Origin: Rhizomonospora bruguierae
Lineage (GTDB): Bacteria; Actinomycetota; Actinomycetes; Mycobacteriales; Micromonosporaceae
DNA length: 64,000 bases
Reading direction: 5' to 3'
Assembly (NCBI RefSeq): GCF_018397995.1
Contig: NZ_BBQH01000026.1
Coordinates: 1 to 64,000, forward strand
The stretch's first letter is position 1; each line of letters starts with the position of its first letter. Below, piece after piece: positions 1 through 64,000 of this stretch. Below the pieces are notes generated by a model, which worked only from the letters and a program-made list of their open reading frames with translations, did not search any database and was not told the origin of the DNA. The position numbers and the translations under genes were made by a program.

Positions 1-7
1 GGGCCCC

Positions 8-200
8 GGATCATTCCCGACCCGGTAGGGGCGCTGCGCTGTTCGGGCGCGGACCGTGTGTAACGATCCCGGCGCCCGGATCATTCCCGGCCTGGCGGGG
101 GCGGGTTCGGTGCTGCGCTGTTCAGGCGTGGACCGTGTGTAACGATCCCGGGGCCTGGATCATTCCCGGCCCGGCGGGGGCCGGCGCGGTGCTGCGCGCG
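8..200. repeat. Three imperfect tandem repeats of 70-79 bp
   Basis: Three copies begin with ggatcattcccg at positions 8, 78 and 157 (periods 70 and 79). The first two continue through ctgcgctgttc and a shared accgtgtgtaacgatccc block; the third is cut short after gctgcgcg. The array may extend beyond the left edge. It lies just past the 3' end of the minus-strand membrane-protein gene. No coding sense is seen in it and its function is unknown. Confidence 0.8.
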
Positions 201-222
201 GTGGCCGTCGAGGCGAACGCCG

Positions 223-627
223 TTAGTGGGGGCGTCGGAGCCAGGGTGCCAGCCACGGGACGGTCGCGAGGATGGCGACCGCGAGGGCGGCGATCACCCC
301 TTGGCCTATTCGCCCCGCCGTGACACCCGGTGCGTGGTCCAGGACGTAGTTGGCGTACCCGTTGGCGAGGGCGTCGGTCAGGAGCACGAGGGCCCCCAGG
401 ACCAGCCCTTCGAGGCGGCGGAGCAGGAGCAGCCACGCCGCGAGCGGGTCGAGCACCGTCAGCGAGACGAAGTAGGCGGCCAGCCAGGGCGGCATCGAGG
501 GGTACGGGTTCAACCCTCCCACGACGATGTGTGTGACGTGCGCTCCCGTGCCGTAGGCGAACACGACGACTGCCGCGCCGACCGCGAATCGCACCGGGAA
601 GGGCACCCCGGCCCACCGGGCGCTCAC
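223..627 (-). CDS. Small hypothetical membrane protein (4 TM segments)
   Basis: A 134-residue protein with about four hydrophobic helices separated by short loops. A Gly/Asn/Pro-Tyr-Pro loop follows the first helix, and an acidic LTVLDPLAAW stretch precedes the third. The chosen start is GTG at 627, immediately before SARWAGVPF, because sequence upstream of it is Arg-rich and lacks coding character. No clear Shine-Dalgarno sequence is visible. No enzyme motif is present. It stands alone, divergent from the GH43 gene. The family is not recognised; the call rests on hydrophobicity and an uninterrupted frame. Confidence 0.6.
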   Translation of the reverse strand: MSARWAGVPFPVRFAVGAAVVVFAYGTGAHVTHIVVGGLNPYPSMPPWLAAYFVSLTVLDPLAAWLLLLRRLEGLVLGALVLLTDALANGYANYVLDHAPGVTAGRIGQGVIAALAVAILATVPWLAPWLRRPH

Positions 628-953
628 GGGCTGACCGGGCCCGTGGCGTACGCGAGCAGCACCGCCTGGGCCCGGCCGCGCGCGGCGACCGCGGCGGCCA
701 CCGTGCGGGTTCCATCGAGCCGTACCGTCCCGGATCGCACGGTCACACCTTCGCAGACTTCGCCGCGGCGGCGCATCATCCCCCGTGTCCAGCCGCCCAC
801 GTGACCCCCCCATCTCGGACCGCCGGGCCCGCGGATCGGGCAGGTGCTCCGGAACGAGTGCCCGCCGCGCGCCGGGATTCCACGGTGCCGCCGGTATTCT
901 CGCCGGTATTCTCGCGCCGCCGTGAAGGCTGGAGCACGGGGAAGGAGCGCGCC
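628..953. other. Divergent intergenic region upstream of the xylosidase gene
   Basis: No gene is seen here. It carries the divergent start regions of the membrane protein and the GH43 gene. A perfect tandem 12-mer, gccggtattctc, occupies 890-901 and 902-913, and a gaaggag ribosome-binding site lies at 941-947. The duplicated 12-mer could be a binding site or chance slippage. Confidence 0.5.
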
Positions 954-2537
954 ATGAACGGACCGGTGCTGCCAGGCTTCCACCCGGACCCGAGCGTGTG
1001 CCGGGTCGGCGACGACTACTACCTGGTGTGCTCCAGCTTCGAGTACTTCCCGGGCGTGCCGATCTTCCACAGCCGGAACCTCACCACCTGGCGGCAGATC
1101 GGCAACGTGCTGGACCGTCCCAGCCAGTTGCCGCTGGAGCGTGCATCGCCGTCCGGTGGCATCTGGGCGCCGACGATCCGGTACCACGACGGTCGCTTTT
1201 GGATGATCACCACGAACAGCGGCCGGGGCTTCATCGTCACCGGCGAGCGGCCGGAGGGCCCATGGTCGGAGCCGGTCCCGATCGACCTGCCCGGCGTGGA
1301 TCCGGATCTGGCGTGGGACGAGGACGGCACCTGCTGGTGCACGTTCTCCGGCATCCAGCAGGCCCGCATCGACCCGCTGCGTGGCAAGGTCCTCGAAGGA
1401 CCGTGGCCGGTGTGGTCCGGCGGCGGGCTGGCCCACCCGGAGGCGCCGCATCTGTACCGGGTGGACGGTTGGTGGTACCTGATGATCGCCGAAGGCGGGA
1501 CCGGGCACGGGCACTGCGTGTCCATCGCCCGGTCCCGGTCGCCCCGGGGCCCGTTCGAGCCGGGGCCCGCGAACCCGATCGTTTCGCACCGCAGCACCAC
1601 TTCGCCGATCCAGAGCACCGGCCACGCGGACCTGGTCCAGGCGGTGGACGGTGCGTGGTGGATGGTGCTGCTCGGTACCCGCCCGCGCGGCCACTTCCCG
1701 GGCTTCCACGTGCTGGGCCGGGAGACCTTCCTGGCCCCGGTCACCTGGGTGGACGGCTGGCCGGTCGTCGGCGATGTGGGCGCCACGACCACGGCGGCCG
1801 GTGGGTCGAGCGCCGCTTGCGGTCCCGCCGCAACCACCGCGGCCGGTGCGTCGAGCGGCGCCCGCGTTCCGACCACGGCCACCGGGGGCGGGTGTCGGGA
1901 CGACTTCGACGCTCCCGCGTTGGCCCCGGAGTGGATCTCGCCGCGCAGCCGCCCGGACGGCTCGTGGGCGCTGGACGCCCGGCCGGGCTGGCTGCGCCTG
2001 CACGCGACCGGGTCGAGCCTCGACCGCCCCGGCCACACCTTTGTGGGCCGCCGGCAACAGCACGCCGATTGTCGGGTCAGCGCGCGCCTGGACCCCGGTG
2101 GGGGTCGCGCGGGCCTGTCGATCCGGCTGGATGAGGCGCACCACTACGACCTGGAGGTGGCTGGCGGGCGGGCCAGCGTCATCGCCCGCATCGGCCCGCT
2201 GCGGCAGGTCGTCGCCGGCCGGGCGGTGCCACCCGGCCCGGTGGAGCTCGTCGTCCGGATCCGGACCGCCGACGTGCTCCCGCCCGCCGTCACCGCCGCG
2301 GATCAGGTCACCGCGGGTCCGCTCGGTCTCGCCCCCGGTCCGGACACCATCGGCTTTCACCTCCGATCGGCCGGCGTCACCGACGACGGGCGGCCGTTGG
2401 CCGAACTCGACGGCCGTTACCTGTCCACCGAGGTTGCCGGCGGGTTCACCGGCCGCGTGATCGGCGTGTACGTCACGGAGGGCCACGCCGACTTCGACTG
2501 GTTCGACATCCGGCCGACCGGGGTCGACTCGGAGTGA
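954..2537 (+). CDS. Glycoside hydrolase family 43 beta-xylosidase, intracellular
   Basis: A 527-residue enzyme predicted to release xylose (or arabinose) from the non-reducing end of xylo-oligosaccharides. The five-bladed propeller opens with GFHPDPSV. Candidate catalytic residues are Asp12 (general base), Asp116 in the GVDPDLAWD motif (pKa modulator) and Glu163 in HPEAPHLYR (general acid). A Thr/Ala/Gly-rich linker near residues 277-312 leads to a C-terminal concanavalin-like beta-sandwich (about 320-527) ending ADFDWFDIRP, the arrangement of long GH43 xylosidases. The ATG at 954 is favoured by gaaggag 7 bases upstream. There is no signal peptide, so it should act on imported oligosaccharides. 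The LacI-controlled sugar importer and acetyl esterase at 44715-50206 may supply substrate; this link is inferred. Confidence 0.9.
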   Translation: MNGPVLPGFHPDPSVCRVGDDYYLVCSSFEYFPGVPIFHSRNLTTWRQIGNVLDRPSQLPLERASPSGGIWAPTIRYHDGRFWMITTNSGRGFIVTGERPEGPWSEPVPIDLPGVDPDLAWDEDGTCWCTFSGIQQARIDPLRGKVLEGPWPVWSGGGLAHPEAPHLYRVDGWWYLMIAEGGTGHGHCVSIARSRSPRGPFEPGPANPIVSHRSTTSPIQSTGHADLVQAVDGAWWMVLLGTRPRGHFPGFHVLGRETFLAPVTWVDGWPVVGDVGATTTAAGGSSAACGPAATTAAGASSGARVPTTATGGGCRDDFDAPALAPEWISPRSRPDGSWALDARPGWLRLHATGSSLDRPGHTFVGRRQQHADCRVSARLDPGGGRAGLSIRLDEAHHYDLEVAGGRASVIARIGPLRQVVAGRAVPPGPVELVVRIRTADVLPPAVTAADQVTAGPLGLAPGPDTIGFHLRSAGVTDDGRPLAELDGRYLSTEVAGGFTGRVIGVYVTEGHADFDWFDIRPTGVDSE

Positions 2538-2784
2538 GTGTCTGACCGGAGCGGCGTGGCGCCGTCATGCCGCCCGGCCGGCCAGCCGGGAATTTCGCGG
2601 TTAGTTAGGCGGGAGCCGGATCATGTGGCGGTGGACCGTTTGGCGAATTCCGCTCAGCTTTCCTCCGGCGAGGAATTCCATGGGGAATAGCTTCGTGCCC
2701 GTTCGCGAGGGGGAGTAGCCATCAGCAATGGCCGATAACGGGAAGTAGATATCTCCCTGCCACTTTCAACATATATCGCATGGG
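2538..2784. other. Relatively AT-rich promoter region of helR
   Basis: No gene is seen. The region is noticeably richer in A/T than its surroundings. It includes catatatc at 2769-2777, a plausible -10 region just upstream of the rifamycin-associated element. No convincing terminator for the xylosidase gene was found. Confidence 0.45.
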
Positions 2785-2803
2785 GGGGCTTGCGGCAAGA
2801 CCC
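2785..2803 (+). promoter_or_regulatory. Rifamycin-associated element (RAE)
   Basis: The 19-bp sequence GGGGCTTGCGGCAAGACCC is an inverted repeat (GGGGCTTGC / GCAAGACCC, one mismatch). It matches the RAE described upstream of rifamycin-inducible resistance genes in actinomycetes, which I recall as GGGGCTTGCGGCAAGGCCC. It lies 97 bp before the helR start codon, the expected setting for rifamycin-induced expression. The match was made from memory, not by a search. Confidence 0.85.
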
Positions 2804-2900
2804 GGGTCATGCCGCAGAATCGCGGGCCGGAGCCGGAACGTCGCGGAAATGGACGCGCGACGTGCGCGTGCGCGAAGGCTCCGAGATCGGAGTTGATGAC

Positions 2901-5054
2901 GTGAACCCGTCGACGGACAGCGCGTTCGATCTTCCCGACCGCCTCTCGTCGAAGGCCGACCCGAGCCTGACCGCCGGCGACGAGCGGCATTTCGCGGCCA
3001 TCGCGGAGAGCCTCGAGCGGTCGATCGCCGAGCTGTCCGGCCGCCTCGACGCCGAGCGCAAGGCGCCCGGCGGCCTGGGCCAGGCGGCGATGGACCGCGA
3101 CATGGAGGTCTACCGGCTGACCGCGCGGCTGCGCACCCTGCGCCGCTTCGGTCTGGATCTGTGCCTCGGACGCATGGTCAGGGCGGACGCTCCCGAGCCG
3201 GTGTACGTCGGCCGGCTCGGCCTCACGGACGGCGCGGGTCGCCGGCTGCTGCACGACTGGCGGTCCCCGGCGGCCGAGCCGTTCTTCGCGGCGACCCACG
3301 CCACCCCGATGGGGCTGGCGAGCCGTCGCAGGTACCGCTGGACCCGAGGCCGGATCACCGACTACTGGGACGAGGTGTTCACCCCGGACGGGCTCGACGG
3401 GCACGCCGCGCTGGACGACCAGTCCGCCTTCATCGCCAGCCTGGGCGGCAACCGGTCGGCCCGGATGCGGGACGTGCTCGGCACCATCCAGGCCGACCAG
3501 GACGCCATCGTCCGGGCGGGCTCCGGCGGCGCTCTGGTCGTCGACGGCGGCCCGGGTACGGGCAAGACGGTCGTCGCCCTGCACCGGACCGCGTACCTGC
3601 TCTACTCCGACCCGCGCCTCGGTCACCGTCGGGGCGGCGTGCTGTTCATCGGTCCGCACCAGCCGTACCTGGCCTACGTGGCCGATGTCCTCCCCAACCT
3701 CGGTGAGGAGGACGTGCAGACCTGCACCCTGCGGGACCTCGTCGCCGAGGGAGCCGCGGCGACGGTCGAGGCGGACCCGTACGTGGCCCGGTTGAAGTCG
3801 TCCGCGGATCTGGTGAGGGCGATCGAGGCGGCCGTCGGGTTCTACGAGGAGCCGCCCGCCACGGGGATGACGGTGACGACCGACGAGTCCGACATCTGGT
3901 TGAGCGCCGACGATTGGGCCGAGGCGTTCGACGCGGCGGAGCCCGGTATCCCGCACAACGAGGCGCGCGACCTGATTTGGGCGGAACTGCTCACGATCCT
4001 GATGGACAAGCACGACGGCGACGACGCGGGGGAGTTGCGCCGCCTGTCGCTGGCGTGGAACAGGGAGTTGCGCACGGCCTTCAACCGCGCGTGGCCGCTG
4101 CTCGAAGCGGCCGACCTCGTCGGTGACCTGTGGTCGGTACCCGCCTACCTGCGCAAGTGCGCTCCCTGGCTCGACCCGGACGAGGTTCGGGCTCTCCAGC
4201 GCGCGGACGCCCGGGCGTGGACGGTGTCCGACCTGCCACTGCTGGACGCGGCCCGGCAGCGGCTCGGCGATCCGGAGGCGTCGCGGCGCGCGCGCCGGCG
4301 CAGCGCCACCACCGCCGCCGAACGCGAGCGGATGACCAGGGTCGTGGACGGCCTGATCGAGGTCGCCGACGACGCCTACGGTGTCGGCCTGGTGACGATG
4401 CTGCGCGGCGAGGACTTTCAGGACGCCCTCGTCGACGAGGCCGCCCTGCCCGGCACCGAACCGGACCGGCTCGCCGGCCCGTTCGCGCACATCGTCGTGG
4501 ACGAGGCCCAGGAACTCACCGACGCCGAGTGGCAGATGCTGCTGCTGCGCTGCCCCTCCCGGAGCTTCACCATCGTCGGGGACCGGACCCAGGCCAGGCA
4601 CGGGTTCACGGAGTCGTGGCGGGAACGGCTCGAGCGGATCGGGCTCGACCGGATCACCCTGGCCTCGCTGACCATCAACTACCGCACGCCGACGGAGGTC
4701 ATGGCGCAGGCCGAGCCGGTCATCCGGGCCGTGCTCCCGGACGCCAACGTGCCGACCTCCATCCGCGGCAACGGCCTTCCCGTCGGGCACGGATCCGCCG
4801 CGGATCTGGGCCCGATCGTCGAGACCTGGCTCGCCGCGCACGCCGAGGGGATCGGCTGCGTCATCGGCGACCCCACGTTCCCGGCGACGGCCCGGGTCCG
4901 GTCGTTGACCCCGGAGCTGTCGAAGGGGCTGGAGTTCGACCTGGTTGTCCTCGTCGATCCGGAGGCGTTCGGCGACGGCGTCGAGGGGGCGGTCGACCGC
5001 TATGTCGCGATGACCCGGGCGACCCAGCAGCTCGTCATCCTCACGAGTTCCTGA
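2901..5054 (+). CDS. helR: HelD/HelR-family RNA polymerase-recycling helicase-like ATPase
   Basis: A 717-residue superfamily 1 (UvrD-like) ATPase. An N-terminal coiled-coil-like arm covers roughly residues 20-70. Walker A is GPGTGKT with Lys222, and the Walker B-like box is DEAQ at 534-537 (VVDEAQELT). A motif VI-like region near the C-terminus reads YVAMTRATQQL. Proteins of this class bind RNA polymerase, open its clefts and remove stalled complexes; the HelR branch also displaces rifamycins. Assignment to HelR rather than generic HelD rests on the RAE upstream. The GTG at 2901 is preceded by cggag at 8 bases. Its 3' end overlaps the convergent amidohydrolase gene by 14 bp. Confidence 0.88.
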   Translation: MNPSTDSAFDLPDRLSSKADPSLTAGDERHFAAIAESLERSIAELSGRLDAERKAPGGLGQAAMDRDMEVYRLTARLRTLRRFGLDLCLGRMVRADAPEPVYVGRLGLTDGAGRRLLHDWRSPAAEPFFAATHATPMGLASRRRYRWTRGRITDYWDEVFTPDGLDGHAALDDQSAFIASLGGNRSARMRDVLGTIQADQDAIVRAGSGGALVVDGGPGTGKTVVALHRTAYLLYSDPRLGHRRGGVLFIGPHQPYLAYVADVLPNLGEEDVQTCTLRDLVAEGAAATVEADPYVARLKSSADLVRAIEAAVGFYEEPPATGMTVTTDESDIWLSADDWAEAFDAAEPGIPHNEARDLIWAELLTILMDKHDGDDAGELRRLSLAWNRELRTAFNRAWPLLEAADLVGDLWSVPAYLRKCAPWLDPDEVRALQRADARAWTVSDLPLLDAARQRLGDPEASRRARRRSATTAAERERMTRVVDGLIEVADDAYGVGLVTMLRGEDFQDALVDEAALPGTEPDRLAGPFAHIVVDEAQELTDAEWQMLLLRCPSRSFTIVGDRTQARHGFTESWRERLERIGLDRITLASLTINYRTPTEVMAQAEPVIRAVLPDANVPTSIRGNGLPVGHGSAADLGPIVETWLAAHAEGIGCVIGDPTFPATARVRSLTPELSKGLEFDLVVLVDPEAFGDGVEGAVDRYVAMTRATQQLVILTSS

Positions 5055-5937
5055 CGCCGGCCGGGCCACCGTGGTCGCCGCCCGGCACCCGCTCGGTCAG
5101 TCCGTAGGTGCGCACCGCGGTGCCGGCGAAGATCTCCCGCCGGCCCGCCTCGGGCAGCCGCGGCAGGGCCTCCCGCAGAGCGGTACACACACCGGCGTAG
5201 TCGGCGACGAGCAGGCAGACCGGCCAGTCCGAGCCGAACATCAGGCGTCCGACACCGAACTCCTCGACCGCCACCGCGACGAACGGGCGCAGGGCGTCCA
5301 CCGTCCACCCGGGGCCGGCCTCGGTGACCATCCCGGACAGCTTGCAGGTGACGTTGCCGTTGGCGGCCAGGGCCGCGAACCCGTCGCGCCACCGGCGCAG
5401 CCCCGCCGCGCCCTCGTCGATCCGCGGCTTGCCCAGGTGGTCGAGCGCGAACCGCAGCCCGGGGACGGCCCGCGCCGCCCGGGCCGCCGACGGTAGCTGA
5501 TCGGCCCGGATCACCAGGTCGAACACCAGCCCGGCGGCGCCGATCTGAGCCAGGCCGCGGCGCACCTCCGGCCGGTCGAGGTAGTCGGGGTCCGGTTCGC
5601 CCTGGACCTGCGAACGCACCCCCACGAGCAGGTCGCCGCCGCGGAGGCGCCGGTACCGGGCGACGGTGGCGGGCACGCCGCCGCCCGCGACGTCGATCCA
5701 GGCCACCACGCCGAGGATCGGTTCGGTGTCGGCCGCGTAGCCCAGGAACTCGGCCACCTCGTCGGGATGGCATCGGCCGCCCTCGACCAGCACCGTCCCG
5801 TCAACCCCGGCGGTGGCCAGTTCGGCGCGCAGGTCCTCGGGGGTGAACGGCCGCCGGATCGGCGCCAGGCCCGGTTCGTCGAGCCAGCGGTAGCCCCGCT
5901 CGGGGCGCCACAGGTGGTGATGTGCGTCGATAATCAT
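5041..5937 (-). CDS. Amidohydrolase 2 family (lactonase-type) protein
   Basis: A 298-residue TIM-barrel metal-dependent hydrolase. The HxH metal motif is at the extreme N-terminus (MIIDAHHHLW, His6 and His8), with His167 in LDHLGKP and Asp237 in FGSDWP. This pattern fits the PF04909 group that includes L-fucono- and L-rhamnono-lactonases and 2-pyrone-4,6-dicarboxylate lactonase, which open lactone rings in sugar or aromatic catabolism. The substrate cannot be read from sequence. The ATG at 5937 places the HxH motif where the family has it. No sugar dehydrogenase or transporter is adjacent, so its pathway is unknown. Confidence 0.85.
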   Translation of the reverse strand: MIIDAHHHLWRPERGYRWLDEPGLAPIRRPFTPEDLRAELATAGVDGTVLVEGGRCHPDEVAEFLGYAADTEPILGVVAWIDVAGGGVPATVARYRRLRGGDLLVGVRSQVQGEPDPDYLDRPEVRRGLAQIGAAGLVFDLVIRADQLPSAARAARAVPGLRFALDHLGKPRIDEGAAGLRRWRDGFAALAANGNVTCKLSGMVTEAGPGWTVDALRPFVAVAVEEFGVGRLMFGSDWPVCLLVADYAGVCTALREALPRLPEAGRREIFAGTAVRTYGLTERVPGGDHGGPAGVRNS

Positions 5938-6237
5938 GTCGCCTCCGTCTCGGTCGGCGCACACCGCCGTCGGTGCCGCTCGGCCGGGCACCGCCGGCCG
6001 CCACGGCCCGTCCGGTGGGCGGCCGGCGGTCACGGGCGTTGCCGGCGCCGGTTGGCGCCCGCCGTTGCCGCGTACCGGTCCACGAGGTGCTCGTGCCGGT
6101 GGTCAAGGTACTCGATCGCCGGGCCCTGCGCGCTCCTGTGACGGCCACGAAGGCGCGGTGCGGTTCTTCGATGCCTGGTACGGCGCGGTCGGGGCGGGAG
6201 TCGGTGTGGGTCCGCGGTTGCGGCCGGTCGCCGGGTT
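5938..6237. other. Non-coding or scrambled stretch before the NRPS remnants
   Basis: No convincing gene in either direction. Open frames here have strongly Arg/Pro-biased translations typical of antisense shadows in high-GC DNA. It separates the amidohydrolase start from oppositely oriented gene fragments and is probably part of the same decayed interval. Confidence 0.4.
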
Positions 6238-6524
6238 GATCGGGGCGTAACCTGGGGCACTGTCACGGCGGGGAAGGCATCGCCGAACACGGCCGTCCAC
6301 TCCTCCCGGGCGATCTGCTCCGCCCGCTCCCACGGCGGGACGTAGCGCATGCCCGTCGCGTAGTCGCACACCAGTCCACGGTGCTCCCACACCTTCTCGA
6401 AGGCGTCCGCGTACCGGTCGAGCAAGGGTCCGGCGTCGGGGTGAAGATGCGCCTTCTGGATGGTGAAGGTCTCCCCGAGCACCCGCAGGGTGTGCGGGAA
6501 TGCCGCCGGATCGTACGGCGCCGG
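6238..6524 (-). pseudogene. Gene fragment of unknown family on the minus strand
   Basis: About 95 codons with normal-looking composition run from YDPAAFPHTLRV through LLDRYADAFEKVWEH to ERAEQIAREEW. Both ends run into Arg-rich nonsense and no start codon fits. The YADAFEKVWEH stretch loosely recalls the C-terminal helix of StrS/DegT aminotransferases, but this is a weak resemblance. It abuts the carrier-protein tail on the opposite strand, so two truncated genes have been brought together. Best described as a remnant of an unidentified gene. Confidence 0.35.
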
Positions 6525-6617
6525 CGCTACCAGGTCTCGGTGTCCATCATCGAGTTCTTCCAACGGCCCACCGTGGCCGCGATGACCCAGGCGATCCGCC
6601 GACGGCGGGCGTCGTGA
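6525..6617 (+). pseudogene. C-terminal tail of a peptidyl/acyl carrier protein
   Basis: About 30 codons encode SVSIIEFFQRPTVAAMTQAI followed by an Arg-rich end. This is the helix 3-4 region typical of carrier proteins ('...FFxxPTVAxLA...'). The phosphopantetheine Ser motif (DSL) and the first two helices are gone; upstream sequence is a foreign minus-strand fragment. The stop codon overlaps the GTG of the adenylation gene (GTGA at 6614-6617), showing that the carrier gene was once translationally coupled to it. Confidence 0.65.
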
Positions 6618-8214
6618 GCGGGCCGGACGGCGGTGCGTGTGGGGCGGCGCTGCTGCGTCACTACTTCTTCCACGCCGCCCGGCGGCATCCCGACACCCCC
6701 GCCCTGGAGTTGGCGGGCGTCCGGTTGAGCTACCGGGAACTGGCTGACCTCGCCGAGGCCGTCGCGGCGGACCTGCTGGCCCTGCCCGGCGGCCCACCAC
6801 GTCGGGTGGCCCTGCTGGCTGGTCGCGGTCCGGCCGCCTACGCCGGGTACCTCGGTGTGCTGCGCGCCGGGGCGGCGGTCGTGCCGCTGGACCCCGGGGG
6901 GCCGGCCGGCCGCAACGGCTCGATGGCGGCGGCGGGGATCGACGCGCTGGTCAGCGACGGCACGGCCGCCGGTCAGGCGGAGGAGATCGGGTCCCGGACC
7001 GGCAGCCGCCGACTCGACCTGACCCCGGCCGGCGAGGTCACCGCACCGCGCGCCGCCGGTGCCCGCCCCGCTGCGCCCATACCGCCGGACGCGCTGGCCT
7101 ACGTGCTGTTCACCTCCGGCTCGACGGGCGGCCGAAGGGGGTGCCGATCACCCACCGCAACGTCGTGCCGTACATCGGCCACCACCAAGGACGGTGCGGC
7201 GCGGGACCCGACAGCCGGTGGGCGCAGAGCGGTGAGCTGACCTTCGACGCCTCCCTGATCGCGATGTTCTGTGCCTGGGGGGCCGGCGGCACGCTGGTCG
7301 TCCCCCGTCCGCGGGAGCTGATGTCGCCACGCCGGTTCCTCGCCGAGCACGCCATTACGCACTGCGTGCTGGTGCCCTCGGTGATCTCGATCGCCACCGC
7401 GCTGCGCGGCCTGCCCGCCGGGTGTCTGCCGGACCTGCGCTGCACCGTCCTCGGGGCGGAGCGGGTGACCCTGGCCCAGGCGAGGGCCTGGCGGGCCGCG
7501 GCTCCCCGCAGCCGAATCGAGAACGCGTATGGTCCGACCGAGCTGACCATCTGCTGTACCGGATACTGGCTGCCCGACGACGAGTCGCGGTGGCCGGACA
7601 CCTTGAACGGCAGCGTCCCGATCGGCCGGGTCTACCCGCACCTGGAAAGCGTCGTGATCGGCGACGACGGACGGCCGGCGGAGGAGGGCGAACTCGGCGT
7701 GCGGGGGGTGCAGCGGTTCGGGGGCTACCTGGACCCGGCCGACAACGTGGGCCGCTTCCTGACGTTCTCCGCTGGGCAGGCGTCGGTGCTGGGGCCGGGG
7801 GAGCCCCTGACGGACCGGCACTGGTACCGCACCGGCGACCGGGTCCGCGCCGAGCACGGCGAGCTCGTCTGCCTGGGCCGGCTGGACGACCAGGTGAAGA
7901 TCGGCGGCCACCGGGTCGAGGTGGGTGAGGTCCAGGCGGTCCTGCGCGGGCACCCCGGGGTGGTCGACGTCCGCGTTCTGCTGCTGGACACCGGGGACGG
8001 CGCCCCCCGGTTGGTCGCCGCGTACACCGGCGCCCCGGAGGTGGCGGCGGACCTGACCGCGCTGGCGCGGGCCCAACTCCCGGCGTACATGCTGCCCGGA
8101 CGGATCAGGTGGTTCGCCCGGCTGCCACTCGCGTCCAGCGGGAAGGTCGATCGCCGGGGCCTGATCCGCATGCTGGCCGACCGCGATGCGGCTCCGGCGG
8201 GAGGTGACCGGTGA
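6614..8214 (+). pseudogene. Stand-alone NRPS adenylation protein, frameshifted in core motif A3
   Basis: An amino-acid-activating AMP-binding protein of about 530 residues. The N-terminal part (HPDTPALELAGVRLSYREL, YLGVLRAGAAVVPLDP) reads to FTSGSTG. One base is then missing near 7129: inserting a C restores TSGSTGRPKGVPITH. The rest continues in another frame with A4 TFDASL, A5 NAYGPTE, A7 YRTGD, A8 GRLDDQVKIGGHRVE and A10 SSGKVDR. A tentative specificity code from the A4-A5 region is D-A-I-L-T-L-A-I-C, with no clear match. GTGA overlaps on both sides couple it to the carrier-protein remnant and the thioesterase. As written it cannot be made; a sequencing error is possible because only one base is involved. 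Confidence 0.85.
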
Positions 8215-8963
8215 ACACCTCGACCGGCGGGATGCTGGCCCGGCTCACCGACCCGGCCACCGCCACGCTGGAGCTGGTGCTGTTCCCTGGCGCCGGGAAC
8301 GGTCCCAGCGCGTTCAGCGGCTGGCAGCGGCTGGTCCCCGCGGTGTGGCGGGTCGCCGTGGTCTGCCTGCCGGGCCGGGAGAGCCGGGTCGGTGAGCCGT
8401 TCGCGCCATCGGTGCCGCGCGCGGTCGACGAGGTCGTCCCGGCGATCCGGTCCTGGCACCGCCCGGGCGCCCTACTGGTCTTCCTGGGGCACAGTCTGGG
8501 CGCGTGGTTCGCGCTGGAGGCGGCGTTGCGGATGGCGGCGGACCTGCTGGTGCCGGTCGGCTGCGGTCCGCGGGAGGGGCCGTTGACGCACGGCGATCCG
8601 GACCTGGCCCTGCTCCGGAAGGCGATTCACGAGCAGGTCGTCGCGGCCGGGATCGAACCCGATCTGCTGGACGAGGTGGTCGAGGCGACCGCGGCGGTGA
8701 TGCGGGGCGACATCGCCGCGTGTCACGGGTACCTGCCGCCGCACGCGGGCCTGAGCTGTGACGTGGTCGCCTACCACGGGCGCGACGACCGGCCCGCCGC
8801 TGGATCCTGGGCCCGGTACACCCGGGGCCGGGCCGACGAGGTGGAGGTCGGCGGCGACCACCACTTCGTCAAGCGGACCCCGCAGGAACTGATCCGCGAT
8901 CTGGACCGGCGGGTGCGCCGGGCCGGGCGGGTGCCGGACGGGAAGGGCGAGGTGCGGTGGTGA
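8211..8963 (+). CDS. Type II thioesterase (alpha/beta hydrolase) of an NRPS/PKS locus
   Basis: A 250-residue proofreading thioesterase that would clear mis-acylated carrier proteins. The fold opens with LVLFPGAGNG. The nucleophile is Ser95 in GHSLGAW; an acidic residue sits in YHGRDD and the catalytic His in GGDHHFV near the C-terminus. Length and motif order match TEII enzymes and it appears intact. The GTG at 8211 overlaps the stop of the adenylation gene, and its own stop overlaps the P450 start. With the carrier protein lost and the adenylation gene shifted, it has no obvious local substrate. Confidence 0.88.
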   Translation: MNTSTGGMLARLTDPATATLELVLFPGAGNGPSAFSGWQRLVPAVWRVAVVCLPGRESRVGEPFAPSVPRAVDEVVPAIRSWHRPGALLVFLGHSLGAWFALEAALRMAADLLVPVGCGPREGPLTHGDPDLALLRKAIHEQVVAAGIEPDLLDEVVEATAAVMRGDIAACHGYLPPHAGLSCDVVAYHGRDDRPAAGSWARYTRGRADEVEVGGDHHFVKRTPQELIRDLDRRVRRAGRVPDGKGEVRW

Positions 8964-9691
8964 GTGGAACCGGCAGGCAAGACGCGACGCGGGCGGCCGA
9001 TCGCGGTGCGGCGGGGCCTTTCGACCCGGCCGCCGTGAACCTCGTCGATCCCGAGCTGTACGCCAGCGGCGACCCGTACCGGATCTGGGCGGTGTTGCGG
9101 CGGCACGCACCGGTCTACCGGCACCCGGCCACCGAGATGCCCGCCTTCTGGGCGGTCACCCGCTACGACGACGTCAAGGAGGTGTACCGGGATCACGAGA
9201 CGTACAGCTCAGCCCGGGGCATCCTGCTGCGCCCGGAGCGCGACGGACCGGACCCCGGAGGCGGCCGTACCCTTGCCCTCACCGACCCGCCGCGCCACCG
9301 CGAACTGCGCTCCCTCGTGGAGCGGTGGTTCGCCACCCGGGCCGTACGCGGGCTGGCGGACACCATGCGGCCGGCGGTGCGGGAGCACGAGATCGAGCCC
9401 GGCGACCGGGTCGTGCTCTGGATCCCGTCGGCCAACCGCGACGAACGGGTGTTCGACGAGCCCGATCGCTTCGACATCGGCCGGCGACCGAACCGGCATC
9501 TCGCCCTCGGCGCCGGCCGCCACTTCTGCCTCGGCTCCGTCCTGGCGCGCGCCGAACTGACGCTGCTGTTCACCGAGTTGCGCCGGCGGGCGGCGAGAAT
9601 CGAGCCGGCGGGCCCGCCGGTCCGGTTGCGTTCCATCGTGGTCAACGGACTGGAACGGCTCCCGGTCCGGCTCATCCCCGCCGCCCTGTGA
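8960..9691 (+). pseudogene. Cytochrome P450 with the central third deleted
   Basis: The open frame encodes 243 residues instead of about 400. The N-terminal part (NLVDPELYASGDPY, FWAVTRYDDVKEVYRDHETYS, LTDPPRHRELRSLVERWF) is normal. After TMRPAVRE the sequence jumps to HEIEPGDRVVLWIPSANRDE and the heme loop LGAGRHFCLG (ligand Cys190). The missing segment would hold helices E-K, including the I-helix AGxDT and the ExxR pair, so the protein cannot fold as a working P450. The deletion is in frame. In complete systems such a P450 beside an A-PCP pair hydroxylates the tethered amino acid; that former role is inferred. Confidence 0.85.
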
Positions 9692-9990
9692 CCGAACCGA
9701 TCCCGGCACCCCCAATCCTTCCGGGTGAATTCCCGAACCGGCGGCATGACCGCAAAAACGACGGGTAGCGCCATTATTCGACGCATTCAGAATTGTTTAC
9801 CGATCGGCCGTGACGGTGGGCAGTGTGGCGTATTCCGGTCCATGCTGCGGCCGTCAACCGGTGTGACACAAGGGATTCCTGCTCCGCAACGGTGGTCGGG
9901 CGCTCGGGTTACGAGCGGTTCGGACATATTTCTCGGACCGGTTCGTCGGGCGGGATTCCCGACGTTTCGGCGCGTTCTCTGCGGCCCCTT
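9692..9990. other. Intergenic, AT-richer than neighbours
   Basis: No gene was identified between the P450 remnant and the Pro-rich membrane protein gene. The stretch contains several A/T-rich patches (for example around 9770-9795 and 9925-9940) and the promoter of the following operon at its right end. No strong terminator hairpin is visible. Confidence 0.4.
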
Positions 9991-10008
9991 TAATACGCTC
10001 CCTGCGTG
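9991..10008 (+). promoter_or_regulatory. -10 element and leaderless start of the mat-like operon
   Basis: TAATAC at 9991-9996 is a good -10 hexamer whose predicted transcription start falls on or next to the GTG at 10006. No Shine-Dalgarno sequence precedes the GTG. The mRNA is therefore probably leaderless. No clear -35 is seen. Confidence 0.5.
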
Positions 10009-10686
10009 ACTCCCGACGAAGCCGACCCGGGCATCTCCGCGCGCCCGGCGACCCCCGGTCCCGACCGTGCCGGCGAACCCGAGCACGCCACGATCCCGGT
10101 CTTTGTCGACGCGACCGGGCGGCGCAAGCGCGTGGTGCAGGCGGGGGTCGGCGTCCTGGCCGCGGTGGGCCTGACCTATACCGGGCTCGTCGCCCTGAGC
10201 CTGACCCACGGGCAGGGCAGCCCCCTCATCGCCGATCTGGCCAACCCGGTGCGCACCGTGGCGCCCACGCCGGCGCCGACGCGCACCCCGGGGCCGAAGG
10301 CGATGCCGCCGGTTCCCGCGCCGCGGCCCGAGCGGCCGGCGACCCGTACGGGGGTGTGGAGCCAGACCCCGCACACCAAGTCACCCGCGCGGCCGGTGCG
10401 CCCGTCCACGCCCGCGCCGACCCAGCCGAAGCCGAGCCCGCCGACGCAGAGTCCCCGGCCCTCCACGACGCCGACGCCCGGCCCGACCCGGTCCACCTCA
10501 CCCACGCCCGTGCCGACCGCGCCGTCGAAGCGCCCGGCTCCGTCCGCGACGGACGGCAAGACTGATCCGCCGCCGACCACGGCCGGGGCGCGGGCCGAAG
10601 CCACCAAGACGTCCGGCGCCGGGAAGGCCGCCGGCGCCAAGAAGACCACCGCCGGGGCCACCACCGCAAAGGGATCCACTCGCTGA
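10006..10686 (+). CDS. Pro/Thr-rich single-pass membrane protein of the glycan operon
   Basis: A 226-residue protein. A short cytoplasmic N-terminus ends in a basic GRRKR stretch before one transmembrane helix (about residues 47-66). The external part is low-complexity: Pro/Thr/Ser/Arg repeats (residues 85-190) and a Lys/Ala/Thr-rich tail. The stop overlaps the ATG of the deacetylase/glycosyltransferase gene by one base, implying coupled translation. The extracellular stalk could act as a wall-spanning or scaffold element for polymer export; this is inferred from architecture and position. No enzyme motif is seen. Confidence 0.75.
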   Translation: MTPDEADPGISARPATPGPDRAGEPEHATIPVFVDATGRRKRVVQAGVGVLAAVGLTYTGLVALSLTHGQGSPLIADLANPVRTVAPTPAPTRTPGPKAMPPVPAPRPERPATRTGVWSQTPHTKSPARPVRPSTPAPTQPKPSPPTQSPRPSTTPTPGPTRSTSPTPVPTAPSKRPAPSATDGKTDPPPTTAGARAEATKTSGAGKAAGAKKTTAGATTAKGSTR

Positions 10687-12962
10687 TGAGCACCGCCATG
10701 CTGCCGGCGCCGCCCGGCCAGCCGGGCACGCCCCCGAAACTCCGCCGGCGCGTCCTGCCGCGCCCGCGGACCGTGGTCATCGCCCTGCTGCTGCTCGCGT
10801 TCGCCAGCCCGCTGGCGGTCGCCGCGTACACGAACTCGCAGCTGACCCCGGACATGGTGCACGAGGTCGGCGACCAGGACCGGGTGCCGGAGGCGGTCCA
10901 CGACGGGGGACCGATCATCAACGCGACGGGACAGCAGCCCCGGTCGTACCGGCTGCCGCCGAAGACAATCGCCCTCACCTTCGACGACGGACCGGACCCG
11001 TCGTGGACCCCGCGGGTGCTGGACGTGCTGCGCCGGCAGGGAGTCAAGGGCACCTTCTTCGTGATCGGGTCGCACGTCGTGCGTCACCCGGCGCTGGCCC
11101 GCGCCGTCGTGGCCGGCGGGCACGAACTCGGCCTGCACACGTTCACCCACCCCGACCTCAGCACGCTGCCGGCCTGGCGGCGACGGATGGAGTACTCGCA
11201 GACCCAGATGGCGATCGCCAACGCGGCCGGGGTGAAGGCGTCCCTGCTGCGGTTCCCGTACTCGTCCGAGGCGCAGGCGGTGGACAACGCGGACTGGCCG
11301 GTGCTGCGGCAGGCGGGCGGGCTCGGCTACCTCGTCGTGATGGAGGACACCGACAGCCAGGACTGGTCCCGGCCGGGCGTGGACGCGATCCTGCGCAACA
11401 TGACCCCGCCGGACGACCGTGGGGCGATCATCCTGATGCACGACGCCGGCGGTGACCGGTCGCAGACCGTGGCCGCGCTGGACCGGTTCATCCCGGCGAT
11501 GAAGGCCCGCGGGTATCGCTTCACGACGGTGACCGAGGGGCTGAACCTGGCGCTGTCGCCGGGCGGCGGGGCGACCGCGAGGCAGCCGGTCGCGGAGAAC
11601 CCGGCCGCGTCGCCGGCGGAGCGGCGGCGCGGCGCCTCGCTGGTCCAGGCGGTGCGGCTGGCCGACGCGACGATCCTCGTGCTCAAGGTGCTGTTCCTCG
11701 TGGTCGGGCTGCTGACGATCGCGCGTAGCCTGCTGCTGCTCGTGCTCGCCGGCCACCACGCCCGCCGCCGGCGGGCGCCGGACTGGTCCTGGGGGCCGCC
11801 GGTCACCGCGCCGGTGTCGGTGATCGTGCCGGCCTACAACGAGCACAAGGGCATCGCGCCGGCCGTCCGGTCGCTGGCCGGCGGCGACCATCCGGAGATC
11901 GAGGTGATCGTCGTCGACGACGGCTCCACCGACGGGACGGCGGAGATCGTCGAGGGACTCGACCTGCCGAACGTGCGCCTGCTGCGCCAGCACAACGGGG
12001 GCAAGGCCCACGCCCTCAACGCCGGACTGGCGGCGGCCCGGCACGACCTCATCGTGATGGTGGACGCGGACACCCAGGTCGCCGCCGACTCGATCCGCAC
12101 GCTGGTGCAGCCGATGGCGGACCCGGCGGTCGGCGCGGTCGCCGGCAACGTCAAGGTCGGCAACCGGCGTAGCCTCATCGCCCGGTTCCAGCACATCGAG
12201 TACGTGATCGGGTTCAACCTCGACCGCCGTCTCTACGAGGTGCTGCGGTGCATGCCGACCGTGCCCGGCGCGCTGGGCGCCTTCCGTCGCGGGGCGCTGG
12301 CCGGCGTCGGCGGGATGAGTGACGACACCCTGGCCGAGGACACCGACGTCACCATGGCGCTGGGGCGGGCCGGCTGGAAGGTCGTCTACGAGGAGCAGGC
12401 GTACGCCTGGACCGAGGCCCCGGTGGCCCTGGAGCAGTTGTGGCGGCAGCGGTACCGGTGGAGCTACGGCACCATGCAGGCGATGTGGAAGCACCGCCGG
12501 GCGCTGTGGGAACGCGGCGCCTCCGGGCGCTTCGGCCGCCGCGGGCTGCCGCTGCTGGCCGTCTACGGGGTACTGCTGCCGCTGCTCGGCCCGGTCATCG
12601 ACCTGATGGCGGTGTACGGGCTGCTGTTCTTCGGGTGGGGCCCGGCGGCCGGCGCCTGGCTGGCGATGCTCGCGGTGCAGTTGCTGACGGCGCTGGTCGC
12701 GTTCCGGCTCGACCGCGAGCCGCTGCGGCCGCTGCTCGTGATGCCGTTGCAGCAGTTCGCGTACCGCCAGGTGATGTACCTGGTGCTGGTGCAGTCGGCG
12801 CTGACCGCGCTGACCGGGGTCCGGCTGCGCTGGCAGAAGTTGCTGCGTACCGGCGATGCCACCCTGCCGCCCCAGCCGGGCCGGGACGCGGGCCGGGAGG
12901 TGCCCGCGAAGGTGGACGCCGAGGCGGGCTCCGGGGTGAGTCAGGAGGTGAGCCGAACATGA
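10686..12962 (+). CDS. Bifunctional polysaccharide deacetylase / GT2 synthase (MatB-like)
   Basis: A 758-residue membrane protein. An N-terminal helix (about 30-50) is followed by a NodB deacetylase domain (about 95-280) with TFDDGPD (Asp100, Asp101) and the metal-binding HTFTH (His151, His155). After another membrane helix comes a processive GT2 domain: VIVPAYNE, VVDDGSTDGT, DADTQV, EDTDV and the QRYRW motif, followed by C-terminal membrane helices. The same fusion occurs in Streptomyces MatB, which makes a poly-N-acetylglucosamine-like adhesive glycan. It is flanked by coupled genes for a Pro-rich membrane protein and an O-acyltransferase. The product is probably partly deacetylated GlcNAc polymer, inferred from homology. 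Confidence 0.87.
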   Translation: MSTAMLPAPPGQPGTPPKLRRRVLPRPRTVVIALLLLAFASPLAVAAYTNSQLTPDMVHEVGDQDRVPEAVHDGGPIINATGQQPRSYRLPPKTIALTFDDGPDPSWTPRVLDVLRRQGVKGTFFVIGSHVVRHPALARAVVAGGHELGLHTFTHPDLSTLPAWRRRMEYSQTQMAIANAAGVKASLLRFPYSSEAQAVDNADWPVLRQAGGLGYLVVMEDTDSQDWSRPGVDAILRNMTPPDDRGAIILMHDAGGDRSQTVAALDRFIPAMKARGYRFTTVTEGLNLALSPGGGATARQPVAENPAASPAERRRGASLVQAVRLADATILVLKVLFLVVGLLTIARSLLLLVLAGHHARRRRAPDWSWGPPVTAPVSVIVPAYNEHKGIAPAVRSLAGGDHPEIEVIVVDDGSTDGTAEIVEGLDLPNVRLLRQHNGGKAHALNAGLAAARHDLIVMVDADTQVAADSIRTLVQPMADPAVGAVAGNVKVGNRRSLIARFQHIEYVIGFNLDRRLYEVLRCMPTVPGALGAFRRGALAGVGGMSDDTLAEDTDVTMALGRAGWKVVYEEQAYAWTEAPVALEQLWRQRYRWSYGTMQAMWKHRRALWERGASGRFGRRGLPLLAVYGVLLPLLGPVIDLMAVYGLLFFGWGPAAGAWLAMLAVQLLTALVAFRLDREPLRPLLVMPLQQFAYRQVMYLVLVQSALTALTGVRLRWQKLLRTGDATLPPQPGRDAGREVPAKVDAEAGSGVSQEVSRT

Positions 12963-14134
12963 TCGACACCGTCGGGACGGGGAGCCGATCCGCCACGCGC
13001 GACCGTTACATCGACACGCTGCGCGCCCTGGCGCTCGGCCGAGTGATCATCTACCACATGTTCGGCGTGGCCTGGCTCAGCTTCGCCTTCCCCGCGATGG
13101 GCGTCATGTTCGCGCTGGGCGGCTCCCTGATGGCCGGCTCGCTCGACCGGTCGCCGGAGGATGCCGTCACGAACCGGATCCGGCGGCTGCTGCCGGCGCT
13201 GTGGGTGCTCGGCCTGCTGCTGGTCCCCGCGATGCTCTGGCACGGCTGGCGGGACCACCCGACCTGGCAGACCCTGCTGCTGTGGGTGGTCCCGGTGGTC
13301 CAGCCGCCGGGCAACGAGTGGGCGGCGCCGGTGACCGAGGTGCTGTGGTACGTGGTCGCCTACCTGTGGTTGGTGGTGCTCTCCGCCCCCCTCCGCTGGC
13401 TGTACCGCCGCGCCCCGCTGCGCACCACACTGCTGCCGCTGGGCGCTCTCGCGCTGCTCGGGGTGCTGCCGCCCGTCGCCCACGAATCGGTGCAGTCCAC
13501 ACTGGTCGACCTGGCGACCTTCGGCGCCTGCTGGATCGTCGGCTTCGCCCACCGGGACGGCAGCCTGCGGCGCCTGTCGCTGCCGCTGCTCGCCGTCCTC
13601 GCCGTGGCCTGCCTCGGCGGCGGTGCCGGGTGGGCGGTGACGCACCCCGGTGACGAGGGGCTGGACCTCAACGACATCCCGCTGGCCCAGGGCCTGTACT
13701 CGCTCGGCTTCGTGCTGCTGGTGATGCGGGCCGCGCCGGCGATGGCCTGGCTGGCCCGGGTGCGGGTGCTGGACCGGTTGGTGGGGCTGCTCAACGCCCG
13801 CGCCGTCACCGTGTACCTGTGGCACAACGTGGCGATCGCGGCCTGCTTCATGGTCGGGGACGACGCCTTCCAGGTGTGGCGCCTTGACAACTCCGCCGCC
13901 GGGGCGGCCTACCTGGCCGTCGCGCTGGCGCTCCTGTTGGTCCCGGTGCTGGCGCTCGGCTGGGTGGAGGACGTGGCCGCGCGGCGGCGACCGCGCCTGT
14001 GGCCCTGGAAGCCCCAGGCGGGCCGCGGGGCGGGTCCGGTGCCGGCGCGAACGCGGAGGCAGACCACCGCGGTGGACAAGGCGCTCGCGGCGCCGGCCGA
14101 GGGGGCGACGGGCGCTTCGGGCGTCGCCGGGTGA
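12959..14134 (+). CDS. Acyltransferase family 3 membrane protein
   Basis: A 391-residue integral membrane protein of the OafA/NodX-type acyltransferase 3 family (about ten helices). RYIDTLRALALGRVIIYH at the start contains the conserved Arg and His of the first helix. These enzymes usually O-acetylate surface sugars. The ATG overlaps the stop of the MatB-like gene (ATGA at 12959-12962), so it probably modifies the polymer made there. The C-terminal 40 residues are a basic, Ala/Arg-rich cytoplasmic tail. It ends 13 bp from the convergent glycosyltransferase gene. Confidence 0.85.
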   Translation: MIDTVGTGSRSATRDRYIDTLRALALGRVIIYHMFGVAWLSFAFPAMGVMFALGGSLMAGSLDRSPEDAVTNRIRRLLPALWVLGLLLVPAMLWHGWRDHPTWQTLLLWVVPVVQPPGNEWAAPVTEVLWYVVAYLWLVVLSAPLRWLYRRAPLRTTLLPLGALALLGVLPPVAHESVQSTLVDLATFGACWIVGFAHRDGSLRRLSLPLLAVLAVACLGGGAGWAVTHPGDEGLDLNDIPLAQGLYSLGFVLLVMRAAPAMAWLARVRVLDRLVGLLNARAVTVYLWHNVAIAACFMVGDDAFQVWRLDNSAAGAAYLAVALALLLVPVLALGWVEDVAARRRPRLWPWKPQAGRGAGPVPARTRRQTTAVDKALAAPAEGATGASGVAG

Positions 14135-14147
14135 GCCGGGGCCACGC

Positions 14148-15362
14148 TCAGCCGTCCGGCACCGGGACGGGTTCGGCCAGGGCGGGCGTGGATTCCAGCG
14201 GCAGGGCGGCGTAGCCGCGCCGGTACCGTTCGTCGGCCAGCACCCGCCGTACCGCCGCGTCCATCCGCTCCGCCAGCCGGTCGTCGAGGAACCGCTCCGG
14301 CTTGTCCTTGTCCACGCCGCCGGTCATCGGCAGCACGACCCCGATGCCCAACTGCTCGACCCGCGGCCCGATCAGCATCTGGTCGCCGAAGAACGGCACG
14401 ACCACCATCGGCACCCGGTACAGGATGGCCTCGTGCAGGCTGTTGCTGCCGCCGTGGGTGACGAACACGTCGGCCTCGCTGAGCACCCGCTGCTGGTCCA
14501 CCTTCGCCACCACGCGCCAGTTCGCCGGGTACCGCGGCAGCACGGGCCTGCCCTGCGTCGCGAAGACCACCGCGACCTCGGGTGCCGCCCACCGGCGGGC
14601 CAGCCCGGCCACGCACCGCCGGATTCCCCGCCGGGTCTCCTCCTGCGCGCACCACAGGTTGTCCATCACCTCGGTACCGAACGACAGGTAGACCAGGGCG
14701 GGGCCGGAGCGGTCCTGCCGCACCGGGTGCCCGTCGGACGGGTAGCCGGCGAACCGGTACCGGGCCGGGTGCCGGTTGGCCAGGAAGTCGGGCGGGGTCA
14801 CCGCCGGGTAGGACCACAGCAGGTTCAGATCGCCCGGCAGGAACAGGCTGTTGGAGATGAGTTCCACCTGATCCGGCCGCACCGCGACCCCGTACCGCCG
14901 CGCGATGGCGGCCAGCGCCGCACGATTGTCCGGGGTGGACACGCTGCGGGCCAGGTACCCGTGCTCCACCAACGGCCCCATCAGCCCCGGAACCGAGCAC
15001 CAGGACGGGATGCCGAGCACCCGTCCCACGAAGTAGCCCTCGATCGCGCAGAAGTCGTAGAGGATGAGGTCCGGCCGGAACGCCCGCGCCGCGGCCAGGC
15101 ACTCGTCTAGCACGTCGCGGACCCGGGCGAAGACCCGCCCGGCCGCGGTGTTGGTGAAGGCGGCGGCCGCCTCGGGGGCGATGACGGTGGCGCCGAGGTC
15201 ACCCAGATCGGGCGGGGTGTTGTTCCGGTCGACCAGCACGAACCGGAACTCGTACTCGGCGCGGTACTCACGCACCAGGCGCCGGAGGACGTTCAGGTGC
15301 CCCTCGTTCGGGATGGTGAAGACGAGTATCCGCCGGCCGCACCCCGGCACCGCTGACCGCAC
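14148..15362 (-). CDS. GT1 macrolide-type (MGT family) glycosyltransferase
   Basis: A 404-residue GT-B enzyme. The N-terminal domain begins ILVFTIPNEGHLNVLRRL, with the His typical of the acceptor-activating base. The C-terminal nucleotide-sugar domain contains VFVTHGGSNSLHEAILYRVPMVVVPFFGDQ, the MGT-type donor-binding signature. Such enzymes transfer glucose or related sugars from UDP-sugars to small lipophilic acceptors, including macrolides (OleD/OleI, Mgt), macrolactins or sterols. The GTG at 15362 gives 11 residues before the first strand; a start a few codons later is possible. It is transcribed away from the GH3 gene across a short gap. Confidence 0.85.
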   Translation of the reverse strand: MRSAVPGCGRRILVFTIPNEGHLNVLRRLVREYRAEYEFRFVLVDRNNTPPDLGDLGATVIAPEAAAAFTNTAAGRVFARVRDVLDECLAAARAFRPDLILYDFCAIEGYFVGRVLGIPSWCSVPGLMGPLVEHGYLARSVSTPDNRAALAAIARRYGVAVRPDQVELISNSLFLPGDLNLLWSYPAVTPPDFLANRHPARYRFAGYPSDGHPVRQDRSGPALVYLSFGTEVMDNLWCAQEETRRGIRRCVAGLARRWAAPEVAVVFATQGRPVLPRYPANWRVVAKVDQQRVLSEADVFVTHGGSNSLHEAILYRVPMVVVPFFGDQMLIGPRVEQLGIGVVLPMTGGVDKDKPERFLDDRLAERMDAAVRRVLADERYRRGYAALPLESTPALAEPVPVPDG

Positions 15363-15436
15363 CGCGTGACCACCCCCGGGCGCAATTGTCGGCCGGCGTG
15401 CTGGCCCGCCGCTGGCGGTTCCGGCGTTACGGTGCG

Positions 15437-17185
15437 GTGGTGGGCGGCCGGACCGGCGTGGCGCGGCGGGTGGGTGACCTGCTGTCGCGGATGACCCTGC
15501 CGGAGAAGGCCGGGCTGCTGTTCCACCCGATGATCGCGATGGGGCCGGGCGGCCGGATCGCCCCCGCCGACCCGGACTACGGGCTGCTCTGCGCGCGGGA
15601 GATGATCCAGCGCTGGCACCTGAACCACTTCAACCTCGTCAACGGCGGTTCGCCCGGTGAGCTGGCCGAGTGGCACAACCGCGTGCAGGATCTGGCATCC
15701 GGTTCCCGGCTCGGCATCCCGGTCACGCTGTCCACCGATCCGCGGCACGGGCGGTCGGCGAACCCGAACACGGCCGTGCTCGCCGGCCCGTTCTCGGTGT
15801 GGCCCGAACCGCTGGGGCTGGCCGCGGCCCGGGATCCCGCGCTGGTGTACCGGTTCGCCGACACGGTCCGGCGCGAGTACCTCGCGGTCGGGCTGCGGGT
15901 GGCGCTGCACCCGCAGGTGGACCTCGCCACCGAGCCCCGCTGGCCGCGGGTCGTCGGGACCTTCGGCGCCGACCCCGCCCTGGTCGGCGCCCTGGCCGGC
16001 CCGTACGTCCGGGGCCTGCAGACGGACGTCCTGGGCCCGGACAGCGTCGCGGCGATGAGCAAGCACTTCCCCGGTGGCGGGCCGCAGCGCGACGGCGAGG
16101 ACCCGCACTTCGCCCGGGGGCGGGAGCAGGTGTATCCGGGTGGCCGGTTCGACGACCACCTGCGCCCGTTCCGGGCGGCGATCGGGGCCGGCACGTCGCA
16201 GATCATGCCGTACTACGGGATGCCGGTCGGCACGCCGTACGAGCGGGTGGGCTTCGCCTTCAACGCGGGCGTCATCACCGGTCTGCTCCGCGGGGAACTG
16301 GGCTTCGACGGCATCGTCTGCACCGACTGGGGTGTGCTGACCGACGCGGCGTTCCACGGGGAGCCCCGGCCGGCGCGGGCCTGGGGCGTGGAGGGGCTGA
16401 CCCCGCTGGAGCGCGCCGGCCGGGCGCTGGCGGCGGGCTGCGACCAGTTCGGCGGCGAGGCGTGCCCGGAGCTGGTCGTCGACCTGGTGCGCGGCGGAGC
16501 GCTCGACGAGCGGCGGCTGGACGCCTCGGTGCGCCGGTTGCTGCGGGAGAAGGTGACGCTCGGGCTGTTCGACCGCCGGCACGTCGACCCCGCGGCCGCC
16601 GAACGAACCGTGGGCCGCGCCGACTTCCGCGCCGCCGGCCTGGCCGCGCAGCGGGCCTGCGTCACGCTGCTGCGCAACGCCGACGTTCGATCGGCCGCGC
16701 GGCTGCCGTTGCGGCCGGGGCTGAGGGTGTTCTCGACCGGCGTGTCCCGCGAGGTGCTCGCCCGGTACGCGGTCGTCGTCGACCGCCCCGGGGATGCGGA
16801 GGTGGCGCTGCTGCGCATTCAGGCGCCCTACGAGCGGCGCGGTGGGGAGGTCGAGTCGTACTTCCACTCCGGGTCGCTGGCCTACCCGGCCGGGGAGTTG
16901 GCATCCGTGCTCCGGATCGCCGACGCGGTGCCCTCCATCGTGGACGTCTATCTGGACCGGCCGGCGGTGCTGACCGGTCTGATCGCGCACGCCGCCGCGC
17001 TGCTGGTCACGTTCGGGGTGAGCGACGAGGCGCTGCTCGACGTGCTCACCGGTCGGGACGCCCCGCGCGGCCGGCTGCCCTTCGACCTGCCCCGGTCGAT
17101 GGCCGCCGTCGCGGCGGGCCGCCCCGACGTGCCGTTCGACGACCCCGACCCGCTGTTCGGCTACGGCCACGGGCTGGGCTACTGA
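15437..17185 (+). CDS. Glycoside hydrolase family 3 (beta-glucosidase type)
   Basis: About 582 residues. The N-terminal TIM barrel starts DLLSRMTLPEKAGLLF, followed by STDPRHGRS, the K-H pair in MSKHFPGGG, and the catalytic nucleophile Asp297 in VCTDWG. The C-terminal alpha/beta sandwich (about 390-580) ends in the family's FGYGHGLGY. No signal peptide is evident from any of the possible GTG/TTG starts. The start is uncertain; the GTG at 15437 is preferred because it fits the family N-terminus. It is divergent from an MGT-type glycosyltransferase, recalling the OleI/OleR glycosylation-deglycosylation pairs, but OleR is secreted and this one does not look so. Confidence 0.85.
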   Translation: MVGGRTGVARRVGDLLSRMTLPEKAGLLFHPMIAMGPGGRIAPADPDYGLLCAREMIQRWHLNHFNLVNGGSPGELAEWHNRVQDLASGSRLGIPVTLSTDPRHGRSANPNTAVLAGPFSVWPEPLGLAAARDPALVYRFADTVRREYLAVGLRVALHPQVDLATEPRWPRVVGTFGADPALVGALAGPYVRGLQTDVLGPDSVAAMSKHFPGGGPQRDGEDPHFARGREQVYPGGRFDDHLRPFRAAIGAGTSQIMPYYGMPVGTPYERVGFAFNAGVITGLLRGELGFDGIVCTDWGVLTDAAFHGEPRPARAWGVEGLTPLERAGRALAAGCDQFGGEACPELVVDLVRGGALDERRLDASVRRLLREKVTLGLFDRRHVDPAAAERTVGRADFRAAGLAAQRACVTLLRNADVRSAARLPLRPGLRVFSTGVSREVLARYAVVVDRPGDAEVALLRIQAPYERRGGEVESYFHSGSLAYPAGELASVLRIADAVPSIVDVYLDRPAVLTGLIAHAAALLVTFGVSDEALLDVLTGRDAPRGRLPFDLPRSMAAVAAGRPDVPFDDPDPLFGYGHGLGY

Positions 17186-17257
17186 CTGAAGGTGGCCCGT
17201 GCCGGGAAGGGGGTACCCGGCCCGCGACCGCGGCCCGCCCGGGGAAAGGAGTCCGCC

Positions 17258-18274
17258 GTGCGCATCGGTCTGATTTCCACGCCGTGGACCGTGCTCCCGC
17301 CGCCCGCGTACGGCGGCATCGAGAGCGTGGTCGACGGGCTCGCGCGCGGGTTCGCGGCGGCCGGGCACGAGGTGCTGCTGGCCGCGTCCGGGGACAGCAC
17401 CATGCCGGTACCGCTGGTGCCGGGCATGCCGCCGGCCGATCCCGGCGGAACGTGGCTGACGGAGGCCGAGCTGGGCCACGTGGTGCGCGCGTACCGGGCG
17501 ATGGCCGGGATGGACGTCATCCACGATCACACCCTGGCCGGCCCGCTGTACCTGCACCGGCCGGCGGGCGTGCCGGTCGTGACGACCAACCACGGCCCGT
17601 TCCGCCCGGAGCTGTGGGACATCTACCGGGCGATGGATGGCCAGGCGGCGCTGGTCGCGCTCTCCCACCACCAGGCGTCCACGGCCAACGGCCTGCGCAT
17701 CGCGCGGGTCATCCACAACGGCATTGATGTGGACGCGGTACCCGTGGGCGACGGCGCGGGCGGGTACTTCTGCTTCCTCGGCCGGATGAGCCCCCGCAAG
17801 GGTGTGCGGGAGGCCGCGCTGGTCGCCCGCGCGGCCGGCGTGCCGATGCGCATCGCGGCGAAGATACAGGACCGGAACGAGCAGGAGTACTACGAGAACG
17901 CGGTCGCGCCGCTGCTGACCTCCGATGTGGAGTTCGTCGGCGAGCTGGGCGCGCGGGAGAAGTACCGGTTGCTCGGCGGCGCCACCGCACTGGTGAACCC
18001 GATCCAGTGGCCCGAGCCCTTCGGGCTGGTGATGATCGAGGCGCTCGCCACGGGTACCCCGGTGGTGGCCACGCCGGCCGGTGCCGCACCCGAGATCGTC
18101 GACGACGGCGTCACCGGCTTCCTGCGCGCGGACGTGGCGGCGCTCGCCGCCAGCCTGGGTGAAGCGGGCGGCCTGGACCGGGCCCGGTGCCGCCGCGAGG
18201 TCCGCGGCCGCTTCACCGCGGCCCGCATGGTCGCCGACCACCTGGGCCTGTACGCCGACCTGCTGAACCGGTAA
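17258..18274 (+). CDS. GT4-family glycosyltransferase
   Basis: A 338-residue retaining GT-B glycosyltransferase. The N-terminal glycine-rich loop lies in YGGIESVVDGLARG; IHDHT and NHGPF occupy the acceptor side. The donor site has FLGRMSPRKG and the E-x7-E motif within EPFGLVMIEALATGTPVV. The start is GTG 17258, with a strong gaaaggag 4-5 bases upstream. It lies 72 bp downstream of the GH3 gene and is probably co-transcribed with it. The sugar and acceptor are not readable from sequence. Similar short GT4 enzymes take part in cell-surface or lipid glycan synthesis. Confidence 0.87.
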   Translation: MRIGLISTPWTVLPPPAYGGIESVVDGLARGFAAAGHEVLLAASGDSTMPVPLVPGMPPADPGGTWLTEAELGHVVRAYRAMAGMDVIHDHTLAGPLYLHRPAGVPVVTTNHGPFRPELWDIYRAMDGQAALVALSHHQASTANGLRIARVIHNGIDVDAVPVGDGAGGYFCFLGRMSPRKGVREAALVARAAGVPMRIAAKIQDRNEQEYYENAVAPLLTSDVEFVGELGAREKYRLLGGATALVNPIQWPEPFGLVMIEALATGTPVVATPAGAAPEIVDDGVTGFLRADVAALAASLGEAGGLDRARCRREVRGRFTAARMVADHLGLYADLLNR

Positions 18275-18326
18275 CGCGGGCGGGTGCGGATTTCCGGGAA
18301 TGTGCCACCCGTATACCGGAAGGTCT

Positions 18327-18354
18327 TTGAAAGTTTCGGCACCCTGGCTATATT
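18327..18354 (+). promoter_or_regulatory. Sigma70-like promoter of the quinoprotein gene
   Basis: TTGAAA (18327-18332) and TATATT (18349-18354) with a 16-bp spacer. The predicted start lies about 30 bp before the GTG at 18390, leaving room for the gcaggggg ribosome-binding site. Unusually close to the housekeeping consensus for this window. Confidence 0.55.
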
Positions 18355-18389
18355 GACGGTTATCCATTAGCCGACGAGCAGGGGGCGAT

Positions 18390-20384
18390 GTGAGACCTGT
18401 CATGGGCCGAGCGGTGACGGCGGCCGCGGTCGCCGCGGTGTGCGCGGCGGCCACCTTCCTGGTATTCAGGGCGCAACCCGCGGGCGCCGCCGACGAACAG
18501 CCGTGGACGATGGGCGGCCAGAACATCAGCAACACCCGATCCAATCCGAGCGAGTCGATCCTCAGCACGTCGACCGTCGGGGGCCTGACGCTGAACTGGA
18601 GCTACACCACCCGGGGCGACGTGTCCGCGACCCCGGCCGTGGTGGACGGGGCGGTCTACTTCCCCGACTGGGGCGGCTACTTCCACAAGGTGGACGCGAG
18701 CACCGGCGCGGTGATCTGGTCCCGTGCCGTCTCGTCGTACGTGGGCGCCAGCGGCACGGTGGTGGCCCGCACCAGCCCGGTCGTGGTGGGCAACACCGTC
18801 TACATCGGTACCCAGACCGGGGCGCGGGTGCTGGCCATCGACACCGCCACCGGCAACCTGAAGTGGAACACCCAGGCCGACTCGCACCCGGACGCCATCC
18901 TCACCGGCGGCGCCGTCTACTACAACGGCGTGCTGTACGAGGGCGTCTCCTCACTGGAGTTCTCGCACGCCACGGAGCCCGGCTACGACTGCTGCACGTT
19001 CCGCGGCAGCCTGGTGGCCATCGACGCGGCGACCGGGGCGCTGAAGTGGAAGTCGTACACCCTGCCGGACCAGGGCCCGGGCGGCGACATCTACAGCGGG
19101 GCCTCCGTGTGGGGCACCACGCCGAGCATCGACCCGGCCAGCAACTCGATCTTCGTCGGTACCGGGCAGAACTACTCGGTCCCGCAGAGCGTGGAGCAGT
19201 GCCAGGCCAACGGCGGCACGCCGGCGCAGTGCCTGGCGTCGTGGAACCGCAAGGACTCCATCGTCGCGATGGACCTGACCACCGGCGCGATCAAGTGGGC
19301 CACCGGGCCGGCCCGCTTCGACGTGTGGAACTTCGCCTGCCTGCAGGGGCCGTCCCCGCAGAACTGCCCGAACCCCGGCCCCGACCATGACACGGGCGAG
19401 GGCACGCACCTGTTCGATCTGCCCGGCCCGAACGGGACGACCCGCCGCGCGGTCATGGCGGGCCAGAAGAGCGGCGACGTGTGGATGCTCGACGCGGCCA
19501 CCGGCGAGATCATCTGGGGTACCTCGGTCGGCCCCGGCTCGACCCAGGGCGGCATCGAGTGGGGCACCGCCAACGACGGGCAGCGCATCTTCTTCACGGA
19601 GAGCAACGCCGGTAACGAGAGCCACCGGCTGCCGAACGGCCAGACGATCAACTACAGCTCGTTCGGCGCGCTGGACGCGCGGACCGGGCAGGTTCTCTGG
19701 CAGGTGCCCGAGCCGCACGGCGGGCGCTCGATCGGCCCGGTCACGTACGCCAACGGCGTGGTCTACGTGGGCTCGATGAACAACTGGATGTACGCGCTGG
19801 ACGCCAACAACGGCCGGGTGCTGTGGCAGTACCAGGGCGCGGGCTCGTCCAACGCCGGGCCGGCGATCGTCGGCGGCAAGCTGTACTGGGGCAACGGGTA
19901 CGCGCGTGGCGGCACCGCCAGCACGCGGTTCTACTCGTTCCGGGTCCCGGGCTCCCCGACGAACTCGCCGACCGCCACGCCCACCGCCACGCCGACCAGG
20001 ACGCCGACCGCCTCCCCGACCGTCTCGCCGACGGTGTCACCGACGGTCTCCCCGACCGTCCCGCCGACGACGCCGCCGAACGGCGCGTGCGGCGCCACGT
20101 ACGTCATCGTCAACCAGTGGCCGGGCGGGTTCCAGGCCGAGGTGACGGTGCGTGCCGGCAGCCGGGCGATCAACAACTGGACCGTCACGTGGACGTTCGC
20201 CAACGGCCAGACGGTCTCGCAGTTCTGGAGCGCCACCATGACCACCAGTGGCGCCAACGTCACCGCGCAGAACGTCTCCTACAACGGCGCGGTGCCGGCC
20301 AACGGCAGTACCTCGTTCGGCTTCCTCGGTGCCTTCACCGGGAGCAGCAACGCGGTTCCGACCCTCACCTGCGCCGGCTCGTAA
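18390..20384 (+). CDS. Secreted PQQ-type beta-propeller protein with C-terminal CBM2
   Basis: A 664-residue exported protein. The Sec signal peptide ends near AQPAGAADEQ (about residue 34). The propeller domain (about 35-515) has repeated quinoprotein blades such as TGAVIWSR, TGNLKWNT, TGALKWKS and NGRVLWQYQG. A vicinal Cys pair in GYDCCTFRG is as in PQQ dehydrogenases and polyvinyl-alcohol dehydrogenase-like proteins. A Pro-Thr-Ser-Val linker (about 522-560) with tandem TVSP repeats joins a family 2 carbohydrate-binding module bounded by Cys residues, with binding-type Trp residues in NQWPGG, NNWTVTW and QFWSA. No cytochrome c domain is present. It likely acts on, or anchors to, cellulose or chitin. 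Whether PQQ is bound is not established. The start could also be ATG 18402. Confidence 0.85.
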   Translation: MRPVMGRAVTAAAVAAVCAAATFLVFRAQPAGAADEQPWTMGGQNISNTRSNPSESILSTSTVGGLTLNWSYTTRGDVSATPAVVDGAVYFPDWGGYFHKVDASTGAVIWSRAVSSYVGASGTVVARTSPVVVGNTVYIGTQTGARVLAIDTATGNLKWNTQADSHPDAILTGGAVYYNGVLYEGVSSLEFSHATEPGYDCCTFRGSLVAIDAATGALKWKSYTLPDQGPGGDIYSGASVWGTTPSIDPASNSIFVGTGQNYSVPQSVEQCQANGGTPAQCLASWNRKDSIVAMDLTTGAIKWATGPARFDVWNFACLQGPSPQNCPNPGPDHDTGEGTHLFDLPGPNGTTRRAVMAGQKSGDVWMLDAATGEIIWGTSVGPGSTQGGIEWGTANDGQRIFFTESNAGNESHRLPNGQTINYSSFGALDARTGQVLWQVPEPHGGRSIGPVTYANGVVYVGSMNNWMYALDANNGRVLWQYQGAGSSNAGPAIVGGKLYWGNGYARGGTASTRFYSFRVPGSPTNSPTATPTATPTRTPTASPTVSPTVSPTVSPTVPPTTPPNGACGATYVIVNQWPGGFQAEVTVRAGSRAINNWTVTWTFANGQTVSQFWSATMTTSGANVTAQNVSYNGAVPANGSTSFGFLGAFTGSSNAVPTLTCAGS

Positions 20385-20403
20385 CGCCGCACGGATCGAG
20401 GCC

Positions 20404-20429
20404 GGGGGCGGTCGGTGCCGACCGCCCCC
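20404..20429. terminator. Bidirectional intrinsic terminator
   Basis: A perfect 12-bp stem, gggggcggtcgg / ccgaccgccccc, with a 2-nt spacer lies between the convergent quinoprotein and amino-acid ABC genes. There is no U tract, as is usual for actinomycete hairpin terminators. Confidence 0.8.
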
Positions 20430-20453
20430 GTAGCCGGGGACCGCCTCGCCGGA

Positions 20454-21251
<798 letters not shown>

Positions 21252-21259
21252 GGAGCAGA

Positions 21260-22054
21260 TCACCTGGCCTTCGCGTAGCGCAGTTCGAGGCGGCGCACCA
21301 CCTGCGACAGTGGCAGCGTGATGAGCAGGTAGGTCAGGCCGGCGACGAGCAGGGGAGTGGCGTTGACCATGTCGTTGAGGGTGTCCCGGCCCATCTTGGT
21401 GATCTCGATGGTCTGCGCGGTCACCCCGAGCAGGTAGGCCAGCGAGGAGTCCTTGGTCAGCAGGATCAGTTCGTTGGTCAGCGGTGGGATCACGATCCGG
21501 AACGCCTGCGGGATGATGATCGTGCGCATCGCGGTGAGGTACGACATGCCGAGCGTGCGCGCCGCCTCCATCTGCCCCTTCGGTACGGCCTGGATGCCGG
21601 CGCGGATGGTCTCGGCCATGTACGCCGCGGCGGTCAGTCCGAGGCCGATCGCGACCTGGCCGATGACCCCGCCGGGGATCTCCCGGTCCGGGAACGCGAT
21701 CGGGATGCCGTACCCGACCAGGAACAGCACCAGCAGCGCGGGCAGCCCGCGGAACAGTTCGATGTACGCGGTGGCCACCCACCGGTACGGCGCGACCCGG
21801 GACAGCCGCATCAGCGCGAGGACCGTGCCGAGGATCAGGCCGAAGGCGAACGCGGCCACGGTGTAGACGACGGTGTTCCGCAGGGCCACGACGATGACCC
21901 TGGGGAACATCGAGGCGATGATGTCGGTGCGGAAGAACGCCTCCCGTAGCCGCCCCCAGTCCGCGGCGGAGAGCACCGCGGCGACGACGGCGGCGAAGAC
22001 GGCGTACTGGAGCAGGAGGATCAGCCGCTCACGTTGGCGGCGTCGCAACTTCAC
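21260..22054 (-). CDS. Polar amino-acid ABC transporter, permease
   Basis: A 264-residue HisM/GlnP-type permease with five to six membrane helices. The coupling EAA loop reads [26 protein letters not shown], and [12 protein letters not shown] precedes it as in amino-acid permeases. It probably works as a homodimer, since only one permease gene is present. The GTG start at 22054 is preceded by gaaggaggg-like sequence near 22076-22084 (minus strand). It lies 30 bp after the binding-protein gene. Confidence 0.92.
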
Positions 22055-22084
22055 TCGTCGGCGCTCCTGGCGGGAAGGAGGGGG

Positions 22085-22900
22085 TTAGCGGGCGGGCGCC
22101 TTGCCGATCCACCTCTCGTAGATCTGGTGGTAGGTGCCGTCCTGCCGGGCCCGGCCGAGCACCTCGTTGATCTTCTTGAGCAGTTCCGGGTTGTCGTCCT
22201 TCTTCACCGCGAAGCCGTACTGCTCGCCGGTGTCGAACTCGGCCGTGACCTCGAACCCGCCGGGCTGCTCCTTCAGGTACTCGGTCCACACGGGCAGGTC
22301 GCTGACGCCGGCCTCGACCTGGCCGTTGGCCACGCCCTGCTGGAGTGCGGCGAGATCCTCGAACTCGACGAGGATCAGGCCCTTCTCCTTCTCGAACTGG
22401 CGGACGTAGTCGCGCGCCGTGGTCGCGGACTGCACGCCGACCCGCTTGCCCCGCAGGTCGTCGAGCGACCGGTACGGCTTGCCGGCCTTGACCAGCATCG
22501 CCTGGTTGGCGGCGAAGTACGGGTCGGAGAAGTCCAGGACCTTCTTCCGGTCCTCGGTGATCGTCATGCCGGCCGCGGCCGCGTCACACTTGCCGGTGTT
22601 CAGATCCTGGCCCGACTTGATCCCCTCGAACGGCGTGTCGACGATCGCCTGCTCGACGCCGAGTTCCTTGGCGACCAGGTCCATCACGTCGATGTCGAAC
22701 CCGATCACCTTGCCGCTGGTGTCCTTCGACTGGAAGGGCGCGTAGGGCAGGTGGGTGCAGACGGTGAGCTTGCCCTTCGCGACGAGCTTCACCCCGCTGG
22801 CCTGGGTCTCGCCCTGGTCCTTCTTCGCGCACCCGGTCAGGGCGAGGGCGGCGATGGCGATGACGAGGCCGGCCCTGCGCACGGTGGTAGCTAACCTCAC
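22085..22900 (-). CDS. Amino-acid ABC transporter substrate-binding lipoprotein
   Basis: A 271-residue family 3 solute-binding protein. The lipoprotein signal ends in the lipobox LALTGC. The mature part begins LTVCTHLPYAPFQ and includes the ligand-site elements GFDIDVMDLVAKELG, AAAAGMTIT and the hinge segment DFSDPYFAANQAM. Ligands are probably glutamine, glutamate or related polar amino acids; exact specificity is unclear. The GTG at 22900 is preceded by ggaaggaa. First gene of the importer operon. Confidence 0.92.
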   Translation of the reverse strand: MRLATTVRRAGLVIAIAALALTGCAKKDQGETQASGVKLVAKGKLTVCTHLPYAPFQSKDTSGKVIGFDIDVMDLVAKELGVEQAIVDTPFEGIKSGQDLNTGKCDAAAAGMTITEDRKKVLDFSDPYFAANQAMLVKAGKPYRSLDDLRGKRVGVQSATTARDYVRQFEKEKGLILVEFEDLAALQQGVANGQVEAGVSDLPVWTEYLKEQPGGFEVTAEFDTGEQYGFAVKKDDNPELLKKINEVLGRARQDGTYHQIYERWIGKAPAR

Positions 22901-23245
22901 GGCGGTTCCTTCCGGTTCGGCCGCTGGTGGGGGCCCGCGGCGGCGGCCAGGCTGTGCGGTCGACGGCCGGGCGCTGCCACCCGGTTTCGCGACGGTACAT
23001 CTCGGCGTCGGACCGTACGCCATCGCCCCCTGTGGAACGTCCGCGACGCGCCGACGGCCGGCGCAGCTACCGACGCGCCGGTCGTCATCGGGCTGTTGAC
23101 CTCGGAAAACAGGCTTGCCGTGACCGTCCCTTCCGGATCGCCCGCGACCGTCTCTTCCGGACTTTGCCCGCACGGCCGTCCCTTCCGAACCGTGGGCGTG
23201 GTCGTCCCGGCCGGGCCCGCGTGCCGAGCGGCGCGGCGCCGGGTC
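22901..23245. other. Intergenic region with repeated motif, upstream of the amino-acid importer
   Basis: No gene is seen. It contains the promoter side of the importer operon and three imperfect 16-bp direct repeats at 23122-23189 (separate entry). The right end abuts the stop of the FtsX-type permease gene. Confidence 0.45.
23122..23189. repeat. Three imperfect 16-bp direct repeats
   Basis: gaccgtcccttccgga (23122-23137), gaccgtctcttccgga (23146-23161) and ggccgtcccttccgaa (23174-23189) start 24 and 28 bp apart. They lie about 220 bp upstream of the amino-acid importer and directly downstream of the permease gene. The spacing would suit a protein binding repeated half-sites, but nothing else identifies one. 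Confidence 0.6.
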
Positions 23246-25729
23246 TCACTCCGTGCCGAGGGCCTCGACCACGGGGCGGCGGACGGCGCGGCGGGCCGGC
23301 AGCACCGACGCGGCGAGGGCGGCCACGATGGCCACGGCGAGGATGACCCCGAGCCGATCCCACGGCAGGACCACCGCGAACTCGCCGCCGATCGCGTTCA
23401 GCAGGCCCATTCCGCCCGCGCTCACGGCGGTGCCAAGGCCGATCCCGAGCAGCGCGCCGACCAGCGAGATCAACACCGCCTCGACGGCCAGCATGACCCG
23501 CATCCGGGTCCGGGTCAGGCCGACCGCGCGCAGCAGCGCGTTCTCCCGGGTGCGTTCCAGGACGGACAGCGTGAGCGTGTTGGCCACGCCCACCAGGGCG
23601 ATCACGACCGCCAGGCCGAGCAGCGCGGTCACGAACCCGAGCAGCGTGTCGACCGTGCCGGTCAGCGACTTCTTGTACCCGGCCAGGTCCATGAAGGACA
23701 CCGTCGGGTAGTCCGCGACCACCGCGTCGACGGCGGCCTGCCCGGCCTGCTCCGTGACCCCGGCCGCGAGGTCCAGGTCGGCCCGGTAGCCACGGGCGTC
23801 CGGGAACAGCGCGGCGAAGTCGGCGTCGGGCAGGGCCACGTTGTGCCCCGGGGGCACCGCGCCGGTCCGGTCGTCGGCGCCGCGCTTCATCACCACGACC
23901 GCCGCGACGGTGAACTCCCGGCCCCCGACGGCGAGCCGCGATCCCGCCCGCAGGCCGCGCTCCCGCGCCAGCGGCTCGTCGACAACCGCCGCGCCGGCGC
24001 GCAACCGGGCCACGTCGCCGTCCACCACCCGCTCCACCATCCGGGCCAGCAGCACCGGGTGCGCGGCGGCCACCCGCACCCCGCCGGACACCCGCGTCCG
24101 CTGCTCGTGCACGATGCTCAGCTGCGGCAGCGCCCGCAGCCGGGGCAGGAGCGTCGCCGGCAGGTGGTCGGCCGTCGAGGTGAGCACATAGTCCGCACCC
24201 ACCTCGTTGTCCACGCTGCGCTCGATGCCCGCCTTGGTGCTCTGCGCGCCGACCACGAACGCGGCCACCAGCCCGACGCCGATGACCAGCGCGGTGGCGG
24301 TCGCGGAGACCCGGCGCGGGTTGCGCACCGCGTTGGCCACGGCCAGGCCGCCGGCGGCGCCGAACACCCGCCGGACCGGCCAGCCCAGCAGCCGCACCAG
24401 GGCGGGCACCAGCACCGGGCCGAACAGCACGATGCCCGCGAAGGCGAACACGCCGCCCGCGGCGACCGACAGCGGGCTGCCCGTGGCGCCGGCGGACACC
24501 AGCGCCGCGACGCCCAGGGCCAGGGCGGCGGCGCCGAGGCCGAGCCGCACCCATCCGGCACCCCGCGCGGGCTGGACCGCGGCGTCGGTGAGCGCGGCGA
24601 CCGGGGGCACGCGGGTCCCCCGCCAGACCGGCGCCAGCGCGGCGCCGACCGTGATCGCCACGCCGGCCACCAGCGGCACCGCGAAGCCGGAGCCGGTCAG
24701 CGTCAGCCGGCCCGCGATCGGCGTGCCCATCGCCCGGAGCAGGGCGTGCACGCCGGCCGCGATGCCCACCCCGGCGGCCACCCCGGCCAGCGACGCGACC
24801 AGGCCGGTCAGCGCCGACTCGAGCAGTGCGGAGCGGAACACCTGCCCCCGGGTCGCACCCAGCAGGCGGAGGAGCGCCGTGCGCCGGGTCCGCTGGGCGA
24901 GCACGATCGTGAAGGTGTTGGCGATGACGAAGGCGGCCACCAGTACCGAGATCGCGGCGAAGGCCAGCAGCGCCGACTGGAAGCGGCCCACGTCGCGGAC
25001 CGCCTCCCGCAGGCCGTCGTCCAGCAGTTGCCGGTGGGTGCGCACGACCGCCTCCGCGCCGACCACCGCCCGTACCCCGGCGGCCAGGTCCGTGTCGGAG
25101 ACTCCGGGCCGCGCCGCCAGCAGGATGCGGCTGTACCCGTCGGCGCCGGTCACCGCCAGCGCGTCCGGGCCGGTCAGTCCGATGTAGGCGCCGCCGTAGT
25201 CGCGTACGCCGCCGGCCACGTCCACCACCCCCACCAGGGTGTACCTGCCGGCCGCGCCGCCCTCCCCGCCGATGCGCACCGGCTCGCCGAGGGTGAACCG
25301 CTGCCTCTCGACGGTCCGGGTGTCCAGCACGGCCTCCCCGGTGCGCTCCGGGAACCGGCCCGCGGCGAGATCGTACGACCGGAGACCGGCGTCGGCGGGC
25401 ACGCTGGCCACCACGGAGAAGCCCGGCACCGGGCGGCCGTCCCGACCCACCACACCGCCGCCGCCCAGCACCTCGCCCTCGGCGGCGCGGACCCCTTCGA
25501 CCGCCCGCACCCGGTCGACCACGGCCGGCGGGATCGTCGTGTCGTCCCCGTACCGGACGGCCACGTCGGTGTGTCGGTCGAACCCGCCGACCCGCTCGTA
25601 CGAGGCCGCCCGCATCCCGTCCGTGACCATCAGGGTGCCGGCGATGAACGCCACGCCGAGCACGATCGCGATCGAGGGCAGGGCCAGCCGCAGCGCGTCC
25701 GCGCGCAGCGAGGACAGGGTCATCTTCAC
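23246..25729 (-). CDS. FtsX-family ABC transporter permease (two MacB/FtsX modules)
   Basis: An 827-residue membrane protein. The first transmembrane helix and a large extracytoplasmic domain (about 40-260) are followed by FtsX helices containing RTRRTALLRLLGATRGQVF. A second module starts at VANAVRNPRRVSATATAL and ends with RTRENALLRAVGLTRTRMR and the C-terminal helices. Two-module permeases of this size form lipoprotein- or peptide-related exporters with a LolD/MacB-type ATPase normally encoded just upstream. No ATPase gene is present here. Upstream are only 130 bp and a VOC gene remnant. The GTG start has no clear ribosome-binding site, consistent with lost coupling. A NarL two-component system lies nearby. 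Confidence 0.88.
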   Translation of the reverse strand: MKMTLSSLRADALRLALPSIAIVLGVAFIAGTLMVTDGMRAASYERVGGFDRHTDVAVRYGDDTTIPPAVVDRVRAVEGVRAAEGEVLGGGGVVGRDGRPVPGFSVVASVPADAGLRSYDLAAGRFPERTGEAVLDTRTVERQRFTLGEPVRIGGEGGAAGRYTLVGVVDVAGGVRDYGGAYIGLTGPDALAVTGADGYSRILLAARPGVSDTDLAAGVRAVVGAEAVVRTHRQLLDDGLREAVRDVGRFQSALLAFAAISVLVAAFVIANTFTIVLAQRTRRTALLRLLGATRGQVFRSALLESALTGLVASLAGVAAGVGIAAGVHALLRAMGTPIAGRLTLTGSGFAVPLVAGVAITVGAALAPVWRGTRVPPVAALTDAAVQPARGAGWVRLGLGAAALALGVAALVSAGATGSPLSVAAGGVFAFAGIVLFGPVLVPALVRLLGWPVRRVFGAAGGLAVANAVRNPRRVSATATALVIGVGLVAAFVVGAQSTKAGIERSVDNEVGADYVLTSTADHLPATLLPRLRALPQLSIVHEQRTRVSGGVRVAAAHPVLLARMVERVVDGDVARLRAGAAVVDEPLARERGLRAGSRLAVGGREFTVAAVVVMKRGADDRTGAVPPGHNVALPDADFAALFPDARGYRADLDLAAGVTEQAGQAAVDAVVADYPTVSFMDLAGYKKSLTGTVDTLLGFVTALLGLAVVIALVGVANTLTLSVLERTRENALLRAVGLTRTRMRVMLAVEAVLISLVGALLGIGLGTAVSAGGMGLLNAIGGEFAVVLPWDRLGVILAVAIVAALAASVLPARRAVRRPVVEALGTE

Positions 25730-25858
25730 GACGTCGACGCTATGGGCGGCACGCCCCGGTGGCCTCCGCCCGCGCTCTCGATCCGTGTGCCTCGCCGGTC
25801 GCGACGCGCCGCCCGGCGCCTCCCCCTCAGGTCGCAGGCGCCGTGCGACCGGAGGCGG

Positions 25859-25938
25859 TCAGGGCCTGCTGGCGAGCTGGGTGAGGTTCCCGCGTCCTGG
25901 TCGTCGACGAAGACGCTGGCCAGGTTGATGCGGATCAT
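25859..25938 (-). pseudogene. VOC (glyoxalase-like) gene reduced to its two ends
   Basis: The ATG at 25938 overlaps the ArsR stop (ATGA) and begins MIRINLASVFVDDQD, the standard N-terminus of ArsR-linked VOC proteins. Directly after this comes, in another frame, GNLTQLASRP and a TGA at 25859, matching the C-terminal end of the same family (GNLIQL-type). The roughly 110 codons between are missing. The two ends remain within 80 bp. The intact family consists of small metal-dependent dioxygenase or resistance-type proteins. Confidence 0.75.
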
Positions 25939-26216
25939 GTTTCCTCCCGAGGAATGGGCCACCGGTCGGCGACCGCGCGCAGGGGGGCGAAGTCGGCGTG
26001 GTGGACCTTGTACCGGCCGCGCCGTTCGGCCGTGACCAGCCCGGCGGCAGCGAGGATGTCGAGGTGCTGGGAGACCGCCTGGCGGGAGGAGCCGATGCCG
26101 TGCCGGGCCGTCAGGCGCGCGCAGAGTTCGACGAGGGTCTGCCCGTCCCGCTCGGCCAGCTCGTCGAGGATCGCCCGGCGGGTGGGGTCGGCGATCGCGG
26201 CGAAGATGTCGGTCAC
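25935..26216 (-). CDS. ArsR-family winged-helix regulator
   Basis: A 93-residue repressor. The helix-turn-helix lies in GIGSSRQAVSQHLDILAAAGLV and is followed by the beta-wing AERRGRYKVHH. It opens with DIFAAIADPTRRAILDEL, the usual start of the ArsR subgroup paired with VOC genes. No metal-binding ELCVC box is present, so it probably senses something other than arsenic. A GCAAG-N6-CTTGC dyad 83 bp upstream is a candidate operator. Its coupled target gene downstream has been destroyed by deletion. Confidence 0.88.
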   Translation of the reverse strand: MTDIFAAIADPTRRAILDELAERDGQTLVELCARLTARHGIGSSRQAVSQHLDILAAAGLVTAERRGRYKVHHADFAPLRAVADRWPIPREET

Positions 26217-26298
26217 GCCTGGGTGCGCGCGGATTCCGGCGCGGGCATCGTGGACTCCCTTCCCGGCCGGCGGGTGCCGGCACCACCGGCCACAATAG

Positions 26299-26314
26299 GC
26301 AAGTAGGAGCTTGC
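26299..26314. promoter_or_regulatory. Candidate ArsR operator
   Basis: GCAAGTAGGAGCTTGC is a 5-bp-arm dyad with a 6-bp centre, positioned where the arsR promoter should be (tattgt on the minus strand directly downstream could be the -10). Autorepression would fit the family; assignment is by position only. Confidence 0.5.
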
Positions 26315-26342
26315 GTGTCCAGTCCGTGCGCCGACCCGACCC

Positions 26343-27017
26343 TCAGGCGCCCGGCCTGACCAGCCCCGTCTCGTACGCCAGCACCACCACCTGGACCCGG
26401 TCGCGCAGCTCCAGCTTCGTGAGGATCTTGCCGACGTGGGTCTTCACGGTCGCCTCGGCCACGTGCAGCCGCTGCCCGATCTCGGTGTTCGACAACCCCT
26501 GCGCGACCAGCAACAGCACCTCCCGCTCGCGCTCGGTCAGCTGGCCCAGCCGAGGGTCGGCGGCCGGGCCCGGCCCGAGCTGGCCGGCGAAACGCTCCAA
26601 CAGCCGGCGGGTGATCGGCGGGGCGACCACCGAGTCGCCGCTGGCCACCACCCGGATCGCCGTCAACAGTTCCTCGGGCGGCACGTTCTTCAGCAGGAAT
26701 CCGCTGGCGCCGGCGCGCAGTGCGGCGAACGCGTCGGCCTCGGTGTCGAACGTGGTGAGCACCAGCACCCGGGGCCGCTGGCCAGCGGTGGCGTCCGCCC
26801 CCTGGCACAGCCGCCGGGTCGCCTCCACGCCGTCCATGATCGGCATCCGGATGTCCATCACCACCACGTCGGCCGGCGTGGCGGCCAGCAGCCGCAGCGC
26901 GTCCGCCCCGTCGACCGCCTCGCCGACCACCTCCATGTCGGACTGCGCGCCCAGCACCATGCGGAACCCGGCGCGCACGAGGGCCTGGTCGTCGACGATC
27001 ACCACCCGGATACTCAC
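26343..27017 (-). CDS. NarL/LuxR-family response regulator
   Basis: A 224-residue response regulator. The receiver domain has the acidic pair Asp9/Asp10 (VIVDDQ), phospho-acceptor Asp55 (VVMDIRMP) and the switch region TTFDTEADAF, with Lys in GFLLKN. The C-terminal GerE-type helix-turn-helix contains LTEREREVLLLVAQGLSNTEIGQRL and VKTHVGKILTKL. GTG 27017 overlaps the kinase stop, so the pair is co-translated. Last gene of a flippase-kinase-regulator operon. Confidence 0.93.
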   Translation of the reverse strand: MSIRVVIVDDQALVRAGFRMVLGAQSDMEVVGEAVDGADALRLLAATPADVVVMDIRMPIMDGVEATRRLCQGADATAGQRPRVLVLTTFDTEADAFAALRAGASGFLLKNVPPEELLTAIRVVASGDSVVAPPITRRLLERFAGQLGPGPAADPRLGQLTEREREVLLLVAQGLSNTEIGQRLHVAEATVKTHVGKILTKLELRDRVQVVVLAYETGLVRPGA

Positions 27018-28225
27018 GCCACCTGTTCCTCCGCTCGTGGCGACGGCGGCCGGGGCAGGCGCGCCGTCACCTCCCAGCCCCCGCCCGGGCGCGGCCCGGC
27101 GTGGAAGCTGCCACCGTACACGGCCACCCGCTCCCGCATGCCGACCAGTCCGTGCCCGCCCGAGGGCGCCGCCCCGGCCGCCCGGCCCGCGCCGTCGTCG
27201 ACCACGCGCAACACGACGGCGTCGCACGCCCGGCAGTCGAGCGTCAGGTCGACGCTCGCGCCCGCGCCGCTGTGTTTGAGCGCGTTGGTCAGCGCCTCCT
27301 GGGCCAGCCGGTACACCGTCAGCGCCAACCCCGTGGGCAGGTCGCCCGGCGATCCGCCGACCGTGCCGTGGACGGTGAGCCCGGCCGCTCGCGACCGCTC
27401 CAGCAGCGAATCCAACTCGTCCAATGCGGGCGGGCGGCGTCCGGTTCCGGCGGTCGCCGGCTCGGCCCGGTCCCCGTCCGGCGGCCCGGCCGCGCGCAGG
27501 ACGCCGACCAGCAGGCGCATCTCCTCCAGCGCCTGCCGGCCGGTCTCCGCGATCGCCCGCACCGCGCCGCGGGCCGTGTCCCGGTCGCGGTCCAGCGTGT
27601 AGCCGGCGCCGTCCGCCTGCACGATCATGACTGCCAGGCTGTGCGCGACCACGTCGTGCAACTCCCGCGCGATCTGCGCCCGCTCCTCGACCACCGCCGC
27701 GCGGGCCCGCGCGTCCCGTTCCCGCTCCAGGGTCGCCGCCCGCTCCTCCAGGCTCAGCACGTACAGCCGCCGGGTCCGCACGTTCAGCGCGGCGAGCCAG
27801 ACCGCCCCGCAGACCAGCGCCAGGTACAGCGCGTTGGCCCACCACAGGCCGACCGGCAGGGCCCACGCCCCGAGCACGGCCCCAACGGCGGCGCCGGCGC
27901 CGGCGATGAGCCCGTCCCGCAGCCGCCTCGCGTACTTCACGACGCTGTACATGGCGATCAGCACGGCCACGTCGTACGGGCGCGGGCCCGACCCGAACGC
28001 CGTCTGCAACAGCGCCAGGGCACCCACAGCGACGGCCGTCGCGGACGGGTGCGCCCGCCGGAACAGCAGCGAGGCCGCCATCGCGAGCCCGACCAGGGCC
28101 ACCCACCACTGCTGGCCCGGCGCCAGGACGCCCAGCCCGGCCAGCACCGCCACCCACCCGGAGACGGCGGCGTCGAACAGGATGCCGCGCAGCGGGCGGC
28201 CGAAGGCGGTGCGTGCCACGGCCAC
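27014..28225 (-). CDS. NarL-type sensor histidine kinase (HisKA_3)
   Basis: About 403 residues. Four to five membrane helices with almost no external loops (residues 15-147) are followed by a coiled linker (LEERAATLERERDARARAA). The HisKA_3 dimerisation helix carries the phospho-acceptor near His190 (RELHDVVAHSLAVM). The HATPase_c domain has QEALTNALKHS, VVDDGAG and HGLVGMRERV. The short sensor suggests detection of membrane or envelope state, as in DesK/LiaS relatives. The start is GTG 28225 or 28219; it lies 5 bp from the upstream flippase-like gene. Confidence 0.92.
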   Translation of the reverse strand: MAVARTAFGRPLRGILFDAAVSGWVAVLAGLGVLAPGQQWWVALVGLAMAASLLFRRAHPSATAVAVGALALLQTAFGSGPRPYDVAVLIAMYSVVKYARRLRDGLIAGAGAAVGAVLGAWALPVGLWWANALYLALVCGAVWLAALNVRTRRLYVLSLEERAATLERERDARARAAVVEERAQIARELHDVVAHSLAVMIVQADGAGYTLDRDRDTARGAVRAIAETGRQALEEMRLLVGVLRAAGPPDGDRAEPATAGTGRRPPALDELDSLLERSRAAGLTVHGTVGGSPGDLPTGLALTVYRLAQEALTNALKHSGAGASVDLTLDCRACDAVVLRVVDDGAGRAAGAAPSGGHGLVGMRERVAVYGGSFHAGPRPGGGWEVTARLPRPPSPRAEEQVA

Positions 28226-28230
28226 CGAGC

Positions 28231-29337
28231 CTAACGGGCGCGTCGCGGGTCCGCGGGGCGCCGGCCGCGGGCGGCGGTCAGCCGCCACCACGCGAACGCC
28301 AGGGCACCGATGAGCACCTGCGGGACGAACGTGGCCGCGCGCCAGGTGATGTCCACCGCCAGCGCCTGGCTGGCGGTCGCCCCGAAGACGGCGAGCAGGC
28401 CGATGAGCGTGGCATCGACGGTGCCCAGTCCGCCGGTCGAGACCGGGATGAACGCCACGATCACCGAGAACGAGTAGGCCGCCAGCGACTCGGCCCAGCT
28501 CACCCGGAAGTCGGTGTGGCTGCCGCGCTCGAGCCCCTGCAACGCGACGAGCAGGATCGCCCACGAGGCGAGCAGGGGCAGGACGGACGAGCCGATGACT
28601 GCCGGCCACCGGTGGCGCATGACGTCCACGACGGTGGACCGGAAGTCCAGGATCCTGGCGGCGACGCGCACGCCGCGGCGGCGGATCAGACGCCCGGCCA
28701 CCCGGTTGAGGAGCCGGTCCAGCGCGCCGCCGACCGCGCGGGCCCCGCGCTCGCTGTGCAGGACCACCGCGATGCCGGCCAGGGCGGCGCCGGCCACCAG
28801 GGCGACGGCCACCGCGATCGACACGTAGTGCCAGGTGGCCTCCCCGGTCAGCAGCAGCGCCAGGACGCCGACGGCCGGCATGACCAGGGTGGCCAGGACA
28901 TTGAACACCGTGGAGATGGCGGACGCGCTGGCGGCCTTGCCGGGCCCGAACCCGTAGCTTTCCAGCATCCCGTACTCGACGCCGAGGCTGAGGGCGCTGC
29001 CGCCGGGCAGCGCGTTGCTCACGGCGAAGGACGACTGGTCCACGACGAAGGCGGGAAAATACCGCAGCCGGGGCAGCGCGGCCTGCATCGGCCACGCGCC
29101 GATCGCCACGTTGGCGGCGGCGGCCGCGGCGAGCGCGGCGACGAACGGTGCCGGCATCCGCCGGATCGCCGACCACGCCTGCGAGTAGTGGGCGAACCGC
29201 GGGAAGATGCCGGCGAAGACCGCCACGAGCACGCCCGCCGTCACCGCCGACGCGAGTGCGGCCCGCCACCGGTGACGGCGGCGCCTGGACGGGCCCCCGC
29301 GACCGGTCCCCTCACCCGCGGGATCCCCGGTCATCAC
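28231..29337 (-). CDS. Lysylphosphatidylglycerol synthase/flippase-like membrane protein
   Basis: A 368-residue integral membrane protein of the PF03706 group (the flippase domain of MprF, also found alone). Indicative segments are DQSSFAVSNALPGGSALSLG and IPVSTGGLGTVDATLIGLL. No aminoacyl-transferase domain is attached, so a lipid-handling rather than lipid-modifying role is likely. The start is GTG 29337 or ATG 29334. It is the first gene of an operon with the sensor kinase and response regulator, which suggests the kinase responds to envelope lipids; this is inferred. Confidence 0.83.
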   Translation of the reverse strand: MMTGDPAGEGTGRGGPSRRRRHRWRAALASAVTAGVLVAVFAGIFPRFAHYSQAWSAIRRMPAPFVAALAAAAAANVAIGAWPMQAALPRLRYFPAFVVDQSSFAVSNALPGGSALSLGVEYGMLESYGFGPGKAASASAISTVFNVLATLVMPAVGVLALLLTGEATWHYVSIAVAVALVAGAALAGIAVVLHSERGARAVGGALDRLLNRVAGRLIRRRGVRVAARILDFRSTVVDVMRHRWPAVIGSSVLPLLASWAILLVALQGLERGSHTDFRVSWAESLAAYSFSVIVAFIPVSTGGLGTVDATLIGLLAVFGATASQALAVDITWRAATFVPQVLIGALAFAWWRLTAARGRRPADPRRAR

Positions 29338-29430
29338 CCCATCCTGGCCGACGCCCCCGCCGCCCGCGGCGCAAACGGCGGTGGCGAGCCGCTCGCGCGG
29401 CTCGCCACGGTGTCGGTGGTGCGGTTCGGG

Positions 29431-30021
29431 TCAGATCAGCCAGCGGTGCTTCTGGACGAGGGGCAGTTGGGCCCAGCGGCGGCCGAGGCCCCAGGTGTGC
29501 CCGGCGTAGGCGGCGGCGAGCAGGACCACGACGACCGCGTACACGAGGTGGTAGTCGGTCAGCGGGTTGGTCGAGCCGGTCGGGGCGCCGGCGCTGGTGT
29601 ACTGGGCGAGCGGGAACTCGGTGAGCCACATCATGCCCATGATCAGGGCGCCGGAGGCGGCGGCGACCCGCAGGCCCACCCCGGTGATCAGCGCGATGCC
29701 GACCGCGGCCATGCCGACCATGAACAGCGTGTTGGCCCACCAGGTGCCGGCGATGGCGTGCGCCACCGACTGGGCGGGGCCGACGTCCACCGAGGCCAGG
29801 AAGCCCTTGGTGGGGGAGCCGCCGTTGATCCACGCCTTGGCGGCCGGGGTCGAGTAGCCGAGGCCGAACGTCTTGTCCAGGAACGCCCAGAGGAAGACGA
29901 AGCCGGTGGCGACCCGCAGCACGGCCAGCGCACGGGCGGCGGTCTTGGTCAGCATGTGCCCGGGCACCTCGGCGCGCTCGAGCGGGGTGGTGACGGTGCG
30001 GGTGGTGCTCTGGATGGTCAT
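29431..30021 (-). CDS. DoxX-family membrane protein
   Basis: A 196-residue membrane protein with four helices. The first contains LRVATGFVFLWAFLDKTFGLGY, typical of the longer actinobacterial DoxX group. ATG 30021 follows a strong ggaggggcc ribosome-binding site on the minus strand. Family members relate to redox or thiosulfate metabolism or membrane-associated oxidoreductase complexes; the biochemical role here is unknown. A DevR/DosR-like box lies 87 bp upstream, shared with the divergent HPF-like gene, suggesting induction under hypoxia or respiratory block. Confidence 0.8.
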   Translation of the reverse strand: MTIQSTTRTVTTPLERAEVPGHMLTKTAARALAVLRVATGFVFLWAFLDKTFGLGYSTPAAKAWINGGSPTKGFLASVDVGPAQSVAHAIAGTWWANTLFMVGMAAVGIALITGVGLRVAAASGALIMGMMWLTEFPLAQYTSAGAPTGSTNPLTDYHLVYAVVVVLLAAAYAGHTWGLGRRWAQLPLVQKHRWLI

Positions 30022-30107
30022 CGTGGCCCCTCCATCCCTCTCTTTCGACACCACAAGCATCAACCGGTTGCGCCCGGCGGCGCCCGGGTCGGAGCGCACC
30101 GAACGCC

Positions 30108-30121
30108 GGGACCAAAGTCCC
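30108..30121. promoter_or_regulatory. DevR/DosR-like dormancy box
   Basis: GGGACCAAAGTCCC matches the core of the DosR/DevR consensus (GGGACTWWAGTCCC) with one substitution and is a near-perfect dyad. It lies between divergent doxX and HPF-like genes, both plausible dormancy-type targets. No DosS/DosT-like GAF kinase is in the window; the NarL-type systems nearby are not obviously DevRS. Confidence 0.65.
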
Positions 30122-30260
30122 CTCGATCCGGCCCCTGCGCCCGGGACGGGGCCGCCGCCAGGGCCGAACGACCCGGCGGGAGTCGTCCTCCGGCCCCTGC
30201 CCGCCGGGGTCCGCCCGGGTGATCATGGAGGCAGGTTCTTTCCATCGCTGGGAGGTAGCC

Positions 30261-30578
30261 ATGACGCAGGTTTTCGCGATTCCGGTTCCCCAGATCCGCG
30301 TCCACGGCGGGGAGGCGGCGACGTGGCAGGAGTACGCGATCGAGAAGGTCGCCACCGTGCTGCGGCAGGCGCCCGGGCCGGTGCTGCACGTCCGCCTGCT
30401 GCTCGACGCGTTCGGGCGGGGCGGTCGCGCGGAGGCGCACGTGGACGTCAACGGGGTGACGGTGCACGCGCACGCGATGGGCGGGACCGTGCAGGAGGCC
30501 ATCGACCTGATGCAGGACCGGCTGCGCGGCCAGGTGCGCCGGATGCGCCGCCGGCCCACCGACCGCTTGACGCGTTGA
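30261..30578 (+). CDS. Small HPF/RaiA-like ribosome-associated domain protein
   Basis: A 105-residue protein corresponding to the N-terminal S30AE domain of hibernation factors. The pattern is beta-alpha-beta-beta-beta-alpha: IRVHGG, a helix with WQEYAIEKVATVLRQ, then HVRLLLDAF, AEAHVDVNGVTVHAHA and a final helix TVQEAIDLMQDRLRGQVRRM. The long C-terminal dimerisation domain of full-length HPF is absent. The start is ATG 30261 with gggagg 6 bases upstream. The DevR-like box 140 bp upstream suggests induction in dormancy. Binding to the 30S subunit is inferred from the fold. Confidence 0.75.
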   Translation: MTQVFAIPVPQIRVHGGEAATWQEYAIEKVATVLRQAPGPVLHVRLLLDAFGRGGRAEAHVDVNGVTVHAHAMGGTVQEAIDLMQDRLRGQVRRMRRRPTDRLTR

Positions 30579-30686
30579 GCGTTTCTCCGGTGCGCGCCAC
30601 GGTCTGCCCGCTCTACGGTGTCCTCAGCGCAGAGGGGTGTCCTCGGCGCTGAGGGCACGGGCGGGACGAAGCGGGGGTCGGCAGGC

Positions 30687-31187
30687 GTGTGTGGATCGGT
30701 TTCGGCGATCGGGCTGGAGGACCGCGAGCGGGAACTGTGGCCCTACCTGCGGGAGCGGCTGCGGCGACCGGGTCACCTCATGGCCATCATGCGGGGCGTG
30801 CTCGGGGACGTGGAGGTCGCGGCGGTCGTCGCGGTGACGCCCCAGGGCGCGGTGACGACGCTGGCCCTGTTGACCACCGCCGAGACGATCGCCCAGGAGA
30901 TCCACCTGCCCCCGCAGGACCGGGACCGGCCGGGGGTGCGGCGGGGCCGGATCGGTGACTACGACGTCGACGTCCTGGTCGGCGCGGGCCCGGACGGCGT
31001 GACGCGGCCGTTGGCGGTCCTCGCCACGCCGTGGATCGAGCAGCACCTGCTGCTGTACGCCCGCACGCTCTGGCACCGGCGCCCCGCCCGGAGCACGGGT
31101 CCGGCGGCGGCTCAGCGGCCGGCCAGCAGCGGCACGGCGATCAGCGCGCCCACCACGGCGACGCCGAGGAACAGCCAGGCCACGTAG
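30687..31187 (+). CDS. Hypothetical protein
   Basis: About 166 residues from GTG 30687 (CGSVSAIGLEDREREL). The central part (residues about 10-135) has balanced composition and predicted mixed alpha/beta character: LRRPGHLMAIMRGVLGDVEV, AVTPQGAVTTLALLTTAETI and IGDYDVDVLVGAGPDGV. The last 25-30 residues overlap the 3' end of the convergent antiporter gene and look like read-through tail. No family is recognised. A weak ggcagg precedes the start. The coding call rests on composition and codon bias. Confidence 0.5.
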   Translation: MCGSVSAIGLEDRERELWPYLRERLRRPGHLMAIMRGVLGDVEVAAVVAVTPQGAVTTLALLTTAETIAQEIHLPPQDRDRPGVRRGRIGDYDVDVLVGAGPDGVTRPLAVLATPWIEQHLLLYARTLWHRRPARSTGPAAAQRPASSGTAISAPTTATPRNSQAT

Positions 31188-32938
31188 TCGCCGACGTGGC
31201 CGCTGTGCAGCCGGTGCAGCAGTTCCACCGGGGCGGGGGAGCGGACCGGCCCCCGCCACCCGGCCCGCCGGGGCCGGTACACGCCGAGCAGCGCGACCGC
31301 GACCGCGAGCGTCACCGAGACCAGGCCCAGTACGACACCGGTGGTGGTCCAGCCGAGCCCGGGGAGCGGGGCTACCGGGGTCGGCGGCGCGGCGTCCAGG
31401 GTCTGCCCGGCGTAGCCGGTGCGGTCCAGGAACATCCGGGCGGCCCGGCCGGCGGCCACCCACAGGGGCGGCACCACGCCGGGCAGGGCACCGGCGAGCA
31501 GCAGCAGCACGATCGCGGCCAGCATGGTCCGCGGTACCGCCCGCACCAGGGAGGGCGTCTCCGGCTGCTCGCCGCTGCCCTGCGTCTCGCTGGCCGGTGG
31601 CTGCGGCGGGTGGCCCAGCCCCAGGAAGACCCGCAGGCCGGCGCGGAGCACCGCCCCGCCGGTCACCGCCGAGCCGACGACGAACGCGGCCACCAGCCAC
31701 GGGTAGCCGGCGCGGCCGGCGGCGTCCTCGGCGACCGCCTTGCCGATGCCCGGACCCAGCGGCGGCGCGCCGGCCAGCGCGACCCCGCCGGCGAGGAAGA
31801 ACCAGCCGCCCGGGTCCCGGCGGCTGCCGCGCCCGAACAGGTCCCGCTCGTCGACGCTGCCGAACCGGTCCAGCAGCAGCCCGGTCACCAGGAACAGCGC
31901 GCCCTTGATGCCGGCGTGCCCGAGGACGTAGAGCGCGGCGCCGGCCACCGAGCCGGGGGTCAGCACGGCGAACGCGACGACGAACAGCCCGGTGTGCGCG
32001 ATGGTCGAGTAGGCGAGCAGCCGCTTGATGTGCCGCTGGATCAGGCACATGCCGGAGCCGACCGTCACGGTGAGCAGCCCCGGGACGAGCAGCGCGGTGC
32101 GCAGTACCCCGCCCGGCAGAACCCCGGCGAAGGCCGTGGTGTAGACCCGGGCGACCGCGTACACGCCCAGTTCCACCATGACGCCGGACATGAGCACGCA
32201 GATCGGGGCCGGCGCGACGGCGTGGGCGTCGGCCAGCCAGAAGTGCATGGGTGCCACCGCGGCCTTGACCAGGAAACCGGTGACGACGAGCACGAACGCG
32301 ACGATGACGAGCGCGTCGGCCCGCTGGCCGCCCAGCGCCCGGCCGATCCGGGCCAGCCCGAGTTCGCCGGTACGCGCGTAGATCAGGCCCACGCCCATCA
32401 GGGACAGGTACGCGCCGAGCGAGTTGATGACCGCGAACGTCAGGCCGCCCTGGACGGAGTCGGGCTCCTCGATCCGCAGGGCGGTCAGCGCGTACGCGGC
32501 GGCACCCATGAGTTCGAAGAAGACGAACATGTTGAACAGGTCGCCGGTGAGCGCGAACCCGACCAGTCCGGCGAGGAACAGCAGCACCAGGGTGTGGTAG
32601 TGCGCCTGGAGGGAGGCCAGGTACCGCCAGCTGTACAGCATCGCCACGGCGGTGAGCAGGCCGGCCAGGCAGGCCAGGCCGGCGCCGAGCGGGTCGGCCA
32701 CCAGGACGACGCCGACCGAGCGCCCGCCCACCGGCGACCAGCCCCCCGACCAGGTCACGGCCCGGCCGCCGAGCGTGCTGGCGGCCAGGAACCCGGTGGT
32801 CGCGGCGACGCCGGCCGCGGTGGCCGTGGCCAGCACGTCGATCACGAGGCGGGGAGCCCGCCGCCCGGCCACCAGGACCACGCAGGCGGCGAGGATCGGC
32901 GCGACGACGGCCAGCGGCGCCAGCGCGGAGCGGGACAT
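31112..32938 (-). CDS. Antiporter subunit MrpD/MbhH-like (NuoM/N family)
   Basis: A 608-residue proton-conducting membrane subunit with about 14 helices. The family centre is present: DLFNMFVFFELMGAAAYALTAL (Glu of helix 5), the Lys in GFLVKAAVAPMHFWLADAHAVAPAP and the discontinuous-helix region HIKRLLAYSTIAHTG. It is the last and largest gene of the seven-gene operon and overlaps the preceding gene by ATGA. It should form the proton path of a cation/proton antiporter. Confidence 0.9.
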   Translation of the reverse strand: MSRSALAPLAVVAPILAACVVLVAGRRAPRLVIDVLATATAAGVAATTGFLAASTLGGRAVTWSGGWSPVGGRSVGVVLVADPLGAGLACLAGLLTAVAMLYSWRYLASLQAHYHTLVLLFLAGLVGFALTGDLFNMFVFFELMGAAAYALTALRIEEPDSVQGGLTFAVINSLGAYLSLMGVGLIYARTGELGLARIGRALGGQRADALVIVAFVLVVTGFLVKAAVAPMHFWLADAHAVAPAPICVLMSGVMVELGVYAVARVYTTAFAGVLPGGVLRTALLVPGLLTVTVGSGMCLIQRHIKRLLAYSTIAHTGLFVVAFAVLTPGSVAGAALYVLGHAGIKGALFLVTGLLLDRFGSVDERDLFGRGSRRDPGGWFFLAGGVALAGAPPLGPGIGKAVAEDAAGRAGYPWLVAAFVVGSAVTGGAVLRAGLRVFLGLGHPPQPPASETQGSGEQPETPSLVRAVPRTMLAAIVLLLLAGALPGVVPPLWVAAGRAARMFLDRTGYAGQTLDAAPPTPVAPLPGLGWTTTGVVLGLVSVTLAVAVALLGVYRPRRAGWRGPVRSPAPVELLHRLHSGHVGDYVAWLFLGVAVVGALIAVPLLAGR

Positions 32939-33285
32939 CAGCCCCTCAGGCGCGTCAGGGCGTCCGGGTCCACCGTGCGGTGCCGGGCGTGTACCTGGAT
33001 GGACAGGGCCAGCAGCAGGGCGGTGACGGTGGCCGAGACCACGATGTCGGTCAGCGCCATCGCCTGCACCACCGGGTCGACGACCCGGGTGCTCGGCGCG
33101 GGCCCGCCGGCGAACACGGGTGCGGGGGCGCCGCTCTGGTACCCGACGGCGAGCAGCAGCACGTAGGTGCCGCTCTGGGCGACCGACAGCGACACCACGG
33201 CGTGCACCAGGTCCCGGCTGCGCACGATGCCGAACGAGCCGACCAGCATCAGCCAGCCGGCGACGGTGTAGGCGTACCAGTGCAC
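32938..33285 (-). CDS. Antiporter subunit MrpC/MbhG-like (NuoK family)
   Basis: A 115-residue, three-helix NuoK-like subunit. The motif VVDPVVQAMALTDIVVSATVTALLLAL is the classical MrpC helix-3 signature. GTG 33285 lies 7 bp after the MrpB-like gene, and the stop overlaps the mrpD-like start. It pairs with the D subunit in the membrane arm. Confidence 0.88.
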   Translation of the reverse strand: MHWYAYTVAGWLMLVGSFGIVRSRDLVHAVVSLSVAQSGTYVLLLAVGYQSGAPAPVFAGGPAPSTRVVDPVVQAMALTDIVVSATVTALLLALSIQVHARHRTVDPDALTRLRG

Positions 33286-33292
33286 CGCCGCC

Positions 33293-34039
33293 TCAGCCCT
33301 TCCCGTCCCGTTCGGACGCGATGCGCAGGGCCTGATCCAGGAACTGGGCCAGCAGCACCACCACGCCGCCGGCGACCGCGACGCCGACGGCGATGTTGAG
33401 CAGGGGCACCGTGCCGCCGGAGAGCAGGTCCGCGAACGACCCGTGCGGCAGCACGTTGGCGAGGAAGCCGGCGCCGGTGGCCAGCCCGCCCACGCCGATG
33501 CCGCCGAACGCGGCGGTGCTCAACCCCTCGGACCACCGGTACCAGTGCAGCGGGCGCAGGCGTTCCAGGGTCTCGTACCGGCTGGCCAGGTACAGCAGGT
33601 GCAGTCCGGTGGCCAGCACCACGCCACCCTGGAACCCGCCGCCCGGGGTGAGGTGGCCGTGCACGACGACGTCCAGCCCGATCAGCAGCGTCCCGGGCAG
33701 CACCGCCACGCTGACCAGCGTCACCGCCGCCAGCGCCCGGTCGTCGCCGGCCAGTTCCCGGCGGACGTCCCCGGTCGACGCCCGCAGCACGATGGTCGCC
33801 CCGACCACCGAGGCGAGCAGGATGGTCTCCTCGACCAGTGTGTCCAGGCCGCGCTGGTCGAAGTTGATCGACGAGACCACGTTCGCGGTGGCGTTGCGCA
33901 GGGCGGCCGCCACGGCGAGGTCCCGGTACGGGTGGCTGGCGGTGCCGAACGGCGGTGCCCCGGCGATCGCGAGCCCGAACAGCGGCGCCAGGACCGCCGC
34001 CGCGACGCCGAACATGACCAGCCGGACGGTGCGGCTCAC
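33293..34039 (-). CDS. Fused MbhE + MrpB/MbhF-like antiporter subunit
   Basis: A 248-residue protein. Residues 1-90 (PFGTASHPYRD..., VVSSINFDQRGLDTLVEETIL) match the C-terminal MrpA extension that is a separate MbhE subunit in archaeal complexes. Residues about 110-240 are the MnhB domain (HGHLTPGGGFQGGVVLATG). The ATG overlaps the preceding DUF4040 gene. The fusion and the absence of a large MrpA resemble the Mbh/Mbs layout rather than the standard bacterial Mrp operon. Confidence 0.85.
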   Translation of the reverse strand: MSRTVRLVMFGVAAAVLAPLFGLAIAGAPPFGTASHPYRDLAVAAALRNATANVVSSINFDQRGLDTLVEETILLASVVGATIVLRASTGDVRRELAGDDRALAAVTLVSVAVLPGTLLIGLDVVVHGHLTPGGGFQGGVVLATGLHLLYLASRYETLERLRPLHWYRWSEGLSTAAFGGIGVGGLATGAGFLANVLPHGSFADLLSGGTVPLLNIAVGVAVAGGVVVLLAQFLDQALRIASERDGKG

Positions 34040-34278
34040 GGCGGGTTCCGGTCGATCTTCCGGACGGCGAGCATCACCATCAGCGGCACGACCGCGGTGC
34101 CGACGGCGATCTGCGACAGCGCCACGTCCGGCGCCTGGAGGACGAAGAACAGCACCGCCAGCGCCAGCCCGAACAGCGACAGGGTCACCGCCTGGCGCCC
34201 CGGTTCGGCGGTACCGGCGACCGCGGCGCCGCCGAGGGCCACCAGGGTGAGCGCGGCGCCGATGAGGATGGTGTTCAC
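34036..34278 (-). CDS. Antiporter subunit MbhD-like (DUF4040)
   Basis: An 80-residue, two-to-three-helix protein. FFVLQAPDVALSQIAVGTAVVPLMVMLAV is the DUF4040 hallmark that forms part of MrpA in Bacillus but is free-standing as MbhD in archaeal complexes. It overlaps both neighbours by ATGA/GTGA-type junctions. Confidence 0.87.
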   Translation of the reverse strand: MNTILIGAALTLVALGGAAVAGTAEPGRQAVTLSLFGLALAVLFFVLQAPDVALSQIAVGTAVVPLMVMLAVRKIDRNPP

Positions 34279-34580
34279 CCCGGTCGCCCCTCGCCGTCCG
34301 GGCTCTGCTTCCGGGCCGCGTGCGCGGTCGCGGCGGCGAGGACCGGTCCGGTCACGGTGAGCACGAGCACGGTGAGCAGGGTCAGCGCCGAGGCGAGGTG
34401 CCAGCCGGCGTCCACGGCCAGCCCGACGCCGATCAGGGGCGCGCCGACGGAGGTCACCGGCGTGAGAAAGTGCAGGCGCGCGAGCAGGTCGCGGGGGCGT
34501 GCCGCACCGGCGGTGGCGGCGAGCGCGACCACCGTGCCGGCCCCCACCAGGACCTGGGCCACGAGGTGCCGCCCGCTCAC
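34275..34580 (-). CDS. mnhG: Antiporter subunit MrpG/MbhC-like
   Basis: A 101-residue MnhG/PhaG protein with three helices. RPRDLLARLHFLTPVTSVGAPLI carries the conserved Arg-Leu-His pattern of the family, and the C-terminal tail is charged. Coupled by 4-bp overlaps to the F-like and DUF4040 genes. Confidence 0.88.
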   Translation of the reverse strand: MSGRHLVAQVLVGAGTVVALAATAGAARPRDLLARLHFLTPVTSVGAPLIGVGLAVDAGWHLASALTLLTVLVLTVTGPVLAAATAHAARKQSPDGEGRPG

Positions 34581-34831
34581 CCGCGCAGGCCGATCAGGCG
34601 GACGAACACCAGGGTGCCGGCGAACGACAGGACCGCCAGGACGAGCGGCACGATCAGGTACGACGACGCCCCGTACCCGTGGGACAGTTCGAGCAGCACC
34701 AGCACCGTCAACGCGCTGCCCAGTTCGAGGCCGACCAGCCGGTCCAGGGCGCCGCGCCGCGACCCCAGCAGCAGGGCCGGGGCCAGGCCGCCCAGCATCA
34801 GCACCAGCGCGGCGAGCAGCCAGGAGGTCAC
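34577..34831 (-). CDS. mnhF: Antiporter subunit MrpF/MbhB-like
   Basis: An 84-residue, three-helix MnhF protein containing RGALDRLVGLELGSALTVLVLL, equivalent to the conserved 'D-R-I-v-a-l-d' segment. It overlaps the E- and G-like genes by 4 bp each. Confidence 0.87.
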   Translation of the reverse strand: MTSWLLAALVLMLGGLAPALLLGSRRGALDRLVGLELGSALTVLVLLELSHGYGASSYLIVPLVLAVLSFAGTLVFVRLIGLRG

Positions 34832-35334
34832 CCGGTCACCGCCCGGCTGGCGTCGGGCGGGCCACTGCCGAGTGTGTGCAGCAGCACCGGGCCGCCGTCA
34901 CGCGGCCAGTCCACCACCAGCGTCCCGGGCGACGCGCAGATGATGGGTGTGCCCCAGGCGCGGCGGGCGGCGGCGCGCGCCGGTGGCTCCGCGGCGGGCC
35001 GCCGCTCGACGAGGTGCCCGTCCCGCCGCCGGGGGGCGAGCGGCAGCAGCCGCGCGGTGTCGACCGGTATCGACACCGCCAGCCGGCCCAGCCACGCGGC
35101 CCACCGGGGATCGGGTCGCCAGCAGGCAGCGACGGCGCGCCGCCCGGCGATCGCGGCGGCGGCGCACAACCCGGCGCCGGCGGCGCCGGTGACCAGGTCG
35201 AGCAGGTCGAGGCCGGACAGGGTGGCCGTCCAGACCAGGGTCAGCCCGATCCACCACGCCGCCAGTTCGACGGCCGGTCCGCGACGCACGGCGCACACCG
35301 CCCGCCGGCCGTTACCGAACATCGGCACCTCCAC
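34828..35334 (-). CDS. mnhE: Antiporter subunit MrpE/MbhA-like
   Basis: A 168-residue MnhE protein. Two helices in the first 70 residues are followed by a cytosolic domain with GTPIICASPGTLVVDWP, the MnhE 'SpGTlvvd' motif. First gene of the operon. The start is GTG 35334, with ATG 35322 as an alternative. About 180 bp upstream separate it from the pseudogene cluster and no clear promoter could be assigned there. Confidence 0.85.
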   Translation of the reverse strand: MEVPMFGNGRRAVCAVRRGPAVELAAWWIGLTLVWTATLSGLDLLDLVTGAAGAGLCAAAAIAGRRAVAACWRPDPRWAAWLGRLAVSIPVDTARLLPLAPRRRDGHLVERRPAAEPPARAAARRAWGTPIICASPGTLVVDWPRDGGPVLLHTLGSGPPDASRAVTG

Positions 35335-35517
35335 ACTCCCGGCCAGGGGCGGCTACCCGCGGTACCCGGGCCGAAACGTGTGGTTCGGGCGGTTCTATGC
35401 CGGTCCGTCCCTGGTGGGGTCTCCCGCTGCGGGAGGTGCCGGTGATGCCGCAAGGGCTACGCGTCCTCGGCGAACGGCGGAACGATCAGCCGAACTGCCG
35501 ACCTCCCGGGCGATGTG

Positions 35518-35704
35518 TCAGCCGCCGCAGTCTATCCAGTGACCGCTGAGCCAGGCGCTGCCCGTCAGGGCGACCGGTGTGACGGTCCGGACCGTGATGG
35601 GCGCCGGGCCGGCGTTGACCACTGCCAGTTGCGCGGACAGGTGGATGACTCCCGTGGGGCCGACGCTGCCGGCCACCAGTGCTGCGGGGAAGGCGACGAG
35701 CTTG
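35518..35704 (-). pseudogene. C-terminal fragment of an unidentified secreted-type protein
   Basis: About 60 codons with coherent composition (KLVAFPAALVAGSVGPTG, HLSAQLAVVNAGPAPITV, ending GHWIDCGG) and a stop at 35518. The reading frame loses sense at about 35704, exactly where the plus-strand MocR fragment begins. It looks like the beta-rich end of an extracellular protein cut by the same rearrangement. Family unknown. Confidence 0.4.
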
Positions 35705-36453
35705 ATGGAATCGGCCCGGCGGCCCGACCACCTCGCCGCCGCGTTCGCCCGCACCGGTGCCCGGCTGTTCTACTGCCAGCCGCTTCACGCCAACCCGCAC
35801 GGCGCGACGCTGGCACCGCACCGCCGGTCCCACCTCGCCGCGTCCGTCCGCGACGCCGGCGCGTTCCTGATCGAGGACGACTACGCCCGGGACCTCACCA
35901 TCGACGGGGACGCCCCGCCGCCGCTGGCCGCCGACGACCCCGACGGTCACGTCATCTATCTGCGCTCCCTGACCAAATCGACCGCTCCCGGCCTGCGCGT
36001 GGCCGCGATCGGCGCGCGCGGCCCGGCCGGCGCCCGGCTGCGCGCGGCCCGGCTGCTCGACGACTTCTTCGTCGCCGGCCCGCTGCAACAGGCCACGCTC
36101 GACTTCGTCACCGCCCCGGCGTGGACGCGTCACCGCCGCGCCCTGCGCACCGCGTTGCGCACCCGCCGCGAGGCGCTGCGGCCGCGCTCCAGCGGCACCT
36201 GCCTGAGCTCGCCCCGCAGCCGATCCCGCGCGGCGGCCTGCACCTGTGGGCCAGCCTGCCCGAGGGCACCGACGACGTCGCGCTGGCCGCCGCGGCGGCC
36301 GCCGAAGGCGTCATCGTCTTCCCCGGCCGTCCCTGGTACGCGTCCGAGCCGCCGGCGCCGCACCTGCGCCTCACCTACGCCGCGGCCCCGCCCGACCGCA
36401 TGGACGAGGCCGTCCGCCGCCTCGCCCGCGCCCTCCGGAAGGCGCGGGAGTGA
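35705..36453 (+). pseudogene. MocR-type (GntR/aminotransferase) regulator, truncated and frameshifted
   Basis: The aminotransferase-fold part of a MocR regulator: FYCQPLHANPHGATLAPHRR, AFLIEDDYARDLTIDGD and the PLP-lysine region LRSLTKSTAPGLRVAAIG. The N-terminal GntR DNA-binding domain and about 150 residues of the large domain are missing. At about 36180, after TRREALR, one base is lacking. The C-terminal part then continues in another frame as LQRHLPELAPQPIPRGGLHL and ends LARALRKARE. Non-functional as written. Confidence 0.8.
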
Positions 36454-36568
36454 TCACCGCCGCCGTACTCCCCGTCTCAAGGCGCGATGCCGCACCGCCG
36501 CCCCCTTCGCCGTCTCCCCGGGCCGCCGCATCCCGAGGGCGCCCGTCGCCGTACCCCCGGAGCTTCGC

Positions 36569-37286
36569 ATGCGCATATTCAGATCACTCGCCGTCCTCTT
36601 GGCGCTCGCCGCCCTGCCCGCCGCGTGCGGCGGGAAAGCGATCTGCTCGGGTCGCTGGTCCGGTGCCGCCGCCGCGGCGTATGCGGCGAGCGCGGGTTCC
36701 GGCGCCCGGCGGCTGGAACCGGTCGGTGGGGCCGGCGCCCGGTCCGCATCTCCATCCACTGTGGATACCGCGGCAGTGGTCGCGACGGTGCAGCGGGAGA
36801 CGCTGCCGCTGGAGGTCAGCTACTTCCGTTCGGTCGCCCGGTTGCGCCGTGCCCTGGCCGCCAAGGAGGAACTGTGGCCCGCCGTGCTGGGCCGGCCCGA
36901 GTCCGGCATCCGGGGCCGGGGCCGCTCCCGCGAGGCCGCCGCCCCGGTCGCCGCCGCCCGGTGGATGCACGTCGCGTCGCTGGCCCGGTCCCAGACGCGG
37001 GGCATGCACGTGCTCGCCGAACACCCGGAGGACGTGCCGGTCATCGCCCGGCAGAGCGACTGCCAGACCTGTTTCATGTGCGAGGCATACTGCCCCGCCG
37101 ACGCGGCTCTACGTCTCCCCGGTTGCCGACGAGCCCGAGCAGGTCGACGAGGACGCGCTCGCGGCCGCGGGGCTGCTGGGCAGTTGGCGGTCGCGGCTGG
37201 GTTGGCACAAGGGGCAGACGCGGCTCGCCGCCATCGACACCACCCCGTTCCTGCACCGTATCGAGCCCGTCCCGCTGGACGGCTGA
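36569..37286 (+). pseudogene. Chimera: lipoprotein signal + flavoprotein + ferredoxin fragments
   Basis: Three gene pieces run together. An ATG at 36569 starts a lipoprotein signal (FRSLAVLLALAALPAACGG) like that of an ABC substrate-binding protein. It passes directly into the C-terminal region of a fumarate-reductase-type flavoprotein (GRWSGAAAAAYAASAG, VQRETLPLEVSYFRSVARLR, SLARSQTRGMHV). This is fused to the second half of a 4Fe-4S ferredoxin (VIARQSDCQTCFMCEAYCP). One extra base near 37115 then shifts the frame before LYVSPVADEPEQVDED and GLLGSWRSRLGW. Flavoprotein-ferredoxin pairs beside sulfonate-type ABC genes and a redoxin are a known operon type; only scraps remain. Confidence 0.75.
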
Positions 37287-37303
37287 GCCTTCGAGGAGGC
37301 ACC

Positions 37304-37882
37304 ATGCCACCCGTGAACTCGCAACTCGTCCCGCCGGGCGCGCCCCTGCCGGAGTTCGTCCTGCCGGACGTGGCCGGCGCCACCGTCAAGTCCACCGACT
37401 TCGGCGGGCCCGCCCTGCTGGTCGCGTTCCTGTCCAACCACTGCCCGTTCGTGCGGCACATCGAGCGGCGCCTCGCCGAGGTGACCGGTGAACTGGCGGG
37501 CCGGGGTCTGGCCGTGGTCGGCATCGCCAGCAACGACACCGACATCAAGCCCGATGACGACGTCGCCGGCCTGCACGAGCAGGTCGACCGGGCCGGCTTC
37601 GCCTTCCCGTACCTGGTCGACGCGGCGCAGCAGACGGCGAAGGACTTCAACGCCGCCTGCACGCCCGACTTCTTCCTGTACGGCGTGGACCGCAGGCTCG
37701 CCTACCGGGGTGCCTTCGACGGTGCCTGCCCCGGCAACGGCATCCCGGTCACCGGCGAGCTGCTCGCGGCGGCGGTCGACCTGGTCCTGGCCGGCCGGCC
37801 GGTGCCCGAGCCGCACGTGCCCAGCCTGGGCTGCGGCATCAAGTGGTCGCCGGGCAACGAACCGGGCATCGTTGTCCACTGA
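37304..37882 (+). CDS. Thioredoxin-fold redoxin (AhpC/TSA-like)
   Basis: A 192-residue intact protein. FVLPDVAGATVKSTDFGGPALLVAFLSNHCPFVRHIERRL places a single Cys (CPF) at the peroxiredoxin/redoxin active-site position, followed by VVGIASND and CTPDFFLYGVD. The thioredoxin CxxC is absent, so it resembles resA/AhpC-type or thiol-peroxidase redoxins. The start is ATG 37304 behind gaggagg. It follows the flavoprotein-ferredoxin remnant and probably belonged to that operon. Confidence 0.85.
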   Translation: MPPVNSQLVPPGAPLPEFVLPDVAGATVKSTDFGGPALLVAFLSNHCPFVRHIERRLAEVTGELAGRGLAVVGIASNDTDIKPDDDVAGLHEQVDRAGFAFPYLVDAAQQTAKDFNAACTPDFFLYGVDRRLAYRGAFDGACPGNGIPVTGELLAAAVDLVLAGRPVPEPHVPSLGCGIKWSPGNEPGIVVH

Positions 37883-39101
37883 CGTCGCGACGGCCAGCGG
37901 CCGCGGCCTGGGGGCGCACGGCTCGCCCGGCCGCGGCCGCCTGCTCAGCATCGCCCTGATCGTCGGCGGCCAGAGCTTCCAGGCCCTCGCCTCCGGCGGT
38001 ATCGCGCTGTTCCTGCCCCTGATCCGCACCGACCTGGGGCTGAGCTTCGCCCAGGCGGGCACCCTCGCCGCGGCCAGCACTTTCGTGTACGCGCTGATGC
38101 AGGTGCCGTCGGGCTTGCTCAGCGACCGGTTCGACCCGAAGCGGCTGTTCGTCGCCGGGCTGCTCGGCACGAACCTCGCCACGATGCTGCTCTCCGTCGT
38201 CCCCTCGTACCCCGGTCTGCTGGCCGTGCAGGCCGGCTCGGGGTTCTTCCGGGCGCTGGTCTTCGCCCCGGGCCTGATGCTCATCCGCACCCAGTTCCCC
38301 GACAACCGGCGCGCCACCGCGATGGGCCTGTTCGTCGCGGGCGGCTTCTCCTCCAGCATCGCGCTGAACCTGCTCGGTCCGCTGCTGGTCGGGCCGCTCG
38401 GCTGGCGGGCCCTGTTCGCGGTCTTCGGCGCCCTCGGCCTTGCCACCGCCATCGCCTACCACTGGGCCGGCACCGGCGTACCCCGCCGCTCCGGCCACGG
38501 CGCGACGCGGGTGCGGTGGCGTGTTCTCCGCCACCGTGTGGTGTGGCTGACCGGTCTCATCCAGTTCGTCCGGCTCGCGCTCGTCCAGGGCTCCGCCGCC
38601 TGGCTGCCCACGTACGTCGTGGTCGAGCGGGGGCAGTCGCTGTCGACGGCCGGCCTGGTGGTCGCCCTCGGCGCGGCCGTCACGGCGCCGGCGAACATGG
38701 TCGGCGGGTGGCTGTCCGACCGGCTGAACCGCCCCCTGGCGGTGATCGGCGGCTCCCTGGCCGTGTTGGCCGCCACGTTCGCCGCCCTGCCCGCGGTGCC
38801 CGGGCTGCCCGCCCTGCTGGCCGTGCTCGCGGTGCAGTCGGTGTTCATCCAGGTCTACTTCGGACCGTTGTTCGCCGTGCCGATGCAGTACGTCGACCCG
38901 CGGGGCGCCGGGCTGGTCACCGGCTTCGGCAACTTCTGCGCCAACCTGGGCGGCTTCGCCTGCACCTACCTGCTCGGCGCCCTGATGGACGCGACCGGTT
39001 CGTTCGCCACCGGCTTCGGCATCATGGCCGGCATGGCGGCCCTCGCGCTGGCCACCACGCTGGTACTGGCCCGCTGGGCGGCGGCCGCCGGCCGCCGGTG
39101 A
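37872..39101 (+). CDS. Major facilitator superfamily transporter
   Basis: A 409-residue, twelve-helix MFS protein. The loop 2-3 motif is SDRFDPKRLFVAG, and helix 4 carries RTQFPDNRRATAMGLF. The likely start is TTG 37872, overlapping the redoxin stop by 11 bases; no better start lies in the leader. Organic-anion or nitrate-type substrates are possible but not readable. It ends before a strong bidirectional terminator. Confidence 0.85.
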   Translation: MSTDVATASGRGLGAHGSPGRGRLLSIALIVGGQSFQALASGGIALFLPLIRTDLGLSFAQAGTLAAASTFVYALMQVPSGLLSDRFDPKRLFVAGLLGTNLATMLLSVVPSYPGLLAVQAGSGFFRALVFAPGLMLIRTQFPDNRRATAMGLFVAGGFSSSIALNLLGPLLVGPLGWRALFAVFGALGLATAIAYHWAGTGVPRRSGHGATRVRWRVLRHRVVWLTGLIQFVRLALVQGSAAWLPTYVVVERGQSLSTAGLVVALGAAVTAPANMVGGWLSDRLNRPLAVIGGSLAVLAATFAALPAVPGLPALLAVLAVQSVFIQVYFGPLFAVPMQYVDPRGAGLVTGFGNFCANLGGFACTYLLGALMDATGSFATGFGIMAGMAALALATTLVLARWAAAAGRR

Positions 39102-39136
39102 GGACGGTGACCCGGGTGGTCACTTGACCCGCCACG

Positions 39137-39176
39137 CGACAAGCCCCAGCCCGTCGCGACGGGCTGGGGCTTGTCG
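39137..39176. terminator. Strong bidirectional terminator
   Basis: A 19-bp perfect stem (cgacaagccccagcccgtc and its complement) with a 2-nt spacer between the convergent MFS and small secreted protein genes. One of the longest perfect hairpins in the window. Confidence 0.9.
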
Positions 39177-39195
39177 AATCTCGATTGCCGGCCTA

Positions 39196-39555
39196 CTACA
39201 TGTAGACGCGCGCGCTGCAGCCCTCGTTGTCCTCGCAGACGACGAAGCTCGCGATCGCGTGGGACTCGCTGTACCTGGTGCAGCCCGTGGCACTGCCGTT
39301 CTTGTCCTCGAAGCTCATGACGATCAGCGGGGACCCGACGAGGTTGAACTTACCCCACACGCCATGGCCATCGGATTCGTTGTCGCAGACTTCCTGGGTC
39401 GAGGAGGTGCTGCTGTAGTTGGTGACGCAGGCCCGGTCGTAGCCGTGGTACGCGCACTTGGTCGTCGCCGCGTGCGCTACGCCTGGCAGTCCGGCGACCG
39501 CCAGGGCGATGCCGAGCGCGGAAGCTCCTATCGCGCGGCTGAGCATTCTCTTCAT
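39196..39555 (-). CDS. Small secreted six-cysteine protein
   Basis: A 119-residue precursor. The Sec signal (MKRMLSRAIGAS...) ends at PGVAHAA near residue 30, leaving about 89 residues. The mature part has six Cys (KCAY, RACV, EVCD, TGCT, VVCE, GCSA), suggesting three disulfides, and is acidic and Ser-rich. GC content is lower than in neighbours. A good sigma70-like promoter and an ggggga ribosome-binding site precede it. No enzyme motif or family is recognised. It could be an inhibitor, toxin or structural exoprotein. Confidence 0.8.
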   Translation of the reverse strand: MKRMLSRAIGASALGIALAVAGLPGVAHAATTKCAYHGYDRACVTNYSSTSSTQEVCDNESDGHGVWGKFNLVGSPLIVMSFEDKNGSATGCTRYSESHAIASFVVCEDNEGCSARVYM

Positions 39556-39614
39556 CTGTCCCCCGTGTCGGACGGCACCGTGCGGCGCACAGTGCGATGT
39601 GTACTGATCAACGG

Positions 39615-39643
39615 ATCTTATGGAGGGTCATATCCAAGGTCAA
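39615..39643 (-). promoter_or_regulatory. Sigma70-like promoter of the secreted Cys-rich protein gene
   Basis: On the minus strand TTGACC (39638-39643), a 17-bp spacer and TAAGAT (39615-39620), 60 bp upstream of the ATG. This is the best consensus promoter in the window. Confidence 0.65.
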
Positions 39644-39797
39644 CTCTCTCCGGAAACGCAGCCCGCCCCCGAGCCTGTCTGGCGTTACCCGCTGTGGTTC
39701 GCCCGGTACTCGTCAGCGACTCTCCCGAGAGCGCCCTCGCAGCGATGCTCTTCGCGCGGCGATAGGCCGCCCGGCACGGACGGCGATCGCGGGGGAA

Positions 39798-39840
39798 CCG
39801 CCGGGCCGCCAGCGGAGATGCCCACTGGGCGGCCCGGCGG
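39798..39840 (-). terminator. Hairpin downstream of the substrate-binding pseudogene
   Basis: A 13-bp perfect stem, ccgccgggccgcc / ggcggcccggcgg, with a 17-nt loop. It lies immediately after the stop of the minus-strand substrate-binding gene at 39847. Confidence 0.75.
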
Positions 39841-39846
39841 GCGTTC

Positions 39847-40810
39847 TCAGCCGGCGGCCCGCACGAACTCGGTCGTGTAGGTCCTGCCCAGGTCGATCTG
39901 GTCGGCCTTCGCCTTGACCGCCTCGTTCGACGGCTTCAGGACATCGAGTACGGTCTGCGGGCCGTCGGCCGGCATCACGCCGTCGGCGGTGAACATGCCC
40001 TTGGAATCGTTGATCGACTGCTCGTAGAGCTTCGGGTCGGAGCCGGCGAAGTCGGCCGGCATCTCCGTGGCGATCTCCGCGGCGCTGTGCGTGTCGATGA
40101 ACTTCAGTGTCTTGACGACGCGTTGACCATCTTCTGGATGGTCTGCTTGTGCTGGGCGACGAAGTCGCACGGCATGTAGAGGGAGGAGCCAGGGTAGAGG
40201 CCGCCGAGCGCGGCCCGGGTGCCCTCCTGCGTCCGCATCTCGATGAAGACCTTCCCCTTGCCGGAGCTGGTCAGCTTGGCGATCGTCGGGTCGGTGGTCA
40301 TGCCGGCGTCGATACCGCCGTTGTCGAGGGAGGCGATGAACTGCGGACCGGCCCCCGCCTTGACCGTCGTGTACCGCGAGGGTTCCACGCCGTTGCGGAC
40401 GGCCAGCGCGCGGGTGATCATGTCGGTCGAGGAGCCCATGCTGGTGACGCCGAGCTTCTTGCCGGCGAAGTCCTTCGCTGAGGTGATCGTGCCGGCCTTG
40501 CCGGTCGCGACGACCTCGGCTTCGCCGGGAACGTCGGCGAACTGCACGACGCTTTCCACACACTTGCCCCTGGCCTGCAGGTCGACGGTGTGGTCGTAGA
40601 AGCCCACGACGCCGTCGACCTGGCCGGCGAGCATGACGTTCTCCGCCTGGGCACCGGACGGCTCGCTGAGCAGTTGGACCTCGACGCCGGCCTCCTTGAA
40701 GTAGCCGAGCTGCTCGGTGAGCTTGGCCGGCAGGTAGATGACCTTGTCCAGGCCGCCGACCATGATCTTGATGGTGCTGTGCTGCTCGCCGCCGTCGCCG
40801 GCCGCGGGGG
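39847..40810 (-). pseudogene. NMT1/SsuA-type substrate-binding protein, no signal peptide, frameshifted
   Basis: An ABC solute-binding protein for sulfonate, nitrate or thiamine-precursor-like ligands. Segments include STIKIMVGGLDKVIYLPAKL, AGVEVQLLSEPSGAQAENVM, GVTSMGSSTDMITRALA and GGLYPGSSLYMP. The signal peptide is missing; the sequence joins directly to the truncated ATPase gene. At about 40115 one base is lacking: after IQKMVNA the C-terminal part continues in another frame (VVKTLKFIDTHSAAEIATEM, ending TTEFVRAAG). Neither export nor full translation is possible as written. Confidence 0.82.
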
Positions 40811-41524
40811 CCGGATCTCGTCGACGTCGCGGGGCCGGGGCAGGTCCACCGTGACGATCGTCTTGACGGTGGCCGGTGCCGCGGTCATCACGACGACCCG
40901 GTCGGCCAGGGCGATCGCCTCGGTCAGGTCGTGGGTGACGAAGACGACCGCCGCGCCGGTGCCGACCCACAGCCGCAGCAACTCGCCCTGCATCAGTTCG
41001 CGGGTCTGCACGTCGAGCGCGCCGAACGGCTCGTCCATGAGGATGATCTCGGGCTCGGTGATCAGGGTCTGCGCCATCGCCACGCGCTTGCGCATGCCGC
41101 CGGAGAGTTGGTGCGGGTAGTACCGCTCGAATCCGGCGAGGCCGACCGTGTGGATCCAGGTCTGCGCGCGGGCGCGGGCGTCGGTCTTGGCGATGCCCCG
41201 GTAGCGCAGGCCGAGGGCGATGTTGTCGCTGACCGTGCGCCACGGCAGCGTCGCGTCCTGCTGGAACATGTACCCGACGGTGCGCGGGATCCCGGTGACG
41301 GGCGTTCCGGCGACGGTCACGCTTCCCCCGCTGGTGGGTTCGAGGCCGGAGATCAGCGACAGGGTGGTCGACTTGCCGCAGCCGGTGGGACCGACCACGG
41401 CGACGAACTCGCCGTGTGCCACGTCGAACGTGACCTCCCGCATCGCGGTGAACGAGCCGCCGTTCGCGGATGGGAAGATCTTGGTGGCCCGATCCAGCCG
41501 GATGGCGGGTGTGTTCTGGGTCAT
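40811..41524 (-). pseudogene. Sulfonate/nitrate-type ABC ATPase, C-terminus lost by fusion
   Basis: About 238 normal codons of an SsuB/TauB/NrtD-class ATPase. Walker A is GPTGCGKST, the Q-loop MFQQDATLPWRTV, the signature LSGGMRKR and Walker B IILMDEPFGALD; VFVTHDLTEAIALADRVVV follows. At DLPRPRDVDEIR, about 20-25 residues short of the usual end, the sequence passes straight into the substrate-binding gene. No permease gene lies between or nearby. The catalytic core is intact, so some folded protein could be produced, but the transporter is not complete. ATG 41524. Confidence 0.8.
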
Positions 41525-41645
41525 AGCGGCCGACCGTAGCGGTGACGAAGAGATTTCCGCGCGGTTACGTCCATTGCGCGGCCAACTCGCGTACATCCCT
41601 TTCTGCGCGTTCTGCTCACCACGTTTATGCAGGTAGCGTGATGCC

Positions 41646-42360
41646 GTGAAGCGACGCCCGCTGCGCTTGGCCACGCAGACGATGCTGTTGCAGGTGGTTG
41701 TGGTCGCCGTGGTGGCCGGCGCCGGGTTCACGCTCGCCACCCTGCTGCTGCGCACCGAGTTGGAGCGGCAGTACGAGCAGCGGGCGCTGGCCATCGCCCG
41801 CTCGGTCGCCCAACGTCCCGGGCTCGGGGACGAGGTCGGCGCCGGCACGCCGGCGGCCACCGGTGAGGTGCAGCGGTACGCCGAACAGGTGCGCGGGGCC
41901 AACGACGCGTTGTTCGTCGTGATCGCCGACCGCGACGGGATCCGGTTCTCGCACACCGACCCGCGGCTGATCGGCGAACACGTCAGCACCGACCCGTCCG
42001 GGCCGCTGTCCGGCCGCGAGGTGGTCAGGGTCGAGCGCGGCACCCTCGGGCTGTCCGCCCGCGGGAAGGTCCCGCTGCGCGACTGGTCCGGGGCGGTCGT
42101 CGGCGAGGTCAGCGTTGGTATCGACGCCGAGGAGGTCGACAACCGCCTGCGGGAGTTGCTGCCGGCCGCGGAGATCTTCACGGCCCTGGCCCTGGCCGCC
42201 GGCGTCGGCGGGGCGGCGCTGCTGGCCGTCCGCCTCAAACGGCGCCCCTTCGGGCTGGAACCCACGGACCTCGCCGATCTGGTCCGCGAGCAGGTCGCCG
42301 TCCTGGAGGGCGTACGCGACGGGGTGCTCGCGGTGGACGCGGAGGGGCGGGTGAGCGTCG
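41646..42360 (+). pseudogene. CitA/DcuS-type sensor kinase truncated at its PAS domain
   Basis: About 238 codons remain. The N-terminal helix (RLATQTMLLQVVVVAVVAGAG) is followed by an extracellular sensor domain with DRDGIRFSHTDPRLIGEHVS, and a second helix (about 176-195). The PAS domain starts LEGVRDGVLAVDAEGRVS and then stops abruptly. The remaining PAS, dimerisation and ATPase domains are missing; foreign sequence leading to the AraC gene follows. Intact relatives sense citrate or C4-dicarboxylates and pair with a DctR-type regulator, not present here. It starts 121 bp from the divergent ABC ATPase remnant. Confidence 0.8.
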
Positions 42361-42432
42361 CACCGCAGGGAGATGTGATGACCAACGGGGCAAACAGCCC
42401 TCTGACACGGCGATCCGCCAGGAGCCGTCGGA

Positions 42433-43491
42433 GTGCTTCGTCGGTTGCGAGGTGTCGTGGCGACGATCCACATTGCCACTGACGACGCTGATGAGGCGCC
42501 CATCAGGTGCGGTGAGGTCTATTTTCCCCATCGGCTCACCGTGCTGCACGATCCGGCGCGGTTCCACATGGCGCTGTCCGCGATGCGCGTCGGACCGATC
42601 TCGGCCGGTCTGCTGTCTTACTCGGGCGAGGTGCGGCTTGTCTGCGGCGAGCTGGAGACCGGGTACGAGGTCAATGTTCCGATGAGCGGCTCGTTGCTCA
42701 CGCGTACCGCCTACGGCGAGGTATGCGCCAGTCCCCACCTGGCTGCCGTCTACAACCCCGACAGTCCAGCGATGCTGCACGGCTGGGCGGACGGCGGTAG
42801 CCTGTTCGGGCTGAAGATCGACAGACCGGCGCTGGAATCGCACCTGGCGGACCTCGTCGATGTCCCCGTACGGACGGGGGTGCGGTTCGGCAGTGCCCTC
42901 GATCTGCGGCATGCTCCTGGCCGCCAGTGGTGGATGCTCGCCCGCTCGCTGGTCGAGCTGGCCCGTGACCCGGGCGGACCGCTGTCAGCGCCGATGATCG
43001 CGCGGCCGCTGAGCGAGAGCGTCATGACCGCGCTGCTGTATGCCGTAGACCACCCCTATCGCGACCAACTCGCCGAACCCCAGCGCCGAGCCGCCCCGGC
43101 GGCGATCCGCCGGGCGGTGCAGATGCTCGAAGACGATCCGGAACTGCCCTGGACGGTGGCCGACCTGGCCCGGCGGGCGGGCCTGAGCGTCCGGTCCTTG
43201 CAGGAGGGATTCCTACGTCATGTCGGGCCGCCGCCGATGACCTACCTGCGCGCCGTGCGCCTGCGCCATGTCCATGCCGACCTGCGGACCGCGGATCCGG
43301 CGCGGCAAACCGTGGCCCGGCTCGCCCTCCGATGGGGTTTTGGGCATCTCGGACGATTCGCGGCCGCTTATCGGAAGCGCTACGGGGAAACGCCATCCGC
43401 CACTCTGCATCGGACGGTGCACGGCCGGCCCACGCGAATCGGCCAGCGGCACCGCGCCGAGCGGATCGACCGCGAAGGGCCGTCGTCCTAA
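42433..43491 (+). CDS. AraC-family transcriptional regulator
   Basis: About 352 residues. An AraC-binding-like N-terminal domain (about 20-210) and a C-terminal double helix-turn-helix (about 240-335): WTVADLARRAGLSVRSLQEGFLRHVG, then VARLALRWGFGHLGRFAAAYRKRYGETPS. This is the arrangement of regulators of catabolic P450 or aromatic-degradation genes. The start is GTG 42433 or a GTG eight codons later. It lies 30 bp upstream of a P450 gene in the same direction, which is its probable target. Base composition is slightly lower in GC than the neighbours. Confidence 0.87.
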   Translation: MLRRLRGVVATIHIATDDADEAPIRCGEVYFPHRLTVLHDPARFHMALSAMRVGPISAGLLSYSGEVRLVCGELETGYEVNVPMSGSLLTRTAYGEVCASPHLAAVYNPDSPAMLHGWADGGSLFGLKIDRPALESHLADLVDVPVRTGVRFGSALDLRHAPGRQWWMLARSLVELARDPGGPLSAPMIARPLSESVMTALLYAVDHPYRDQLAEPQRRAAPAAIRRAVQMLEDDPELPWTVADLARRAGLSVRSLQEGFLRHVGPPPMTYLRAVRLRHVHADLRTADPARQTVARLALRWGFGHLGRFAAAYRKRYGETPSATLHRTVHGRPTRIGQRHRAERIDREGPSS

Positions 43492-43521
43492 CCTACGGGG
43501 CACGGACGACGTGACGGAGGC

Positions 43522-44757
43522 ATGATGGTGCTTGGCGACAGTGACACGGCGTTCGACTTCAATCCCATGGTCGCCCCGCACCGGCAGGACCCACACCTGT
43601 TCTATCGCGCGGCACGTGAACGGCCGATTGCGTTCAGCCCATCGATCGGCGCTTACATGGTCAGCCGCTACGCCGACATCCGGACCGTCCTCGACGAACC
43701 GGACACCTTCTCCTCGGCCGCGGCGGTGCCGTTGATATACGACAACCCACCGGAGGTGGTGGCCGAGCTGAAGGCCGGCAACGTGCCGGAGACCACCGCG
43801 GTCGTCAACGAGGACGAACCGGGGCACCGACAGATGCGTGCCCTGTTCGACGCGGCGGTCCGTGGCGCCCGCGTCCGCGCGCTGCTGCCCCTGATGAACC
43901 AGCGCGCGGCGGACCTCATCGACGGCTTCACCGACGGCGCCGCGGATCTCGTCAGCGAGTACGCGATCCCGTACGTGCAGACGATAATCAGCGCGGTCAT
44001 CGGTTTCCCGCCCGAGGACACCGAGCAGATCCAGGTGTGGACCGATGACGTCACTACACTCTGGAACCCGCTCGCCCCGCTCGACGACCGGATTGCCTCC
44101 GCCCGCCGGATGGGTGACTACACCCGCTATCTTCAGAACTTGATCGACGATCGCAAGGCACATCCGCGCGACGACATGATCTCGGTGCTCGTGCACGGCG
44201 CGAACGGATTCCCCGGTGTGTCCGACGACTACGTGCACAACATCGTCCGGGGCGCCGCCCGGGTCGCCGGGTTCGACACGACCCGCGACGCGATCACCGC
44301 GACCGTACTCGTCGCGCTGCAGAACCCGACCGTCCGAGCTGGAATCATCGCTGAACCGGTGCGGATGATCCCGAAGGTGACCGAGGAAGCCCTGCGCCGT
44401 GACGCCCCGCACCGGGGGCTCTTCCGAGTCACGACCCGAGCGGTCGAGCTCGGTGGCACCGTCCTGGCCCAGGGCTCCCTTGTACTGCTGTTGTTCGGCT
44501 CGGCAAACCGCGACGAGACGGTGTTTCCCGACGCGGACGCGGTCGACCCGAGCAGACCCAACGCTCACGACCACCTCGCCTTCGGCAGGGGCCTGCATGC
44601 CTGCCCCGGCGCACCGTTGGCCCGCGCCGAAATCAGGGTCGCGTTGCAGACGCTGTTCGACCGGCTACCCGGCCTGTACCTCGCGGAGGGCTACACACCG
44701 GCCTATATCGCAAGCTATTTCTTCCGCGGGCTGGAGTCCCTGCCCGTGCGCTGGTGA
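43522..44757 (+). CDS. Cytochrome P450, complete
   Basis: A 411-residue class I bacterial P450. The I-helix has AGFDTTRD, the K-helix ExxR is Glu289-Arg292 in TEEALRRDAPHRG, and the heme loop is FGRGLHACPG with ligand Cys361. All parts missing from the P450 remnant at 8960 are present here. ATG 43522 or 43525 follows ggagg. No ferredoxin or reductase gene is adjacent. The AraC regulator just upstream suggests substrate-induced expression, possibly for catabolism. The last 43 bp overlap the convergent esterase gene. Confidence 0.92.
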   Translation: MMVLGDSDTAFDFNPMVAPHRQDPHLFYRAARERPIAFSPSIGAYMVSRYADIRTVLDEPDTFSSAAAVPLIYDNPPEVVAELKAGNVPETTAVVNEDEPGHRQMRALFDAAVRGARVRALLPLMNQRAADLIDGFTDGAADLVSEYAIPYVQTIISAVIGFPPEDTEQIQVWTDDVTTLWNPLAPLDDRIASARRMGDYTRYLQNLIDDRKAHPRDDMISVLVHGANGFPGVSDDYVHNIVRGAARVAGFDTTRDAITATVLVALQNPTVRAGIIAEPVRMIPKVTEEALRRDAPHRGLFRVTTRAVELGGTVLAQGSLVLLLFGSANRDETVFPDADAVDPSRPNAHDHLAFGRGLHACPGAPLARAEIRVALQTLFDRLPGLYLAEGYTPAYIASYFFRGLESLPVRW

Positions 44758-45785
44758 GGCGCCGGCGCATCGGCACGGCATCGCGGTGCGTCCGCCCCCG
44801 CGCCCGCCAGCAGCGGCCGCAGGTACGCGAGTTGGTGCCGTACCTGGTGGATGCCGCCGCCGTCGTGGTCGTTGAACTCCCACACCACGATGTCCTTCGG
44901 CCCGGCGTAATGGTTGTACGCGGCGTACACCGTCGAGGGCGGGCAGACCCGGTCCATCAGCGCGACGGAGAACAGCGCCGGGGACTGGCAGCGGGCCGCG
45001 AAGGACATGCCGTCGAAGTACCCGAGCGTCGCGAACACCTCCGCGACCGGCTGGCGGTGGTCGGCGCACCAGCGGGCGACCTCGGTGTACGGGCCGCGGT
45101 CGCTGATCCGTACCGCCCGGCTCCAGTGGCACAGGAACGGCAGGTCGCACAGCACCGCGGCGACCGGGCCGGCGAGCGCGGCGGCGGCGAGCGCGATGCC
45201 GCCGCCCTGGCTCACCCCGCCCACGGCCACTCGATCGGGGTCCACCATGGGTAGTGAACGGGCCGCCTCTACCGCGCAGGTCGCGTCCACGAACACCCGC
45301 CGGTAGTAGTACGCGGCCGGGTCGTGCAGGCCGCGTACCACCGGGGGTGCGGAGTCGCCGCAGCCGGGGTCGGGCGTGTCGCCACCCTGGCCGCGGGCGT
45401 CGACGACCAGGTGGGCGTACCCGGCGCTGGCCCAGAGCAGGTGCTCGATGGGTAGGCCGCGCCCGCCGCCGTACCCGACGAACTGCACGAAGCAGGGCAG
45501 TGGCTCGGGGTGGCCGGCGGGTAGCGTGAGCCAGGCCCGCACCGGCTCCCCGCCGTACCCGGGCACGACCACGTCGTAGGTGACCACTGTGGATAGTCCG
45601 GCGTCGACCTTCTCGAACCGGGCCGGTACCGGATCCCTGGTCCGGCCCAGGGCGAGCGTCTGCTTCCAGAACAGGTCGAAGTCCGGCGGCTCGGCGAGCG
45701 GCGGGCGGTAGCCGGCGAGCGCCGCGGGGTCCAGGTCGTACGCGGTCGGCGCCGGCGGATCGTCGGCGTAGGGCACGGCCGTCAT
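44715..45785 (-). CDS. Acetyl-xylan esterase / cephalosporin-C deacetylase family (CE7)
   Basis: A 356-residue alpha/beta hydrolase. YDVVVPGYGGEPVRAWLTLP and VDARGQGGDT carry the family's RGQ motif. The nucleophile is Ser192 in GGVSQGGG; the acid lies in LMDRVCPPST and the His in FNDHDGGG. There is no signal peptide, so it would remove acetyl groups from imported oligosaccharides. The last 25 residues are a Pro/Arg-rich tail overlapping the P450 gene. It is the last gene of a LacI-controlled sugar ABC operon. Confidence 0.9.
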   Translation of the reverse strand: MTAVPYADDPPAPTAYDLDPAALAGYRPPLAEPPDFDLFWKQTLALGRTRDPVPARFEKVDAGLSTVVTYDVVVPGYGGEPVRAWLTLPAGHPEPLPCFVQFVGYGGGRGLPIEHLLWASAGYAHLVVDARGQGGDTPDPGCGDSAPPVVRGLHDPAAYYYRRVFVDATCAVEAARSLPMVDPDRVAVGGVSQGGGIALAAAALAGPVAAVLCDLPFLCHWSRAVRISDRGPYTEVARWCADHRQPVAEVFATLGYFDGMSFAARCQSPALFSVALMDRVCPPSTVYAAYNHYAGPKDIVVWEFNDHDGGGIHQVRHQLAYLRPLLAGAGADAPRCRADAPAPHQRTGRDSSPRKK

Positions 45786-45791
45786 GGGCCC

Positions 45792-46700
45792 TCACTTTCC
45801 CGATCCGGCCAGCAGGCCGCGGACGAAGGTGCGCTGGAGCGCGAAGAAGATCACCATGGGCACCGCCATCGCGACGAACGCGGCCGCGGTCAGCAGCTGC
45901 CAGCCCTGGCCGGTGGTGGCGCTGACCAGGTTGCTCACCGCGACGGTCAGCGGCGCCACCCCGGGGTCGCCGCCGAGGAAGATGAGCGCGATGAGCAGGT
46001 CGTTCCAGACCCAGATGAACTGGAAGATGGCCACCGACGCGAGGGCCGGCCCGGACAGCGGCAGGGTCAGGCGCAGGAACGCGGTCAGCGTCGACGCGCC
46101 GTCGAGCGCCGCGGCCTCGAACATCTCCTCCGGCAGCCCGGCGAAGAACGTGCGCAGCAGGTAGACCGTGAACGGCAGCCCGAAGCCCAGGTGCACCAGC
46201 CAGATCCCGGCGAATGTGCCGGTCAGGCCGGTGGCGTTGTAGAGGCGCAGCACGGGGACGAGGGTCATCTGCAGCGGCAGCGCGAGCAGCGCGATCATCG
46301 CGACGGTCACCGCGCGGCGGCCGGCGAACGACATCCGGGCCAGCGCGAACGCCGCCACCGCGCCGACCGCCACCATCGCGGCGACCGCCGGGACGGTGAT
46401 CAGCAGGCTGTTGCCGAGCGCGGTGCCGAAGCCGCTGGTGGCCAGCACGTCCCGGTAGTTGTCCAGGGTGAGGATGCCCTCGCCGGCCCGCCACCAGCCG
46501 GTGGTGGAGATGTCGTACGCCGGGCGGAAGGAGCTGACCAGCAGCCCCAGCACTGGCACCGTCCACAATCCACAGAACAGCAGGAGCACGAGGTGGGTGG
46601 GGAGGCGGCGGGCCGCCCGGGTGCGCCCGTCGCGCCGGCTCCTGACCGGGGCCGGGCGGGTCGCGGCCGGTGCCTCGGGCCGGGGCAGGGTCTGGGTCAT
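45792..46700 (-). CDS. Sugar ABC transporter permease (MalG type)
   Basis: A 302-residue CUT1 permease with six helices. The EAA loop is PEEMFEAAALDGASTLTAFLRLTLP. A basic cytoplasmic N-terminus of about 35 residues precedes the first helix. ATG 46700 overlaps the stop of the MalF-type gene. No ATPase is encoded here; CUT1 systems in actinomycetes usually share a distant MsiK-type ATPase. Confidence 0.92.
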   Translation of the reverse strand: MTQTLPRPEAPAATRPAPVRSRRDGRTRAARRLPTHLVLLLFCGLWTVPVLGLLVSSFRPAYDISTTGWWRAGEGILTLDNYRDVLATSGFGTALGNSLLITVPAVAAMVAVGAVAAFALARMSFAGRRAVTVAMIALLALPLQMTLVPVLRLYNATGLTGTFAGIWLVHLGFGLPFTVYLLRTFFAGLPEEMFEAAALDGASTLTAFLRLTLPLSGPALASVAIFQFIWVWNDLLIALIFLGGDPGVAPLTVAVSNLVSATTGQGWQLLTAAAFVAMAVPMVIFFALQRTFVRGLLAGSGK

Positions 46701-47674
46701 CGGTTCGGCCCCCCGGCCCGGGTGGCCCGGGCGTTGACGATGAGGATCGGCACGGCGAGCACCGTGAGAAGCACCGCGATCGCGCTCGCCCGGCCGTCGT
46801 GCTGGTCGACGAAGAGCTGCCGGTACATGAGGTTGGCGATGACGTCGGTGCGGTAGTTGCCGTTCGTCATCACGTACACGATGTCGAATGCCTTGAACGC
46901 GCTGACCGCGACGAGGGTCGCGGTGACCAGGATGGTCGGGCGCAGGTGCGGCAGCGTGACGTGGCGGAAGACCTGCCACGGTCCGGCGCCGTCGATCCGC
47001 GCCGCCTCGTGCAGTTCCGCCGGTACCGCCTTGAGCGCGGCGGAGAGGATGACGGTCGCGAAGCCGGCGGTCATCCACACGCCGACGCCGATGAGGGCGC
47101 CGTTGTTGGTGCGGGTGTCCACCAGCCACGCGACGGGGGCGGCGCCGGTGGCGGTCAGCACCGCGTTGAGCGTGCCGGTCTGGGGCAGGCCGGGCGGCCG
47201 GTACTGGTACATGAAGCGCCAGATCACCGCGCCGGCGACGAACGGGATCGCGGTCGGCAGGACGACGGCCGCCTTGGCCACCGCCTCGTACCGCACCCGG
47301 TCGGTCAGCACGGCGACCAGGAGCCCGGCGCCCAGGCAGCCGCCGGTGAGCAGGACGAGCCAGAGCAGGTTGTTGCGCAGCGCGGTGTGCACCTCGGCGC
47401 TGGTCGCCAGGTACCGGTAGTTGTCCAGCCCGGCCCAGCCGCGCGAGCCGGCGTCGCGCAGGGAGAGCCAGACGGTGTTGGCCAGCGGCCAGGCGAGGTA
47501 GACGCCGACCGGTACGAGCGCCGGGGCCAGCCACAGCCAGGGCACGAGCCGGCGGTGGAAGCGGTGCGGCAGCACCGCCTCCAGCCGGCCGACCACCCAC
47601 AGCCAGCCCAGCACGAGCGCCGGCACGGCCACCGTGAAGGTGAGCGCGGCGAGGACGCGGGTCGTCGGGACCAT
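46697..47674 (-). CDS. Sugar ABC transporter permease (MalF type)
   Basis: A 325-residue CUT1 permease. An extra N-terminal membrane segment is present, and the EAA loop reads PAELHEAARIDGAGPWQVFRHVTLP. The start ATG 47674 lies 8 bp after the binding-protein gene, with ggag upstream. It forms the translocation pore with the MalG-type partner. Confidence 0.92.
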   Translation of the reverse strand: MVPTTRVLAALTFTVAVPALVLGWLWVVGRLEAVLPHRFHRRLVPWLWLAPALVPVGVYLAWPLANTVWLSLRDAGSRGWAGLDNYRYLATSAEVHTALRNNLLWLVLLTGGCLGAGLLVAVLTDRVRYEAVAKAAVVLPTAIPFVAGAVIWRFMYQYRPPGLPQTGTLNAVLTATGAAPVAWLVDTRTNNGALIGVGVWMTAGFATVILSAALKAVPAELHEAARIDGAGPWQVFRHVTLPHLRPTILVTATLVAVSAFKAFDIVYVMTNGNYRTDVIANLMYRQLFVDQHDGRASAIAVLLTVLAVPILIVNARATRAGGPNR

Positions 47675-47682
47675 GCCGGCCT

Positions 47683-49041
47683 TCAGCTCCGGTACGCGCT
47701 CGTGCGGGCCCGCTCCAGCCCCGCGAGTTGCGCGTCCAAGGTGGACGGATTGGCCACGTACGCCAGGACCGCCTTGTGGAAGGCCTGGGTCATGGCCGGC
47801 GGCATGGCGTTCTGGGCGGCGTACTGGACGGTGCGCGCGTCCGCGTAGACCTGAGCGGCCCGGCGGGACAGCGTGGACGTGTACGCCTCCGGCGGGGTGC
47901 GGCGGTTGGCGCCGATCCACTGCCCGGTGCCGGCCACGAGGGCGCTGAACTCGGGTGTCGCCGCGTACCGCATGAACGCCCGGCCCTGCGGGCTGTCCTT
48001 GAGCAGCGCGAGCGTCTCGCCGGAGATCTCGACGGAGCCGGCGCGCGCCGGGTCGACCGGTGGGAACGGGAAGAAGTCGATGTCGGTGCCGGGCACGACT
48101 CCGGGGACGCTCTGGGCCAGCGCGTTGCCGAGGAAGTCGGCCTGGACGTGCAGGTGGCAGGCGGGCGGCTTGGCGAACAGCCCCTGCGGGCTGGTGGTGA
48201 AGTCGGTGGTCAGCACGGCGGTGGCGCCCCCGCTGACCTGCTTGGCGTCGGTGGCGATGGCGCCGAAGCGCTGGAACGCCCGCTTGATCTCCGGTGCGGT
48301 CCAGGGCAGGTCGCCCTGCCACCACTTCGTGAAGACCTCCGGGCCGGCCTGCTGGAGCACGAACTCCTCGATCCACACGGCGCCCGGCCAGCCGCTGTTG
48401 GGCCCGGATTCCAGGCCGATGCACCACGGCGTGCCGCCGGCCGACGCCTGCTCGGCCCAGCCGGAGAGGTCGTCCCAGGTGGCGGGCGGCCGGGGGCCCC
48501 GGTACGTCTTCGGGTCGTACCAGACGAGGCCCTGCACGGCGGTGTTGTAGAAGATGCCGTGGAGCTTTCCGTCTACTGTAGAGAGTTTCAGTAGCCCGTC
48601 GGGATAGTCGGTGCGGACCGCGTCCATGTCCAGGAACGGGTCGAGCGCCACCAGCTTGCCCCGCTGCGCGAGCTGGGCCACCTGGCCGGCGCTGGAGTTG
48701 GAGACGACATCGGGTGGGTTGCCGCCGGCGATGCGGGTCTGTAGGACGGCGTAGACGTCGCCGGTGCTCTCGTACTTGATCTTTATGCCGGTCGCCTCCT
48801 CGAACGGGGCGAACGTGCCGAGGTACGCGTCGAGTTGGGGGCCGCTCAGGACGCCGAGCAGGTTGAGCGTGCCGCCGGGGCGGGTGCCGTCGGCGGCGCG
48901 GGTGGCGGCGGCGCGGGCGGCCTGGATCCGGTCCGCCGCCTGGGTGGGGGGTGCCTGGGTCCGCGATCCGGAGCCGCCGCAGCCGGTCGCCAGGACGGCT
49001 AACAGGGCGGTGCCGAGCGCGGCGAGGGTGCGCGTTCTCAT
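47683..49041 (-). CDS. Sugar-binding lipoprotein of a CUT1 ABC importer
   Basis: A 452-residue family 1 solute-binding protein. The lipobox is VLATGCGG; the mature N-terminus is Ala/Thr-rich. Characteristic segments are FAPFEEATGIKIKYES, AGGNPPDVVSNSSAGQVAQLAQRGKLV and GIFYNTAVQGLVWYDPKTY. The acetyl-xylan esterase in the same operon suggests acetylated xylo-oligosaccharides as ligands, an inference. First gene of the operon, divergent from lacI. Confidence 0.92.
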   Translation of the reverse strand: MRTRTLAALGTALLAVLATGCGGSGSRTQAPPTQAADRIQAARAAATRAADGTRPGGTLNLLGVLSGPQLDAYLGTFAPFEEATGIKIKYESTGDVYAVLQTRIAGGNPPDVVSNSSAGQVAQLAQRGKLVALDPFLDMDAVRTDYPDGLLKLSTVDGKLHGIFYNTAVQGLVWYDPKTYRGPRPPATWDDLSGWAEQASAGGTPWCIGLESGPNSGWPGAVWIEEFVLQQAGPEVFTKWWQGDLPWTAPEIKRAFQRFGAIATDAKQVSGGATAVLTTDFTTSPQGLFAKPPACHLHVQADFLGNALAQSVPGVVPGTDIDFFPFPPVDPARAGSVEISGETLALLKDSPQGRAFMRYAATPEFSALVAGTGQWIGANRRTPPEAYTSTLSRRAAQVYADARTVQYAAQNAMPPAMTQAFHKAVLAYVANPSTLDAQLAGLERARTSAYRS

Positions 49042-49105
49042 CGGTTGCTCCCTCAGTCGGTGAGGTGTGGCGGTGATGACGTGTATGGAACGCCCGTGTT
49101 ACAAA

Positions 49106-49140
49106 GTTGTCAACAGCTTCGCTCGAAGCACTTCGACAAC
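49106..49140. promoter_or_regulatory. Divergent operator/promoter region of the sugar ABC and lacI genes
   Basis: Nested dyads: GTTGTC (49106-49111) to GACAAC (49135-49140), enclosing GCTTCG-CT-CGAAGC (49116-49129). On the minus strand a consensus -35 TTGACA occupies 49108-49113, pointing toward the importer operon. The inner dyad is the best candidate for the LacI-type operator, directly upstream of that -35. Confidence 0.6.
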
Positions 49141-49204
49141 TCGGCTACCCTTGCCGGGCGTTCTGGCTCGCCCGCCGGGCGCAGGGGTCGGGGAGGAGGC
49201 GCGG

Positions 49205-50206
49205 GTGACCGGCAAGATCACCATCTACGACGTGGCCGCGCGGGCGGGTGTGAGCATCTCGACGGTCTCGCTGGTGCTCAACTCGCCGGCCCGGGTGCGC
49301 CAGGCAACCCGCGAACGGGTCCTGTCCGCCGCCGACGAACTGGGCTTCGTGCCCAAGGCGGACGCGGTCACCCGGGCCCGCCGGGGCGTCGGCCGGATCG
49401 GCGTGATCGCGCCCTTCAGCTCGTACCCGTCATTCAGCCGCCGCCTGGCGGGGGTGTTCGCGGCGGTGGACGCGGAGGCCCTGGAAGTGGTGGTCTTCGA
49501 CCAGCAGTCCGCGGCCTCGGCCACCTCACCGCTGCTGTCCAGCCTGCCCATCACCCGCCGCCTCGACGGGCTGATCATCATGGGGCTGCCGCTGGAGGAG
49601 TCGGTGATCGAGCGGCTGCGCGCCCAGCGGCTACCGACCGTGGTGATCGACTCGCCCCGGCCGCGCTTCGAGGCCGTGGTGACCGACGACGAGACCGGCG
49701 GCGAACTCGCCGCGCGGCACCTGATCGCCCGCGGTCACCGCCGGTTCGCGTACGTGGGGGAGGCGCAGCGGTCGCACGCCTACGTGTCGCCGTCCGAGAG
49801 CCGGCTCACCGGCTTCCGCCGGGTGCTCGCCGAGCACGGGATCGCGCTGGCCGACGAGGCGGTGCGGCTCGTCCCGCACGACGTGGACCGGGCCCGGGCG
49901 GCAAGCCACGAGGTGCTGGACCTGCCCGAGCCACCGACCGCGATCTTCGCGCACGACGACACCCTGGCGGGCGGGGTGCTGGCGGCGGCCCGCGACCGTG
50001 GCCTCGCGGTACCGGAAGGGCTGGCGGTGGTCGGCTTCGACGACTCGGACCTGGCCCGGGTCCTGGACCTGACGACCGTCCGGCAGCCGTTCGAGGAGTC
50101 GGGGCGGCTGGCGGCGCGCGCGCTGCTCGATCAGATGCAGGGCCACCCCACCGGCCGCCGCACCACGGTGCTCGACCTCGAATTGGTGGTCCGCGCGACG
50201 ACGTGA
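49205..50206 (+). CDS. LacI-family transcriptional repressor
   Basis: A 333-residue regulator. The N-terminal HTH (TIYDVAARAGVSISTVSLVLN) includes the hinge-helix RVRQATRERVLSAADELGF. The periplasmic-binding-type core has RRLDGLIIMG, VVTDDETGGELAARHLIARGHRR and FAHDDTLAGGVL, and ends TTVRQPFEESGRLAARAL. The start is GTG 49205 behind ggggaggagg. Divergent from the sugar ABC-esterase operon, which it very probably represses until an oligosaccharide binds. Confidence 0.93.
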   Translation: MTGKITIYDVAARAGVSISTVSLVLNSPARVRQATRERVLSAADELGFVPKADAVTRARRGVGRIGVIAPFSSYPSFSRRLAGVFAAVDAEALEVVVFDQQSAASATSPLLSSLPITRRLDGLIIMGLPLEESVIERLRAQRLPTVVIDSPRPRFEAVVTDDETGGELAARHLIARGHRRFAYVGEAQRSHAYVSPSESRLTGFRRVLAEHGIALADEAVRLVPHDVDRARAASHEVLDLPEPPTAIFAHDDTLAGGVLAAARDRGLAVPEGLAVVGFDDSDLARVLDLTTVRQPFEESGRLAARALLDQMQGHPTGRRTTVLDLELVVRATT

Positions 50207-50218
50207 CGCCCGGCGCCG

Positions 50219-50295
50219 CCGGGCCCAGCCGGGTGCGGCGCCGACCGACCCCGCCCCGTGTGCGGCGCGGCCGGGCCCAGCCGGGTGCGGCGCCG
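50219..50295. repeat. 25-bp direct repeat, 52 bp apart
   Basis: The 25-bp block beginning ccgggcccagccgggtg and ending cggcgccg occurs identically at 50219-50243 and 50271-50295, downstream of lacI. It probably results from local duplication of GC-rich spacer. Confidence 0.7.
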
Positions 50296-50315
50296 CCCGG
50301 AGCGGTGTGTGGGCC

Positions 50316-50347
50316 GGCCCGGGCCGCAGCGGTCCGCGGCCCGGGCC
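50316..50347. terminator. Terminator hairpin between convergent lacI and ABC-2 permease genes
   Basis: A perfect 12-bp stem, ggcccgggccgc / gcggcccgggcc, with an 8-nt loop, ending 4 bp before the stop codon of the minus-strand permease gene. Confidence 0.75.
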
Positions 50348-50351
50348 CGGC

Positions 50352-51140
50352 TCAGGCGGCCACGCGGTAGAAGCGGCGCACCGCCGCGGGCACGGCCACC
50401 ACCAGGATGCCGGCCGTCCAGGCCAGCGCGATGGCGGTCGCGCCGGCGGCGGGCCGGCCCTGCATCAGGGCCCGGACCGCGTCGATCACGGCGGTCAGCG
50501 GCTGGTGCGCGGCGACCGGGCGCAGCCAGCCCGGCATCGTCTCCACCGGCACCAGGGCGCTGGAGGCAAACATCAGCGGGAAGACCACCAGGATGCCCGC
50601 GGCCAGCGCCGCCTCGCCGCCCCTGGCCCGCAGGCCGAGGTACGCGAAGACCCACGTCAACGCGTACCCGAAGGCGACGGCGAGCGCGACGGCGCCGGCC
50701 GCCGCCAGCGGGCCGCCCGGCAGGCGCAGCCCCGCGAGCACGCCGGCGGCCAGCATCGCGAGCACGACGAAGAGGTTGCGCCCGGCGTCGGCGAGCGTGC
50801 GCCCGGCGAGCACGGCCGGCGCCGACATCGGTAGCGTCCGGAATCGTTCGATCGTGCTGCTGGCCAGGTCCTCGGCCACCCCGACCGCGGTCTTCGCGCT
50901 GTCCCAGGCGACGACCTGCACGAGCACGCCGGGCACCAGCCAGTCCACGTACCGCATGCCGGGCGTCGCCACCGCCCCGCCGAACACCTGCGTGAACAGC
51001 AGCACCAGCACGACCGGCTGCGCGGTGGACAGCAGGAGCAGTTCGGGCTGGCGGCGCCAGTGCCGCAGGCTGCGCCCGGCGAGGACGAGCGTGTCGGTGA
51101 GGCTCCACCGGACCGCACCCAGGGCGTCCGTTGTGGTCAC
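50352..51140 (-). CDS. ABC-2 type (DrrB-like) export permease
   Basis: A 262-residue permease with six helices. RSLRHWRRQPELLLLSTAQPVVLVLLF starts the first helix as in DrrB/NodJ proteins. The loop ASSTIERFRTLPMSAPAVLAGRTLAD and the helix PLMFASSALVPVETMPGWLRPVAAHQPLT carry the ABC-2 signature. It is coupled to the ATPase gene by a GTGA-type overlap. Together they form a drug- or lipid-exporter of the daunorubicin-resistance class. Confidence 0.92.
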   Translation of the reverse strand: MTTTDALGAVRWSLTDTLVLAGRSLRHWRRQPELLLLSTAQPVVLVLLFTQVFGGAVATPGMRYVDWLVPGVLVQVVAWDSAKTAVGVAEDLASSTIERFRTLPMSAPAVLAGRTLADAGRNLFVVLAMLAAGVLAGLRLPGGPLAAAGAVALAVAFGYALTWVFAYLGLRARGGEAALAAGILVVFPLMFASSALVPVETMPGWLRPVAAHQPLTAVIDAVRALMQGRPAAGATAIALAWTAGILVVAVPAAVRRFYRVAA

Positions 51141-51898
51141 GCCGCCCTCCCCGCCATGGCCGGTACCGCCGCGCCCGGCGCGGTGAGCGCCAGGAACGCG
51201 GCGTCCAGCGTCGGCCGGCCGGTGCGGTGCTTGAGCTGGTCGACCGTGCCCTCCGCGACCACCCGGCCGTGGTCGACGACCACCACCCGGTCGGCGAGGC
51301 GGTCGGCCTCCTCGAGGTACTGGGTGGTCAGCAGCACGCTCGTGCCGGCGGCGACGAAGTCGTCCACCACCGCCCAGAGCTGGTCCCGGCGCAGCGGGTC
51401 GAGGCCGGTGGTGGGCTCGTCGAGGAAGAGCACCGGCGCGTGCGCGACCAGGCTGGCCGCCAGGTCGAGGCGGCGGCGCATCCCCCCGGAGTACGTGCGG
51501 GCCAGCCGGTCCGCCACGCCGGTGAGGTCGAAGCGGTCGAGCAGTTCGGCCGCCCGGGCGCCCGCGGCCCGCCGGGACATCCGGTGCAACCGTCCGAACA
51601 GGATCAGGTTCTCGTGGCCGGTGAGCCGGCCGTCGACCGCCGCGTGCTGGCCCGCCACGCCGATCGCCGCCCGCACCCGGCGCGGCTGCCGCCGCACGTC
51701 GAAGCCGGCCACCTCGGCCCGGCCGCCGTCCGGCGCGACCAGCGTCGTCAGGATCCCGACGGTGGTGCTCTTGCCGGCGCCGTTCGGGCCGAGCAGCGCG
51801 AGCACGGCGCCGGCCGGTACCTCCAGGTCCACGCCGCGCAGCGCCTGGACGCCCGCGTACCGCTTGACCAGTCCCTCGGCGCGGATCGCGGCGGTCAT
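51137..51898 (-). CDS. DrrA-like ABC exporter ATPase
   Basis: A 253-residue ATPase. Walker A is GPNGAGKST, the signature YSGGMRRRLDLAASLV, Walker B PVLFLDEPTTGLDP, and the H-loop is replaced by the DrrA-type TTQYLEEADRLADRV. It is about 60-70 residues shorter than typical DrrA because the regulatory C-terminal extension is cut down. ATG 51898 overlaps the acetyltransferase stop, so acetyltransferase, ATPase and permease form a coupled unit. Confidence 0.92.
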   Translation of the reverse strand: MTAAIRAEGLVKRYAGVQALRGVDLEVPAGAVLALLGPNGAGKSTTVGILTTLVAPDGGRAEVAGFDVRRQPRRVRAAIGVAGQHAAVDGRLTGHENLILFGRLHRMSRRAAGARAAELLDRFDLTGVADRLARTYSGGMRRRLDLAASLVAHAPVLFLDEPTTGLDPLRRDQLWAVVDDFVAAGTSVLLTTQYLEEADRLADRVVVVDHGRVVAEGTVDQLKHRTGRPTLDAAFLALTAPGAAVPAMAGRAA

Positions 51899-52683
51899 GC
51901 CGGCCCCGGGTGCGGGCCGGCCGATGGCGTCAGCCGCGACTCCCGGCGGGGCGGGGCCAGCTCGTGCAGCAGCTCCAGCCGCTGCGGCGTGAGCGGCTCC
52001 CGGAACAGTGCGAGGTGCTCCCGGATCACCGCGGGCGGCCATTCCCACCAGCGCAGCTCGAGCAGGCTCTCGACCATCGCGGCGGGGAACCGTGGGCGCA
52101 GGTGGCGGGCCGGCACGCCGACCACCACCTCGTAGTCGGCGACGTCGCGGGTCACCACCGCCCCCGCGCCGATCACCGCGCCGACGCCGATCCGCACCCC
52201 CGCCCGGATCGTGGCGCCCGCGCCGATCCAGGCGTCCGCGCCGATCGAGGTGCGCCCCACCGCCGGCCAGGGGTCGTCGCAGAAGCCGAACTCGTGGTTG
52301 ACCGGGAACACGTGCGTGGTCGGCAGCTGCGGCCAGTGCGGGCTGGCGCCCACGGTCACCTTCTCGGCGATGCCGGCGTACGGGCCGACGTCGGTGTTGA
52401 ACAGCGAGGCGAACCGCCCCACGATCGAGTACGGGCGGATGCTGCTGCACCACAGCAGCGAGTACTCCATGATCAGTGCGTTGTGCTCGACGACCGTGTC
52501 CTTCAGCTTCACCTGGTTGAGGCTGACCGTCGCGCCGTTGCGCCGGGCCCGCAGCACGGTGAGCAGGTTTCCCAGCGAATACGTTCGCGGCCACGCATTG
52601 ATGGTTCTCGGCATGATATCACCCGCTGGCGGCGCCGCGGTGGACACCAGCCCACCGGTGAGCGTGGCAGTACTACTCGTCAT
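51895..52683 (-). CDS. Left-handed beta-helix (hexapeptide) acyltransferase, XAT-like
   Basis: A 262-residue trimeric-type acyltransferase. The hexapeptide coil spans about residues 85-190 (RPYSIVGRFASLFN, VGPYAGIAEKVTVGAS, SIGADAWIGAGATIRAGVRIGVGAVIGAGAVV). The family-type active-site His is probably in VFPVNHEF, and the coil closes with VVGVPARHLRPRF as in Vat/CatB xenobiotic acetyltransferases and sugar O-acetyltransferases. The C-terminal segment (RWWEWPPAVIREHLALF) matches XAT relatives. ATG 52683 follows gaggggtgc. It may acetylate the compound exported by the coupled ABC pair; this is inferred. Confidence 0.85.
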   Translation of the reverse strand: MTSSTATLTGGLVSTAAPPAGDIMPRTINAWPRTYSLGNLLTVLRARRNGATVSLNQVKLKDTVVEHNALIMEYSLLWCSSIRPYSIVGRFASLFNTDVGPYAGIAEKVTVGASPHWPQLPTTHVFPVNHEFGFCDDPWPAVGRTSIGADAWIGAGATIRAGVRIGVGAVIGAGAVVTRDVADYEVVVGVPARHLRPRFPAAMVESLLELRWWEWPPAVIREHLALFREPLTPQRLELLHELAPPRRESRLTPSAGPHPGPA

Positions 52684-52814
52684 TTCCGCACCCCTCGCGA
52701 TCGGATTCACCGTCCGGTCGCAACGATAGGGGCGCGGGCTCCCGCGCGTCGTCGGCCGCGGGACGGAATTCGCCATTCGGCCGGTCGGCGGAATGTGTAA
52801 CCCGGGAATGTCGG

Positions 52815-53447
52815 TCAGGTTAATCCCTGACGATAGGCGAAGACGGCCAGCTGTACCCGGTCGCGCAGCTCCAGCTTGGTGAGCAGGCGGGAGACGTGCG
52901 TCTTCACGGTGGACTCGCCGAGCACCAGCTCGTGGGCGATCTCGGCGTTGGTGCGGCCGTGGGCGACGAGCCGCAGCACGCTGCGCTCCCGCTCGCTCAG
53001 CCGGCGGCCGCCGGCCGGGCGGGGTGCCGCGGGGGCCGCCCGGTAGAGGTCGAGCAGCCGCCGGGCGAACGGCGGCGACAGCCACGCCTGCCCGCGGGCC
53101 ACCGCGCGGACCGCGGCGATCAGGCTGGTGCCCGCCTCGGCGGTGAGCACGTAGCCGTCCACGCCGGCGCGGGCGGCCGGATCGATCGGGACCTCGTCGA
53201 CCGCGCCGGCCAGCAGGACGACCGGCCCCGCGCCACCGCGTCGCAGGTCGGCGGCGGTCGCCGGGCCGCCGGCGCCGGCCTCGACCAGGACCACGTCGGG
53301 CGCCAGGCGGGCCACCTCGGCCACCGCGCCCGGCCCGCCGGCGGTCGCCCCGACGAGCTCGAAATCGTCCACGCCGGCCAGCACCGCCCGCACGCCGTCG
53401 TGCAGCATGGACGGCTCCGCCACCAGCGCAATTCTGATCATCGACAT
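52815..53447 (-). CDS. LuxR/NarL-type regulator with degenerate receiver
   Basis: A 210-residue protein. The N-terminal receiver fold lacks key residues: the acidic pair is reduced to Glu11 (VAEPS), the phospho-acceptor position is Glu56 (DVVLVEAG), and the conserved Lys is replaced (GYVLTAE). The C-terminal HTH is normal: LSERERSVLRLVAHGRTNAEIAHEL and VKTHVSRLLTKLELRDRVQ. No kinase gene is adjacent. It is probably phosphorylation-independent. ATG 53447 follows a ggggggaat ribosome-binding site. The acetyltransferase-exporter operon 130 bp downstream is its likely target. Confidence 0.88.
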   Translation of the reverse strand: MSMIRIALVAEPSMLHDGVRAVLAGVDDFELVGATAGGPGAVAEVARLAPDVVLVEAGAGGPATAADLRRGGAGPVVLLAGAVDEVPIDPAARAGVDGYVLTAEAGTSLIAAVRAVARGQAWLSPPFARRLLDLYRAAPAAPRPAGGRRLSERERSVLRLVAHGRTNAEIAHELVLGESTVKTHVSRLLTKLELRDRVQLAVFAYRQGLT

Positions 53448-53813
53448 GCGATTCCCCCCGGACGGCCGGCCAATTGTAGCCGGCCCCGCGGGCTCCGGCG
53501 GCCAGGCCGGAAACGCGTCTCAAGCCGGCCGTAAATTGCGTGTAAATTGGCTCGCCGTTACGTAACCCCCGCTTGATGTTTCCGGCTGGTTAGATGATCT
53601 CGCGCGCCCGATCTCATCGACCCCTCCCGGGAGAGGGCTTTCGTTTCGGCGCCGGCCGGGGTAACGATCGGGGTGGCCGGCGAGGTCCCATGCGGACGCC
53701 GCTTAAGCATGACTGCCGGCGAATTGCAATGTGTGGCGAGTGTGACGTGAGTCGCAGTATCGACGGGGGCGCCGGGCCCGGACCTGGCTGCCCCGTCGGG
53801 GAGAGTTGCCAGG
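53448..53813. other. Divergent intergenic region before the prolyl oligopeptidase gene
   Basis: No gene is seen. The stretch is relatively A/T-rich around 53510-53600 and 53700-53740, consistent with divergent promoters, but no confident -35/-10 pair was found. A ggggagag ribosome-binding site precedes the peptidase GTG. Confidence 0.45.
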
Positions 53814-55922
53814 GTGGCGACGCTGAACGATGAGGACGATGACCCGTACCTCTGGTTGGAAGACCTTGACGGTGCTGAGGCCACCGGGTGGGTGCGGGAC
53901 CGCAACGCGGAGACCACCACCGCGGTGACCGGGAGCGGGCGGTTCGGCGCTCTGCGGCGGGGGATCCGGCAGGTGCTCGACGCCGAGGACCGCCTACCGT
54001 ACCCGGACTGGATCGGCGATCGCTTCTCCTACAACTTCTGGAAGGACGCGGCGCACCCCCGTGGGCTCTGGCGCCGGACGACCCTGGAGCAGTACCGCCG
54101 GGCCGAGCCCGAGTGGGAGGTGCTGCTCGACGTCGACGCGCTGGCCGCCGAGGAGGGCGAGAACTGGGTCTGGAGCGGGGTCACCGTGTTGCGCCCCGGT
54201 TACCGGCGCTGCCTGGTCAGCCTGTCCCGGGGCGGAGCGGACGCGGTGGTGGTCCGCGAGTTCGACCTGAACCGCCGGGTCTTCGTGGCGGACGGCTTCA
54301 CCCTTCCCGAGGCCAAGACCGACGTCTGCTGGATCGACGAGGACCACATCTACGTCGCCACCGACTTCGGGCCCGGGTCGCTGACCACCTCCGGGTACGC
54401 GCGGGTCGTCAAGCGGTGGCGGCGAGGCACGCCGCTGGCCGCGGCCGAGGTCGTCCACGAGGGACGCGCCCACGACATGACGGTCGGCGCCGTTCACGAC
54501 CCCACGCCGGGGTTCGAGCGTGACTTCGTGCTCCGCTACCTGGACTTCTACCGGCACGAGAGCCACCTGCTGACGGCGGCCGGCGAGCGGATCAGGGTCG
54601 CCGTCCCGGACGACGCCCACTGGAGCGTCCACCGGGAATGGCTGGTGATCCGGCCCCGCTCGCCGTGGGTGGTCGAGGGCGTCACCTACCCCGCGGGCGC
54701 CCTGCTGGCGGCCCGCTTCGACGCGTTCCTCGCCGGCGCGCGGGAGCTGGCGATCCTCTTTCGGCCCGACGCCCGCACGGCGCTCGACAGCTACGCGTGG
54801 ACCCGGAACCATCTGATCCTGGCCACCCTCGCCGACGTGCGCAGCCGGCTCGAGGTGCTGACACCGGCCGAGGGGCAGTGGCGGCGGGAGCCGCTGCCGG
54901 GAGTGCCGGAGGACGACTACAGCCGGGTCATGGACACCGACCCGGATCTCGGCGACGACTACCTGATCGCCTCGGACGGGTTCCTCCGGCCGGCGACGCT
55001 CCGCCTGGGGCAGGTCGGCGGCGCCGTCGAGACCCTCAAGCGGGAACCGGCGTTCTTCGACGCCGCGGGCCTGGCGGTCCGCCAGTTCTTCGCCACCTCG
55101 GCCGACGGTACGCGGGTGCCGTACTTCGTGGTGGGGGAGCCGGGCACACCGGGTGGGCCGACCCTGCTCACCGGGTACGGCGGGTTCGAGATCTCCCAGA
55201 CCCCCTACTACAACGGGCCGATCGGCCGGGGATGGCTGGCCCGGGGCGGCACGTACGTCGTGGCGAACATCCGGGGCGGTGGGGAATACGGCCCGCAGTG
55301 GCACCGCGCCGCGATGCGGGAGAACCGGCCGAGGGCGTACGAGGACTTCGCCGCGGTGGCCGCCGACCTGGCCGCCCGGGAGATCACCACGCCGGGGCGG
55401 CTGGGTATCGAGGGCGGCAGCAACGGCGGGCTGCTGATGGGGGTCATGCTGACCCGCTACCCGGCGCTGTTCGGCGCGGTCGTCGCGCAGGTCCCGGTGC
55501 TGGACATGCGGCGCTACCACCGGCTGCTGGCCGGCGCCTCGTGGATGGCCGAGTACGGCGACCCGGACCGGGAGCGGGACTGGGCCTACCTGCGGGAGTA
55601 CTCGCCCTACCACAACATCCGCCGCGAGCCGGGGTACCCGCCGGTCCTGCTGGTCACCTCGACGCGGGACGACCGGGTGCACCCGGGGCACGCCCGCAAG
55701 ATGGCGGCCCGGCTGCGCGAGTACGGCCACGACGTGTCCTACTACGAGAACGTCGAAGGCGGCCACGGCGGCGCCGCCAACAACGAGCAGCGCGCCTTCC
55801 TCCGGGCGCTGGCGCTGGAGTTTCTCTGGCGGAAGTTGACCGCGCCGGTGAGCCGTGCCATACCGCGTCAGGTTTCCGCCGCCGAGGCGAGAGAGCAGGC
55901 GCAGACCGCCGAGAAGCCGTAG
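53814..55922 (+). CDS. Prolyl oligopeptidase (S9A family)
   Basis: A 702-residue cytosolic serine peptidase cleaving short peptides after proline. The N-terminus DPYLWLEDLDGAEATGWVRDRN is the standard family opening, followed by a seven-bladed propeller (about 70-400). The alpha/beta-hydrolase domain has Ser536 in GGSNGG, Asp620 in TRDDRVHPGHA and His651 in EGGHGG. YGGFEISQTPYY and NIRGGGEYGPQWH form the oxyanion region. The start is GTG 53814. The C-terminal 30 residues are a charged tail beyond the usual end. No signal peptide. Confidence 0.94.
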   Translation: MATLNDEDDDPYLWLEDLDGAEATGWVRDRNAETTTAVTGSGRFGALRRGIRQVLDAEDRLPYPDWIGDRFSYNFWKDAAHPRGLWRRTTLEQYRRAEPEWEVLLDVDALAAEEGENWVWSGVTVLRPGYRRCLVSLSRGGADAVVVREFDLNRRVFVADGFTLPEAKTDVCWIDEDHIYVATDFGPGSLTTSGYARVVKRWRRGTPLAAAEVVHEGRAHDMTVGAVHDPTPGFERDFVLRYLDFYRHESHLLTAAGERIRVAVPDDAHWSVHREWLVIRPRSPWVVEGVTYPAGALLAARFDAFLAGARELAILFRPDARTALDSYAWTRNHLILATLADVRSRLEVLTPAEGQWRREPLPGVPEDDYSRVMDTDPDLGDDYLIASDGFLRPATLRLGQVGGAVETLKREPAFFDAAGLAVRQFFATSADGTRVPYFVVGEPGTPGGPTLLTGYGGFEISQTPYYNGPIGRGWLARGGTYVVANIRGGGEYGPQWHRAAMRENRPRAYEDFAAVAADLAAREITTPGRLGIEGGSNGGLLMGVMLTRYPALFGAVVAQVPVLDMRRYHRLLAGASWMAEYGDPDRERDWAYLREYSPYHNIRREPGYPPVLLVTSTRDDRVHPGHARKMAARLREYGHDVSYYENVEGGHGGAANNEQRAFLRALALEFLWRKLTAPVSRAIPRQVSAAEAREQAQTAEKP

Positions 55923-55935
55923 CGCCCGGCACGGC

Positions 55936-56964
55936 TCAGCGCGACGGGATCAACTCGATGATCGAGCGCGAGCCGGCCGGCGTGACCGAGGTGACGTGCA
56001 GGCCGGCCGAGCCGGCAAGTTCACCCAGCTCGTCGAGGGTGCGTTCCCGGCCACGGACGTAGCAGAGCATGCGCAGGTCGCCTTCGGTGTCCGGTGCGCC
56101 GCCCTCCGCACCGCCGATGACATCGCTGACGTGGTCGACGACGAACACCCTCCCCGCCGGCGCGGCCGCCTCGGCGCAGCGCCGCAGGATGCGCGCGGCG
56201 TCCTGGTCCGGCCAGTCGTGCAGGACGCCCGAGAGCAGGTAGCCGCCCGCGCCAGCGGGAAGGGCATCGAAGAAGCTGCCGACCCGGGCGTCGGCCCGGT
56301 GGGCCAGACCGGCGGCGGCGATGGCCTGTTCCGCGCGGGCCACCGGGCCGGCCAGGTCGAGCACCGTGCCGCGCAGGTCGGCATGGGCGCGAAGGATGGC
56401 GATCAGCAGGCTGGCGTTGCCGCCGCCCGCGTCGATGATGTGCCGCAGGGTGCCCCAGGGGTAGGCGGTGGCGACCGCGGGCGCGTCCGCCACGAGCCGG
56501 GCTCCCATCAGGGCGTCGAAGGACGCGGCGCGCCCGGCGTCGGCCGACAGGTCGTCCCAGAACGGGCGGCCGAACTGGCGCGGGAACGCCGGCTCGCCGG
56601 CCCGGACGCTGTGCAGCAGGTGGACGAGGCACAGGTCGGCGCGCCCGATGGCGCCGTCCAGATCGATCCAGGCGCGCACCCCACCGGGGTGATCGTCACG
56701 CAGTTGCTCGCCCCGGGTCGTCAGCCGGTAGGCGCCGCTCTCCGCGCGGGCCAGCACACCGGCGGTGACCAGGTGGCGCAACAGGCGCTCCAGGGCGTCG
56801 GGGTCGGCTTCCACGGCCGCGGCCAGCGCCTCGGTCGTCTGCGTGCCGGCGGCGATGCGGTCGGCCAACCGCAGGGTTGCCGCCACCCGGATCGCCATCG
56901 GCGTCACCAGGTCGGCGGCCGCCCACAGCCACCCACCCCAGCCGGTCGCCTCCTGCTCGGTCAT
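55936..56964 (-). CDS. SAM-dependent O-methyltransferase (family 2 type)
   Basis: A 342-residue small-molecule methyltransferase. The N-terminal helical/winged-helix dimerisation part (about 1-105) is followed by the Rossmann domain with motif I IIDAGGGNASLLIAIL, then VLDLAGPVARA, and LLSGVLHDWPDQDAARIL, containing the catalytic His-Asp pair (HDW). This type is common in secondary-metabolite tailoring (TcmN/CrtF-like). ATG 56964 follows a ggggaggcg site. It stands alone, convergent with the peptidase gene. Confidence 0.92.
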   Translation of the reverse strand: MTEQEATGWGGWLWAAADLVTPMAIRVAATLRLADRIAAGTQTTEALAAAVEADPDALERLLRHLVTAGVLARAESGAYRLTTRGEQLRDDHPGGVRAWIDLDGAIGRADLCLVHLLHSVRAGEPAFPRQFGRPFWDDLSADAGRAASFDALMGARLVADAPAVATAYPWGTLRHIIDAGGGNASLLIAILRAHADLRGTVLDLAGPVARAEQAIAAAGLAHRADARVGSFFDALPAGAGGYLLSGVLHDWPDQDAARILRRCAEAAAPAGRVFVVDHVSDVIGGAEGGAPDTEGDLRMLCYVRGRERTLDELGELAGSAGLHVTSVTPAGSRSIIELIPSR

Positions 56965-57114
56965 GAACGCCTCCCCGTTCGGCGGTGGCCCGATTCGCCC
57001 GGTCGGCAAGCCTGCGGTCGTCGCCCTGGTAGTGCAACACAGCAACGTCGCCCGGCTGACCACCGAGGCGGTGGGGGCAGCGCGGTGTCGCGTCGTTCTG
57101 GCAGGATCGCCCGG

Positions 57115-57639
57115 GTGAGGAGGCTTGCGCCGCTGCTCGTCGTCGCCGTGCTGGTCGGGGCCGGTGGATGCGGCCCGGTCGACTCGCTGGGCGGGACCGA
57201 GCGGTTCACCCAGGGTGGCATCAGCATGGAACCCACGGTCAAGGCCGGGCAGGACATCACCGCCCGCGCGGTCAAGGGTGAGTACCGGCCGACGCGCGGC
57301 GACATCGTCCTGTTCCGCCAGGCCGGCGCGCAGGAGGGTGAGCGGGAGGTCACGTACCTCAAGCGGGTCATCGCGATCGGCGGCGAGACCGTTGCCTGCT
57401 GTGACGAGGCCGGGCGGGTGACGGTCAACGGCAAGCCGCTGGACGAGCCCTATGTGGCCGATGACTCGCCGCTGGACGAGCCGCCGAACCCGGAGCACTG
57501 CGGGCCGCGCCGCTTCGGCCCGGTGGCGGTGGCCAAGGGCACCGTCTTCGTCATGGGCGACAACCGCGCGAATTCGAACGACTCCCGTTGCTCCGGGCCG
57601 ATACCGGCGGCGTCGGTGTTCGCCGTCATGACCACCTGA
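57115..57639 (+). CDS. Signal peptidase I-like S26 peptidase with lipoprotein-type N-terminus
   Basis: A 174-residue protein. It starts with a short hydrophobic segment ending in GAGGC, which reads as a lipobox (Cys about residue 19), rather than the usual transmembrane anchor. The S26 core follows: Ser37 in GGISMEP, Lys83 in TYLKRVIAIGGETV, and the closing box FVMGDNRANSNDSR. An internal CC and a further Cys pair (EHCG, SRCSG) could form disulfides outside the membrane. If lipidated it would be an extracellular membrane-tethered peptidase. No obvious substrate gene is adjacent. Confidence 0.85.
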   Translation: MRRLAPLLVVAVLVGAGGCGPVDSLGGTERFTQGGISMEPTVKAGQDITARAVKGEYRPTRGDIVLFRQAGAQEGEREVTYLKRVIAIGGETVACCDEAGRVTVNGKPLDEPYVADDSPLDEPPNPEHCGPRRFGPVAVAKGTVFVMGDNRANSNDSRCSGPIPAASVFAVMTT

Positions 57640-57655
57640 CCGGTCCCGCGCTTCG

Positions 57656-57696
57656 CGCCGGAGTTCGGGAAACCCCCCGCTCCCCGAACTCCGGCG
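57656..57696. terminator. Bidirectional terminator
   Basis: A perfect 14-bp stem, cgccggagttcggg / cccgaactccggcg, with a 13-nt loop between the convergent S26 peptidase and MMPL genes. Confidence 0.85.
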
Positions 57697-57708
57697 ACTC
57701 CACCAGGG

Positions 57709-59913
57709 TCAGACCCTGGCCTCTGCGCCGGCCCTGGCCGGTGCGGCCGGGGCCGCCTTCGGCGTCCGGCGTCCGGGCATCCACCAGTTGGCCTTGCCGC
57801 ACAGCTCCATCACCGCGGGGACGAGGACCATCCGGATGATGGTGGCGTCGACGAGCACGGCGACGGCCATGCCCAGGCCGATCTGCTTGACCGCGACGTC
57901 CGGCCCGAGCACGGCGGTCGCGAAGATGGCGATCATGATGGCGGCCGCGGCCGTGATGACCTTGGCCGTCCCCGCCAGGCCGCGGGTGACCGCCGTCCGG
58001 GTGTCGTCGGTGCGCTCGTACTCCTCACGGATCCGCGAGATCAGGAAGACCTCGTAGTCCATCGACAGGCCGAACAGCAGCGGGAACATCATCATCGGCA
58101 CCCAGGTCGTGACCGGCATGTCGGTCGGGAAGCCGAGCGCCGAGCCGAGCCATCCCCACTGCACGATGGCTACCAGCACGCCGTAGGCGGCGCCGATCGA
58201 CAGCAGGTTCAGCACGGCGGCCTGCAGCGCGATCGTGACCGACCGGACCAGCACGACCAGCAGCACCAGGGACAGCGCGATGACCACCGTGATCATCAGG
58301 GGCAGCCGGGAGCCGGTGTCCTCGGCGAAGTCGATCGCGCCGGCGTTCGGGCCGCCGACGTAGATCTTTTCGCCGCCGGCCGCCCCGGGCAGCACGTCGT
58401 CGCGGAGCTTGTGCACCAGGTCCGCGGTCGCCTCGTCCTGGAATCCGGTGGTGGGGAAGGCCATGAAGATGACGGCCTGCCCGTCCGTGCTGACCCGCGG
58501 CGGCGTGGCGTAGGCGATGCCGTCGGTCCTGCGGACCGCTGCGACGAGGGGACTCAGGTCGGTGCCCGCGGAGCCGACCTCGGTGGCGAAGATCAGCGGC
58601 GCGCTGTACCCGGGTCCGAAGCCCTCGGAGATGATCTTGTACGAGGTGTAGCTGCTCCGGTCGTGCGGCTGGACGCTGGCGTCGGGCAGGCTCAGCCGCA
58701 TCGACAACACGGGTGCGGCCAGAATCAGCAGCGCCGCGCCGGCCAGGATCGCGGCGACCAGGGGCTTGCGCTGGATCACGCCGGCCCAGCGTTCGGCGGG
58801 GGTGCGGCGCTCCCGGGCCGGGCCGTCGCCGGCCCGGTGCCGGCGGGAGGTGCGCCGGGGCAGCCGCAGCGCATTGATCTTGTAGCCGGCGAAGCCCAGG
58901 AACGCCGGCAGCAGGGTCACCGCGGCGAGCATCGTCACCAGCACGGTCACCGACGCGCCGATGGCCACGCCGGTCATCATCTTCTGCCCCATGGTGACCA
59001 GGCCCAGCAGCGCGATCATGACGGTGGTGCCGGCGAACAGCACCGCGTGACCCGCGGTGGTGATCGCCCTGACCGTGGCGCTCTCCGGCTCGTCGCCGGC
59101 GCGCAGGTTGTCCTTATAGCGGGTCAGGATGAACAGTGCGTAGTCGATGCCGATGCCGAGCCCGATCAACACGGCGACGAGCACCGTGAAATCGGGCGAC
59201 GGAACCAGGTGCCCGGCGAGCTTCATCAGGGCGACGCCGCCGAGGACCGCCATCAGCCCGGTCACGATCGGCAGGCCCATCGCCACCAGCGACCCGAAGG
59301 CGATGAACAGGATCACCGCCGCCGCCAGCAGGCCCACCCCCTCGATCGGGCCCTGCGGGGGTGTCTCCGCCTTCTCCGCCTTCTCTCCGCCCAGCCCCAG
59401 CGTCAGGCCGTCACCGGAGGCGTCCTTGACCAGGTCCACCAGCGGCTTGACCTCGGTCTTGGGCACGTCCTTGTCGGTCAGCGGGATGGTCGTGCGGGCG
59501 ATGTGGCGGTCCTTCGTCACCAGGTTCTCGTCCTGGTACGGCGAGATCACCGGACCGGTGACGGGCGAGGCGTCCAGATCGGCGATGACCTTTTCGATCC
59601 GTTGCCGGGCGGTCGGGTCGTCGATCCCCTGGTCCGCCTTGATCGCGAGAGTCAGCGTGTCCCCCTGCTGCTCGGGGAAGTGCTTCGCGATCAGGCTCTG
59701 GGCCTGGGCGGAATCGGAGTCCCCACCGGCGTAGTCGTTGTCGGGCGTGGCGGGGTAGCCGAAGCCGACGAACGCCAGGGCGATGACGCCGACGATCCAG
59801 GCCAGCAGGACCGGGCGGCGGCGCCGGTAACAGAACCGGGCCAGCCTCGCCAGGGCGCCGTCGGCCCGGGGAGTCGCGCGCGCTCCTGAACGTGAGTCAG
59901 GGTGATCGTTCAT
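57709..59913 (-). CDS. MMPL-family RND-type exporter
   Basis: A 734-residue protein with two repeats of a large external loop and membrane helices. Helix 4-5 contains GLGIGIDYALFILTRYKDNLRAG in the first half and LFGLSMDYEVFLISRIREEY in the second; the Asp-Tyr pairs are the proton-relay residues of MmpL proteins. About 12 helices are predicted. Actinobacterial members export lipids, siderophores or pigments. ATG 59913. A dyad-rich region at 59970-60011 separates it from a divergent NarL-type two-component system that probably controls it. Confidence 0.92.
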   Translation of the reverse strand: MNDHPDSRSGARATPRADGALARLARFCYRRRRPVLLAWIVGVIALAFVGFGYPATPDNDYAGGDSDSAQAQSLIAKHFPEQQGDTLTLAIKADQGIDDPTARQRIEKVIADLDASPVTGPVISPYQDENLVTKDRHIARTTIPLTDKDVPKTEVKPLVDLVKDASGDGLTLGLGGEKAEKAETPPQGPIEGVGLLAAAVILFIAFGSLVAMGLPIVTGLMAVLGGVALMKLAGHLVPSPDFTVLVAVLIGLGIGIDYALFILTRYKDNLRAGDEPESATVRAITTAGHAVLFAGTTVMIALLGLVTMGQKMMTGVAIGASVTVLVTMLAAVTLLPAFLGFAGYKINALRLPRRTSRRHRAGDGPARERRTPAERWAGVIQRKPLVAAILAGAALLILAAPVLSMRLSLPDASVQPHDRSSYTSYKIISEGFGPGYSAPLIFATEVGSAGTDLSPLVAAVRRTDGIAYATPPRVSTDGQAVIFMAFPTTGFQDEATADLVHKLRDDVLPGAAGGEKIYVGGPNAGAIDFAEDTGSRLPLMITVVIALSLVLLVVLVRSVTIALQAAVLNLLSIGAAYGVLVAIVQWGWLGSALGFPTDMPVTTWVPMMMFPLLFGLSMDYEVFLISRIREEYERTDDTRTAVTRGLAGTAKVITAAAAIMIAIFATAVLGPDVAVKQIGLGMAVAVLVDATIIRMVLVPAVMELCGKANWWMPGRRTPKAAPAAPARAGAEARV

Positions 59914-59969
59914 GCCGTGATCGTCGCGCCGGTGCGGGTGTCCCGGCCTCGGACAGCGGATGTCGACGG

Positions 59970-60011
59970 CTACGCAATCGGGCGTAGTCGGTCGGTGCCC
60001 CGCTACGCCCG
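59970..60011. promoter_or_regulatory. Candidate response-regulator operator (CTACGC/GCGTAG half-sites)
   Basis: CTACGCAATCGGGCGTAG (59970-59987) is a perfect dyad with 6-bp arms. A third half-site CTACGC (60003-60008) makes a second dyad with GCGTAG, extended to cgggcgtag / ctacgcccg. The sites lie in the divergent promoter of the MMPL exporter and the kinase-regulator pair, a natural target for the NarL-type regulator encoded at 61306. Confidence 0.65.
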
Positions 60012-60076
60012 TCGCAGTACCGGGTCGCGCGGTTGAGCCGAGCGTTGTCCCTGCGTCACAACTATATGATCGCCGC

Positions 60077-61309
60077 ATGAAACGCCCCGCCGTGCCGCCA
60101 GCCCTGCGCGCGGTGGCGTTGGACGTGGTGCTCGCGCTCTTCATCGCCGTGATGCAGGTGCAGGGCACGGTCGCCCGCGTCGCCGTCGACGGGGCGAAGC
60201 ATCCGCTCAGCGACTTCGGCAACCTCGGGTACGTCCTGCTGGCGCTGAGCGGCCTGGTCCTGACCGTCCGCCGCCGCTGGCCGGTCGCGATGTTCGTCAC
60301 CACCGCGCTCGCCAGCCTGGTGTACTACGGTCTCGACCTGCCGGACGGGCCCGGCTGGCTCGGGCTCTTCGTCGCCCTGTACACCCTGACCTCCTACGGG
60401 GACGGTCGCCGGTCGCTGGTGGTGGCCGGCGTGGGCACCGCCGTGCTCACCGTCGGGTGGCTGGTCGCCGCGACCGACATCGAACCGCGCGCCGCCATCG
60501 GCTGGGTGTTCTTCCGGATCGGCGCGTCGGTCATGAGCGCCGCCCTCGGCGAGTCCGTCCGGTCCCGGCGGGTCATCGCGGCCGAGGCCCAGCGGCGCGC
60601 CGACCTGGCCGAACGGACCCGCGAGGAGGAGGCGCGGGCGCGGGTCGACGCCGAGCGGCTGCGGATCGCGCGGGAGGTCCACGACACCGTCGCGCACGCC
60701 ATAGCGATCATCAACGTGCAGGCCGGTGTCACCGCGCACGTGCTCGACAAGCGGCCGGAGGTGGCCCGCGAGGCGCTGGCCACCATCGAGCAGACCAGTT
60801 CCCGGGCGCTGCGGGAGATGCGGGCCATCCTCGGGGTGCTGCGCGACGACACCGACGGGCGGGTCCCGTACCCCGGGCTCGGGCAGATCGACGAACTCGC
60901 CGCCAAGGCGCGCGACGCCGGACTCGACATCAAGATCGAGGAGGTGTCGGCGGCGGCGCCGCTGCCGAGCGCGGTGGGCAGCGCCGCCTACCGGATCGTG
61001 CAGGAATCGATCACCAACGTGATCCGGCACGTCGGCCCGACCCGGGTGACGGTGGCGCTGAATCCCGGAATCGACGTTCTGGAGATCCGGGTGACCGATG
61101 AGGGCCGCCGGATCCGAGCCGGTGACGGCTTCGCGGTTCGACCGTCCGGCCACGGCGCGGAGAAGCCGGCCAAACCCGGTCGCGGGATCCTGGGCATGCG
61201 TGAGCGCTGCCGGCTGCTGGGTGGGGAACTCGACGCCGCGGCGACCCCGGAGGGCGGGTTCGAGGTCACGGCCCGGCTGCCGCTCGCGCCGATCGGATCG
61301 GTCCGGTGA
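60077..61309 (+). CDS. NarL-type sensor histidine kinase (HisKA_3)
   Basis: A 410-residue kinase. Five to six membrane helices (about 10-165) with short loops are followed by a coiled linker. Phospho-acceptor His202 lies in AREVHDTVAHAIAIINVQAG. The HATPase_c domain has QESITNVIRHVG, VTDEGRR and GILGMRERCRLLGG. TATGAT at 60065-60070 is 6 bases before the ATG, so the transcript is probably leaderless. Divergent from the MMPL exporter and coupled to its response regulator by GTGA. Confidence 0.93.
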   Translation: MKRPAVPPALRAVALDVVLALFIAVMQVQGTVARVAVDGAKHPLSDFGNLGYVLLALSGLVLTVRRRWPVAMFVTTALASLVYYGLDLPDGPGWLGLFVALYTLTSYGDGRRSLVVAGVGTAVLTVGWLVAATDIEPRAAIGWVFFRIGASVMSAALGESVRSRRVIAAEAQRRADLAERTREEEARARVDAERLRIAREVHDTVAHAIAIINVQAGVTAHVLDKRPEVAREALATIEQTSSRALREMRAILGVLRDDTDGRVPYPGLGQIDELAAKARDAGLDIKIEEVSAAAPLPSAVGSAAYRIVQESITNVIRHVGPTRVTVALNPGIDVLEIRVTDEGRRIRAGDGFAVRPSGHGAEKPAKPGRGILGMRERCRLLGGELDAAATPEGGFEVTARLPLAPIGSVR

Positions 61310-62004
61310 CCGCGCCGGCCGCGCCCTCGACCGGCGCCCCGATCAGGGTGCTGGTCGTCGACGACGAGGGTCTCGTGCGATCCGGGTTCAAGGTCCTGCT
61401 CGACCTGGAGGACGACATCACGGTGGTGGGGGAGGCCACCAACGGCGCCGAGGCCGTCGAGCGGGCCCGCGCCACCCGCCCCGATGTCATCCTCATGGAC
61501 ATCCGCATGCCGCGGCTGGACGGGATCCAGGCGACCGCCCGGATCGCCGGGACCCGCGGGCTGGAGCAGGTCCGCGTCCTCATCCTCACCACCTACGACA
61601 CCGACGAGTACGTCTTCGAGGCGCTGCAGGCCGGCGCCAGCGGCTTCCTGCTCAAGGACGCCGGACCGGCCGAACTGCTGCACGCCATCCGGGTGGTCGC
61701 CGGCGGGGACGCGCTGCTCGCGCCGCGGATTACCCGGCGCCTCATCGGCCAGTTCACCGCGCGGCGGGCGGCCAGCCAGGTCGCCCAGGACCGGCTCGCG
61801 GTGCTGACCGGGCGCGAGCGCGAGGTGCTGGCCCTGGTGGGCCGGGGCCTGAGCAACGACGAGATCGGTGCCGAGTTGTTCCTCAGCCCGGCCACCGCGC
61901 GTACCCACGTCAGCCGCGCCATGGTCAAATTGGGGGCGCGGGACCGGGCGCAACTGGTCGTGATCGCATACCAGACCGGACTGGTCAGCCCGGACGAGGT
62001 ATGA
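61306..62004 (+). CDS. NarL/LuxR-family response regulator
   Basis: A 232-residue regulator. The receiver has Asp19/Asp20 (VVDDEG), phospho-acceptor Asp65 (ILMDIRMP), TTYDTDEYVF and Lys in GFLLKDAG. The HTH domain has LTGREREVLALVGRGLSNDEIGAELF and ARTHVSRAMVKLGARDRAQ. GTG 61306 overlaps the kinase stop, and its own stop overlaps the next ATG. All key residues are present, unlike the regulator at 52815. The CTACGC/GCGTAG dyads upstream of the kinase are its probable site. Confidence 0.94.
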   Translation: MTAPAAPSTGAPIRVLVVDDEGLVRSGFKVLLDLEDDITVVGEATNGAEAVERARATRPDVILMDIRMPRLDGIQATARIAGTRGLEQVRVLILTTYDTDEYVFEALQAGASGFLLKDAGPAELLHAIRVVAGGDALLAPRITRRLIGQFTARRAASQVAQDRLAVLTGREREVLALVGRGLSNDEIGAELFLSPATARTHVSRAMVKLGARDRAQLVVIAYQTGLVSPDEV

Positions 62005-62678
62005 CCGCGGATCATCGCGGGGGACGTGGGATGGCGGCAAGCCGGGCGGAGGGGAACGTGACCATCGACGAGGCGAACGGCTGGCTGCGCAGGATCGCCG
62101 AGAACCCGGGCCACTCGCGGTGGTACATCCAGCGGTTCCGCGACCTGGCGGCACGTGGCGAGGACCTGGCGGGCGAGGCGCGCCTGGTCGACGCGGTGGT
62201 GTCCCGCGGCTCCCGGATCCTCGACGCCGGCTGCGGCACCGGGCGGGTGGGCGGTTTCCTGGCCGCGGCCGGTCACGACGTCGTGGGCGTGGACCTGGAC
62301 CCGGAACTGATCGCCGCCGCCCGCGAGGAGCACCCGGGGCCGCGCTGGCTGGTCGGTGACCTCGCCGGGTTGGACCTGCCGGCGGCGGGCATCCCGGCCG
62401 GCTTCGACGCCGTGGTCTGCGCCGGCAACGTGATGACCTTCGTGGCGCCGGCCACCCGGCGGGAGATCCTGCGCCGGTTCGGCGCGCACGTGCGGCCCGA
62501 GGGTCGGGTCGCCGTCGGGTTCGGCGCCGGCCGCGGCTACGAGTTCGACGCGTTCCTCGCCGACGCCGCGGCGGCCGGGCTGACCCCCGACCTGCTGCTG
62601 CGCAGCTGGGACCTGCGGCCGTTCACGCCCGGCTCGGACTTTCTGGTCGCCCTGCTCACTCCGCAGCCGCCGCGCTGA
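62001..62678 (+). CDS. Class I SAM-dependent methyltransferase
   Basis: About 225 residues from ATG 62001, which overlaps the regulator stop (ATGA). Starts at 62031 or 62058 are also possible. Motif I is ILDAGCGTGRVGGFLAAAG, followed by VVGVDLDPELIAAA, WLVGDLAGLDL and VVCAGNVMTFVAP. It resembles small UbiE/Tam-type methyltransferases; the acceptor is unknown. Translational coupling to the two-component genes suggests co-regulation. Confidence 0.9.
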   Translation: MTADHRGGRGMAASRAEGNVTIDEANGWLRRIAENPGHSRWYIQRFRDLAARGEDLAGEARLVDAVVSRGSRILDAGCGTGRVGGFLAAAGHDVVGVDLDPELIAAAREEHPGPRWLVGDLAGLDLPAAGIPAGFDAVVCAGNVMTFVAPATRREILRRFGAHVRPEGRVAVGFGAGRGYEFDAFLADAAAAGLTPDLLLRSWDLRPFTPGSDFLVALLTPQPPR

Positions 62679-62744
62679 CCCGCACGGGCCACCCCACTGC
62701 GGCCACCCGTCGAGTGACATGGCCCCCTCGCTGCCGGCGTGGGT

Positions 62745-64000
62745 TCAGGTCGGCGCCACGTCGCCGCGCCGCCGGGCGGCTTCCGCCTCGGCCGCCTCCG
62801 CCTCGGCGGCCTGCATGTCGGGCACGTAGCTGCGCCGCGCCCACAGGGTGATCAGCCCGTTGGCCAGCAGCGGCACGAGCATGAGCAGGAAGGCGTCGCG
62901 CAGGCCGGCGGCGTTGCCGGCCTTGCGCGACCCGCCCAGCCAGTCCGCCAGCAGGCCGAAACTGAGCGGGGCGATCGCCTCGGCGACCAGGCGCAGCACC
63001 GTGCGGGCGCTCTCGGCCCGCCCCCACAGCCACGGGGTCACGATGTCGAGCCGGGCGGCGTCCAGCGGCGGGTTGGCCGCGGCGAGCATCGTCGTGCCGA
63101 GCAGGAAGAACGGCAACGCCACCAGCACCGACCGGGTCAGCAGGCCCGGGGCGAACAGCAGCGCCGCCGCCGTGTAGGTCAACGCCGGCACGATGATCCG
63201 GGCGTTCGGGTGGCCGCGCGCGAGGAACTGGTCGGCCATCCGGCCGCCGAGCATCGTCCCGGCCAGGGCCGCCGCGCCGACCGCCAGGACGAGCAGGGTG
63301 ATCTCGCGGGTGTTGACGCGGAACCACCCCTGGACGAACACGATCGTGAAGGTGCGCAGGCCGGCGAAGAAGAAGTAGCCGATCGAGGAGGAGACGACGA
63401 GGATGCGGACCGTGCGGATGCGCAGGATGAACACGAACGCCTCCCACAGCGCCCGCGACTCCCGCCGCAGGTCGCCGGAGCCGCGACCCTCCTCCCGGCG
63501 AAACGGGTTCCCGCGCAGCGACACCGGCGTCGAGTCGGGGACGGTCTGGGCGCCGGCGACCACCCGGCTGGCCCCGCCGCGCGCCGGCTCCGGCAGCCAG
63601 CGCAGCACCGCGGCGGCCAGTCCGAGCCCGAGGACCGCCAGCAACCAGAACCCGTACCGCCAGGGGAGCACCGTGGCGATGGCCCCGCCGGCCAGCAGCC
63701 CCAGGCCGGCGCCGACGAGTTCGCCGCTGAGGATCCACCCGTACACCTTGGCCCGCTCGTCGACCGGGATGTAGTCGCCGAGCAGCGAGGCGAGCAGCGG
63801 GCCGCTGGCGGCGATGGCGCCGCCCAGCGCGAGCCGGGAGGCCAGCAGCCACGCGTAGCTGCCCGCGGCGCCGCTGAACAGCAGCGCGATGCTCCACAGC
63901 ACGATCGTGTAGATGAGCAGCCGGGTTCGCGGCACGTGGTCGGCCAGCGCGCCCATCGGGACGGTGACGAGCGCGCCGATCCCGGACGACGCGGTCGCCA
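62745..64000 (-). CDS. MFS transporter, 5' end beyond the window
   Basis: At least 418 codons of a major facilitator transporter, with the N-terminus outside the right edge. The window starts within ASSGIGALVTVPMGALADHVPRTRLL, i.e. helix 2 and the loop 2-3 motif (GALADHVPR). A 70-residue cytoplasmic loop in the middle (PEPARGGASRVVAGAQ... FRREEGRGSGDLRRES) separates the two six-helix halves. The C-terminus is an Ala/Glu/Arg-rich helix. Spinster-like or drug-export relatives are likely; the substrate is unknown. Confidence 0.88.
   Translation of the reverse strand, partial: ATASSGIGALVTVPMGALADHVPRTRLLIYTIVLWSIALLFSGAAGSYAWLLASRLALGGAIAASGPLLASLLGDYIPVDERAKVYGWILSGELVGAGLGLLAGGAIATVLPWRYGFWLLAVLGLGLAAAVLRWLPEPARGGASRVVAGAQTVPDSTPVSLRGNPFRREEGRGSGDLRRESRALWEAFVFILRIRTVRILVVSSSIGYFFFAGLRTFTIVFVQGWFRVNTREITLLVLAVGAAALAGTMLGGRMADQFLARGHPNARIIVPALTYTAAALLFAPGLLTRSVLVALPFFLLGTTMLAAANPPLDAARLDIVTPWLWGRAESARTVLRLVAEAIAPLSFGLLADWLGGSRKAGNAAGLRDAFLLMLVPLLANGLITLWARRSYVPDMQAAEAEAAEAEAARRRGDVAPT

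Follow-up and report, generated by a model that had tools for sequence, protein, structure and literature searches.

The window analysed here, a stretch of 64,000 nucleotides (64 kb) of Rhizomonospora bruguierae DNA, contains on its + strand an open reading frame (18390-20384, GTG start) for a 664-aa protein, which most probably belongs to the quinoprotein family and is associated with wall polysaccharides. We give an even chance to its being a dehydrogenase that is loaded with PQQ and acts on wall fragments. Computation revealed the architecture and the family of the protein, the linkage of an orthologue to pqq genes in another genome (G034), the fusion of a relative to GH10, and a host genome in which no PQQ genes were found. 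The likelihoods that we give to the dehydrogenase reading and to the three alternatives discussed below overlap in part. A literature search, judged by titles and the openings of abstracts, found no publication on this protein. The features are the following:

18329-18337, + strand: GAAAGTTTC palindrome, candidate operator of a repressor, its end 52 nt from the start codon (pattern search)
18390-20384, + strand: whole ORF with signal-like segment, propeller, linker and CBM2 (ORF, Pfam, GC3)
18390-18488, + strand: putative Sec-type signal-like segment, residues about 1-33 (sequence reading)
18489-19949, + strand: PQQ_2/PQQ propeller, residues 34-520, probably eight-bladed (Pfam, alignment, AF2, Foldseek, VIA-align)
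18990-18995, + strand: vicinal Cys201-Cys202, family-specific, other than the canonical PQQ-site pair (21-protein alignment)
19320-19391, + strand: loop D311-V-W-N314 ... GPD332-H-D334, family-specific, WD / WDxD in canonical enzymes (alignments)
19950-20087, + strand: Thr/Ser/Pro-rich linker (direct reading)
20088-20372, + strand: CBM2, residues 567-661 (PF00553, phmmer to 1exg)

The ORF has a GC3 of 0.96. Its propeller matched the Pfam families PQQ_2 (3.6e-30) and PQQ (2.2e-26), and the C-terminal module matched CBM_2 (2.1e-24) with 86.2 bits against a gathering score of 24, which places it in CBM2. In the comparison with 1exg (phmmer, 5.3e-18) the Trp residues of NQW and QxW are retained and the third place is occupied by Tyr; we take these to be the surface Trp positions, two of three being kept as Trp. 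Read directly from the sequence, the protein starts with the putative signal-like segment MRPVMGRAVTAAAVAAVCAAATFLVF...AGA-ADEQ, and the propeller is joined to CBM2 by the linker TATPTATPT...TVSPTVSPTVSP. Pfam detected no cytochrome domain. The quinoprotein-type propeller tethered to a CBM2, which had been proposed in a sequence-only reading of this DNA, was thus borne out by the Pfam matches, the signal-like start and the Thr/Pro linker.

Sequence search, alignment and hhalign all relate the propeller over its full length to PQQ enzymes. If designed repeat propellers are set aside, the sequence relatives of solved structure nearest to it are 4mh1, a sorbose dehydrogenase, and 1yiq, a quinohaemoprotein alcohol dehydrogenase; in a profile search against the PDB the designed repeat propellers came top, with 4mh1 and 1kv9 lower. 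The protein scored 90.9 bits with TIGR03075 (PQQ methanol/ethanol dehydrogenase; curated cut-off 480) and 86.4 bits with TIGR04528 (acido-empty-quinoprotein group A; curated cut-off 650). Both scores are under the cut-off, and by the curators' standard the protein therefore lies outside both families.

An AF2 model of the propeller, computed from a 4-row alignment, had a pLDDT of 66.4 and a pTM of 0.73, with pLDDT <50 at model residues 276-304, the suspected active-site loop. Foldseek with this model ranked quinohaemoprotein/PQQ alcohol dehydrogenases first (1kv9, E 6.2e-24), with BamB close behind. In VIA-align a designed propeller (Cake8) and BamB eight-bladed propellers led (Z 39.5 to 33.2 over the best 50 rows), and none of these 50 rows was a PQQ dehydrogenase, a listing which by the tool's own note cannot exclude one. 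Because Foldseek favours PQQ alcohol dehydrogenases but VIA-align designed and BamB propellers, the AlphaFold model is informative on the fold and not on the cofactor.

The cofactor pocket was compared in a MAFFT alignment of 21 proteins, 18 family members and three canonical-type references. The canonical Cys-Cys pair preceding NRG was missing from all 18 aligned family members and present in two of the three references. The vicinal Cys pair that the sequence-only reading had pointed out in the PQQ-type propeller does exist, but Cys201-Cys202 (motif YDCCTFRGS) is located in a later blade than the canonical pair, and the alignment rules out its identity with the pair of methanol/ethanol dehydrogenases. 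A pair of the YDCCTFRGS type also occurs in the Sphingopyxis 113P3 protein that resembles PVA dehydrogenase and in the EbN1 protein, and is missing from the homologue encoded in a Streptomyces pqq cluster; the comparison does not support the pair as an indicator of a PQQ site.

Other residues of the pocket are better preserved. Arg127, Thr172, Trp241 and Lys360 align with residues of the canonical enzymes, which we take to be PQQ-pocket residues. None of the four varies among 12 family sequences, and neither do D311, D332 and D334. In the Sphingopyxis 113P3 protein the counterpart of Arg127 is not kept, and position 334 is Ser. The first-blade Glu of canonical enzymes is missing from the window protein in the alignment, and the position of the metal-ligand Asn is occupied by Gln260 in the window clade, the pqq-linked G034 copy included. 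The Asp of the catalytic W-D aligns to Asn314 (hhalign) or to D332 (MAFFT), the register being ambiguous and the model pLDDT <50 there. Position 314 varies among family members, with Met in the protein from the Streptomyces pqq cluster, and D332 of the GPD motif is therefore our preferred candidate for the catalytic base. By analogy with XoxF, the conserved PD-x-D might favour a lanthanide.

Three known systems share parts of this pattern. The TIGR03075 enzymes (1kv9, 4mh1) have the fold and the aligned Arg, Thr, Trp and Lys in common with the window protein, but differ in the Cys pair, the Asn ligand and probably the W-D, and the window protein scores far under their cut-off. HEP81_RS39340 of S. 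griseofuscus plasmid pSGRIFU1 (39% identity) is an actinomycete propeller without a cytochrome domain and without the canonical Cys pair, and has the same (A/G)PDxD loop as the window protein. It differs in having pqqABCDE in the same polyketide cluster and in lacking both CBM2 and the family CC pair; the cluster is presumably of the lankacidin type, and an S. rochei enzyme presumably its counterpart. LH20_RS22175, the plasmid-encoded PVA-dehydrogenase-like quinohaemoprotein of Sphingopyxis 113P3 (29% identity over the propeller), shares CC(T/K)FRG and the GPD loop, but carries a cytochrome domain at its N-terminus, and a cytochrome c is encoded separately close by. The 113P3 genome paper places the characterised pva operon both on a megaplasmid and on the chromosome, and LH20_RS22175 may for this reason be a paralogue.

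The propeller was found at E<=1e-60 in 18 of the 354 genomes of the host's family (the window genome included), and at E<=1e-40 in two genomes of a phylum sample (n=396, window genome included), the window's own and one other. In a tree of 33 proteins the window protein falls in an 11-member clade with 100/100 support. Six members of the clade carry CBM2 (window, Acrocarpospora catenulata, G047, Phytohabitans, G034 and G057), the Herbidospora member carries GH10, and four are without CBM2 (G031, G046, G520 and G577). A CBM2-bearing copy from Acrocarpospora corrugata (L022:1-2010) was omitted from the tree because its reading frame is split; the split is near the contig end and is due to sequencing error or decay. 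The nearest group outside the clade consists of the paralogue from the window genome together with four further members, followed further out by Streptomyces and Paraburkholderia proteins and beyond these by the cytochrome-bearing proteins of Sphingopyxis 113P3 and EbN1; the deep joins have long branches and are unsure.

A search of the host genome for pqq genes, suggested with the sequence-only reading, came back empty: in the assembly (98.2% complete, 182 contigs) no match to pqqC was found, and for pqqE none over the cut-off, with five weak matches below it. The positive controls, the S. griseofuscus and Paraburkholderia plasmids, were detected in the same searches. In the joint test of 16 genomes or records, pqqC and pqqE over the cut-off were found in three (G034 and the two control plasmids), and in none of the window genome, 10 of the 11 other genomes bearing a relative (two of them <90% complete) and two plasmid records. 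Genes for PQQ biosynthesis do occur in actinomycetes: pqqC over the cut-off is found in 22 of the 354 family genomes, and pqqABCDE on Streptomyces griseofuscus plasmid pSGRIFU1.

Linkage to PQQ synthesis was found in G034. Its CBM2-bearing orthologue (69% identity; L047:6171-8096, - strand) is located about 2 kb from pqqC, pqqD-pqqE and pqqB, with one alpha/beta-hydrolase gene between; immediately before pqqC is a peptide which, going by its motif, we call PqqA-like. This orthologue is the sole TIGR03075 match at E<=1e-10 in the G034 genome. The linkage is indirect support for the use of the cofactor. In G034 pqqD and pqqE form one frame (L047:10781-12250), and in 14 of the family's 19 other pqq loci a single match spans both.

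The comparison covered these 19 loci, out of 27 other genomes with pqqC. None has a propeller of this type within about 9 kb, and nine have canonical-type quinoproteins. Of the 354 genomes, the propeller (E<=1e-60) is encoded in 18 and pqqC at E<1e-60 in 28 (22 over the cut-off); the two occur together in three (G034, G548 and G559; about 1.4 expected), with pqqC over the cut-off only in G034. As support for cofactor use, family-wide co-occurrence is not persuasive at these numbers. Because none of the 19 loci is linked to the propeller and strong pqqC is found in only three of the 18 propeller genomes, most members must scavenge PQQ or do without it. Gram-negative bacteria that do not make PQQ have been documented to use PQQ from their environment (PMC12124388).

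Doing without it is the main alternative, which we consider quite possible though not probable: a cofactor-free, quinoprotein-like propeller with a decayed PQQ site, serving as a wall-polysaccharide-binding scaffold or adaptor that places xylanases, esterases or LPMOs. It would fit the failure to find a PQQ pathway in the window genome, but the orthologue in G034 is linked to pqq genes, and another TIGR03075-type match is absent there. It would also fit the poor conservation of the canonical Cys pair and the metal-ligand Asn, but the Streptomyces pqq-cluster relative likewise lacks that pair, and the pocket Arg, Thr, Trp and Lys and the GPDxD aspartates are invariant in the 12 sequences. Further points on its side are the nearly equal scores for acido-empty-quinoprotein group A and the PQQ family (86.4 vs 90.9 bits), and the superposition of the model, best on BamB-like propellers in VIA-align.

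The gene surroundings of some relatives suggest a link to xylan. In Herbidospora mongoliensis (L021) a same-strand row encodes a glucuronoyl esterase (CE15)-ricinB protein, a CE4-type deacetylase-ricinB protein, a propeller-GH10-ricinB protein in one frame, and a GH30-ricinB protein. GH10 adjoins the propeller in G046 and is 2.7 kb off in G577, and a CE4-CBM2 gene is 3.4 kb away in G057 and 4.4 kb in G031. Counting the 11 clade members and A. corrugata, xylan genes (GH10/CE4) are in or near the propeller in 5 of 12. In the other seven no GH10/CE4 of the types looked for was found nearby; the A. corrugata contig ends at the gene, and for the window ten neighbours were scanned. None of five more distant propeller loci had such genes.

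The window's own neighbours, as a polysaccharide context, are suggestive only. Upstream, GT2 fused to a deacetylase is accompanied by an acyltransferase, by a glycosyltransferase of EryCIII/UDPGT-like type on the opposite strand, and by GH3 and GT4; downstream, the opposite strand encodes an ABC transporter that includes a family-3 binding protein. The polysaccharide deacetylase-GT2 synthase fusion and the acyltransferase that follows it (10686-14134) look like an exopolysaccharide-making pair.

The palindrome preceding the window gene may provide a second connection. In the 64-kb window GAAANTTTC has a single match, at 18329-18337 (0.01 expected), and genome-wide it occurs at 12 places (three for the reversed-pattern control). 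Of the 11 places besides that of the window gene, two are in front of frames for GH115 and GH10, and one is beside a CBM2 frame. At the remaining eight no link to xylan or CBM was found, the frames being HisKA, MurT, permease or unknown/coding (Pfam search of seven proteins). Among 16 scanned upstream stretches the motif was present in three, those of the window gene, the A. catenulata gene and the G046 GH10 gene; A. catenulata has two copies around the called start, upstream of the signal segment. We first picked the motif and then tested one pattern genome-wide, and the evidence is partly post hoc; with this in mind, we regard the palindrome as a moderately strong sign of co-regulation. CsnR, a ROK repressor, has an operator with the same core at the chitosanase genes of actinomycetes (PMC3048496). 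At L129 (G000:C15:14628) a CsnR-operator-like CAGGAAACTTTCCTA box is beside a frame with CBM2 minus its first 25 positions. A CebR-like pattern, GAGCGCTC, was absent from the 16 upstream stretches.

Taken together, the fusions, the neighbours and the shared promoter element suggest recruitment of the propeller to (glucurono)xylan/cellulose work. In the PQQ-loaded dehydrogenase that we prefer, secretion, PQQ binding, the substrate class and the electron acceptor are inferred. The apo-protein would leave the cell by Sec and fold outside, where CBM2 would hold it on cellulose; there it would take up a metal and PQQ, the latter presumably environmental because the PQQ pathway was not found in its own genome. 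The Sec-like signal makes such loading outside the cell plausible. The holo-protein would then oxidise an alcohol or hemiacetal of a cell-wall fragment, such as a xylan/uronate oligosaccharide or a lignin-linked alcohol, and pass the electrons to soluble quinones or phenoxyl radicals, to O2 (giving H2O2) or to the copper of AA10 LPMOs.

The search for LPMOs that the sequence-only reading had suggested was successful: five AA10 proteins over the cut-off are encoded in the window genome, and for four of these a CBM2 match was found in the neighbouring stretch of the same-length frame. The genome holds 35 further matches to the linker/CBM2 part of the window protein. The known CBM2-bearing redox proteins Cbp2D and Cbp2E have cytochrome/YceI-type modules and are not known to contain a propeller. 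The consulted part of a report on Cellvibrio describes them as important for growth on insoluble cellulose (PMC12542752).

The protein might have a narrower function and serve specifically to supply AA10 LPMOs on cellulose with electrons or H2O2, as a bacterial counterpart of the fungal AA12-CBM1 pyranose dehydrogenase. AA12 is a different, six-bladed propeller, and fungi are not known to synthesise PQQ. CcPDH, an AA12 protein, is by analogy only a precedent: it is an extracellular PQQ dehydrogenase with a C-terminal CBM1, which drives LPMO action and is less efficient without its CBM1, but it carries an AA8 haem b domain that is needed for LPMO activation, as stated in the consulted part of the paper (PMC5960967), and the window protein has no haem domain. 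The five AA10 proteins, four apparently with CBM2, are in line with such a donor; no LPMO was found among the scanned neighbour proteins of the propeller loci, and the genomic links that were found point to xylan enzymes, which makes this alternative unlikely.

The dehydrogenase reading can be widened to a new bacterial class of auxiliary redox proteins, which we regard as doubtful on present comparisons: a CBM2- or GH10-tethered quinoprotein, co-regulated with glucuronoxylan genes and assembled outside the cell with PQQ from neighbours, might feed electrons or H2O2 to AA10 LPMOs or oxidise lignin-linked alcohols freed by the glucuronoyl esterase. Dedicated protein redox partners of bacterial LPMOs are described as an open question in the consulted part of PMC10154616. 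A PQQ-type propeller on CBM2, and on GH10 in a glucuronoxylan row, is a candidate redox partner in cellulolytic actinomycetes. Should the protein acquire scavenged PQQ extracellularly, this cofactor would act as a common resource during the decay of biomass in soil.

Very unlikely is an alcohol dehydrogenase for small molecules or natural products, with CBM2 only for retention near the mycelium or substrate and the relatives' xylan neighbours incidental, since the two Streptomyces relatives in polyketide clusters, the paralogue with its adjacent AMP-binding enzyme, and, upstream of the window gene, the glycosyltransferase of EryCIII/UDPGT-like type at 3 kb and a P450-type fragment at about 9 kb are opposed by the Herbidospora GH10 fusion and CE15-CE4-GH30 row, by GH10/CE4 within 5 kb in four more genomes, and by a third Streptomyces relative around which no polyketide genes were found in 17 kb.

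Among 24 pattern matches in viral contigs none was a relative of the propeller. The paralogue in the window genome (L052:8983-10701, G000:C78; 51%) is a propeller without CBM, has the AMP-binding enzyme directly upstream, and is possibly a natural-product tailoring enzyme. In a distant relative (L065, G547:C5) the propeller is in one frame with a right-handed beta-helix (NosD/Beta_helix).
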